DNA from: Deltaproteobacteria bacterium
GTDB lineage: Bacteria > Desulfobacterota > Binatia > UBA9968
Length of the DNA stretch: 34,387 bases
Assembly (NCBI GenBank): GCA_009692615.1
Contig: SHYW01000050.1
Location: 1-34,387, forward strand
Direction of reading: 5' to 3'
In this document: positions 1 through 34,387 of the stretch, piece after piece
Numbering within the stretch: the stretch's first letter is position 1
Layout of the letters: each line of letters starts with the position of its first letter
The notes under the pieces: model-generated
Database searches by the model: none
Seen by the model: only the letters and a program-made list of their open reading frames with translations
What the model was told of the DNA's origin: nothing
Program-made: the position numbers and the translations under genes

Positions 1-204
1 ATTTCCTTTGATTCATTTCTATCAATGTGTTTCTCTTTCATCGGCGTATCCTTTCTCTGCCTGCTTCAACAGGCAGCCTTTCGTTTTGATCGTATCGAAA
101 GGGTACGCCACCTATTTTCTATTTCCACTCTTTTCGATAATAGCTCCGATGACATCGTTAATCATTCACTGCCTCATCGTTGCGGTTGAACGTTTATTTT
201 TATC
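1..204. other. Left edge, no gene seen
   Basis: This stretch is AT-rich compared with the rest of the window. An open frame crosses it but has no ribosome binding site, no recognisable domain and an unlikely composition (many Phe, Ser and Cys). I see no gene, RNA or clear repeat here. It may be the end of an intergenic region that continues to the left. Confidence 0.5.
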
Positions 205-744
205 CTAATCGAAAGTCACGCTCTTGAGAATTTGCCGAAACAACGCTTTGCGCTCGTCGCCCGCGGCACTCGGATGGAGCCAAGTTATGCGGAACAGATC
301 GAGAGTCGGATGATCGCGAATCGGGCCGAACATGAATGAATCTATTCGCGTGACAGTCTCCTTGGGAGTCGGGCCGGGGATTTGCACCTCGCGGATAAAG
401 TGGCGCAGATCGTCGAACTCGATGATGAACTCTTCTTTCATGATCGCGTTGGGCGTGTCGGCTTTGAGACTTTCCCAGCTCGATCGGCCCGCTTCTTCGA
501 GCGACACGCTCGGCAGCACGCGCTCGTGATGGACGATCACGTTGGACCAGAACTCGTCCACCGGGCTGCCGTCTTGGCCATTGGAGCTACCCATGACAAA
601 CAGCGCGTTGGGAAACTCGCTCACCACCCAGTGGGGCGGGATAATCAAATTGAAACTCGGCACCGGCCGGCAGGCTTCACTCGGATAGCTAAGCCAGAGA
701 AATCCCGTGGTATCGATCTTGATGTTTTCCGATGGTAGTTTCAT
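205..744 (-). CDS. Hypothetical protein, weakly LpqN/LpqT-like
   Basis: The product is a 179-residue soluble protein with no signal peptide or membrane segment. The start is supported by GAGGT five bases before the ATG. The layout, with an early P-x-W (IIPPHWVV, about residues 34-41), a central FWSNVIVHHERV strand and a late ITWLHP strand, recalls the LpqN/Mog1-PsbP-like fold of small proteins of unknown function. That resemblance is only by eye. It is divergent in style from the two secreted paralogues downstream and probably has its own transcription unit. No function can be assigned. Confidence 0.6.
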   Translation of the reverse strand: MKLPSENIKIDTTGFLWLSYPSEACRPVPSFNLIIPPHWVVSEFPNALFVMGSSNGQDGSPVDEFWSNVIVHHERVLPSVSLEEAGRSSWESLKADTPNAIMKEEFIIEFDDLRHFIREVQIPGPTPKETVTRIDSFMFGPIRDHPTLDLFRITWLHPSAAGDERKALFRQILKSVTFD

Positions 745-837
745 TGTGACCTCATTAAAACAAATTCTTGCTAGTGGTTTGTCCTGCTAACAACTTCCGA
801 CGGGTTGACGCCGGTTAGATTTGTTCGCGCGCCTCCG

Positions 838-1332
838 TTAGTTTTGCTCAAAATCGAAATCGACAGGTGGTGACTGCCGCAGTGACTTATCGTTGAACCA
901 CAGGATCGCATAGGCCCGCATAGAAAAGTTTCCCGGCGCGAGGTTGGCCGCGGAATAGGGTATTATTAGGGAGTGGACTCCGAGCTCATAGGGATCAAAC
1001 GCAACCGAGAAATCGGTGGAAACCGCAAGATTCCCTGACGGAGTCTTATAACGATCCGTCTTGGAAGGAACAGGAGTATAGTTCCCGTTGTCTTCTAATG
1101 ATTGAATATAGATCGCCAACTTGGCTTTAGATCAGGAGGCGCCCTGGAGTTGGCCGTTCACCCGGAAGATCCACCGCTGGCTAGCATCGTCGCGATTAAC
1201 GGTTGGTTGCTGGAGCTGAGCCGAAGGCGCTTGAGCCGGCTGTGCCATCGCGTTACTGCGCGTCATTGCGACTGCTGTCAAGGCGATCGACGCCGCAAAG
1301 GCGCTGAGACGCAATATGCGATTTGTTTTCAT
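838..1332 (-). pseudogene. Secreted paralogue interrupted by an in-frame TGA
   Basis: Read through, this frame gives about 164 residues: a signal peptide beginning MKTNRILRLSAFAAS and ending near AMAQ, then a C-terminal domain. The domain matches the end of the neighbouring gene at 1351-2280: QLQQPT, RVNGQL, FDPYELGV and NDKSL align with QLQQPT, RVNGQL, FDPYELGV and NNKSL. A TGA at 1132-1134 interrupts it after GQLQGAS; the frame continues without shift on both sides, and the intact paralogue has Gly at that place. It lacks the roughly 130-residue middle domain of its paralogue. Either it is a recent nonsense pseudogene or the base is wrong. The function of the family is unknown. Confidence 0.7.
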
Positions 1333-1350
1333 CGAGGGAGTCCCGCTCTA

Positions 1351-2280
1351 TTATCCTGGCGCAAAATTGAATTCGACAGGAGTCGAGCTCTCCAAAGATT
1401 TGTTGTTGATAAACACCTCCGCCCACCCCCTCAACTTATAGGTTCTCCCCGACCGCAGGTTGATCTCGGCATAGGGCAGTTCCACGGTGAGGACACCGAG
1501 CTCATAGGGATCGAAGTTTGCCGTAAAATAATTGTAACTGGCGAGATCGCCGTCGACAGAGTTATACTCGCTCCCCTTCTTGGCCCGTAAGGTAGTCCAA
1601 GTTTGATTGTTCTCGTACTGAAAAAAATAACCCAATACGGCCTCGCTGCCGCGCGCACCACGAAGTTGGCCGTTGACGCGTAAGGTGTATTTTTGATTGG
1701 CATCGTCATAGGTAAGCGTCGGTTGCTGCAGCGTTACACGACCCGCGCTGCTCTGCGCCGCGACCGTACTTTGGGCCGGCGTCGAATTGCCGTATGCCGG
1801 GGGCGGCAAGCCATCTCTCACAAATGGCAACGTACACGCCACGATATTGTTTGCATCGATGACGCTTAGACTTCCGGGCGTGGTGCCGATCGCGTACGTT
1901 CGCGGGGTGAGACTGTCGGCCAACGTTTGCAAGATTCCTAGCCAAACATTGTTGGAATTGTTCGAGGTTGTCGGGCCGGGATCGTAAGCATAGGTACACG
2001 TCAATTGCCCGCTGTTACCGGCGACATTCCCGGAGAATGCGGTTTGCCCCGCCCCGAAACAGGGATCTTCGGAGTTTTTTACGGCGGAGATCTGCTGGCC
2101 CCGATGGTTGATTTGCACAGTTAGCGAATAGGTGTCGCCTGACGGACACCGATACTCGCTGGTCCATTGTCCGCTCAGATTGGGACTCTGTGCCAGCGCA
2201 TTGCTGCGGGTCAATACGAGTGCGGTCATGCCGATTAAGACTATGAACCTTATCGTGAGCAATGTGGGATTGGTTTTCAT
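1351..2280 (-). CDS. Secreted two-domain protein of unknown function
   Basis: The product is 309 residues. I place the start at the ATG at 2280 (MKTNPTLLTIRF) and not at the longer upstream frame, because GGAGG lies at 2287-2291, six bases upstream, and because the paralogue at 838-1332 begins with the same MKTN. A Sec signal peptide ends near NALAQ (about residue 31). The N-terminal domain (about 34-165, starting NLSGQWTSEYRC) has four or more Cys and a lipocalin-like opening (LSGQW). A linker rich in Ala, Gln and Ser leads to the C-terminal domain (about 190-309) shared with the broken neighbour. It is probably exported to the periplasm or outside. No known family was recognised. Confidence 0.75.
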   Translation of the reverse strand: MKTNPTLLTIRFIVLIGMTALVLTRSNALAQSPNLSGQWTSEYRCPSGDTYSLTVQINHRGQQISAVKNSEDPCFGAGQTAFSGNVAGNSGQLTCTYAYDPGPTTSNNSNNVWLGILQTLADSLTPRTYAIGTTPGSLSVIDANNIVACTLPFVRDGLPPPAYGNSTPAQSTVAAQSSAGRVTLQQPTLTYDDANQKYTLRVNGQLRGARGSEAVLGYFFQYENNQTWTTLRAKKGSEYNSVDGDLASYNYFTANFDPYELGVLTVELPYAEINLRSGRTYKLRGWAEVFINNKSLESSTPVEFNFAPG

Positions 2281-2702
2281 CGTTGTCCTCCTTATTTGTG
2301 AAATCAATTGTCTCAAATGAATAGAGGCGGTCCAATCTGCGATGCCCACAACTCATCGCAATCGAGGTTGGCGATTGCCATTGCAAATTTCATCCTCGGC
2401 GACTAAAAACAAAAGGCAGTACTCGCGGGAGTCAACTCCGCACTGAGCTACTGGCTTCAGATTTTTTTGTTAACGGAGCCCTAGGAATTACCCGGTTCCG
2501 GTAGGAGGCTTATATTCCCCAACCACGGCCAAAGAACCTTGGCAGGAAATAACCTTGCCTAGAGGTAAGACGATTCAGTTTCAATGGGTCGTGTCGAGCG
2601 GTAAATTCACGGCAGTCAACCTTGTTCAGTTGCACCAAACTCAGCGATGGCTTATAAAATTACAATCAATCGTCTTTTTCGCAAAGGATAGGGGAGCCAG
2701 GC
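2281..2702. other. Divergent intergenic region before alaC
   Basis: About 420 bases lie between two divergent genes. The region holds the ribosome binding sites of both: GGAGG at 2287-2291 (minus strand) and AGGGGAG at 2690-2696 (plus strand). Promoters for both directions are expected here, but I could not identify convincing -35/-10 pairs. No hairpin, riboswitch or leader peptide stood out. Confidence 0.4.
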
Positions 2703-3881
2703 GTGGAATTTCAGCGTATCAAACGGCTGCCGCCCTATGTCTTCAGCATCATCGATGGTATGAAGATGGAGGCGCGGCGTAGGGGTGAGGATATCGTCGA
2801 CTTCGGCATGGGCAATCCCGATCTGCCCACACCGCCGCATGTGGTGGCGAAGCTGATCGAGGCGGCGTCCAAACCTGCCAATCATCGTTACTCGGTGTCG
2901 CGCGGGATTTTTAAATTGCGCGGCGCGATCGCCGATTGGTACAAGCGCCGCTATAACGTCGATATCGATCCCGACAGCGAGGCAATCGTCACCATCGGCG
3001 CCAAAGAAGGTTTGTCGCATCTCGCTTGGGCGACCATCGATCCCGGCGATGTCGTGCTTTGCCCGAGTCCGACATATCCGATTCATCAGTATGCCGTGAT
3101 CCTCGCCGGCGGCGATCTGCGCTGCATTCCGCTCACCACCAGCGAAGAATTTTTCGGCAACTTGGATCAGGCGATCAAGCAGACTTGGCCCAAGCCGAAA
3201 ATGTTGATCATCAGTTTTCCGCACAATCCGACTACTCAAGTAGTCGAGCTGGATTTTTTCGAAAGGGTGGTGAAAGCGGCTAAGGAGCATGACTTCATCG
3301 TCGTGCATGATCTGGCCTACGCCGATCTGACCTTCGACGGTTATCGGGCGCCGAGTTTTCTCCAGGCCGCGGGCGCCAAGGATGTCGGCGTGGAATTTTT
3401 CTCGCTGTCGAAGAGCTACAACATGCCGGGTTGGCGCGTCGGCTTTTGCGTCGGCAATAAGGAAATCATTCACGCCTTGGCGCGCATCAAGAGCTATCTC
3501 GACTACGGTATTTTTCAGCCGATTCAGATCGCCGCCATTCAAGCGCTCAACGGACCGCAGGATTGCGTCGAAGAGATTTGCGACATGTACCGCAAGCGGC
3601 GCGATTCGTTGCTCGACGGTCTCGACCGCGCCGGCTGGTATATTCCTCGGCCCAAGGGGACGATGTTCGTCTGGGCCGAGATTCCCGAGCCGGCGAAAAA
3701 GATGGGCTCGGTGGAGTTCGCCAAATATTTACTTCAAGAAGCCCAAGTCGCGGTGTCGCCGGGGATCGGCTTCGGCCAGTACGGCGACGAACATGTGCGC
3801 TTCGCGCTGATCGAAAACGAGCACCGCACCAAGCAGGCGGTGCGCAAAATCAAAAAGGCGCTCGTCAAATTATTAGACTAG
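2703..3881 (+). CDS. alaC: Alanine (glutamate-pyruvate) aminotransferase, AlaC-like
   Basis: This is a 392-residue class I/II PLP-dependent aminotransferase of the AlaC/YfdZ group, which transfers the amino group between glutamate and pyruvate in the cytoplasm. Visible marks are FGMGNPD (34-40), the phosphate-side loop GAKEGLSH (99-106), SFPHNPTTQ (171-179), HDLAYAD (202-208) and the Schiff-base lysine in [15 protein letters not shown] (Lys237). The start is GTG at 2703 with AGGGGAG six bases upstream; its length is normal for the family. It is first in a row with hom, a phosphoglycerate-mutase-like gene and glpX, a grouping that suggests amino-acid synthesis from oxaloacetate and pyruvate. 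A related diaminopimelate aminotransferase role cannot be excluded from sequence alone. Confidence 0.9.
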
Positions 3882-3907
3882 CAAGAAGTCGGATTAAGAG
3901 ATTACTG

Positions 3908-4001
3908 CCGCAAAGGCGCAAAGCTCGCAAAGTTCGGAATAGTACTCAACGAGATCACAAACATTCCCCGAAAACTTAGCGCCTTGGCGCCTTTGCGAGA
4001 G
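3908..4001. repeat. Dispersed inverted repeat, copy A (alaC-hom gap)
   Basis: Left arm 3908-3937 (CCGCAAAGGCGCAAAG...) faces right arm 3968-4001 (...GGCGCCTTTGCGAGAG), separated by about 30 AT-rich bases. The right arm, reverse-complemented, starts CTCTCGCAAAGGCGCCAAGG, as in copies at 5476-5588 and 29447-29586. It fills nearly the whole 138-base gap and ends 18 bases before the hom start codon, so it would be transcribed as a hairpin in the alaC-hom message. Confidence 0.8.
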
Positions 4002-4019
4002 AATAATCCTAATTGATTT

Positions 4020-5414
4020 ATGGCAACGGTTAATTCACGGCGGAAAGTCGGCGTCGGTTTGCTCGGCTCGGGAGTGGTCGGCGAGGCGATTCAAGATATT
4101 CTGTTTCAGCAAGTCGAGGAACGGAACGTCAAAGACGTCGACTTGGAGATCCGTAAGATTTACACCCGCTCGCCCAAAGGCAAGAAGTGGTTCGCCAAGC
4201 GCAAAGCTTTGTTCACCGCCAGCGCCGAAGAAGTGATCGATGACCCGAGCGTCGATATCGTCATCGAAGCGCTGGGCTTTCAGTCGAAGGCGCAGTTGCC
4301 GCAATTCCGCGACTACATTCTGCGCGCTTTCCGTAACGGCAAATCAGTGGTCACTTCAGACAAGGCCGTGCTGGCGCGCTACGGCAAAGAAATCTGGGCG
4401 GCGGCCAAGCAGAGCGGCCGGCAACTACGATTCGAAGCCTGCGTCGGCGGCGGCATTCCCGTTATCCGTTCGCTCAGCGAAAGCTTCGCGGTGGAACAAC
4501 CGGAAGCGGTCTTCGGCATCGTCAACGGCACCTGCAATTATATTCTCTCGCAGATGGAAAAAAGCGGGAAGCCTTATGCCGAAGCGCTCAAAGAAGCGCA
4601 GCAAAAAGGCTACGCCGAAACCAATCCGGCATCCGACGTCAACGGCAGCGACGCCGAAGCGAAATTATTGCTGCTCAGCCGGGTCGCCTTCGGTTTAGAA
4701 ATCACGCCGGGAAAAATCTGGCGCAAGGGCATTGAAGAAATTCAAGCCGTCGACTTTCGCTACGCCGAACGGATCGGTTCGAGCACCATCAAGCAACTGG
4801 CGGTCGCGCGTCGCGCCGGCCAAGCCGTGCAGGTTTTCGTTTCGCCGGTATTGGTCGGGCGGCAAAACTTTCTCGCCAGCGTGGATGGCGCGACCAATGC
4901 GATCTGTTTTGCCGGCAAAAGCAGCGGCGCCAGTCGCGGCGAGCGCGATTGCGATTACGTTCTCGTCGGACCGGGCGCCGGCGGCGGACCGACAGCGGTG
5001 GCGGTGCTCGGCGATGTTTGCGAGTTGGCGCGCGGCGAGCGCAATTTGTCGGGCATGCCGAGCTTGATCGCCCCCGGCACGCTGAAACTGCAACGGGAAG
5101 ATGAACTCGACGTACCGTTCTACGTGCGCTTTGTGGTAAAGGATCGCTCTGGCATCGTCGGCGACATCGGCCGCACCTTCGGCAAACTCGGCGTCAATAT
5201 TTCCGAGATCTGGCAGTTGCGTCACGTCGAAGATGAATTGAAAAGCTTGATGCAGAGTTATCGATTAAAGCAGAAAGCGCAGGAGATTTTGCCCTTCGTC
5301 ATGACCTTGGAACGCACCACGCTGCGGCAAATGCGCAAGGCTCTGGATTCTCTGCACTCGCGAGATTATATCTTAGTCGATCCCGTGTGGTTTCCGATCT
5401 GGAGCGCAAAGTGA
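4020..5414 (+). CDS. hom: Homoserine dehydrogenase with ACT domain
   Basis: The product is a 464-residue enzyme that reduces aspartate semialdehyde to homoserine, the branch point to threonine and methionine. Domains in order: a Rossmann NAD(P)-binding domain opening with GLLGSGVVGEAI (13-24), SDKAVLARYGKEI (about 118-130), the catalytic domain with FEACVGGGIPVIR, NGTCNYILSQM and GYAETNPASDVNGSDAEAKL, and a C-terminal ACT domain (VVKDRSGIVGDIGRTFGKLG) that usually mediates feedback control by threonine. Length is typical for the monofunctional ACT type. There is no strong Shine-Dalgarno; the sequence before ATG 4020 is taken up by inverted repeat copy A. The next gene may supply the following step. 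Confidence 0.95.
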   Translation: MATVNSRRKVGVGLLGSGVVGEAIQDILFQQVEERNVKDVDLEIRKIYTRSPKGKKWFAKRKALFTASAEEVIDDPSVDIVIEALGFQSKAQLPQFRDYILRAFRNGKSVVTSDKAVLARYGKEIWAAAKQSGRQLRFEACVGGGIPVIRSLSESFAVEQPEAVFGIVNGTCNYILSQMEKSGKPYAEALKEAQQKGYAETNPASDVNGSDAEAKLLLLSRVAFGLEITPGKIWRKGIEEIQAVDFRYAERIGSSTIKQLAVARRAGQAVQVFVSPVLVGRQNFLASVDGATNAICFAGKSSGASRGERDCDYVLVGPGAGGGPTAVAVLGDVCELARGERNLSGMPSLIAPGTLKLQREDELDVPFYVRFVVKDRSGIVGDIGRTFGKLGVNISEIWQLRHVEDELKSLMQSYRLKQKAQEILPFVMTLERTTLRQMRKALDSLHSRDYILVDPVWFPIWSAK

Positions 5415-5426
5415 AGATAAGGATTC

Positions 5427-5588
5427 GGAATCGGAGAGATAGCCGCAGAGAACGCAAAGGACGCATAGAAATAAGATTCGGATTCCGGATGTCTCTCGCA
5501 AAGGCGCTAAGGCGCAAAGGTTTTAGGAAATAGTTTTTTTCCGAACTTGGCGTCTTTGCGTCTTGGCGAGAGAAATATCCGAGTCCGA
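5427..5588. repeat. Dispersed inverted repeat, copy B, with an extra partial unit
   Basis: The left arm, about 5476-5520, reads ATTCGGATTCCGGATGTCTC then TCGCAAAGGCGC. The right arm, about 5541-5588, is its imperfect complement and ends GAGAGAAATATCCGAGTCC. Another fragment with the same words (GATTCGGAATCGGAGAG, GAACGCAAAGGACGC) lies just upstream at about 5420-5466, so two units seem stacked. It occupies most of the hom to phosphoglycerate-mutase-like gap. Confidence 0.8.
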
Positions 5589-5626
5589 GAAGTGGGAGTT
5601 AATTTTTTGAAGGCGGACTACGTAAA

Positions 5627-6847
5627 GTGAAATATATTATTTTGCAAGGCGACGGCATGGCGGACTATCCGATCGAAGAGCTTGGCGGCAAGACTCCGCT
5701 GGAAGCGGCGCGCACTCCCAACATGGACTGGCTCGCTCAGCGCGGCGTTTACGGTCTGGCGCATGTGATTCCCGACGGCTTTCCGCCCGGCAGCGATGTC
5801 GGCAACATGAGCATCATGGGTTACGACCCGGTGCTTTATCATACCGGCCGTTCGCCCTTGGAAGCGGCGAGCATGGGCGTGGCGCTGGGACCGACGGATA
5901 TCGCCTTTCGCTGCAATCTCGTCACGCTCGGCGGCACGGGTGACGACACCGTGATGGAAGATTTCACCGCAGGCCATATCAGCACCGAAGAAGCGGCGGC
6001 GATCATCCGCGATCTGGGTGCCGAGCTGGGCGGCGACGGCATCGAATTTTTTCCCGGCGTGAGCTACCGCCACTTGATGGTGTGGCGCGACGGTCTGGAA
6101 AAAATGGCAACCACGCCGCCGCACGACATCACCGATCAGAAAACCGCCGGCTACATGCCCACGGGCGACGGCGCCGAGCGTTTATTGAATTTGATGGCCG
6201 CGTCGCAGTCGATCTTAGCGAGTCATCCGGTAAATCAGAAGCGGCGCGTCGAAGGCAAGCAGCAGGTGACGACCATTTGGCTTTGGGGGCAGGGGAGAGC
6301 GCCGCAGCTGCCGTCGTTGACCAAACGCTTCGGCATCAAGGGTGGCGTGATTTCGGCGGTCGATATCATTCACGGCCTCGGTGTTTACGCCGGTCTGGAA
6401 CGCATTGACGTGCCCGGTATCACCGGCTTTCTCGACACCAATTTTGTCGGCAAGGGCGAATACGGCGTGGCCTCGCTGGAGAAAAATGATTTTGTCTTTA
6501 TTCACGTCGAAGCCACCGACGAAGCCGGCCATATGGGCGATGTCAAAGCCAAGATTCAAGCCCTGGAAGATTTCGATGAGAAAGTCGTCGGCACGGTTTT
6601 GAAGGGCATGGGCGAACGAAAAGACTTTCGCATTCTCTTGATGCCCGATCATCCGACCGCTTGTGCTTTGAAAACTCACGTATCGGAGCCAGTGCCGTTC
6701 GTGCTCTATTCGCCGGCCGAGCTGCGCGACAACGGCGCGGTGGGTTACAATGAAAAAGACGCGGCGCAAACCGGTGTCGTCGCCAAACAAGCGTTTCGCC
6801 TGATGGAATCGCTGATCGAAGGGAGACCGACATGGACAGAAACCTAG
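5627..6847 (+). CDS. apgM: Phosphoglycerate-mutase-superfamily enzyme (ApgM type), possible homoserine kinase
   Basis: The product is a 406-residue member of the alkaline phosphatase superfamily, cofactor-independent (archaeal-type) phosphoglycerate mutase family. Metal-site and catalytic marks are QGDGMAD (7-13), the phosphorylated Ser56 in GFPPGSDVGNMS, HVEATDEAGHMGD and LMPDHPT. The family name implies 2-/3-phosphoglycerate interconversion. Its position directly after hom, in a row with an aminotransferase, fits instead a homoserine kinase of this family, as proposed from genetics in Desulfovibrio (recalled, not checked). No GHMP-type thrB is seen in the window. The start is GTG 5627; an AAGGCGG lies about ten bases upstream. 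It overlaps glpX by 16 bases, which implies coupled translation. Confidence 0.85.
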   Translation: MKYIILQGDGMADYPIEELGGKTPLEAARTPNMDWLAQRGVYGLAHVIPDGFPPGSDVGNMSIMGYDPVLYHTGRSPLEAASMGVALGPTDIAFRCNLVTLGGTGDDTVMEDFTAGHISTEEAAAIIRDLGAELGGDGIEFFPGVSYRHLMVWRDGLEKMATTPPHDITDQKTAGYMPTGDGAERLLNLMAASQSILASHPVNQKRRVEGKQQVTTIWLWGQGRAPQLPSLTKRFGIKGGVISAVDIIHGLGVYAGLERIDVPGITGFLDTNFVGKGEYGVASLEKNDFVFIHVEATDEAGHMGDVKAKIQALEDFDEKVVGTVLKGMGERKDFRILLMPDHPTACALKTHVSEPVPFVLYSPAELRDNGAVGYNEKDAAQTGVVAKQAFRLMESLIEGRPTWTET

Positions 6848-7782
6848 CTCTAGAAGCGGTGCGAGTGACCGAAGCCGCCGCGCTCAATTGCGCGCGCTTG
6901 ACCGGCTGCGGCGATGAGAAGGCCGCCGACCAAGCGGCCGTGGATGCCATGCGCAAAGCGTTCGATGCCTTGGCCATCGACGGCACGGTGGTGATCGGCG
7001 AAGGCGAACGCGACGAAGCGCCGATGCTCTACATCGGCGAGAAAGTCGGCTCAGGCGGACCCAAAGTCGACATCGCTCTCGATCCCTTGGAAGGCACGAC
7101 CATCTGCGCCACCGGCGGGCCCAATGCTCTGGCGGTACTGGCGATGGCCGACGGCGGCAACTTGCTCCACTGTCCCGACACCTACATGTCGAAAATCGCC
7201 GTCGGACCCATCGGCCGCGGCGTCATCGACCTGGACAAATCGCCGACGCAAAATCTTAACGCTTTGGCGGAGGCCAAACGTTGTCGAGTTGAAGATTTAA
7301 TGGTGATCATCCTCTCCCGGCCGCGCCATGAAGCGCTGATCCAAGAAGTGCGCAAAGCCGGCGCGCGCATTCGTCTGATCGGCGACGGCGATGTTTCCGC
7401 GGCTATTGCGACCACCAAGCCGGAAACCGGCATCGATCTACTGATCGGCATCGGCGGCGCACCGGAAGGCGTGTTGGCGGCGGCGGCGTTGCGTTGCGTC
7501 GGTGGCGAGTTTCAAGGCCGCTTGGCGCCGCGCAACAACGAAGAAATCGAGCGGGCGAAAAAGATGGGCGTCACCGACATCAAGAAGAAATTTAAAATCG
7601 AAGAGCTGGCCGCCGGCGACGTGATGTTCTCCGCCACCGGAGTGACCGACGGCGACTATTTGCAGGGCGTGCATTTCTTTCCCGGCGGCGCCACCACTCA
7701 GTCGGTGGTCATGCGCTCGAAGACCAAGACCATTAGAGTCGTCAACGCGACCCACTACTTCGACCATAAGCCGACTTATTGA
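6832..7782 (+). CDS. glpX: Fructose-1,6-bisphosphatase class II
   Basis: The product is a 316-residue GlpX-type phosphatase that removes the 1-phosphate of fructose 1,6-bisphosphate in gluconeogenesis. Visible signatures are VVIGEGERDEAPMLYIGEKVG spread over about 53-73, then DIALDPLEGTT (80-90) and TGGPNALAVLAMAD, which carry the metal-binding acidic residues of this Li-sensitive phosphatase fold, and GIGGAPEGVLAAAALRCVGG near 210. Length is normal. The start ATG lies inside the preceding gene (16-base overlap), so the two are probably one transcript with translational coupling. Confidence 0.95.
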   Translation: MDRNLALEAVRVTEAAALNCARLTGCGDEKAADQAAVDAMRKAFDALAIDGTVVIGEGERDEAPMLYIGEKVGSGGPKVDIALDPLEGTTICATGGPNALAVLAMADGGNLLHCPDTYMSKIAVGPIGRGVIDLDKSPTQNLNALAEAKRCRVEDLMVIILSRPRHEALIQEVRKAGARIRLIGDGDVSAAIATTKPETGIDLLIGIGGAPEGVLAAAALRCVGGEFQGRLAPRNNEEIERAKKMGVTDIKKKFKIEELAAGDVMFSATGVTDGDYLQGVHFFPGGATTQSVVMRSKTKTIRVVNATHYFDHKPTY

Positions 7783-7815
7783 GCACGGCGGAAGTTGCTT
7801 CGATAGGTTTAAGCT

Positions 7816-8145
7816 TTGGCCCAATCTGCCAATCCAAGTCGTGGACGGAAAAATTCGCGCGCCAGCGGCGCGTCGCGTAAACCGCGCCAGCGCCGCCGTT
7901 GGCTCCGAACGGTTCTGTTTTTTATTTTCTTTCCGCTGATCGTTTGGTTCCTGGCTTTTCTGATCTGGTTTTACTGGTACAATATCGTTTCGCTGTTTGG
8001 CGACAAGGAACCCAAGACCAAAGCCGTGCCGAGAATTGAAGCGATGCCGGAGCACCAGGAAAAATTGCCGCCGAGCAAAGCACCGGCGGAAAAAATCCTT
8101 GACGAAGATCGCCAGAAGCTCGAAGACATTCTCAAACGGCGCTGA
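7816..8145 (+). CDS. Small single-pass membrane protein, unknown
   Basis: The product is a 109-residue protein with a very basic N-terminus (about residues 9-29, many Arg, Lys and Ser), one hydrophobic membrane span (about 30-56, FFIFFPLIVWFLAFLIWFYW) and a charged C-terminal tail ending in a helix (ILDEDRQKLEDILKRR). The basic head predicts the N-terminus in the cytoplasm. The only workable start is TTG at 7816, because the next ATG lies after the membrane span; this makes the start uncertain. It lies 33 bases after glpX and 9 bases before dus, in the same direction, so it is probably part of the same transcript. No family recognised. Confidence 0.65.
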   Translation: MAQSANPSRGRKNSRASGASRKPRQRRRWLRTVLFFIFFPLIVWFLAFLIWFYWYNIVSLFGDKEPKTKAVPRIEAMPEHQEKLPPSKAPAEKILDEDRQKLEDILKRR

Positions 8146-8154
8146 CACAAGATC

Positions 8155-9330
8155 ATGAACTTTTGGCATACCATTCCCAAACCGATTATCGGCCTGTCGC
8201 CCATGGACGGCGTCACCGATGCGTCGTTTCGTTGGATCGCGGCGAAACATGGCGGGCCGGATATCACGGTCACGGAGTTCACCAACGTCGACGCGGCGAT
8301 TCATGCGCCGCACACTTTGATCCGCGACTTCACTTACTCAGAACTTGAGCGGCCAATTATCGCGCAGATCTACGGCCACACGCCGGAACTGTTTTACAAA
8401 GCCGCCCATGTGGTCTGCGAGCTGGGCTTCGACGGCCTGGACATCAACATGGGCTGTCCGGCGAAGAATGTCGCGGCGTCAGGTAGCGGCGCGGCGTTGA
8501 TTCGAACACCGGAATTGGCCAGGGAGATCGTCCGCGAGACTCAGCGCGGCATCGACGATTGGGTGGCGGGGCAGACTCTTGAGCAGCTGGGCTTACGCCA
8601 GAAGCTTCGCGAAACGGTTAAAACGTCTAACCAACAGCGTAGTGGTTTTGTCGCGCCAATCGTGCGCCGGTCGATTCCGCTATCGGTGAAAACCCGCATT
8701 GGCTATGACCGCATTGTCGTCGAGGATTGGATCGCCAATCTACTCGCGGAAAAGCCAGTGGCGATTTCGATCCATGGCCGGACGCTCAAACAAGGCTACA
8801 AAGGCGACGCCGATTGGGACGCTATCGCACGCGCTGTCGCAATCGCCAAGCCGGCGGGGACGCTGGTCTTGGGTAACGGCGATCTGCGCGACATGGGCGA
8901 TGTCTATCGACGCGTGCGCGATAGCGGCGTCGACGGCGTTTTGCTCGGCCGCGCCGCCGAGGGCAATCCTTGGATCTTCAAAGCCAAGGACTATTTAAAG
9001 CAATGTCTACTGACATCGACGCCGCCAACGCCCGCCGAACCGATCGGCATGGCTGAGCGCTTCAGCGTTGTGGTTGAGCATGCGCGCCATTTTGAAAGCT
9101 ACGTCCAGGAGCGCAGCTTCGTCAGCATGCGCAAACATCTGATTTGGTACTGCCGAGAGTTTCGCGGCGCGGCGGAATTACGAACTAAGATGGTCCGCGT
9201 CAACAAAGCCGCGGAAGTGATTCAATGTTTGCGCGACTACGAGAGCTGGCGCGATGCTCAAGCGGGGGATTCGGCGCCGACGCCATGGCCGGCGCCTGGC
9301 GATGCAACGCGTCCCGCTTCGGTCGTTTGA
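8155..9330 (+). CDS. dus: tRNA-dihydrouridine synthase with an insertion
   Basis: The product is a 391-residue FMN enzyme that reduces uridines in the tRNA D-loop. Signatures are LSPMDGVTD (14-22), DINMGCPAKNV with catalytic Cys101 (97-106), SVKTRIG (177-183), SIHGRT (205-210), LGNGDLRD and GVLLGRAAEGNPWIF. Usual DusB-type proteins have the lysine strand much closer to the Cys loop; here about 40 extra residues (roughly 133-172, rich in Gln, Arg and Lys) separate them. The subgroup (DusA, DusB or DusC) was not decided. Its stop TGA shares one base with the start of maf. Confidence 0.9.
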   Translation: MNFWHTIPKPIIGLSPMDGVTDASFRWIAAKHGGPDITVTEFTNVDAAIHAPHTLIRDFTYSELERPIIAQIYGHTPELFYKAAHVVCELGFDGLDINMGCPAKNVAASGSGAALIRTPELAREIVRETQRGIDDWVAGQTLEQLGLRQKLRETVKTSNQQRSGFVAPIVRRSIPLSVKTRIGYDRIVVEDWIANLLAEKPVAISIHGRTLKQGYKGDADWDAIARAVAIAKPAGTLVLGNGDLRDMGDVYRRVRDSGVDGVLLGRAAEGNPWIFKAKDYLKQCLLTSTPPTPAEPIGMAERFSVVVEHARHFESYVQERSFVSMRKHLIWYCREFRGAAELRTKMVRVNKAAEVIQCLRDYESWRDAQAGDSAPTPWPAPGDATRPASVV

Positions 9331-9953
9331 TGACGCTGATTCTCGCATCCACTTCGCCGCGCCGGCGCCAAATCCTCGGCTTGCTTGGTTTGCCCTTCGA
9401 CATCATCGCGCCACCATTCGAGGAAATACTCTCGCCATCTTTGTCCATCGCGGACGAAGTGCGCGCCTTCGCCCGCGGCAAAGCCGAGTCGGTCGCGCGC
9501 AGCCATCCGTCGGCGACGGTCATCGGCAGCGACACCATGATCGCCCTCGACGATGCCAAGCTCGGCAAACCCGCCAATCTGCTCGACGCCCGGCGCATGC
9601 TCCAAGCACTTACCGGGAAGAGCCATCGCATTTATACCGCGGTGACAATGATCGATCGCTCAAAAGTCGTGCTCGACATCGTCGAAGAAGTTTCGGTCAA
9701 GATGGCGCCCTTTAGCGAGAAAGAGATAGACATGTATCTCGCTTGCAACGAGTCCCTCGATAAAGCCGGCGCCTACTCGATCCAGGGCAGGGGCGCGGCC
9801 TTAATCGAGTCGATCAGCGGCGACTACCTAGCCGCGGTCGGCCTGCCGCTCAAACCGATCGCCGATTATCTTGCCAGCCGCGCCATTGCCTTTCCGCTCG
9901 ATGTCGATCGACTTTACGCCGACAAATCCTTTCTCAACTGGCAGAATTTCTAG
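9330..9953 (+). CDS. maf: Maf-family nucleoside triphosphate pyrophosphatase
   Basis: The product is a 207-residue Maf/YhdE-type protein that hydrolyses non-canonical or dTTP/UTP nucleotides to monophosphates. Marks are the N-terminal LILASTSPRRRQIL (3-16), VIGSDTMIALD, the GKPANLLDARRML stretch, LTGKSHRIYTAV and the C-terminal SIQGRGAALIESISGDY. I start at ATG 9330, which overlaps the dus stop codon by one base (TGATG), because family members begin at this point; a longer frame upstream runs through dus. Translational coupling with dus is likely. Confidence 0.9.
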   Translation: MTLILASTSPRRRQILGLLGLPFDIIAPPFEEILSPSLSIADEVRAFARGKAESVARSHPSATVIGSDTMIALDDAKLGKPANLLDARRMLQALTGKSHRIYTAVTMIDRSKVVLDIVEEVSVKMAPFSEKEIDMYLACNESLDKAGAYSIQGRGAALIESISGDYLAAVGLPLKPIADYLASRAIAFPLDVDRLYADKSFLNWQNF

Positions 9954-10488
9954 CAGCCACTTTTGTCGTCGCAATTCCTGGTCGCTGGCGAAATCTGGCC
10001 GAAGGCGACGAAATTTGTTCGACTGCAAGCTGTTTTTAAAAATCCATCTTCAATATTTTGACTACTTACGGCTGGTACGGGGCTTGCTCTCCAAAATGGG
10101 CGACCATGGCTACCAAGATGCCAAACACTTACTGCACGGTTGATCGTAACTGGCAATGGCCGGAAAATACCTGGTTTCGCGATCGCTTGAATGCTCTCAA
10201 AGCCCGCGAACTAGAGGAGCGGCGCCGACCTTCGGCACGCAGCGGCAACACGAATCTCGCCATTGCCGCGTTCACCGCAAAGGCTGAAACGCTTAAAGCA
10301 AGTTGAACTGCGTCGTGCAGACTTCCAAGAACACTGTGGCATTCTGTCATTGTGTCTCATTCCATCGCCGCTCCTGTCCTTGAATCCCCGCCAATTTCGC
10401 GACAATTGACGTCTCGTAGGTCTTGCCTCCAGCGGATAACCGACTACAATCGGCGCCAATTTGGTTCGCGTTTTAAGTTTCAAGTGTC
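9954..10488. other. 535-base region without a supported gene
   Basis: Short frames exist on both strands, for example one on the plus strand about 10058-10306 with a basic C-terminal half, but none has a ribosome binding site, a known motif or a clear coding signature. I found no tRNA, strong hairpin or repeat from the dispersed family. The region probably contains the 3' end of the maf transcript and the promoter of the MEKHLA gene. Confidence 0.4.
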
Positions 10489-10956
10489 ATGGACGCACCC
10501 TGCGTAGACAACGATTATCTGCAAGATCACGTCATGCGATTGCTGGCGGGTCTGCGTCATTGGACGGGTCGAAATCTGGTCGACCCGATGCGCCCCGTCG
10601 CCGACCAAGCGCGTCAAATCTATTATGCCTCGTTCGCCGTTTTATCCCATGACATTAGCGCCGATCCGTTGCTCAACTACGCCAACCAAGCGGCGCTGAC
10701 TCTTTTCGAATTGAGCTGGGAGGAACTCGTGATAACGCCATCGCGGCTTACGGCTGAAGCGATCGAGCGCGAGCAACGCGCACGTCTACTCGCCACAGTC
10801 GGCGCGCAAGGCTATATCGACGACTATCGCGGCGTGCGCATTTCGAAAAGCGGGCGGCGTTTCGAGATCGAGCGCGCCACGGTTTGGAACCTGTTCGATG
10901 AGCAGGGCGCGCACTACGGCCAAGCGGCGGCGTTTAGCGTGTGGCGAAGCTTGTGA
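10489..10956 (+). CDS. MEKHLA domain protein
   Basis: The product is a 155-residue cytoplasmic protein made almost entirely of one MEKHLA/PAS-like domain. Visible are LLNYANQAALTLFELSWEEL, where NYAN-x-AA-L-LFE is the family's signature, followed by PSRLTAE, RQ/REQRARLL and the late GYIDDYRGVRISKSGRRFEIERATVWN strand pair. In plants this domain follows HD-ZIP regions; in bacteria it stands alone and its ligand or role is not known. The start ATG has no strong Shine-Dalgarno. The first two bases of an inverted repeat (10955) overlap its stop codon. Confidence 0.8.
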   Translation: MDAPCVDNDYLQDHVMRLLAGLRHWTGRNLVDPMRPVADQARQIYYASFAVLSHDISADPLLNYANQAALTLFELSWEELVITPSRLTAEAIEREQRARLLATVGAQGYIDDYRGVRISKSGRRFEIERATVWNLFDEQGAHYGQAAAFSVWRSL

Positions 10957-11095
10957 TTCGGATGATTGGCCGCAAAAAATGAAAAAATTAAATTTGACAT
11001 ATGTAGGGGCAAGGCGTGCCTTGCCCTCTCGAATTTACGCCTTGGCGGCAGATTTGTATATGTTTTTGGATTTTTTGCGGCCAACTCTCCGAATC
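10955..11095. repeat. 141-base inverted-repeat element E with inner hairpin
   Basis: The outer arms are 10955-10980 and 11070-11095, 26 bases each with about 23 matches (GATTCGGATGATTGGCCGCA against its complement). Inside, an almost perfect hairpin (AGGGGCAAGGCGTGCCTTGCCCT, split into two arms of about 10 bases) lies at about 11006-11028. The outer GATTCGGAT word is shared with the copies near hom and rluB, but the next part of the arm differs (CCGCAAAAAAT). It starts inside the stop codon of the MEKHLA gene and ends 64 bases before the carboxyltransferase start. Confidence 0.75.
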
Positions 11096-11159
11096 CGATT
11101 TTTCTCTGTGAACATTGCGCCCTTTGTGGTTAACTCCTATTCCAAGAACGAATCCCACC

Positions 11160-12641
11160 ATGGCTGAAATAAAATTCGTCGACACCACACTGCGCGATGG
11201 CCATCAGAGTTTATGGGCCGAAGGTCTGCGCACGGACATGATGCTGCCCATCGCCGAACCGATGGATCGCGCCGGGTTTGAGGCGATCGAGATCGTCGCG
11301 CCATCATTTTTCAAAAAGGCTTGCCGGGAATTTAAAGAAGATATTTGGCAGCGCATTCGTTCGGTGCGCCAGCGCATTACCCGGACGCCGCTGCGCGGTA
11401 TTCGCAACCGCTATATGGCCGGTTTTCAAGTCACGCCGGCCTGCGCCTCCAAGCTCTGGCTCGAACGGCTGGCGGCCAACGGCTTGCGCCAGCTGCGCAG
11501 CTCCGATCCCTCCAACACCGTGGCCGTCTGGCGCGACATGGTGCAGAGCGCCAACGACGTGGGCTTGGAGACGATCATCAACCTGATTTTTTCCGAGTCG
11601 CCCAAACATACCGACGCTTACTACATAGCTCGGGCGCACGCAGCGGCGGCACTCAAGCCGTCGCGCGTCTGTCTTAAAGATCCAGGCGCGCTATTGACGC
11701 CGGAGCGTACCCGCGCCCTCGTGCCGGCGCTGCTGGAAGCGGTGGGAGACATACCATTGGAGTTTCACACCCACTGCATCACCGGCCTCGGACCGCTCTG
11801 TTGCCTGGAGGCGATTCAGCTTGGCGTGCGCTCGATCAACGCGGCGATCCCGCCGCTCGCCGATGGTTCATCCAACCCGTCGCTGTTCAACGTCGCCAAA
11901 AACGCCCGCGCCCTGGGCCATCGAACTATGATCGACGAGGCTGCGCTTCAACCCGTGGCCGAACATTTGCGCGCCATCGCCGCGCGGGAACATTTCCCGA
12001 TCGGCGCGCCGCGCCAGTTCGACAGCGCCCACTATCGTCATCAAGTGCCGGGCGGGATGATCTCCAACTTTCGTTTTCAGCTGACCAAGCTGGGCATGGC
12101 CGAGCGCATGGGCGAAGTGCTCGAAGAAGTCGCACGGGTGCGCCAAGATCTCGGTTATCCGATCATGGTCACGCCCTATTCGCAGTTTGTCGGTGTCCAG
12201 GCTGCGGTGAACGTGATTCTTGGCGCCCGCTACCATGAAGTAAGCGATGAAATCATTCAATACGCCGGCGGCGTTTGGGGCGAGGAGGAGAGCGCTTGCG
12301 TCGAGGCAAATATCAAAGACAAGATTCTTAACCGGCCACGCGCCCGGGAGCTGGCTAATCAGCGGCCGTCAGAGGTCTCGTTGGTCGAGTTACGCGCGCA
12401 ATTGGGTGGGCTCGGCGTGTCGGATGACGAACTGCTATTGCGCTATTTCGCCGGCAAGCAAGAAGTGGCCGCCATGAAAGCCGCGCCCACTGCGCCACAA
12501 TCGTTGAGCGCGCGCCAGCCCTTGCTGGCATTGCTAGAAGAACTCGGTAAACGCAAACAGTGGCGGCACATTTCGATTCAACGCGGCAATGTGTCGATTC
12601 AAGCGCGCCGCGGCCGGGGAGTTTCAAAAAAGGAGATTTAA
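11160..12641 (+). CDS. Biotin-dependent carboxyltransferase subunit (PycB/OadA-like)
   Basis: The product is a 493-residue HMGL-like TIM-barrel protein followed by a conserved carboxylase domain. It matches the carboxyltransferase of pyruvate carboxylase subunit B, oxaloacetate decarboxylase alpha or transcarboxylase 5S: DTTLRDGHQSLWA (8-20), the lysine expected to be carboxylated in CLKDPGALLTP (Lys173), metal-ligand histidines in EFHTHCITG (203 and 205) and HQVPGGMISNF. The C-terminus has no AMKM biotin-attachment motif, so a separate biotin carrier is needed; neither it nor a biotin carboxylase is in the window. I chose ATG 11160 over an upstream TTG because the family begins near DTTLRDG. 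The metabolic substrate cannot be fixed from sequence. Confidence 0.8.
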   Translation: MAEIKFVDTTLRDGHQSLWAEGLRTDMMLPIAEPMDRAGFEAIEIVAPSFFKKACREFKEDIWQRIRSVRQRITRTPLRGIRNRYMAGFQVTPACASKLWLERLAANGLRQLRSSDPSNTVAVWRDMVQSANDVGLETIINLIFSESPKHTDAYYIARAHAAAALKPSRVCLKDPGALLTPERTRALVPALLEAVGDIPLEFHTHCITGLGPLCCLEAIQLGVRSINAAIPPLADGSSNPSLFNVAKNARALGHRTMIDEAALQPVAEHLRAIAAREHFPIGAPRQFDSAHYRHQVPGGMISNFRFQLTKLGMAERMGEVLEEVARVRQDLGYPIMVTPYSQFVGVQAAVNVILGARYHEVSDEIIQYAGGVWGEEESACVEANIKDKILNRPRARELANQRPSEVSLVELRAQLGGLGVSDDELLLRYFAGKQEVAAMKAAPTAPQSLSARQPLLALLEELGKRKQWRHISIQRGNVSIQARRGRGVSKKEI

Positions 12642-12664
12642 AGCTTGCGGTAGGTTATCGGCGA

Positions 12665-13174
12665 TCAATGGCGCCAGCTGCGCTCGGAGCCGGCGCCCCT
12701 ATGGGCTTCCGTGTTAGTGAACGAGCTTTCATTGTACATGCGCATGGCCATTTCCGTGAGAGTAGAGACTGCGTATTGTTCGATATTGAGCTGTCCGTCC
12801 TCGCCGCGGTATTCAAAGCGCATCAATTCCCGGTCGATTGAAGAAGGGACGCGAGATATCCGTAGTAGCGTGCCTTCCATATTTTCCACGTAGCGTCCAA
12901 TGGCGCGGAGAATTTCCGACATCGCTGCGAAATCGACTAAGCCGAGACCGCTGCTGCCGTTCCCGCGGTCCCTGGCCGCGGCGCTATCTAACGCGGCGAT
13001 TTCGTCATCGGAAAAAGTGGTTTCCCGCGAACCGTCATCGGGAAGATTCGGATCGTCGCATCGAAGGTAGTATTCCATGGGCGAGAGACGCAGTTCGAAC
13101 AAGTTTATGCCGCGCCGTTTAAGCTCTTGCCCAATGATCCGTAGTGCCCGTGATTCGTTATAGCGCGCCGACAT
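12665..13174 (-). CDS. Unknown protein, tandem paralogue 1
   Basis: The product is 169 residues. I start at ATG 13174 (MSARYNESRAL) because AAAGGA precedes it and the paralogue begins MAARYSQSKAL. It has a helical N-terminus, IIGQELKRRGINLFELR, then EYYLRCDDPNLP, an Asp/Glu-rich stretch (FSDDEIAALD), ILRAIGRYVENMEGTLLRIS, an acidic beta segment and a C-terminus ending ERSWRH. There is no signal peptide and no membrane span. The paralogue at 13311-13811 aligns over the full length, so the pair arose by tandem duplication. No known family recognised. Confidence 0.75.
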   Translation of the reverse strand: MSARYNESRALRIIGQELKRRGINLFELRLSPMEYYLRCDDPNLPDDGSRETTFSDDEIAALDSAAARDRGNGSSGLGLVDFAAMSEILRAIGRYVENMEGTLLRISRVPSSIDRELMRFEYRGEDGQLNIEQYAVSTLTEMAMRMYNESSFTNTEAHRGAGSERSWRH

Positions 13175-13310
13175 AAGGTTTCCTTTGTCGAAAGCGCTCG
13201 CGTTGGTCAACCCCCCCACCCGTCACTACCCGGTGATTGGCTTGTCCCTTAGCCGAGCACTCTGTCGGTGTCCGGGCAGAATGAATGTGATTCTCGACGG
13301 CTGCGACCAA

Positions 13311-13811
13311 TCAATAGCGCCAGGATCTTTCGGCACTGCTAATGTTGGCGGCTGCCTTGCTTGTGCGCACACGTTCTTTGTACATCCGCGTGGCAGTTTC
13401 CGAGAGAGTGGCGAGCGTCAGCTCTTCGACGTGAACATGGCCCTCTGGTCCATGGTATTCCACGCGCATCATTTCCTGGTCGCTTTCCGAAATCAAATTC
13501 GATACCCGCAACAAAGTGCCGTCTTTGTTTTCGATGTAGCGGCCGATGGCGCGCAGTAATTCCGGTAGTGCGTCGAAGTTGACAAAGGTATGTTGGTTAC
13601 CTCGAAGCGCCGCCACGGCGCGTTCCAACGATTCGAGATCGTCATTCGAGAGGGTGATTTCTACCATTCCGAGATAGGGCGGGTTGGGATCGCCGCATTG
13701 CAAATAATATTCTTTACGCCGGCAGCGCAGCTCGAACAAATCGATACCGCGCCGTTTCAGCTCTTGTCCGATAGTGCGAAGAGCTTTCGACTGACTATAT
13801 CGCGCTGCCAT
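13311..13811 (-). CDS. Unknown protein, tandem paralogue 2
   Basis: The product is 166 residues and is upstream of its paralogue on the same strand, 136 bases apart. Shared blocks are RTIGQELKRRGIDLFELR, KEYYLQCGDPNPP, LSNDDLESLE, LLRAIGRYIENKDGTLLRVS, RVEYHG and the C-terminal ERSWRY. Length and block spacing agree with the downstream copy, and the divergence suggests an old duplication with both copies maintained. The Shine-Dalgarno is weak. Soluble, with many charged residues. The fold and role are unknown; a role as a small regulatory or binding protein is only a guess. Confidence 0.75.
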   Translation of the reverse strand: MAARYSQSKALRTIGQELKRRGIDLFELRCRRKEYYLQCGDPNPPYLGMVEITLSNDDLESLERAVAALRGNQHTFVNFDALPELLRAIGRYIENKDGTLLRVSNLISESDQEMMRVEYHGPEGHVHVEELTLATLSETATRMYKERVRTSKAAANISSAERSWRY

Positions 13812-13945
13812 GGGCTATCAACTATCGTGATCGAATTCATTGTTCAATCCCCCGCTTGGGTAGCGAATCGTTCCCCGATTGGGTCGGTTTGACGGCGCCC
13901 GCGCTTGCGCTTATACCCTAAGGCAAGCTTTTTTGAGGAGGAATT

Positions 13946-14764
13946 ATGGCGAATGACTATCAAACACTCTTGGTGAGCAACGAGGGCGGTATCACCACGA
14001 TTAAATTCAACCGGCCGGAGAAACGCAATGCCATGAGCCCGCAGCTGCACCGGGAAATGTTCCAGCTGCTGACCGAACTGCGCTATGACCCGCAAACCAA
14101 AGTCGTCGTGCTCACCGGCGCGGGAGACAATTTTTGCGCCGGCCAGGATTTGAAGCAATACGGTTTGGAAATGGAATCCCAGCCGGAGTGGGTGAAGGAC
14201 GATATTCGCGACAAGGTGCGCAAATGGCGCACCGAACTGTTGCGCACCATGCCGCAACCGGTGATCGCGCGCATCGCCGGCTGGTGTCTGGGCGGCGCGC
14301 TGACGGTGACCGTTGGCTGCGATGTCGCGATCGCCGCGGAGGACGCCCAGTTTGGATTACCGGAAGTAAACTTCGGCCATTTCCCGGCGGGCGAGACCAC
14401 GCCGATCTTGGCCAATTATCTCCAATCCAAGCACGGACTCTATTACGCGCTGTCCGGCAAAATGATGTCGGGGCGCGAAGCGGAACGCATCGGTTTGATT
14501 TCTAAAGCGGTGCCGCGCGCGCAGCTAGACCAGGAAGTAAATGAATATGCGCAATGCCTGGCGGAAAAAAGTCCGCTGGCGCTCAAGGCGGTCAAAGAAT
14601 CTTGGCACCTGAGCACGGGCAGCTCAGCCGATGCCAGCTTTGCGATTTCCAATTTCATCTCGCAACGCATCGTCCGCGACAACGGTGGGCGGCCGGGACT
14701 GGAACAGTTCGTGCAGAAAAAGCTGCGGCCGGTTTCGGAAACTATGAAGCTGGACAAAAAATAG
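13946..14764 (+). CDS. Enoyl-CoA hydratase family, hydroxycinnamoyl-CoA hydratase/lyase-like
   Basis: The product is a 272-residue crotonase-fold protein. The oxyanion-hole segments are CAGQDLKQY (64-72) and GWCLGGAL (112-119). NRPEKRNAMSP (22-32), Tyr72 and Glu140 in LPEVNFG correspond in position to residues used by p-hydroxycinnamoyl-CoA hydratase/lyase, which cleaves feruloyl- or coumaroyl-CoA to an aromatic aldehyde and acetyl-CoA. That specificity is inferred. A second acidic residue typical of ordinary enoyl-CoA hydratases is not evident in GCDVAIAAEDAQFG. The start has GAGGAGG directly upstream (13936-13940). The solute-binding gene that follows begins 13 bases later and could be co-transcribed. 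Confidence 0.85.
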   Translation: MANDYQTLLVSNEGGITTIKFNRPEKRNAMSPQLHREMFQLLTELRYDPQTKVVVLTGAGDNFCAGQDLKQYGLEMESQPEWVKDDIRDKVRKWRTELLRTMPQPVIARIAGWCLGGALTVTVGCDVAIAAEDAQFGLPEVNFGHFPAGETTPILANYLQSKHGLYYALSGKMMSGREAERIGLISKAVPRAQLDQEVNEYAQCLAEKSPLALKAVKESWHLSTGSSADASFAISNFISQRIVRDNGGRPGLEQFVQKKLRPVSETMKLDKK

Positions 14765-14777
14765 ACGGAGATTGGCG

Positions 14778-15893
14778 ATGATAAGCTTGTGGAGACGGGT
14801 TCTAACGATTGCGGCGCTTCTGCCAATGCTAAGCGCGCAAGCGTTTGCCCAGTCGGATTGGAAAAAAGAATGGGAGCGCACGGTTCAGGAGGCGAAGAAA
14901 GAAGCTTAGCTCGTGGTCGGCATTCCGGCCCGCCCGGAGCTGCGCAAAGAATTGGAAGCGCTGTTCAAAAGTAAGTTCGCCATCGACTTGGAAACGCTGC
15001 CGGCGCGCGGGCCGCAGAACGCCAGCCGCATCGCTGCCGAATCCGCCGCTGGGGTAAAATATTTTGACGTCTTCATCGGCGGCAGCGGCACTTACGAATC
15101 GTTGGTCGAGAGTGGCATCGCCGCGCCGCTGGCGCCGCTGATGCTCTTGCCGGAAGTGAAGGAGGCGAAAAATTGGTGGGGTGGCCATATCTGGGAAGAT
15201 AATTTGAGCGGCAACCGATTTCTATATTCCTTTATCGCCGATGCCGGCACCGGCGGCTTTTGGTACAACCCGGAACAAGCCAAGGCGCAGGAGTTGCGCG
15301 AGTTGAACGATTTTCTCAATCCCAAATGGAAGGGTAGGATCGGCTTTCTCGATCCGCGCACGCCGGGCTCCGGTCAATCGATCTGGTCGTTTCTCTGGGA
15401 CGTCAAAGGCGAAGCTTATCTAAAAAAACTCTTGCAGCAAGAAATGTTCATCGGCCGCGATCAACGTCAATTGGGCGACCCCCTGGCCAAAGGCAAACTC
15501 GCCTTCGCCCTCGGCGTGAGTTTCTACACATTGGAAGGTTTTCTCACTGCCAACTTGCCGGTGAAAGAAATTCCCGCACTCAAAGAGGGATTGCCGTCGA
15601 GCAACGGCTCCGGCGTCATCGGCGTAGTCAAAGACCCGCCCCATCCCAACGCCGCGCGCTTTTTCGTCAACTGGTTATTGTCGAAAGAAGGGCAGGAGCT
15701 GTACGTCAAGGTCATGCATCAATCGACCCGCCGCTTGGACGTGAACACCAAATGGCTGCAAGACCACAGCGTGCGCGCCGCCAAAGATGTCATGACCGTC
15801 GAGCAATACCACAAGGTGAGAAATCATTTGGAAGACAAGTACACCAAAGTGAGAATCCCCGCCGCGAAGTTCGCGGAGGAGGTGCTGCAGTAA
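14778..15893 (+). pseudogene. Extracellular solute-binding protein gene with in-frame TAG
   Basis: The frame from ATG 14778 encodes a signal peptide (MISLWRRVLTIAALLPM, cleavage near AFAQ) and the start of the mature protein, DWKKEWERTVQEAKKEA. It then meets TAG at 14907-14909, and continues in the same frame as LVVGIPARPELRKELE to the stop at 15893. Relatives read KKEGQLVV at this point, so one change (CAG to TAG) explains it. The rest of the protein is a complete type-2 periplasmic binding protein of the iron(III)/spermidine class (YFDVFIGGSGTYE, FYTLEGFLTANLPV, PNAARFFVNWLLSKEGQ). The start has CGGAG upstream. A start at GTG 14913 would make a protein without signal peptide. Confidence 0.8.
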
Positions 15894-15944
15894 GATTCGA
15901 ATTTGTGTTGAGAGACTTCAGTTCGAATAGTGGCGTCCGAATTT

Positions 15945-16853
15945 CTACAACAATAGCCCGTCACGCAAAAACATCAACGCGTCTTGCTCCTCTCCGCCTA
16001 AAGTTGCGTTGCCGTGAAAAAACCGATTGTTAAGAGAGATTCGTTCCGTCCTCGTTAACTTATAACAGCTTCCGTGAATCGCCAGACGGTTTTGCGACTC
16101 AGGCATTCTGAGTCTTTCAAGGTTTATCTTATCGTACCCGAATCCAAGAAATACGATTCGATTAGCTTCGTTTGTACAAGCGTGAGCCCGGGTAAATTCA
16201 GAAACTTTTTCTATGTCCATATCTTCGTGGATGATTCTTATGTTCTCACTCGCTAATCGTATCTGCGTATCCCTCGACAGATTTGACTTTCCATATTTGA
16301 GATATTTGCCACCTTGCCACGGAAGTAATCCTAGATGGCCATGTAGGTGAATGATTGGAACATGTTCCAATAACCGCGCAGTTGTTTCATCAGAGAGTCC
16401 GTAGGAGCGTTTGAATGCAGTAAACAAAAAGTGTTCAAATGATCGGTCGTAGTTGTAGGTTACGACTGTAAGGGCGTTGTTCTGAAACTCGTCCGGCATC
16501 GCATTTAAGTGCTTGTAGAGATAAAAATACAAGTTGTCACCTTGGGTCTCGAATAACTCGTTATGCAATTCATATCTCGTTAGCTCTTGTGCAATAGCAA
16601 CTTTGCCTATTTCAAGAAAACTAGGTCGGTGTTCGAGAAAGGCATCTACGGAATCTTTGCCAGACTCCCAGAACTCATTACGAAAATCTTCAATATCCTT
16701 GTCGTCAAACCCAATGTCGCGGAGTTCTTTGTACACTGCACTACCTGGGTCTAAGTTTCTAATAATATTGTTCCGTAGTTTGACACCCAAAGGGAACCCA
16801 AATGGGTGACTAGCACCGGCTCCAAAAACAAGAACAGTTGGAATGGTAATCAT
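15945..16853 (-). CDS. SIR2-like domain protein, possible NAD-degrading defence gene
   Basis: The product is 302 residues and belongs to the SIR2_2-type clade. NAD-binding marks are VLVFGAGASHPFGFPLG (near the N-terminus), TYNYDRSFEHFL, the catalytic-type His in IIHLHGHLG and VFLGFGYDKINLERL. Proteins of this group in phage-defence systems hydrolyse NAD to stop growth of infected cells; here it stands alone, with no partner gene next to it. I use ATG 16853; a TTG two codons earlier is also possible, and neither has a Shine-Dalgarno. Base composition is visibly lower in GC than its neighbours (lines I counted are about 35-52 percent against nearly 60), a sign of transfer. Repeats at 16905-17030 lie just upstream. 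Confidence 0.75.
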   Translation of the reverse strand: MITIPTVLVFGAGASHPFGFPLGVKLRNNIIRNLDPGSAVYKELRDIGFDDKDIEDFRNEFWESGKDSVDAFLEHRPSFLEIGKVAIAQELTRYELHNELFETQGDNLYFYLYKHLNAMPDEFQNNALTVVTYNYDRSFEHFLFTAFKRSYGLSDETTARLLEHVPIIHLHGHLGLLPWQGGKYLKYGKSNLSRDTQIRLASENIRIIHEDMDIEKVSEFTRAHACTNEANRIVFLGFGYDKINLERLRMPESQNRLAIHGSCYKLTRTERISLNNRFFHGNATLGGEEQDALMFLRDGLLL

Positions 16854-16904
16854 AGACAATGACTAGTGAGAATTAGGGCATCCGGATTTCCACGATTCCA
16901 GGAG

Positions 16905-17030
16905 AGGCTTGAGGGTCAGGACGGAGGCTTGAGGGTCAGACTTTTACATCACAACAATCTGAAAAGAAAGTCTGGAAGTAAAAGTCTGACCCCGCCCCCC
17001 AATGACGTTCATGTGACCCCAATGACATTC
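16905..17030. repeat. Repeat cluster upstream of the SIR2-like gene
   Basis: Three overlapping patterns are seen. A 15-base sequence AGGCTTGAGGGTCAG is repeated exactly at 16905-16919 and 16925-16939. A perfect 15-base inverted repeat, GGGTCAGACTTTTAC at 16933-16947 and its complement at 16978-16992, has a 30-base loop. A near-direct repeat, CCCAATGACGTTCATG then CCCAATGACATTCATG, follows at about 16998-17032. The pattern looks like the end of, or a scar from, a mobile element. Confidence 0.75.
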
Positions 17031-17163
17031 ATGGCATTTGCTCCGGTGATCGAATTTCAAAGCCCTGTTACACTGTAAGATCATTGCTGGCCCCCAATAA
17101 TTTCGATTAGACTCAACCCGTAACCTGGCGTCATGTAGCGATGAGACCGGAGTCGAGAAGGCT

Positions 17164-17865
17164 TCAGACAGCCATCCTGACCGGGTTTTTCTGGAAGTGG
17201 CTTTTCACTTCCTCGATATGCATCACATCGGCGTACTTGTGATGCATATCGAACAAGTTGACCTTGTGCGACAAGTGGCTTCGATCGAAGCAGCATTCTT
17301 CCACGACCACCACGTGATAGCCGTAGGAGTAGGCGTCGACCACCGAGGCGCGGACGCAGCCGCTCGTGCTTTCTCCGCAGACGATCAAGCTGTCGACCCC
17401 GAGACGCGTTAGATTTGCAACCAGAGCGGTGCCGAAGAACGCGCTCGCCCGCTGCTTGTAGACCACGATATCGCCCGGCTCGGGCTTGAAGTCGTCGCGG
17501 ATCTTGAACGATTCTTTTTCGCCGCGGAACTTGTGCTTGGTCGCGTAGACACCCGCCGGATTCACTTCGTCGCGGGTCTCGCTGGTGGTGTAGATCACGG
17601 GCAGGCGCTTTGCCCGCGCCAGGGCGATCAGCTCCTGGATCGGCTTGATCGCGTTGTGGGCGTAGAGGCCACACGATTTCTTGTGCTCCTTCACCACCTC
17701 CGCCACGGGGGTCGGCCCGCCTTCGAACACGAGGTTGTAGAGATCGATGGCCAGCAACGCAGAATTCCGGCCGACGTAGGTTTCCCGGTTGTAAGATTTG
17801 TAGACCTCGCGGATCTCGTCGTCCATCAAATCCTTCCAGCAATGCTCCTCAAATGTCTTGTTCAT
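17164..17865 (-). CDS. Isochorismatase-family cysteine hydrolase
   Basis: The product is a 233-residue hydrolase of the isochorismatase superfamily, closest in look to N-carbamoylsarcosine amidase-type enzymes that cleave amides or carbamoyl groups. The catalytic triad is visible: Asp41 in ALLAIDLYN, Lys137 in VVYKQRASAFFGT and Cys170 in CGESTSGCVRAS. The start ATG at 17865 has GGAGGACGACG directly before it. It is 16 bases downstream of the tctC-type gene in the same direction, so both probably share a transcript and may handle one imported amide or acid. The true substrate is unknown. Confidence 0.9.
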   Translation of the reverse strand: MNKTFEEHCWKDLMDDEIREVYKSYNRETYVGRNSALLAIDLYNLVFEGGPTPVAEVVKEHKKSCGLYAHNAIKPIQELIALARAKRLPVIYTTSETRDEVNPAGVYATKHKFRGEKESFKIRDDFKPEPGDIVVYKQRASAFFGTALVANLTRLGVDSLIVCGESTSGCVRASVVDAYSYGYHVVVVEECCFDRSHLSHKVNLFDMHHKYADVMHIEEVKSHFQKNPVRMAV

Positions 17866-17881
17866 CGTCGTCCTCCGATTG

Positions 17882-18985
17882 TTATTGCAGAAGCTTCTCC
17901 AGACGTTTCACCATCTGCGGCGAAGGCGCCATCACTTCCCGCGCCAACCGCTCCAGTTCAGGGCCGCTCTTGGCATTGATATCGAGGTTCAGCTTGCGCG
18001 CCTCGGCGAGGAACTCAAGATTTTTCATCGTTTTAGAGAAAGAGTCACGCAAAAGATCCAGGCGATCCTTCGGCAACCCCGGCGGCGCTACAAACGGCCT
18101 GCCGAAATCCGGCGCTCCCAAGACCACCTTCATAAACTCGAGATCCTCTTTGCCGATCTGCTGTTTTTGCGCCAGCTCCCAAACCGTCGGCACATCGGGC
18201 AACGCAGCATGCCTCTCCCTTCCACTATGAACCACCACCCGAATGAAGCCGGTCTTGACCCATGTTTTCAACGGCTCCGCGCTGAGAAGCGTGGTGATGC
18301 TGATTGAACGGCAGACCGCCTCGCCAATTTCGATAGCGAGGTTCATGGCTCCCGAACCTTGATAACCCAGCACCTGCTTGAATTTCGCGCCGAACACCTC
18401 GGTAAGAAGCCGGATGAACGCATAGTTCGGCGACCCCGCCGCGCTGTCAGCGCAGACCACGGGTTCCCGGGCCGCACTGATGTCATCCAGGCTTCGATGG
18501 CCGGAATCGCTCCGGACAAAAACGCTGATAATATTGGGCTGGTCCGTGCCGATCCAGCCGAACTTCACCCAGTCGAATTTGATCTCCGGTTTGGCGAGGA
18601 GCTGCGCCTGATAGAGTCCCGCAGCGATGAGGCCCAGGGTGAGCCCGTCGGGCTTTGCCACGCTGTAGACATAATTTGCCGCAATCGCTCCGGCGGCGCC
18701 GGGCATATTCTGGACCACGAACTGCGGGTTTCCGGGAATCTGCCTCGGCAGGTGCCGGGCCACAAGCCTGGCCAGCAGATCGCTGCCGCCGCCCGCCGTT
18801 CCGTAATCGACGATCCGAATGGTCTTGTCTTCATAAAACGGGCGAGCCTGGGCCCATGCGTTTAGAGTTTGTAAGATAACCGAGATGGTTGCACAGCAAA
18901 AAAGCAAGACCCACATATGGATAGTCTTTTTAAACGACCTTTTTCTATGACCGGAGCCATATCGCAGGACCGGGAGAGATGTCAA
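17882..18985 (-). CDS. TctC/Bug-type tricarboxylate transporter binding protein
   Basis: The product, up to 367 residues, is a periplasmic binding protein of the tripartite tricarboxylate transporter family. After a long basic leader (HRKRSFKKTIH) come a hydrophobic signal segment (MWVLLFCCATISVIL) and a likely cleavage near AWAQ. The mature part opens FYEDKTIRIVDYGTAGGGSD and has the family's LPRQIPGNPQFVV and NMPGAAGAIAANYVY. No TctA/TctB membrane genes are in the window, typical of Bug proteins encoded as orphans. The start is uncertain: TTG 18985 keeps the basic leader, while ATG 18916 would remove it. Operon with the isochorismatase-family gene is likely (16-base gap). Confidence 0.8.
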   Translation of the reverse strand: MTSLPVLRYGSGHRKRSFKKTIHMWVLLFCCATISVILQTLNAWAQARPFYEDKTIRIVDYGTAGGGSDLLARLVARHLPRQIPGNPQFVVQNMPGAAGAIAANYVYSVAKPDGLTLGLIAAGLYQAQLLAKPEIKFDWVKFGWIGTDQPNIISVFVRSDSGHRSLDDISAAREPVVCADSAAGSPNYAFIRLLTEVFGAKFKQVLGYQGSGAMNLAIEIGEAVCRSISITTLLSAEPLKTWVKTGFIRVVVHSGRERHAALPDVPTVWELAQKQQIGKEDLEFMKVVLGAPDFGRPFVAPPGLPKDRLDLLRDSFSKTMKNLEFLAEARKLNLDINAKSGPELERLAREVMAPSPQMVKRLEKLLQ

Positions 18986-19072
18986 TTCCTTATTCTGCTT
19001 GATAAAAAACCCACTGTTGTACCGGGCGGCTCGGCCGGAGAGCAGTCGGGAGGCACCCGAAAGGTTCGATAT

Positions 19073-19107
19073 GGCGCCGCTCGCTCGAACTCAGAGCGAG
19101 CGGCGCC
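19073..19107. repeat. Perfect 14-base GC-rich hairpin
   Basis: GGCGCCGCTCGCTC (19073-19086) and its exact complement (19094-19107) flank a 7-base loop. It lies 34 bases beyond the stop of the IS91-type transposase remnant and upstream of the tctC-type gene. No T-run follows on either strand, so a standard terminator is unlikely. It could be part of an IS91-type terminal or origin region; that is inference. Confidence 0.7.
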
Positions 19108-19140
19108 GTCGGCTTGCCCTGGCAAGCGGTTTTCGGCTCC

Positions 19141-19330
19141 TCAGATCGTTTGGAATAGATCGAATCGGCGAGCCGGGGCACGCGGCGGGGCGCGGGTCGG
19201 CAGGCCGAGATGGCTGAGGATCTTGTCGATCACCGGCGGATCTTCGATGGCCTGCCCTGAGCAGCCTGTCGAACGGGCAGCGATGATCTTCAAGCTGCCG
19301 CCGCAGTTCGGGCAGTGTTCGATGTCTAGG
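19141..19330 (-). pseudogene. C-terminal remnant of an IS91-type transposase
   Basis: The minus strand encodes DIEHCPNCGGSLKIIAA, then after a 27-base repeat IEDPPVIDKILSHLGLPTRA, ending DLFQTI and a stop at 19141. This is the characteristic end of IS91/Y2-type transposases, with its Cys-x-x-Cys zinc knuckle. The N-terminal catalytic part is missing and an in-frame TAG lies a few codons upstream of DIEH. Between IIAA and IED, a palindromic repeat adds residues of the type RSTGCSGQ. The remnant marks an old insertion in the region that contains the degraded cupin fragment. Confidence 0.75.
19251..19280. repeat. CCTGAGC/GTCGAACGGG-type short repeat
   Basis: CCTGCCCTGAGCAGCCTGTC then GAACGGGCAG forms an imperfect palindrome. 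The words CCTGAGC and TGTCGAA followed by GGG recur in the nested repeat at 31885-31970. Here it has landed inside the transposase remnant without shifting its frame. Confidence 0.6.
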
Positions 19331-19440
19331 AACCTTGTCAGACTTGCCTAAGTCTACTAACTTTCTTTCTCATCATACCGATTCCGTTTTCGCTCTCCAG
19401 CTGGAGAGGCGCAGTCCATTTAAACCTTTGTACGAAGCAA

Positions 19441-19706
19441 TCAAAGCACCGGCATGGCGCTCTTCACGACTTTTTTCTTAAGTTCGTCCTCGTAGTGTTT
19501 GCGCACGTAGGGATCTTCATCGGCGTATTCGATCAGCGTGCCGCCCTGCTTGATATAGACACCGTCTTCGCTGCGTTTGTCCGCGATTTTAAAACCGATG
19601 GGGTGGATGCGGCTGCCGTAACGCAGCGCTGAGTGACGAGCGGGGTCGGCGCCGCTATCGAAATGTTCCTGGAACCGACCACCGCTCGTGCGGCGGCATA
19701 GCCGAT
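19441..19706 (-). pseudogene. Degraded C-terminal fragment of a cupin gene
   Basis: The minus strand encodes FQEHFDSGADPARHSALRYG, then SRIHPIGFKIADKRSEDGVY and GGTLIEYADEDPYVRKHYED, ending SAMPVL at 19441. It aligns closely with the end of the cupin gene at 20296-21423 (FHQHFNTGADPARHLALRYG and following). Upstream the match resumes in another frame (PPHERW, about 19690), so there is at least one frameshift, and everything N-terminal to that is gone. It is a second, decayed copy of the same type of gene, next to the transposase remnant. Confidence 0.75.
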
Positions 19707-19742
19707 TGCCGCGTTAGGCAGATTGGTGCTAAACTCTTGGCA

Positions 19743-19964
19743 ATGAGTGACAGGGACCTTGCTGAGATACTTAAACTTCCGTCTGAGGAACGGCTTCGGC
19801 TCGTGGAGTTACTTTGGGAGAGTCTGCGAACCACGCCCAATGAGTTACCCTTGAGCGTGGCCCATCGCGCCGCGCTCGATGCGGAGCTTGCCGACCATCA
19901 GCTCGACCCGACCAATGTCCTGACCTTAGAAGAAGTGCTTTCCGGAATTCGCAAACCTCAATGA
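19743..19964 (+). CDS. Addiction-module antitoxin
   Basis: The product is a 73-residue acidic protein of the short 'addiction module component' family (PF09720-type). Visible is the family's SEERLRLVELLWESL helix and the C-terminal LTLEEVLSGIRK tail that usually wraps the toxin. I start at ATG 19743. Its stop overlaps the toxin's ATG (ATGA), a usual arrangement for coupled antitoxin-toxin translation. In an intact system it would neutralise a ParE/RelE-type toxin and repress its own promoter, but the toxin here is interrupted. Confidence 0.8.
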   Translation: MSDRDLAEILKLPSEERLRLVELLWESLRTTPNELPLSVAHRAALDAELADHQLDPTNVLTLEEVLSGIRKPQ

Positions 19965-20284
19965 GTCTGCCGGTCGTTTATCGCCGGCGTGTTCAGAGCG
20001 ACCTTGCCGCGGCGTTCGATTGATACGAAGAGCAGAGTGTTGGACTCGGTGAAAAACTTCTCACCTCAGTTGGCGAAACCTTTCAGCGCATCGAAGAATT
20101 CCGGGAAATGTTTGCCTGCGTGCATGGCGAGGTTCGCCGCGCCATTGTCAGCCGATTCCCGTTCGCGGTATTCTATTTGGTAGAACCATCCCGGGTTGTG
20201 ATTCTACGAGTGCTCCATACCTCGCGCGATCCTCGACTCTGGCCTCAGCCGAAATTCAAGCCCAGAGCCATCGATAATTCGTAA
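19961..20284 (+). pseudogene. ParE/RelE-type toxin gene with in-frame TGA
   Basis: Read through, the frame gives 107 residues: VVYRRRVQSDLAAAFD, then TGA at 20021-20023, then YEEQSVGLGEKLLTSVGETF, FREMFACVHGEVRRAIVSRF and PFAVFYLVEPSRVVILRVLH. This is a complete ParE/RelE-fold toxin. Relatives have Trp in the motif FDWYEEQ, so TGG to TGA is the simplest explanation. The ATG overlaps the antitoxin stop. As it stands, only 20 residues would be made, so the toxin is inactive unless the codon is read through. It converges on the cupin gene, whose stop is 12 bases away. Confidence 0.75.
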
Positions 20285-20295
20285 GGCGATAACGG

Positions 20296-21423
20296 TCAGA
20301 TCTTCGGCATCGCCGACGTGACGCCGCGCTTGGCGCACTCGTCCTCGTAGTGTTTGCGCACATACAGATCTTCGTCGGCGTACTCGATCAGCGTGCCGCC
20401 TTGTTTGATGTCGATGTAGACGCCGTCTTCGCTGCGTTTGTCGGCGATTTTGAAACCGATGGGATGGATGCGGCTGCCGTAGCGTAGCGCTAGGTGGCGC
20501 GCCGGATCGGCGCCGGTGTTGAAGTGTTGATGGAACCAGCCGCCGCCGGGGCAGTAGACGCTGCCGGCTTTCCATTTGACCTCGACGACGTCTTCGGCGC
20601 GGCCGGCTTCGAATGGATGCGTGCCCAACTCTTTCGACCACAACAAGACGTAACCCGAGGATTGCAGGCCGAGGAGAATCGCGCCGGCGCCGTGATAGTG
20701 CGCCTTGTGGTAGCGCGCCGCCGGCCAGGTGGCGAGATGGCCGATTAAACTGTTGCCGGCGATTTCAAACTGGGTGATGCCGACGCCGGCGCCTTTGACT
20801 TCGCGCTTGTCGACGCTGGCGGTTTGAATGTCGCTGATAAAATTGGTCTCCCAGATGTGCTGCATGCCGTCTTCGTAGCGTTTCAGGCCTTGATTGAAAT
20901 AACCGTCGGCGGCTGTGTATCGGTCGGAAAAATTGTATGGGCAGTTAAAAATAAATTCTTCGTTATGCACGATGTCCATCACCAAGGGCGCGTTAGTGAC
21001 GGCCAAATATTTCACCGGCGTGCGGCCGCCGTTGATCAGGCGGTGATTGCTATTGAGCGGCGGCGCGAACAAACTCCACGGCCCCCATTCGAACATCTGC
21101 TTGGTGCCGCCGTCCTGCCAGACTTCGGTGGCGCCGTTGCCTTCGAGGATGACGATCACTTCTTCGTAAAAATGTTTTTCCTCCTTCAACGCGCCGCCGG
21201 CGGGAATCTCGCCGACGTACATGCCGGTGACGCCTTCCATGCCGTAGAGATTGAGCAACGCCGCCTTGCCGCCGGTGCGCGCCTATGGCGCCATCGCCAC
21301 GTCGCGGACATCTTCGACGCCGAAGCCGTCGACGACGGGAAGGCCTTGTTTCGCCGCCCATTTGAAGTAAGTGGTTTTGCGGAAGGCCGCCATCAAGGCT
21401 TCGACACGTTGATCGATCGACAT
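20296..21423 (-). pseudogene. Two-cupin protein gene with in-frame TAG
   Basis: Read through, the frame gives 375 residues from ATG 21423 (GGGAG is seven bases upstream): MSIDQRVEALMAAFRKTTYF, DGFGVEDVRDVAMAP, then TAG at 21283-21285, then ARTGGKAALLNLYGMEGVTG. Relatives likely have Trp there (PW; TGG to TAG). The rest contains two cupin domains resembling gentisate-dioxygenase-type bicupins: an N-terminal one around KHFYEEVIVILEGNGATEVW and a C-terminal one around HKAHYHGAGAILLGLQSSGYVLLW with GGWFHQHFN. His and Glu metal ligands are present in the second cupin. Restart at TTG 21258 could yield both cupins without the N-terminal 55 residues, so some activity is possible. Confidence 0.8.
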
Positions 21424-21559
21424 TTGAATGCTCCCTTAGGCGAAATTTACTCTCTAAGCTCGATGCTTATCATAAATTACCTAGCGCCGAAATATTTCTT
21501 GGCCCAAATGCTAAAACTCATTTAGCTCCCGCGCCAAAGCATGTTAAGCTGCATCGGCC

Positions 21560-22084
21560 ATGGGTTCCTTTCGCAATTATCTGCTCTTAATGCTCGCGCT
21601 GATTATTTCGGCCTGCTCTTATCCCATGAGCATGACATCCCTCGAAGGTGAAAAATTTAACGGGCGCTATCGTTTGGGTCGTGACGATTCATGGCTGATG
21701 CAGATATACGGTCCGGAAAATGAAGTGTTGATCGGCCGGATGATTCGCGTCGACCGCACCGTATTCGCTCAAGACTATGAGAAGTCCTTCGGCCTCGGCT
21801 CGATCGAAATGGACGGTCCAGATCTGTCGCGTCATAGCGCAGCCTTCGGCGGTTTGTTGGGCCGATCCTCGGCGTTTCATGAAACCGCCTACGCCGAGCC
21901 AAGGGATAAATCTTCAGGACAGGTCGGCACAACGGTCAGCGGCCCGCTGTTTTATTGGCTCGCGTCGCTACATGGCGACCGGCGCCTGGCGCTTGGCTGC
22001 TTTCTGATCGGCTCGGCCTACACGGGCCACGGCATCGGCCGTTGCAAGAGCCAATCGGGCAAAGAGTATAGTGTCGAGTTTTAA
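21560..22084 (+). CDS. Predicted lipoprotein, unknown function
   Basis: The product is 174 residues with a lipoprotein signal, LLLMLALIISAC (lipobox with Cys19), so it is probably anchored in the inner or outer membrane facing the periplasm. The mature part is a beta-rich domain (GEKFNGRYRLGRDDSWLMQI, LIGRMIRVDRTVFA) with two late Cys (GCFLIGSAYTGHGIGRCKS). No known domain recognised. It is transcribed separately from the cupin gene, divergently, and 43 bases upstream of the LLM oxidoreductase gene. Confidence 0.75.
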   Translation: MGSFRNYLLLMLALIISACSYPMSMTSLEGEKFNGRYRLGRDDSWLMQIYGPENEVLIGRMIRVDRTVFAQDYEKSFGLGSIEMDGPDLSRHSAAFGGLLGRSSAFHETAYAEPRDKSSGQVGTTVSGPLFYWLASLHGDRRLALGCFLIGSAYTGHGIGRCKSQSGKEYSVEF

Positions 22085-22127
22085 TCCAATCATGCACCTC
22101 TTTTGATTCCGCCAATTCTTTCTCCTC

Positions 22128-23120
22128 ATGAGTAGCGCTTTGAAATTCGGCTTGTTGCTGCCCCATTTTGGCGAGCATGCTTCGGTGGCGAACTGTCTCG
22201 ATGGCGCGCGCCGCGCCGAAGCTTTGGGCATCGACAGCGTCTGGGTGCGCGATCATTTGGTTTTCACGCCCCATCCGGGCGAGGGGAGCAGCGATAATTC
22301 TCACATCGAAAGTCTCTTGCTGCTCGCGGCGGTGGCGGCGGCGACGCGCAAGATACAATTGGGCACGGCAATGACGATTTGCCATCGCCATGCGATCCAT
22401 CTGGCGCAATCAGTGGCTGGGCTCAGTGCGATTTCCGATGGCCGCGTCATCCTCGGTCTTGGCCTCGGAGGTTTTCCCCATGAGTTCGCTGCGGCCGGTC
22501 GGCCGAGCACGTTGACGGAGCGGGCGAAGCTCGCCGAGATCAATATCGATATTTGCCGTAAATTGTGGGCAGGCGAAACGCTGACGCACAAGAGCGAATA
22601 CTTCGCCTTTGAAAACGTTGCGCTCAAGCCGACGCCGGTGAAACCAGTGCCGCTATTCATCGGCGGCAGTACACCGGCGGCTTGCCGGCGCGCCGTGGCA
22701 GCTGGCGATGGCTGGATGCCGGCGCGGATCAATTTGCCGACCTTCGCAAAGCGCGTCGAATACTTGCGCGCTCTGTGTCAGCAAGCTCAGAAACCGATGG
22801 TGCAGACTGCCGTGATGCCCTTTACCACGGTTGGCAAAAATCGGGACGATGCACTGCGCGGTATCGACGTAAAAAATTTGATCGACGATGCCTATAATTT
22901 TTCCATGTGGGTAAAACCGCCGTCGGGCAAGTTCGAAACTCTGGAAGACATCCGCGGCGTGATCCTCGCCGGCTCGCCGGCCGACATCGTGCGCGAATGC
23001 CGCGCCTACCAACAAGCCGGCGCCGATCACATCGTCTTCGACCTCCGATTACGCTTCACGGATTGGTTTGAACAGATCGATTTATTAGGCACAGAAGTGT
23101 TGCCGGCGCTATGCGGCTGA
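22128..23120 (+). CDS. LLM-class flavin-dependent oxidoreductase
   Basis: The product is 330 residues of the luciferase-like monooxygenase family, which use FMN or F420 to oxidise small molecules. Marks are FGLLLPHFG (7-15), DSVWVRDHLVF (36-46), LGTAMTICHRHAIHLAQSVA, SDGRVILGLGLGGFPHEFAA and PLFIGGSTPAACRRAVAAGDGW. The HH-like and Gly-rich features (RHAIHLAQ, LGLGLGG) are typical of the TIGR03619/F420-type subgroup, but the cofactor cannot be decided by eye. Length is normal. No partner flavin reductase is near. It converges with the methyltransferase fusion gene downstream. Confidence 0.85.
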   Translation: MSSALKFGLLLPHFGEHASVANCLDGARRAEALGIDSVWVRDHLVFTPHPGEGSSDNSHIESLLLLAAVAAATRKIQLGTAMTICHRHAIHLAQSVAGLSAISDGRVILGLGLGGFPHEFAAAGRPSTLTERAKLAEINIDICRKLWAGETLTHKSEYFAFENVALKPTPVKPVPLFIGGSTPAACRRAVAAGDGWMPARINLPTFAKRVEYLRALCQQAQKPMVQTAVMPFTTVGKNRDDALRGIDVKNLIDDAYNFSMWVKPPSGKFETLEDIRGVILAGSPADIVRECRAYQQAGADHIVFDLRLRFTDWFEQIDLLGTEVLPALCG

Positions 23121-23129
23121 ACGGTTAGG

Positions 23130-23159
23130 GGTAAGGGTTTTTTGATCGGACGCCTTACC
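23130..23159. terminator. Possible bidirectional terminator
   Basis: GGTAAGG (23130-23136) pairs with CCTTACC (23153-23159) around a loop starting with TTTTTTG. It lies between two convergent genes (LLM oxidoreductase and the methyltransferase fusion) and related words (TTTACCCCTTAC) follow at about 23169-23180. The stem is short and the T-run is in the loop, so it is a weak candidate. Confidence 0.35.
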
Positions 23160-23175
23160 GTTCACCCTTTACCCC

Positions 23176-24486
23176 TTACGGTTTCAACCCTAGTGCGCAG
23201 TGAAACGGCTCGCCAATAAAGAACGTGCGGTCCGCCTTCGCGGCTGCCACCGCACCGCGCCATTCATTCAGTTCGCTGCCGCTCAGTAACGACTCGATGC
23301 GCTCTTGCATATAATGCAATCTCTCGCCGTCCTTGTGGTTGGCCCATTGGGGCAGCATGGTAACGTTGACCAAGCCGGCGCGATTCATGCGGCGGTAAAG
23401 GCTCGCGTCGGCGCAGCCGCCGTCGTTGACGTTGCCGCCGAAAAATCCTGGCGAATCTATTTTCTGTTTCAATTCAACCGGCAGCGGCAGATTGACCCAA
23501 CGGGGTAGATCGGTCGAGCGCACGACTGAGCCGACTTTGCCGCCGGATTTCGTTACACGGACGAATTGCCCAAGCATGCGGTCGGCGTCGCCTTCTTCCA
23601 TCACCGTGCAGGAAATCGTCACGTCGAAAGCGTTATCGGCAAACGGCAGTTTCTCGCCATCGCCTTCTTGGAATTCGATGAAACGATCGAGACCGTCGCG
23701 TTTGGCCAACGCCGCCGCTTCACGTAGGAGATAGCGATTCACGTCCGCGCCGACGATACGGTTGCTTCCCTGAGTGCGCTTGGCGAAGTGCCGCACGATT
23801 GCGCCAGGACCGCAGCCGACTTCGAGCAGGCTTTGTCCCGGCGCCAAGCTCAGCTCGTTCAGCAGTTGATCGATGACCCGCATGTACTCCGACTGGGCGC
23901 GGCTTTCCAAGTGGGCGACCATGCCAAGGTGAGCGCCGCCGAGCGTGATGGTGCAAATCTTTTCGCTGAGGGATTCAAGCAGCGGCTGCCATTGCGATGG
24001 CGACAGCGCCAAGGGCATGAGCACGAGCGGCGCGCCGCTACCGCGCATGGTGTAAGTGACTTCGCCAATCTCGCCGCTGCGATCGTTGCCGCTGAACGTT
24101 CCCGTCGCAACCGGAGCAATGAAGTCGATCAACGCTTTGCCGATCTCGTCGCGCCGGTCTTGAATCGGATCAGCCCAAGGTGGGCTGAAATAATTTTTCA
24201 GCACTAACGACTGCGCTTGGCTGAGCTGGCTCAACTCGCGGGCGGTTTCTTTTCCCGGCCGGCCGCCGTCGCCGGCAACGCAGAGGATCGGTATGTGATT
24301 GTGTTTTAGCGCCGCGACATCGATTCCCATGGGGCAGATCAAACTCAGCGATGCAACCAACTCCGGGTGAGTCGCCACCAGCCCTTGCCAGTCCCGCGGC
24401 ATGCAGGCGGCGAAGTGGGCGCGCTCGATGCGCAACTTTTTTAGCAATTCGGCGATGAGTTGGGCCAGCGTCAGAGTTTCCGACAT
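23176..24486 (-). CDS. Hydrolase-like N-terminus fused to SAM methyltransferase
   Basis: The product is a 436-residue fusion. Residues about 1-130 look like the second half of an alpha/beta hydrolase (LRIERAHFAACMPRDWQGLV, HPELVASLSLICPMG, IPILCVAGDGG), but the usual nucleophile motif GxSxG is absent: the aligned place reads AACMPRDW. Residues about 143-190 look like the start of another hydrolase (YTMRGSGAPLVLMPLALSPS). From about 205 a class I methyltransferase follows, with LLEVGCGPGAIVRHF (220-234), GADVNRYLL, EGDGEKLPFADNAFDVTISC and GGKVGSVVRS. It would transfer methyl from S-adenosylmethionine to an unknown acceptor. The whole frame is intact. A start at ATG 24486 is chosen for lack of an alternative. 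Confidence 0.75.
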   Translation of the reverse strand: MSETLTLAQLIAELLKKLRIERAHFAACMPRDWQGLVATHPELVASLSLICPMGIDVAALKHNHIPILCVAGDGGRPGKETARELSQLSQAQSLVLKNYFSPPWADPIQDRRDEIGKALIDFIAPVATGTFSGNDRSGEIGEVTYTMRGSGAPLVLMPLALSPSQWQPLLESLSEKICTITLGGAHLGMVAHLESRAQSEYMRVIDQLLNELSLAPGQSLLEVGCGPGAIVRHFAKRTQGSNRIVGADVNRYLLREAAALAKRDGLDRFIEFQEGDGEKLPFADNAFDVTISCTVMEEGDADRMLGQFVRVTKSGGKVGSVVRSTDLPRWVNLPLPVELKQKIDSPGFFGGNVNDGGCADASLYRRMNRAGLVNVTMLPQWANHKDGERLHYMQERIESLLSGSELNEWRGAVAAAKADRTFFIGEPFHCALGLKP

Positions 24487-24615
24487 GAGATTGGGCTCTC
24501 CTCGACCTGCTTATAGCGACAAACAGCGGAACGTGAAAGAGCAGAATGAGTTTTCTAATTTGCGTCGTATAGGTTATAGAAACAGGAAATCACTCGGGGC
24601 TTCGGGAGGAAAGTT

Positions 24616-25632
24616 GTGCAATTCTTCAAACAGACTGTAATCGGCATATTGGCGGTTCTTCTTACCAACATTGCTGGGCCGGCAATCGATGCAAGGGCGC
24701 AAAACATTCCAGTCAACTTCGGCGTCACTTTTCGCAACGCTCGGCTTGCGCCGTTGTGGATCGCCGAAGAGCTTGGCTACTTCAAAAAGGAAGGTCTCGA
24801 CGTCAAGCAGGTCAACATTAGCGGCGGCACTCAAGGGGCGCAGATGATGGTCAGCGGCGGTGTCGACGTTTCCTACGACGATCCGATCTCCTGCATCGTC
24901 GCCACCGCCGGCGGCGTGCCGGTGGTCGACATCTACGCCGGCTCGCCGGCGTTGGCATTTCTGATCGTCGGCGGACCGGGCGTGAAAACCATCGCCGACG
25001 TGAAGGGCAAACGGGTCGGCTCGTCGGGCTTGGGCCTGTCGGCGTCGCGCCTGGCGCTGTTGGTCGGCTTTCGCCGTTTCGGCCTCGACGCCGACAAGGA
25101 ACACATCACGATTGTCGCCGCCGGCCAGGAACCCGAGCGCATCGCGGGACTCAGCGCTGGGGCGATTTCCGCCACGGTGATCTCGCCGGAATACCGCACC
25201 AAGCTCGAACAGCTCGGCTTCAACATGCTAGCCGATCTGCGCACATTGAACATTCCCTGGGAGACCGCGTCGGTGATCACCACGGTGAAAAACATGCAGA
25301 CCAAGCGCGACATGATGGAACGCGTGGTGCGCGCGTTGTTGCAGGCTAACGCCTATATTTTGACGCCCGCCAATCGCGGCCGTGTGGTCGAGATTATGAC
25401 CAAGCAGTTGGCTTTAGGCACGCAGCAGGAAGCCGGCGCGGTGTACGACGACTTGATCAAGTTTTACGTTTTGAAAAAGCCCTACCCGAGCCGCGACGGG
25501 TTCGCCAACATCATCGCCGAAGTCGCCAAGTCGGTGCCCAAAGCGGCGGGATTGAAATACGAAGACGTGGTCGACTCAAGCATCGTTGAAAAATTCGACA
25601 AGAGCGGCTTCATCGATTCGTTGTATAAATAG
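24616..25632 (+). CDS. NMT1/THI5-type ABC transporter substrate-binding protein
   Basis: The product is a 338-residue periplasmic binding protein of the SsuA/TauA/NMT1 type, which takes up sulfonates, nitrate, taurine or pyrimidines. It has a signal peptide ending near DARAQ (about residue 29), then the family opening VTFRNARLAPLWIAEELGYF and the substrate-side GGTQGAQMMVSGGVDVSYDD. The start is GTG 24616 with GGGAGGA at 24605-24610. No permease or ATPase gene follows; instead a racemase-fold gene begins 26 bases later. The substrate cannot be read from sequence; by its neighbours it may be a carboxylic acid. Confidence 0.85.
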   Translation: MQFFKQTVIGILAVLLTNIAGPAIDARAQNIPVNFGVTFRNARLAPLWIAEELGYFKKEGLDVKQVNISGGTQGAQMMVSGGVDVSYDDPISCIVATAGGVPVVDIYAGSPALAFLIVGGPGVKTIADVKGKRVGSSGLGLSASRLALLVGFRRFGLDADKEHITIVAAGQEPERIAGLSAGAISATVISPEYRTKLEQLGFNMLADLRTLNIPWETASVITTVKNMQTKRDMMERVVRALLQANAYILTPANRGRVVEIMTKQLALGTQQEAGAVYDDLIKFYVLKKPYPSRDGFANIIAEVAKSVPKAAGLKYEDVVDSSIVEKFDKSGFIDSLYK

Positions 25633-25658
25633 CCGAGTACACCGAAGGACACTGCGCC

Positions 25659-26369
25659 ATGAGTTCCGATACATTGAACATTGGTTTTATCAGTCCCGGT
25701 CCGCCGACCTGGCCGCACTACGACAGTTTGGCGGCGCTGATTCCCGACTTCGTACAGTTCGACTTTCAGGGGTTGGGACTGTACGGTCAATCGCTCTACG
25801 AGATTACTGGGAAGAAGCACGAAATCGTTTCGCGCATTGCTCAATTAGCCGAGGAAAATAAATGGCACGGCGTGATCGTCATCGGCGCGCCGACGGAAGT
25901 AATGAATCCGGGTTTGCTTGGCGATTTGCAATCGAATTTAAAAATTCCCGTAACCACGGCATTGAGCGCTTCGGTGTCGGCGCTGGGCAAATATTCCGCC
26001 AAACGGTTGCTGTTGCTGACGCCCTTTGAAAACCGCTTGAACGGCATGATCGAAGATTATCTGCGCGTTGCCGGCTTCGATGTCATTGCGCCGCACTCAT
26101 TCGAAAACATCGGACAGGCCGGTCAATTGGACGCCGAAGCGGTTTACGATCTGACCAAGGAAGCGCTGCAAGAGGTTGGCCAGGTCGACGCCATCTATTT
26201 TCAAGGCGCGGTGCTCGACCCGCTAAAAGTTTTGAACAAAATCGAAATCGAGTTGAAGACCATCGCCATCGCCAGCAATCCGGCGATGCTCTGGGATATT
26301 CTTTCGCAGCTACGGCGGCGCGCGCCGCTCGACGGTTATGGTAGATTGCTGGCGGAATGGCCGGCTTGA
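25659..26369 (+). CDS. Asp/Glu racemase or maleate isomerase fold protein lacking cysteines
   Basis: The product is 236 residues with the layout of arylmalonate decarboxylase, maleate isomerase and Asp/Glu racemase proteins: IGFISPGPPTWPHYDSL at the N-terminus, GVIVIGAPTEVMN (about 71-83), ALSASVSALGKYSAKRLLLLTPF and YFQGAVLDPLKVL. These enzymes normally carry one or two catalytic Cys in the regions corresponding to VIGAPTE and YFQGAVLD. This protein has no Cys at all, so it cannot use the usual mechanism. It probably acts as a binding or otherwise changed enzyme. It follows the binding-protein gene by 26 bases and precedes an unknown gene by 44 bases. Confidence 0.75.
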   Translation: MSSDTLNIGFISPGPPTWPHYDSLAALIPDFVQFDFQGLGLYGQSLYEITGKKHEIVSRIAQLAEENKWHGVIVIGAPTEVMNPGLLGDLQSNLKIPVTTALSASVSALGKYSAKRLLLLTPFENRLNGMIEDYLRVAGFDVIAPHSFENIGQAGQLDAEAVYDLTKEALQEVGQVDAIYFQGAVLDPLKVLNKIEIELKTIAIASNPAMLWDILSQLRRRAPLDGYGRLLAEWPA

Positions 26370-26413
26370 ACCGGTGATTGAAAACCTCGATTAGATTCCG
26401 ACGAAAGGCACAA

Positions 26414-26947
26414 ATGACGCTTAAAGAAACCTTGGCAACGCAGCGAGCCGATCGATACCTCGCGCTGATTCTCGACAACGAAGTCACCGTCGGCGAGTTC
26501 GTCGTCGAGCCGCCGCTGCCTTGGACTCGCATTGTCCAGATGAGCGGCGTCTTTCAAATCGCCGATGGCTATCCGACGACGCTGACCGCAGCCCAGGGAA
26601 CTTTCGAGATGAGAAACTGGGACGAGGTGTCGCTGCCCGGCATGATGCTGACCCTCGGTGAGATCGGCGATGCGCTCGATTTTGTCATCATCGGCAACAA
26701 CGCCGGCCAAGGATTGCCGCTGGCCCAGGCGGTGCCGCAAACTTTGCGATCGGCGCAAGCGGCGGTTATTTACGCTTCGGGTTTGCCGGAGCAGAGCGCC
26801 TATGAACGGGCGGGCTATGGCGCATTCTTCAGCCGCCGGGAAACCGTCGCGCGCTTGCTCACTCTTGCGAAAGCTGCAAACCGGCCGCTGGCGCTCTATT
26901 TCATGAACTCGATTCAGCACAACGAGCGCAATTACCACAGTCCGTGA
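26414..26947 (+). CDS. Hypothetical protein, third gene of the binding-protein group
   Basis: The product is 177 residues starting at ATG 26414 (MTLKETLATQRADRYLALIL), with GAAAGG about seven bases upstream. It has no signal peptide. Visible segments are VTVGEFVVEPPLPWTRIV, FEMRNWDEVSLPGMML, IGDALDFVIIGNNAGQG with a nucleotide-loop look, and a C-terminal HNERNYHSP. The combination suggests a globular alpha/beta protein, but I do not recognise the family. It follows the cysteine-free racemase-fold gene closely in the same direction and probably belongs to its transcript. Confidence 0.65.
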   Translation: MTLKETLATQRADRYLALILDNEVTVGEFVVEPPLPWTRIVQMSGVFQIADGYPTTLTAAQGTFEMRNWDEVSLPGMMLTLGEIGDALDFVIIGNNAGQGLPLAQAVPQTLRSAQAAVIYASGLPEQSAYERAGYGAFFSRRETVARLLTLAKAANRPLALYFMNSIQHNERNYHSP

Positions 26948-27086
26948 GAGCCGACGCGGCTTGTCTTTTCGCCAACCTTGCCGTATTCATACTAGGGAAA
27001 CTTCTAGCGAGTCGACCGCAAAGCGGTTGCGCTCGTGATATGGGCATACCAGGTTAACATTCATTCATTCGTTGAATTGGGGCGCT

Positions 27087-28064
27087 ATGGATACCATCGT
27101 TAGTGGCGCGCGGCCGACCGGCAGGCTGCATCTCGGCCATCTGCACGGCGCGTTGAAAAATTGGGTTAAGCTGCAAGAACAGTATCGTTGCTACTTCTTC
27201 GTCGCCGACTGGCACGCCCTGACCACCGACTACGCTACGCCCCAAGGGATCAATCAGAGCAGCATCGACATGGTCATGGACTGGCTGAGCGTCGGTCTCG
27301 ATCCGGCCAAAGCGGTGTTGTTTCGTCAGTCGCGCATCAAAGAACATGCCGAGCTGCATTTGATCTATTCGATGATTACGCCGGTGCCCTGGCTCGAACG
27401 CAATCCGACGTACAAAGAGCAGATCAAAGAGCTCACCGGCAAGGACCTCTCGACCTATGGTTTTCTCGGCTATCCAGTATTGCAGGCGGCGGACATCACG
27501 ATTTACAAAGCCAACAAAGTGCCGGTGGGCGTCGACCAAGCGCCCCACGTCGAACTGACCCGGGAGATCGTGCGGCGCTTCAATCAAGTGTACAAACCGA
27601 TTTTTCCCGAGCCCGAAGTGTTGCTGACCGAAACCCAGAAATTGCCGGGACTCGACGGCCGCAAGATGAGCAAGAGCTACGGCAACGCGGTGTTTCTCTC
27701 CGATGCGCCCAAAGAGATCGACCAGAAAATTAGCCGCATGGTCACCGATCCGGCGCGGGCGCGGCGCAGCGATCCCGGCGAGCCGGAAAAATGTCCGGCC
27801 TTTTCGCTGCATAAGATTTATTCGACCGAAGATGAGATCGCCGAAGTGTCGAAAGGCTGTCGCAGTGCCGCCATCGGCTGTCTCGATTGTAAAAAAATCA
27901 TGATCAAACATGTCATCGACGATCTCGCGCCATTTCGCGACAAGCGGGCGGCGCTGGAAAACAAACCGCGCGAGGTCGAAGAAGTATTGCTTGAAGGCAA
28001 CCGTCAGGCGCAGGTGCAAGCGACCGCGACCATGAACGAAGTGCGGGAAACCCTAGGCCTGTGA
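27087..28064 (+). CDS. trpS: Tryptophanyl-tRNA synthetase
   Basis: The product is a 325-residue class I aminoacyl-tRNA synthetase that charges tRNA-Trp. The ATP-binding HIGH-type motif is in PTGRLHLGH (about 10-18) and the KMSKS motif in DGRKMSKSYGN. VPWLERNPTYKEQ and GYPVLQAADI are typical of bacterial TrpRS, as is VPVGVDQAPHVELTR. I start at ATG 27087 because GGGGCG lies four to nine bases upstream and the usual N-terminus MDTIVSGARPTG begins here; a TTG start 15 bases earlier is also open. The stop overlaps the scpA start by four bases (GTGA). Confidence 0.95.
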   Translation: MDTIVSGARPTGRLHLGHLHGALKNWVKLQEQYRCYFFVADWHALTTDYATPQGINQSSIDMVMDWLSVGLDPAKAVLFRQSRIKEHAELHLIYSMITPVPWLERNPTYKEQIKELTGKDLSTYGFLGYPVLQAADITIYKANKVPVGVDQAPHVELTREIVRRFNQVYKPIFPEPEVLLTETQKLPGLDGRKMSKSYGNAVFLSDAPKEIDQKISRMVTDPARARRSDPGEPEKCPAFSLHKIYSTEDEIAEVSKGCRSAAIGCLDCKKIMIKHVIDDLAPFRDKRAALENKPREVEEVLLEGNRQAQVQATATMNEVRETLGL

Positions 28065-28852
28065 CCACTCACGTTCAATTAAAAATTTTTGAAGGGCCTC
28101 TCGATCTATTGCTCCATCTGATCAAGAGGAACGAAGTCAACATCACCGACATCCCGATCGCGACGATCACGGAACAATACTTAGCGACCTTGAATTTAAT
28201 GGAAACCCTGAGCTTGGACGTGGCCGGCGAATTTCTCGTCATGGCGTCGACTTTGATTCATATCAAATCGCGCATGCTGCTGCCGGCCGGCGCCGAGGAG
28301 CCCGACGAAGACGAAGGCGTCGACCCGCGCGAGGAATTGGTCCGCCGGCTGCTCGAATATCAACGCTACAAAGACGCCGCCCAACAGTTGGAACAGCGCG
28401 ATGTCTTGACCCGCGACGTGTTTGTCCGGGCCAGCGCGCCGGTGGACGAGGTCGGGCCGCGCGGCTTTCGCGAACTTTCAGTCTTCGAACTGTTGGGCGC
28501 GCTCAAGCGCGTCATCGACCGCTTGCCCAAGGACACCGCTCATGAAGTGACCCTCGACAAAATCACCGTCCGGCAAAAAATGACGATGCTATTGGAAGAA
28601 TTGCGCCAACACACCAGCGTGATGTTCGAGGCGCTGTTTAGCGAATTGAAAAGCCGCATGGAAGTCGTCGTGACCTTTCTGGCGATGCTCGAGCTAGTCA
28701 AGGTGCGCGCCATTCGGATCACCCAGGACGAACGGGCCGGGCCGATCATGATCGAAGCGGCGGCGGAGATGGACGAAGCGGCGGCCAACGCGGTCATCGA
28801 AGATGACGCCGAGCCCGCCGCCGACGGCAAGGATGAACAGCATGGAACGTGA
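28061..28852 (+). CDS. scpA: Segregation and condensation protein A
   Basis: The product is the 263-residue kleisin subunit of the SMC-ScpAB chromosome condensation complex. The N-terminal signature FEGPLDLLLHLIKRNEVNIT (about 9-28) and LDVAGEFLVMASTLIHIKSR, which contact the SMC neck, are clear; the C-terminal winged helix (FLAMLELVKVRAIRI) binds the SMC head. The start GTG lies inside the trpS stop (GTGA overlap) and its stop lies inside scpB, so the genes are translationally coupled. The last about 30 residues are acidic and Ala-rich, a common variable tail. Confidence 0.95.
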   Translation: MTTHVQLKIFEGPLDLLLHLIKRNEVNITDIPIATITEQYLATLNLMETLSLDVAGEFLVMASTLIHIKSRMLLPAGAEEPDEDEGVDPREELVRRLLEYQRYKDAAQQLEQRDVLTRDVFVRASAPVDEVGPRGFRELSVFELLGALKRVIDRLPKDTAHEVTLDKITVRQKMTMLLEELRQHTSVMFEALFSELKSRMEVVVTFLAMLELVKVRAIRITQDERAGPIMIEAAAEMDEAAANAVIEDDAEPAADGKDEQHGT

Positions 28853-29417
28853 AGAGATTAAATCGGCCATCGAAAGTTTGTTGTTCGTCGCCGACGGGCC
28901 GCAGACCTTGCAACGTTTTGGTGAAGTCTTGGACGGCGTCGACAAGCAGGCGCTGCAAGACGCCGTCAACGATTTACAAAGCGAACTCGACAGCCAAAAT
29001 CGCGGCGTGCAGTTGGTCGAAGTCGCCGGCGGCTATCAGCTGCGCACCGCCAAAGCCAACGCCGATTGGGTGAAAAAATTTCTCGGCGGGCGGCCGGCGC
29101 GCATGGGCAAGGCGACTCTGGAAACTTTGGCGATCGTTGCCTACCGCCAACCGATCACTAGAGCCGAGATCGAAGCGATTCGCGGCGTCGATGTCGACGG
29201 CGTGATCGCGACGCTGTTGGAGCGCAACTTGATTCGCGCCGTGGCGCGCAAGGATGTGCCGGGCCGGCCGTTTCTCTACGGCACCACGGGAGAATTTTTG
29301 CAGCTGTTCAATTTGAAAGACCTGACCGGTCTGCCGACGCTTAAAGAAATGGAAGAGATTTCCTTGCCGGAAATTCCCGGCGACATCATCTCCCTCGACC
29401 AGCTGGAAGAAAAGTAG
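28842..29417 (+). CDS. scpB: Segregation and condensation protein B
   Basis: The product is a 191-residue ScpB, the dimeric winged-helix partner that bridges ScpA in the SMC complex. Signatures are IESLLFVADGPQTLQRF, GGYQLRTAKANADWVKKFL, LSRATLETLAIVAYRQPITR-like (here KATLETLAIVAYRQPITRAE) and VDGVIATLLERNLIRAVARK. I start at ATG 28842: AAGGA at 28829-28833 is eight bases away and the protein then begins MEREEIKSAIES, which fits relatives. It overlaps scpA by 11 bases. A dispersed inverted repeat follows the stop. Confidence 0.95.
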   Translation: MEREEIKSAIESLLFVADGPQTLQRFGEVLDGVDKQALQDAVNDLQSELDSQNRGVQLVEVAGGYQLRTAKANADWVKKFLGGRPARMGKATLETLAIVAYRQPITRAEIEAIRGVDVDGVIATLLERNLIRAVARKDVPGRPFLYGTTGEFLQLFNLKDLTGLPTLKEMEEISLPEIPGDIISLDQLEEK

Positions 29418-29446
29418 CGCCATTGTCGAGCGCGGCAAAGCCGCAT

Positions 29447-29586
29447 CCGAATCTCGGAGTATCTCTCGCAAAGGCGCCAAGGCCGCAAAGGTCGGAGAAA
29501 ATGCTGAAAATAATCCGTAATAGTATTTATCGTTCCCCTCCGAACTTGGCGTCTTTGCGCCTTTGCGAGAGGCACATCCGAATTGG
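29447..29586. repeat. Dispersed inverted repeat, copy C (scpB-rluB gap)
   Basis: The left arm 29447-29495 contains CCGAATCTCGG, CTCTCGCAAAGGCGCCAAGG and CCGCAAAGGTCGG. The right arm 29540-29586 is its complement (CCGAACTTGGCGTCTTTGCG...CGAGAGGCACATCCGAATTGG). Loop about 44 bases, AT-rich. It matches copies A and B closely and lies 70 bases before the rluB start. Confidence 0.8.
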
Positions 29587-29655
29587 AGAGAATTCACCAC
29601 CAGAGACTTTTGCGCGGATGGCGCAAACTTTTAGGCGTTGAAATAAAGCTAGACT

Positions 29656-30543
29656 ATGGAACGACTACAAAAAATCATCGCCAAGGCGGGGCTGGCGTCG
29701 CGCCGCGAGGCCGAGCGCTGGATCGAAGAAGGGCGCGTCGCCGTCAATGGCACGGTGATTACCAAGCTCGGCACCCAGGCCGATCCGTTTAAAGACAGCG
29801 TTAAAGTCGATGGCAAGCGGATCAAGATCGCTTCGACGCCGCTTTACTACGCGTTTCATAAGCCGCCGGGTATCATCACGACGCTGAACGATCCCAAGCA
29901 TCGCCCCGACCTTACGCCTTATTTGTTGCGCCTCGGCGAAAAGCGCCGGGTGTTTCCAGTCGGGCGCCTCGACTACAACACCACCGGCCTGTTGCTGCTC
30001 ACCAACGACGGCGACATGGCGCTGCGCATCGCTCATCCGCGTTACGGTGTGACCAAGGTCTATCGGGTAAAACTCAACGAACCGCCGCGGCCCGAAGATT
30101 TCGTGCGGCTGCGCCAGGGCATTCGCCTAGAAGACGGCATGGCCGCGCCGGCCCATGCACGAATGGTTGAAAAACTTAAAACCAACGCTTGGATTGAAAT
30201 CGAACTGCACGAAGGACGCAAACGTGAAGTTCGGCGCATGTTCGAAGCGCTCGGTTACTTTGTCGAGAAGTTGGTGCGCATTCGTGTCGGTCCCATCGAA
30301 CTAGGCCGCTTACCGATGGGCGAGCTGCGGCCGCTGAGCCAAAGCGAGATCAAATCCTTGCAAGTCGCAGTGGGGCTGGCCCAAGAACGTCCGGCCCGTC
30401 CAACGACAAGAGCTAGCCGGGCACCGCAACGCCATTTCAGCGCGCCAAAAAAAAGCGGCGGCCATGACAGCCGCCGCTCGAAGAATCCGCCGAGAAATAG
30501 CCGTTCTAGTGGCGCAAGCTACAGAACTCCTCATAGTCGATAA
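29656..30543 (+). CDS. rluB: 23S rRNA pseudouridine synthase, RluB-like
   Basis: The product is a 295-residue RsuA/RluB/RluE-type pseudouridine synthase. An S4 RNA-binding domain at the N-terminus (LQKIIAKAGLASRREAERWI, 4-23) is followed by the catalytic domain with Asp106 in VGRLDYNTTGLLLLTNDGD, and by the C-terminal KTNAWIEIELHEGRKREVRRMF. It probably modifies 23S rRNA near the A-site helix (by analogy to RluB). The last about 50 residues are basic and low complexity (Arg, Ser, Pro), overlap the convergent gene at 30506-30543, and are encoded partly by the sequence of that gene's terminator hairpin, so the tail is probably not functional. Confidence 0.9.
   Translation: MERLQKIIAKAGLASRREAERWIEEGRVAVNGTVITKLGTQADPFKDSVKVDGKRIKIASTPLYYAFHKPPGIITTLNDPKHRPDLTPYLLRLGEKRRVFPVGRLDYNTTGLLLLTNDGDMALRIAHPRYGVTKVYRVKLNEPPRPEDFVRLRQGIRLEDGMAAPAHARMVEKLKTNAWIEIELHEGRKREVRRMFEALGYFVEKLVRIRVGPIELGRLPMGELRPLSQSEIKSLQVAVGLAQERPARPTTRASRAPQRHFSAPKKSGGHDSRRSKNPPRNSRSSGASYRTPHSR
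30447..30478 (-). terminator. Rho-independent terminator of the rhodanese-ThiF gene
   Basis: Read on the minus strand, a 9-base perfect stem (AGCGGCGGC, 30470-30478, pairing with 30454-30462) and a 7-base loop are followed by a run of eight T (complement of 30447-30454). It lies 28 bases beyond the stop codon of the gene at 30506-31675. It is embedded within the 3' end of rluB on the other strand. Confidence 0.85.
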
Positions 30544-31675
30544 GTGCGTGAATCGTCGGGTTGTCGCCGCACATCGGGCAGCTCGGATCGCGCCTGAGCT
30601 TCAGCGTGTTGATCTCCATCGTCAGCGTGTTGAAGTGCAACAGTCTACCCACTAGGCTGTCGCCCTTGCCGAGAATCAACTTCACCGCTTCCAACGCTTC
30701 GATCACTCCGATCAACCCCGGCAGCACGCCTAACACGCCGGCTTCAGCGCAGCTCGGCGCCATATCCGCTGGTGGCGGTTCCGGGTACAGGCAGCGATAG
30801 CATGGGCCTTTGCCCGGATAGAAAACCGTCGCCTGTCCTTCGAACTGAAAGATGCTGCCGTGGACGTTGGGTTTGCCAGTGAGCACGCAGGCGTCGTTGA
30901 CTAAGTAGCGTGTCGGAAAATTATCGCAGCCGTCGATCACCAGATCGTAGTCCTTGAGGATCTCCATGATATTTTCCGAAGTCAGCTTGGCTTGATAGGG
31001 AATTACTTTGACATCGGGATTGAGCGCTTCGAGAGTTTTCTTCGCCGACTCGACTTTCGGCATGCCGACGCGATCGTTGGTGTGGAGAATCTGCCGCTGC
31101 AGGTTGGAGATATCGACAACGTCGTTGTCGATAATTCCCAGCGTGCCGACGCCAGCTGCCGCCAGGTAGTAAGCCGAAGGCGAACCGAGCCCGCCGGCAC
31201 CGACCATCAATACTTTGGCTTGCAGTAGTTTAGCCTGACCCTCTTCACCGACTTCTGGAAGCAGAAAATGGCGGCTATAACGGATCAATTGCTCCGGCGT
31301 GTACTGGAAATCTTGTACCCACTTGAAGCCGCCGTTTTTCCAAGCGCCGTAACCGCCAGCCATGGACGAAACGTTTTGATAGCCCATCTCCTTCATGACT
31401 TTGGCCGCCAGCAGCGAACGCACGCCGCCGGCGCAGTAGGCGATGATCGGGGTATTTTTATCCGGCACGGCGCTCTCGACTTTGATTTCGAGAAAGCCAC
31501 GCGGTAGCGGCACGGCGCCCTCCAGATGACCCTGGCGCCATTCGTCGCTCTCACGCACGTCGAGCACCAGCGGCGATTTGCCGTTGTTTTTCAGCAGCTC
31601 GTTGACTTGCTGAGCGCTGAGCTCGGGGATTTCCTTGCGCGCATCGGCCATTATATCTTGAAAACTCTTGGCCAT
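30506..31675 (-). CDS. moeB: Rhodanese-ThiF/MoeB fusion sulfur-carrier activating enzyme
   Basis: The product is 389 residues. Residues about 1-120 are a rhodanese domain with active-site Cys81 in YCAGGVRSLLAA. Residues about 125-389 are an E1-type ThiF/MoeB domain: nucleotide loop GAGGLGSP (159-166), DNDVVDISNLQRQ, DGCDNFPTRY, and the two zinc pairs CYRC (292-295) and CPMC (366-369). It would adenylate the C-terminus of a sulfur carrier (ThiS, MoaD or CysO) and the attached rhodanese may pass sulfur to it. The usual eukaryotic order (Uba4/MOCS3) places rhodanese at the C-terminus; here it is first. I start at ATG 31675, preceded by AGGAGG. Confidence 0.85.
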   Translation of the reverse strand: MAKSFQDIMADARKEIPELSAQQVNELLKNNGKSPLVLDVRESDEWRQGHLEGAVPLPRGFLEIKVESAVPDKNTPIIAYCAGGVRSLLAAKVMKEMGYQNVSSMAGGYGAWKNGGFKWVQDFQYTPEQLIRYSRHFLLPEVGEEGQAKLLQAKVLMVGAGGLGSPSAYYLAAAGVGTLGIIDNDVVDISNLQRQILHTNDRVGMPKVESAKKTLEALNPDVKVIPYQAKLTSENIMEILKDYDLVIDGCDNFPTRYLVNDACVLTGKPNVHGSIFQFEGQATVFYPGKGPCYRCLYPEPPPADMAPSCAEAGVLGVLPGLIGVIEALEAVKLILGKGDSLVGRLLHFNTLTMEINTLKLRRDPSCPMCGDNPTIHALIDYEEFCSLRH

Positions 31676-31822
31676 GATTCCTCCTGTTCGAATACGTTGA
31701 GGGTTTAAGCTAAGCAACGCTCTGGATATTGTCAAGGCGAGGGGGGCATCGCGGTCATTTCGAGCGTTGCTGGATAGTTCACAATTTTGCCGGCTCACGC
31801 AAACTCTCTCAGCCGAGGGCGT

Positions 31823-32010
31823 TTCGGAAGCAGATTTTTCTCGCGTCAAGTACGCAAAGGTCGCAAAGTGACAGGCCTGTGGCCTGTCATCCCGAGCGAA
31901 TGCGAGGGGATCTCAGAAAGATTTCTCCCAGAGCTTGTCCTGAGCTTTTGTCGAAGGGGTCGAAATGACAGTTTTCTCTAACCTTTGCGTACTTTGCGCG
32001 AGATCTTCCG
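31823..32010. repeat. Dispersed inverted repeat, copy D, with a nested insertion
   Basis: Arms 31823-31861 (TTCGGAAG...TCTCGCGTCAAGTACGCAAA) and 31981-32010 (complement, ending ...CGCGAGATCTTCCGAA) are far apart because about 120 bases lie between them. In that space are a perfect hairpin (GACAGGCC at 31870-31877 with 31881-31888) and a second repeat type at 31885-31970. The gap 31676-32067 holds no gene. Confidence 0.75.
31885..31970. repeat. Nested TGTCATYYCGA-ended repeat
   Basis: This 86-base unit starts TGTCATCCCGA and ends TCGAAATGACA, imperfect inverted ends. It contains CCTGAGC and TTGTCGAAGGGG, words shared with the short repeat at 19251-19280. A half copy (GTCATTTCGAGCG) lies at 31754-31766. 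It sits between the arms of copy D. Confidence 0.7.
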
Positions 32011-32067
32011 AACTTTTGGTTGCGCTGCGCTAACGCGACAAGCGCATATCCATTCCGTTACGCAAAA

Positions 32068-32307
32068 TTATTTCTCGCGGACAAATCCGCTGGCTTCGAG
32101 TTGTCGCGCGCAGGCTTCAACTGCGTTAGCTAACAGCGTCGGATCCGAACCCGGTTGGGATCGAGCGGTGCAGTGAAGGGTATGGTTGCTGACCGGATGA
32201 TACATTCTAATCGCCAGCGGCCGCTCCGACGAGCCGCAACCGGCGCAAATCAGACCGACCATCAGCATTGAGCGCGAATTTAACAGAAAATGAGTGAAAA
32301 ACTGCAT
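32068..32307 (-). CDS. Small predicted lipoprotein
   Basis: The product is 79 residues (start ATG 32307) or about 66 from a later Met. A hydrophobic segment ending MVGLICAGCGSS resembles a lipoprotein signal with Cys24, followed by a small domain (RPLAIRMYHPVSNHTLHC, LLANAVEACARQLEASGF). The composition and the regular helix at the C-terminus look coding. The Shine-Dalgarno is weak. It lies between repeat copy D and tRNA-Arg. No family recognised and function unknown. Confidence 0.5.
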   Translation of the reverse strand: MQFFTHFLLNSRSMLMVGLICAGCGSSERPLAIRMYHPVSNHTLHCTARSQPGSDPTLLANAVEACARQLEASGFVREK

Positions 32308-32403
32308 CGAACAATTACCGCCGCACGATTTGACCTAGGTTGATGGTTGATGGTAACAAATAAACGCGCCTACGACAAAACGTTCAGCCATCTTGGCGCT
32401 TTC

Positions 32404-32477
32404 GCCCCCGTAGCTCAGGTGGATAGAGCGCAGGATTCCTAATCCTGAGGCCACGCGTTCGAATCGCGTCGGGGGCA
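32404..32477 (+). tRNA. trnR: tRNA-Arg (CCU anticodon)
   Basis: The cloverleaf is complete over 74 bases: acceptor GCCCCCG with CGGGGGC, D-stem GCTC/GAGC, anticodon stem CAGGA/TCCTG with loop TTCCTAA (anticodon CCT), a 5-base variable loop, and T-arm ACGCG-TTCGAAT-CGCGT. The discriminator is A and the CCA end is not encoded. It reads AGG codons. An integrase gene follows 18 bases downstream in the opposite direction, so the tRNA 3' end is the probable integration site. Confidence 0.95.
32453..32477. other. Probable attachment site (attL) in the 3' part of tRNA-Arg
   Basis: Tyrosine integrases of this kind often recombine in the 3' half of a tRNA gene, leaving it intact. The integrase reads toward the tRNA and ends 18 bases from it. 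The T-arm and acceptor end are the likely shared core. No second copy of this sequence was found to the right edge, so the other end of the element must lie outside the window. Confidence 0.5.
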
Positions 32478-32495
32478 TTTAAGTTCAACCACTTA

Positions 32496-33716
32496 TCACG
32501 CCATTTTCAAGTTTTGCTTTGCGGAAGTGTCCACAAAGTGTCCATCGTGGTCTTCGGTAGCGGGTTTGGCGCTCAAGATCATTCCAGCAAGCCGGGAAAT
32601 CGAATCGGTTTTCGTTCTCGGCATCCAATGCGAATAAACTTTGAGCGTGATTTGTGGGTCTGCGTGTCCAAGGTAACTGGACACTTCCGTGATCGGTGTA
32701 CCTTGAGACAGCAGCAGCGAAGCGAACGTATGTCTTAGCGCGTGCATGTCGAGCTTCTTAACTTCGGCCTTGCGGATCGCCGGATGAAGCCCTCCTCGCA
32801 ACACGGTCTTTCGATCATTGGGCGAGCCGTTTTTTTTCGGGAACACCAAGTCCCATTTGCTGATCGGACAAGAGAGCTTCCAGCGCTTTAACGCTTGCAC
32901 GAGTTCCCCTGAAATCGGAATCTCCCTGATGCCATGCTTCGATTTCGGCACGTAGAAGATCGGTTCTTCGTCGCGCCACTTGTCCGGCCAGGTGCGCCTT
33001 ACCGTGATCTTGCCGGCACCGAAGTCAATGTCGCCCCATTGCAAACCCAACGCTTCGCCGTGGCGCATGCCGGTCGTGGCGATGGTGAAAATCAGCGACT
33101 TGTAAAAACCCGGTTCGGCATTTTGGATTAGCCGGTTTAGCTCTTCCGCGTTGTATACTTCTTCCGGTCTGGCTTCCGACGCCTCTTTTTCGGAAGCTTC
33201 CACCGATCCGCTACCCAAGCGCTGCGCGTTGCTGGCGGGATTATGCTTCACTTTCCCAAGTCGCACGGCTTCGTTGAAGATTGCCGTCGTCGTGGTAAGA
33301 AGCTTGTTCACAGTGATCGGCAAGAGCTTCTTCTTCTCAACGCTGTTTCCGTCGCGCCACGCCAGCCGCTGCGTTTCAATCGTCGTTGTGCTGATCTGAT
33401 CCAAGCGCTTGTCACCAAAGGCGGGAACTAAGTAAGTGTCGATATGATTCTTCCAGTGATCGAGAGAGGTCTCTTTCACAGGCTTGCCGTGCTTTCCAGC
33501 GTTCACTTTCTTGTTCTCGAACCATAACTCGGCCATCGTCTTAAACGTTGGAATCGCTTTCGGCGCGATATACTCGCCACTTCTTACCGCGACACGCTTT
33601 TCATCAAGCGCCGCTTTCGCTTCCTTCTGCGTCGGAAAACTTTTCCGATGCCGGTCGCCTCGGCTATCGCGGAAATCTATTTGATACCAACCCGATGATA
33701 ATTTTTTGATTGCCAT
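32496..33716 (-). CDS. int: Tyrosine-recombinase integrase
   Basis: The product is a 406-residue phage/ICE-type integrase. Visible are an N-terminal arm-binding domain (GWYQIDFRDSRGDRHRKSF), a SAM-like core-binding domain (ETSLDHWKNHIDTYLVPAFG) and the catalytic domain with Arg in TGMRHGEALGL, the lysine strand VPKSKHGIREIPI, HALRHTFAS, SSYLGHADP and the nucleophile Tyr in VYSHW. All key residues are present, so it is probably active. It follows the small XRE gene directly, the ATG touching its stop codon. The base composition is less GC-rich than the housekeeping genes. Confidence 0.95.
   Translation of the reverse strand: MAIKKLSSGWYQIDFRDSRGDRHRKSFPTQKEAKAALDEKRVAVRSGEYIAPKAIPTFKTMAELWFENKKVNAGKHGKPVKETSLDHWKNHIDTYLVPAFGDKRLDQISTTTIETQRLAWRDGNSVEKKKLLPITVNKLLTTTTAIFNEAVRLGKVKHNPASNAQRLGSGSVEASEKEASEARPEEVYNAEELNRLIQNAEPGFYKSLIFTIATTGMRHGEALGLQWGDIDFGAGKITVRRTWPDKWRDEEPIFYVPKSKHGIREIPISGELVQALKRWKLSCPISKWDLVFPKKNGSPNDRKTVLRGGLHPAIRKAEVKKLDMHALRHTFASLLLSQGTPITEVSSYLGHADPQITLKVYSHWMPRTKTDSISRLAGMILSAKPATEDHDGHFVDTSAKQNLKMA
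32526..32544. repeat. Paired AGTGTCCA sites, left
   Basis: AGTGTCCA occurs at 32526-32533 and 32537-32544, an 11-base step in direct orientation, inside the integrase 3' end (codes for part of GHFVDTS). The same pair in opposite orientation lies at 34256-34274. They look like arm-type binding sites for integrase or excisionase. Confidence 0.6.
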
Positions 33717-33908
33717 CTAGCGTTTCTCCCTTCTTTTTTTTGCCATTAAAAGAAGGTATTTCAAGGCGAATTCCGTTACCCGCTGAATCGGCATCTTATC
33801 CCGCTCCATCCGCGCCACAGTGTCTTTTGCCAAGTCGAGCGCCTCCGAAAGCTCGCGTTGGGTCATTTTGAGCAGGCCCCGAATCCGCTTGAGTTCCTTC
33901 CCTTGCAT
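33717..33908 (-). CDS. Small XRE-family helix-turn-helix protein
   Basis: The product is 63 residues if started at ATG 33908 (MQGKELKRIRGLLKMTQREL). The helix-turn-helix is in MTQRELSEALDLAKDTVARMERDKM, typical of XRE/Cro proteins. Starts at upstream Met codons would add 13-18 residues; none has a good ribosome site. The stop is directly followed by the integrase ATG, and the excisionase-like gene lies upstream on the same strand. It probably represses or times the integrase. Confidence 0.75.
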   Translation of the reverse strand: MQGKELKRIRGLLKMTQRELSEALDLAKDTVARMERDKMPIQRVTEFALKYLLLMAKKRREKR

Positions 33909-33952
33909 GGTAGCTGTTATGTATATCAGTTTGTTTACCATGACAAGGGTGA

Positions 33953-34231
33953 TCATGAATTTTTTTGACTGCGAGTGGCAACGAATGCATGCAGGTCGTC
34001 GATTCTGAATCTGACGTAATGGCCGAGCTTCACAGACGGTAGCTCGCCGCGTCGTGCCGCGTCGGAAATCCAAGTCTTCGGCACGTCGAAAAGCTTCGCC
34101 GCTCGTTCGGCGGAAAGCAGGGTAGGGGATTGTGAATCCTTTCCGGTCGCCGTGCGGATTTCTTCTCGCACCACTTCGCGTATTTGATCGAGAAGTAAAT
34201 CGAAGGGGCTTTTGGTTTGCTGCTCGTTCAT
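33953..34231 (-). CDS. Excisionase/AlpA-like DNA-binding protein
   Basis: The product is 92 residues from ATG 34231 (MNEQQTKSPFDLLLDQI). The C-terminal half has the MerR/AlpA-like winged helix of excisionases: LLSAERAAKLFDVPKTWISD followed by AARRGELPSVKLGHYVRFR and DLHAFVATR. A GTG start at 34273 would add 14 basic residues and overlap the AGTGTCCA pair. The N-terminal half is a coil-rich helix. It probably directs excision of the element together with the integrase. Confidence 0.8.
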   Translation of the reverse strand: MNEQQTKSPFDLLLDQIREVVREEIRTATGKDSQSPTLLSAERAAKLFDVPKTWISDAARRGELPSVKLGHYVRFRIDDLHAFVATRSQKNS

Positions 34232-34255
34232 TTTACGGTGTGACCGTTTGCGCCT

Positions 34256-34274
34256 TGGACACTCGATGGACACT
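34256..34274. repeat. Paired AGTGTCCA sites, right
   Basis: On the minus strand AGTGTCCA is repeated with an 11-base step (complement TGGACACT at 34256-34263 and 34267-34274). It lies just upstream of the excisionase-like gene. This is the same spacing as the left pair at 32526-32544, but in opposite orientation. Confidence 0.6.
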
Positions 34275-34387
34275 TGGCCTGTAACGATTCAAATTCATTT
34301 GAGTTTTTTTGACACGCAGGATCGGCAATCCTGTGCGAATCTTGGTCTGGTTGGGTGTTTACCATTGGGGCTTTCATCTCAACCTCT
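34275..34387. other. Right edge of window, inside the integrated element
   Basis: There is no gene. A 6-base hairpin CAGGAT/ATCCTG lies at 34317-34333. The region is likely the promoter side of the excisionase operon; the cargo of the element continues outside the window. Confidence 0.4.

Follow-up and report, generated by a model that had tools for sequence, protein, structure and literature searches.

We identified a stand-alone SIR2-like gene in a stretch of 34,387 nucleotides from a Deltaproteobacteria bacterium (the whole of which is called the window here), and phage defence is its best-supported function, as inferred from the comparisons below. The specific reading that it is a mobile, single-gene effector of abortive infection that would act by depleting NAD+ we judge about evenly balanced between right and wrong, both its activity and its role in defence being deduced. 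The defence reading is supported by a fold like that of defence SIR2 proteins, by the residues of the NAD site, by the lack of a recurrent neighbour, by carriage on viral contigs, by an empty site in the genome G004 and by a patchy distribution.

The coding sequence was located at positions 15945 to 16859 on the reverse strand from an uninterrupted open reading frame, matches to Pfam and PADLOC profiles, and the fold. Of the interval 15945-17030 given in the first-pass annotation, positions 16860-17030 are a non-coding repeat stretch. Translation may start from a TTG at 16859 or an ATG at 16853, and the ATG is the likely start since Met is residue 3 in 71 of the 84 rows of the family alignment. 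The protein is a single domain of 304 residues and its reading frame is the sole family match (E ≤ 0.001) in a genome of 5.05 Mb that is 98.7% complete.

Five motifs were found on the reverse strand from the sequence and the family alignment. These are GAGAS, the Rossmann NAD-binding loop (residues 13-17, positions 16809-16823); the family signature SVDAFL (residues 70-75, 16635-16652), with D72 in 82/84 rows; NYDR, containing the catalytic Asn (residues 136-139, 16443-16454); HLHG, with H171 and H173 (residues 171-174, 16338-16349); and the C-terminal motif GFGYDKIN (residues 239-246, 16122-16145). The catalytic Asn and His of the N(Y/F)D and HG motifs are both present in the window protein, as N136 and H173, and the earlier statement that NAD-binding and His motifs are there holds, with GAGAS, NYDR, HLHG and GFGYDKIN all intact. 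E97, N136, R139, G174, G239 and N246 are invariant in 84/84 rows. The GAG triplet is found in 81 of the 84, the remaining three being gapped, and H171 in 83, the exception being the fragmentary reading frame L062 with an Arg. The NAD-site residues, which the first-pass annotation had proposed to check in an alignment, were thus found to be kept.

The window protein scores 20.4 bits against Pfam SIR2_2 (PF13289), below the gathering cut-off of 24.5, and it is therefore described as SIR2_2-like by fold and motifs and not as a member of the Pfam family. The PADLOC model 'SIR2' matches it with an E value of 6e-6, and a scan of the protein with NCBIfam profiles gave zero matches. An AlphaFold2 model made with 72 family sequences as input had a pLDDT of 95.2 and a pTM of 0.92. 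The top Foldseek matches of this model were SIR2-HerA, DSR2, KomC, Avs5, ThsA, SPARSA and FAM118B, and the match to the SIR2-HerA chain (E 2.3e-6) places the protein with the SIR2 Rossmann fold. By VIA-align the model superposes on PsSIR2 of SIR2/HerA (8w9l_A) with a Z of 15.3 and an rmsd of 4.1 over 251 residues; Z was 14.2 for KomC, 14.1 for ThsA, 13.6 for DSR2, 12-12.7 for deacylase sirtuins and 12.2 for FAM118B. The structural comparison with defence SIR2 proteins that had been suggested earlier thereby returned the first six Foldseek proteins as best fold matches, and the SIR2-like identity is borne out by the modelled fold and by a family of 83 loci. Taken alone, likeness of a modelled fold would say nothing on function. 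The window protein has two Cys and no CxxC pair, so that it is without a zinc module, and none of the 84 family members has two CxxC pairs. SIR2_2 proteins are likewise described as being without a zinc module in the excerpt of PMC12700824.

The family was collected by an alignment-based scan of a collection of GTDB-species genomes, from which the best 80 of 236 relatives were kept; three loci from the genomes of further relatives brought the number to 83. Among these best 80, identity to the window protein is at most 44%, and the kept relatives come from Planctomycetota, Pseudomonadota, Ignavibacteriota, Acidobacteriota, Chloroflexota, Gemmatimonadota, Omnitrophota and other phyla. The distribution is patchy: beyond the genome of the window itself, a search of 144 other relatives gave homologues in 3. 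Most of the 83 loci have one reading frame of about 290-350 amino acids. A set of 72 rows was obtained from the 84 by dropping three rows of relatives, six fragmentary, broken or contig-edge reading frames, one duplicate and two over-long reading frames; one PADLOC SIR2 model matches 60 of these 72 members and Pfam SIR2_2 matches 43 of them at E ≤ 0.001. On plasmids the matches were distant: identities were 24-28% for 12 plasmids of Agrobacterium/Rhizobium, of which 11 are typed as conjugative. The window genome also carries a second SIR2_2-like reading frame (L132, G000:C64:13664-14011) of 417-445 amino acids that scores under the Pfam cut-off; it has the motifs TTNFD and YLHG, and its listed start lies just upstream of TTNFD. 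No description of a stand-alone H-x-[H/Y]-G family was found in the titles and abstract openings of the open PMC literature, which is mostly without subscription papers, and this is not proof of novelty.

The position of the canonical catalytic His was assigned by alignment to H146 of KomC, the residue mutated in entry 9xvc, which falls on family column 173. This is a firmer basis for column 173 than a profile-profile alignment with seven other SIR2_2 proteins, which set H173 on the canonical His with a column confidence of 0 there. Column 173 holds 42 His, 42 Tyr and nothing else in the 84 rows. In the window protein both 171 and 173 are His, and the viral set described below has Tyr at 173 in 19/21 and His at 171 in 20/21. 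The catalytic His residues of DSR2, Nezha and SIRT1 are taken by us to lie in the same column as residue 173. As reported in excerpts of the respective papers, the His of the DSR2 pair N133/H171 is needed for NAD+ cleavage (PMC11087589), N168 and H227 of the Vibrio cholerae Nezha SIR2 are needed for immunity (PMC11559045), and in SIRT1 the mutation H363Y causes loss of function (PMC2642761). Read from the alignment, the Tyr forms appear to mimic the classic dead-sirtuin mutation at the catalytic His, and part of the family may not cleave NAD+, which is a counterweight to the defence reading.

Parsimony on a tree of 80 of the 84 rows required at least 19 switches between His and Tyr, compared to 22-32 with shuffled labels. 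Resolution of this tree is poor, with 43 of its 76 inner branches open, and the figure of 19 should be taken as a parsimony count from a weak tree. His and Tyr forms do not differ in how well the named active-site residues are conserved. Other columns, for example 214, 243 and 135, differ between the two forms in counts that are uncorrected for relatedness; Arg at residue 214 occurs in 0/42 His forms and in 17/42 Tyr forms, again uncorrected for relatedness. For comparison, 30 loci of relatives gave 14 reading frames of other SIR2_2 proteins, of which 12 had a site that could be read by eye: nine are K-x-H-G, one is H-x-H-G and two are Y-x-H-G. The H-x-[H/Y]-G site of the window family thus differs from the K-x-H-G found in 9/12 of these proteins.

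The Tyr forms may either be inactive NAD binders or be proteins in which H171 took over, and the conservation of the rest of the active site in them would favour the latter. A tentative and somewhat doubtful extension is that the catalytic His has moved in the family as a whole, so that H171 would do the work of the canonical His, either His or Tyr would be tolerated at residue 173, and the Tyr forms would be active single-gene defence NADases, many of them on prophage-like elements. We find it quite unlikely that the protein is instead a sensor or an assembly subunit that binds NAD or ADP-ribose and has little or no catalytic activity, at least in its Tyr forms, and that perhaps builds mixed filaments like those of FAM118A/B. 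That explanation would account for the Tyr in half of the members and for the further columns that vary with it, such as residue 214 (uncorrected for relatedness), and it has a parallel in FAM118A and FAM118B, which are weak apart and active together according to the excerpt of PMC12700824. The equal conservation of the named active-site residues in both forms speaks against it, as do the presence of H173 in the window protein and of one family member only in its genome. Because half of the rows (42 of 84) have Tyr at 173, H171 and H173 need separate treatment in a test with His mutants. The alternation, together with a near-invariant His two residues upstream, makes the chemistry of immune sirtuins testable by point mutants, and it cautions that the HG motif alone cannot class family members as dead or alive.

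We then compared the neighbouring genes, using longest-ORF calling, reading frames of at least 70 amino acids and all-against-all BLASTP at 1e-8 for bacterial and 1e-6 for viral loci. No recurrent partner gene was found over the 83 loci at these settings (E ≤ 1e-8). The widest shared neighbour families were present in 7 and 5 of the 83 loci at scattered positions, and by reading of example sequences they appear to be response regulators and ABC transporter ATPases. A shared gene set was found only among closely related Roseateles/Rubrivivax/Mitsuaria loci, and in three loci of this group (L064, L065 and L072) the SIR2 gene has a KfrA_N gene on one side and a DUF4238 gene on the other. PADLOC models were run on 231 neighbours (150 + 81) and Pfam on 150 of those. 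The Pfam-named bacterial neighbours are mostly non-defence genes; defence models are scattered among the neighbours (3/150 match one for a type I methylase, for instance), the outputs giving no count of distinct positive genes. We make no claim of defence-island enrichment from these scans.

Scanning IMG/VR with the family alignment gave 25 loci on viral contigs, whereas the same scan with the window protein alone gave none. The window protein, L148 and L140 were used as tblastn queries against 50,697 annotated phage records, and none of them found a match; we therefore take the viral loci to be probable prophages, or integrative elements of a phage-like kind, whose hosts are poorly sampled. 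Their viral setting is given by the IMG/VR classification, integrases and phage-type genes, many of the records being fragmentary. A phage integrase was found on 8 of the 11 viral records tested. One terminase profile matched 4 of the 11, one match being weak (E 4e-5) and one having two internal stops. As a control, the integrase profile matched 14/14 and the terminase profile 11/14 of 14 whole genomes, so a match tells that a record is mobile or has phage content, and not that it is pure. The protein of locus L140 is 46% identical to the window protein over 263 residues, a score level with the closest bacterial relatives; its gene adjoins phage-type primase, DNA methyltransferase and helicase genes, and its record did not match the one terminase profile. 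A terminase gene lies 1.3 kb from the SIR2 gene of L144. L142/L143 and L145/L146 are apparently near-identical SIR2-bearing viral contigs in different IMG/VR records. A viral subgroup (L147, L148, L150 and L153-L162) has proteins of about 340-420 amino acids with the active-site motif H-P-Y-G, which in L162 is R-P-Y-G, and L148 adjoins a KAP P-loop NTPase gene.

The search for a recurrent neighbour in the 25 viral loci (reading frames of at least 70 amino acids, BLASTP 1e-6) found the widest families in 4/25, two of these loci being near-copies. One such family includes a DNA methyltransferase (L145), and in a PHROG scan of 144 of the 161 viral neighbours phage DNA-methyltransferase profiles matched at most 6 of the 144. 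These data bear on the explanation, which we hold to be very unlikely, that the gene encodes the toxin of a toxin-antitoxin pair so far unrecognised, or that it benefits the phage or element otherwise. NAD+ depletion would be toxic and the gene is carried on viral contigs, as such an explanation would have it; however, no neighbour family recurs in the 83 bacterial or in most of the 25 viral loci, a comparison of reading frames of at least 70 amino acids that fast-changing partners would escape.

At the window locus, the SIR2 gene is flanked on one side by a convergent solute-binding-protein gene 51 bp off and on the other by an isochorismatase-domain gene 304 bp off. The first-pass annotation had seen no partner gene, and these flanks, together with the lack of a recurrent neighbour over the 83 loci, bear it out. 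A pattern scan for promoters and terminators found none. In genome G004 of the same genus, a transporter gene on contig C29 (ending at window position 15893) is followed by 15 bp and then by a match to window position 19604 onward. A segment of 3.7 kb (15894-19603) is thus missing at the syntenic site, both flanks being adjacent in G004, and it contains the SIR2 gene, the repeats, the isochorismatase-domain gene and a TctC-type receptor gene. The difference may be a joint insertion or a loss in G004, there being one informative sister; in the other three genomes of the genus the transporter gene is less close, with best full-length matches of 67-68%. Positions 19484-19685, at the right edge of the missing segment, are 84-88% identical to 20339-20546 and are a partial copy of part of the reading frame 20296-21258, which has a weak cupin match. 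Two tandem similar reading frames on the reverse strand (12665-13219 and 13311-13811) have the stretch 'IGQELKRRGI' near both starts and no Pfam family at cut-off. Near the contig end, at 32404-33716, a phage integrase gene (PF00589, E 6e-25) comes immediately after a tRNA-Arg(CCT); an integrated element probably has its border here, at a distance of 15.5 kb from the SIR2 gene.

The base composition of the SIR2 gene was found to differ from both sides as noted earlier, with a GC of 0.431 and a GC3 of 0.443 compared to 0.53-0.61 and 0.60-0.82 in the 26 other genes of the window. The same offset was seen in the 70 of 83 bacterial loci with enough neighbours. SIR2 GC was below the flank median in 66/70 (median offset -10.4 points), GC3 was lower in 61/70 (median offset -15.8), and SIR2 was the lowest-GC gene of the locus in 43/70, where 10 were expected. 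Among length-matched neighbours used as a control, adjacent genes were lowest in 8/52 (7.1 expected) and others in 12/199 (25.4 expected). In the viral set, which for GC and active site held 21 of the 25 loci (two near-copies and two weak or partial loci omitted), SIR2 GC was below the neighbour median in 21/21 and lowest in 13 (2.2 expected). The FYMINK fraction is 0.29 for SIR2 and 0.23 for the comparison, so amino-acid make-up explains part of the AT offset, yet GC3 is also low. As the gene is AT-rich in 66/70 bacterial and 21/21 viral-contig loci, its low GC should be seen as characteristic of the family more than as proof that the gene was recently transferred. SIR2 GC also follows that of its flanks (r 0.79, slope 0.73; neighbours r 0.91, slope 0.99), and the offset therefore looks like something kept up over time, or restored by recurrent transfer, and less like the trace of one recent event. 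The use of low GC as a sign of acquisition is in this way weakened: the offset is real, and for the window gene larger than the family median, but it is family-wide and tracks host GC.

The repeat cluster upstream of the gene (16904-17033) was defined from the sequence, genome copies and folding. It consists of direct repeats, namely identical 16-mers at 16904 and 16924 and 17-mers (94%) at 16997 and 17017, and of a palindrome with 18-nt arms (16933-16950 and 16975-16992, 94%). Folded as DNA, the hairpin had a z of -6.8, with an equal or better value in 0/200 shuffles. Within the window the motif GGGTCAGAC is confined to the cluster, on the 5' side of the SIR2 gene. Four diverged or partial copies of the hairpin, of 29-64 bp, are present elsewhere in the genome, and at least one of 46 bp is found in G004 (contig C109) among the matches listed, apart from the only family match of G004, a distant one on contig C43. 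The genome has two Y1_Tnp transposase matches, with an arm-like stretch about 0.8 kb from one of them. The direct and inverted repeats of the first-pass annotation are real, but their interpretation as scars of SIR2 arrival was rejected, because the palindrome is dispersed in this genome and in G004. We read it as a REP-like element between two genes, in keeping with the behaviour of REP/RAYT elements. What stands of the earlier acquisition claim is mobility, for which the empty site in one sister and the viral contigs speak; the repeats do not, and low GC does so less than proposed.

Altogether, these observations are weighed against the explanation that the protein serves metabolism or the response to stress, as an ADP-ribosyltransferase or as a regulator dependent on NAD+/ADP-ribose, and was spread by ordinary gene transfer. 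A single-domain protein with flanks mostly without a defence label would fit such a role, and enzymes of the sirtuin superfamily are able to ADP-ribosylate, as stated in the excerpt of PMC9503650. The patchy distribution, the carriage on viral contigs and the persistent AT-richness suit conflict genes better than housekeeping genes, and we consider the regulator improbable. The defence reading has counterweights of its own in the annotated phage records, which gave no match, in two of four terminase matches that are weak or broken, and in neighbours that are mostly non-defence genes. According to the defence reading, the protein would be an immunity-type sirtuin of one domain, without activity until the cell is infected. 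It would then be turned on by a phage product or metabolite, whose target would be either the SIR2 domain or a distant host protein with its gene elsewhere than beside the SIR2 gene. Since the protein has neither a sensor domain nor a partner gene next to its own, the trigger would have to work through the SIR2 domain or through a protein encoded elsewhere; trigger, oligomerisation and protection are all conjectural parts of the model. The activated enzyme would cleave NAD+ to nicotinamide and ADP-ribose, and the loss of NAD+ would stop the cell ahead of phage multiplication, the gene travelling as lone cargo, prophage-like elements included. If a SIR2 effector has neither a fused sensor nor an adjacent partner gene, one has to ask how some 300 residues could detect an infection.

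Compared to the immunity sirtuins ThsA, DSR1/2, SIR2-HerA 'Nezha', SPARSA and Avs5, the window protein has the same SIR2 Rossmann fold without a zinc module and the same GAG.S, N(Y/F)D and HG motifs. ThsA, DSR2, Nezha and SPARSA have a fused sensor or a dedicated partner, whereas the window protein is without a sensor domain and without a HerA, TIR or Argonaute neighbour. Among solved structures its best sequence-profile match is KomC (E 7.6e-6), a single-domain SIR2 NADase of similar size with a TTNYDR motif and with Lys at the column of H171. KomC we take to be the SIR2 effector of the Kongming system, with the gene set KomABC. Judged by the Pfam families of the flanking genes, the arrangement of KomA and KomB beside komC is absent from the window locus. 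Titles of structure entries have KomC acting in a KomBC complex, a gene for which is missing from the flanks of the window gene, and since KomC works with KomB it is no precedent for acting alone. The vertebrate proteins FAM118B and FAM118A have a single SIR2_2 domain with the active-site Asn and His and no zinc module, and are active as a paralogue pair, with filaments, each being weak singly (excerpt of PMC12700824); FAM118B matches the fold of the window protein with an E value of 2.3e-5 at 14% identity. KomC and FAM118B both form filaments according to structure-entry titles and the same excerpt (PMC12700824). The known single-domain SIR2 proteins with structures thus act with a second protein, and solitary action has less precedent. 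AbiH is a single-gene system. The AbiH abortive-infection protein is a predicted Sir2-superfamily enzyme in the excerpt of PMC3506569, and thereby of the same superfamily as the window family; its Pfam profile (PF14253) matches 2/72 family members (best E 4.3e-5) and gave no match to the window protein at E ≤ 1. By analogy, AbiH would be a nearer precedent than KomC or FAM118B for a single gene acting alone.
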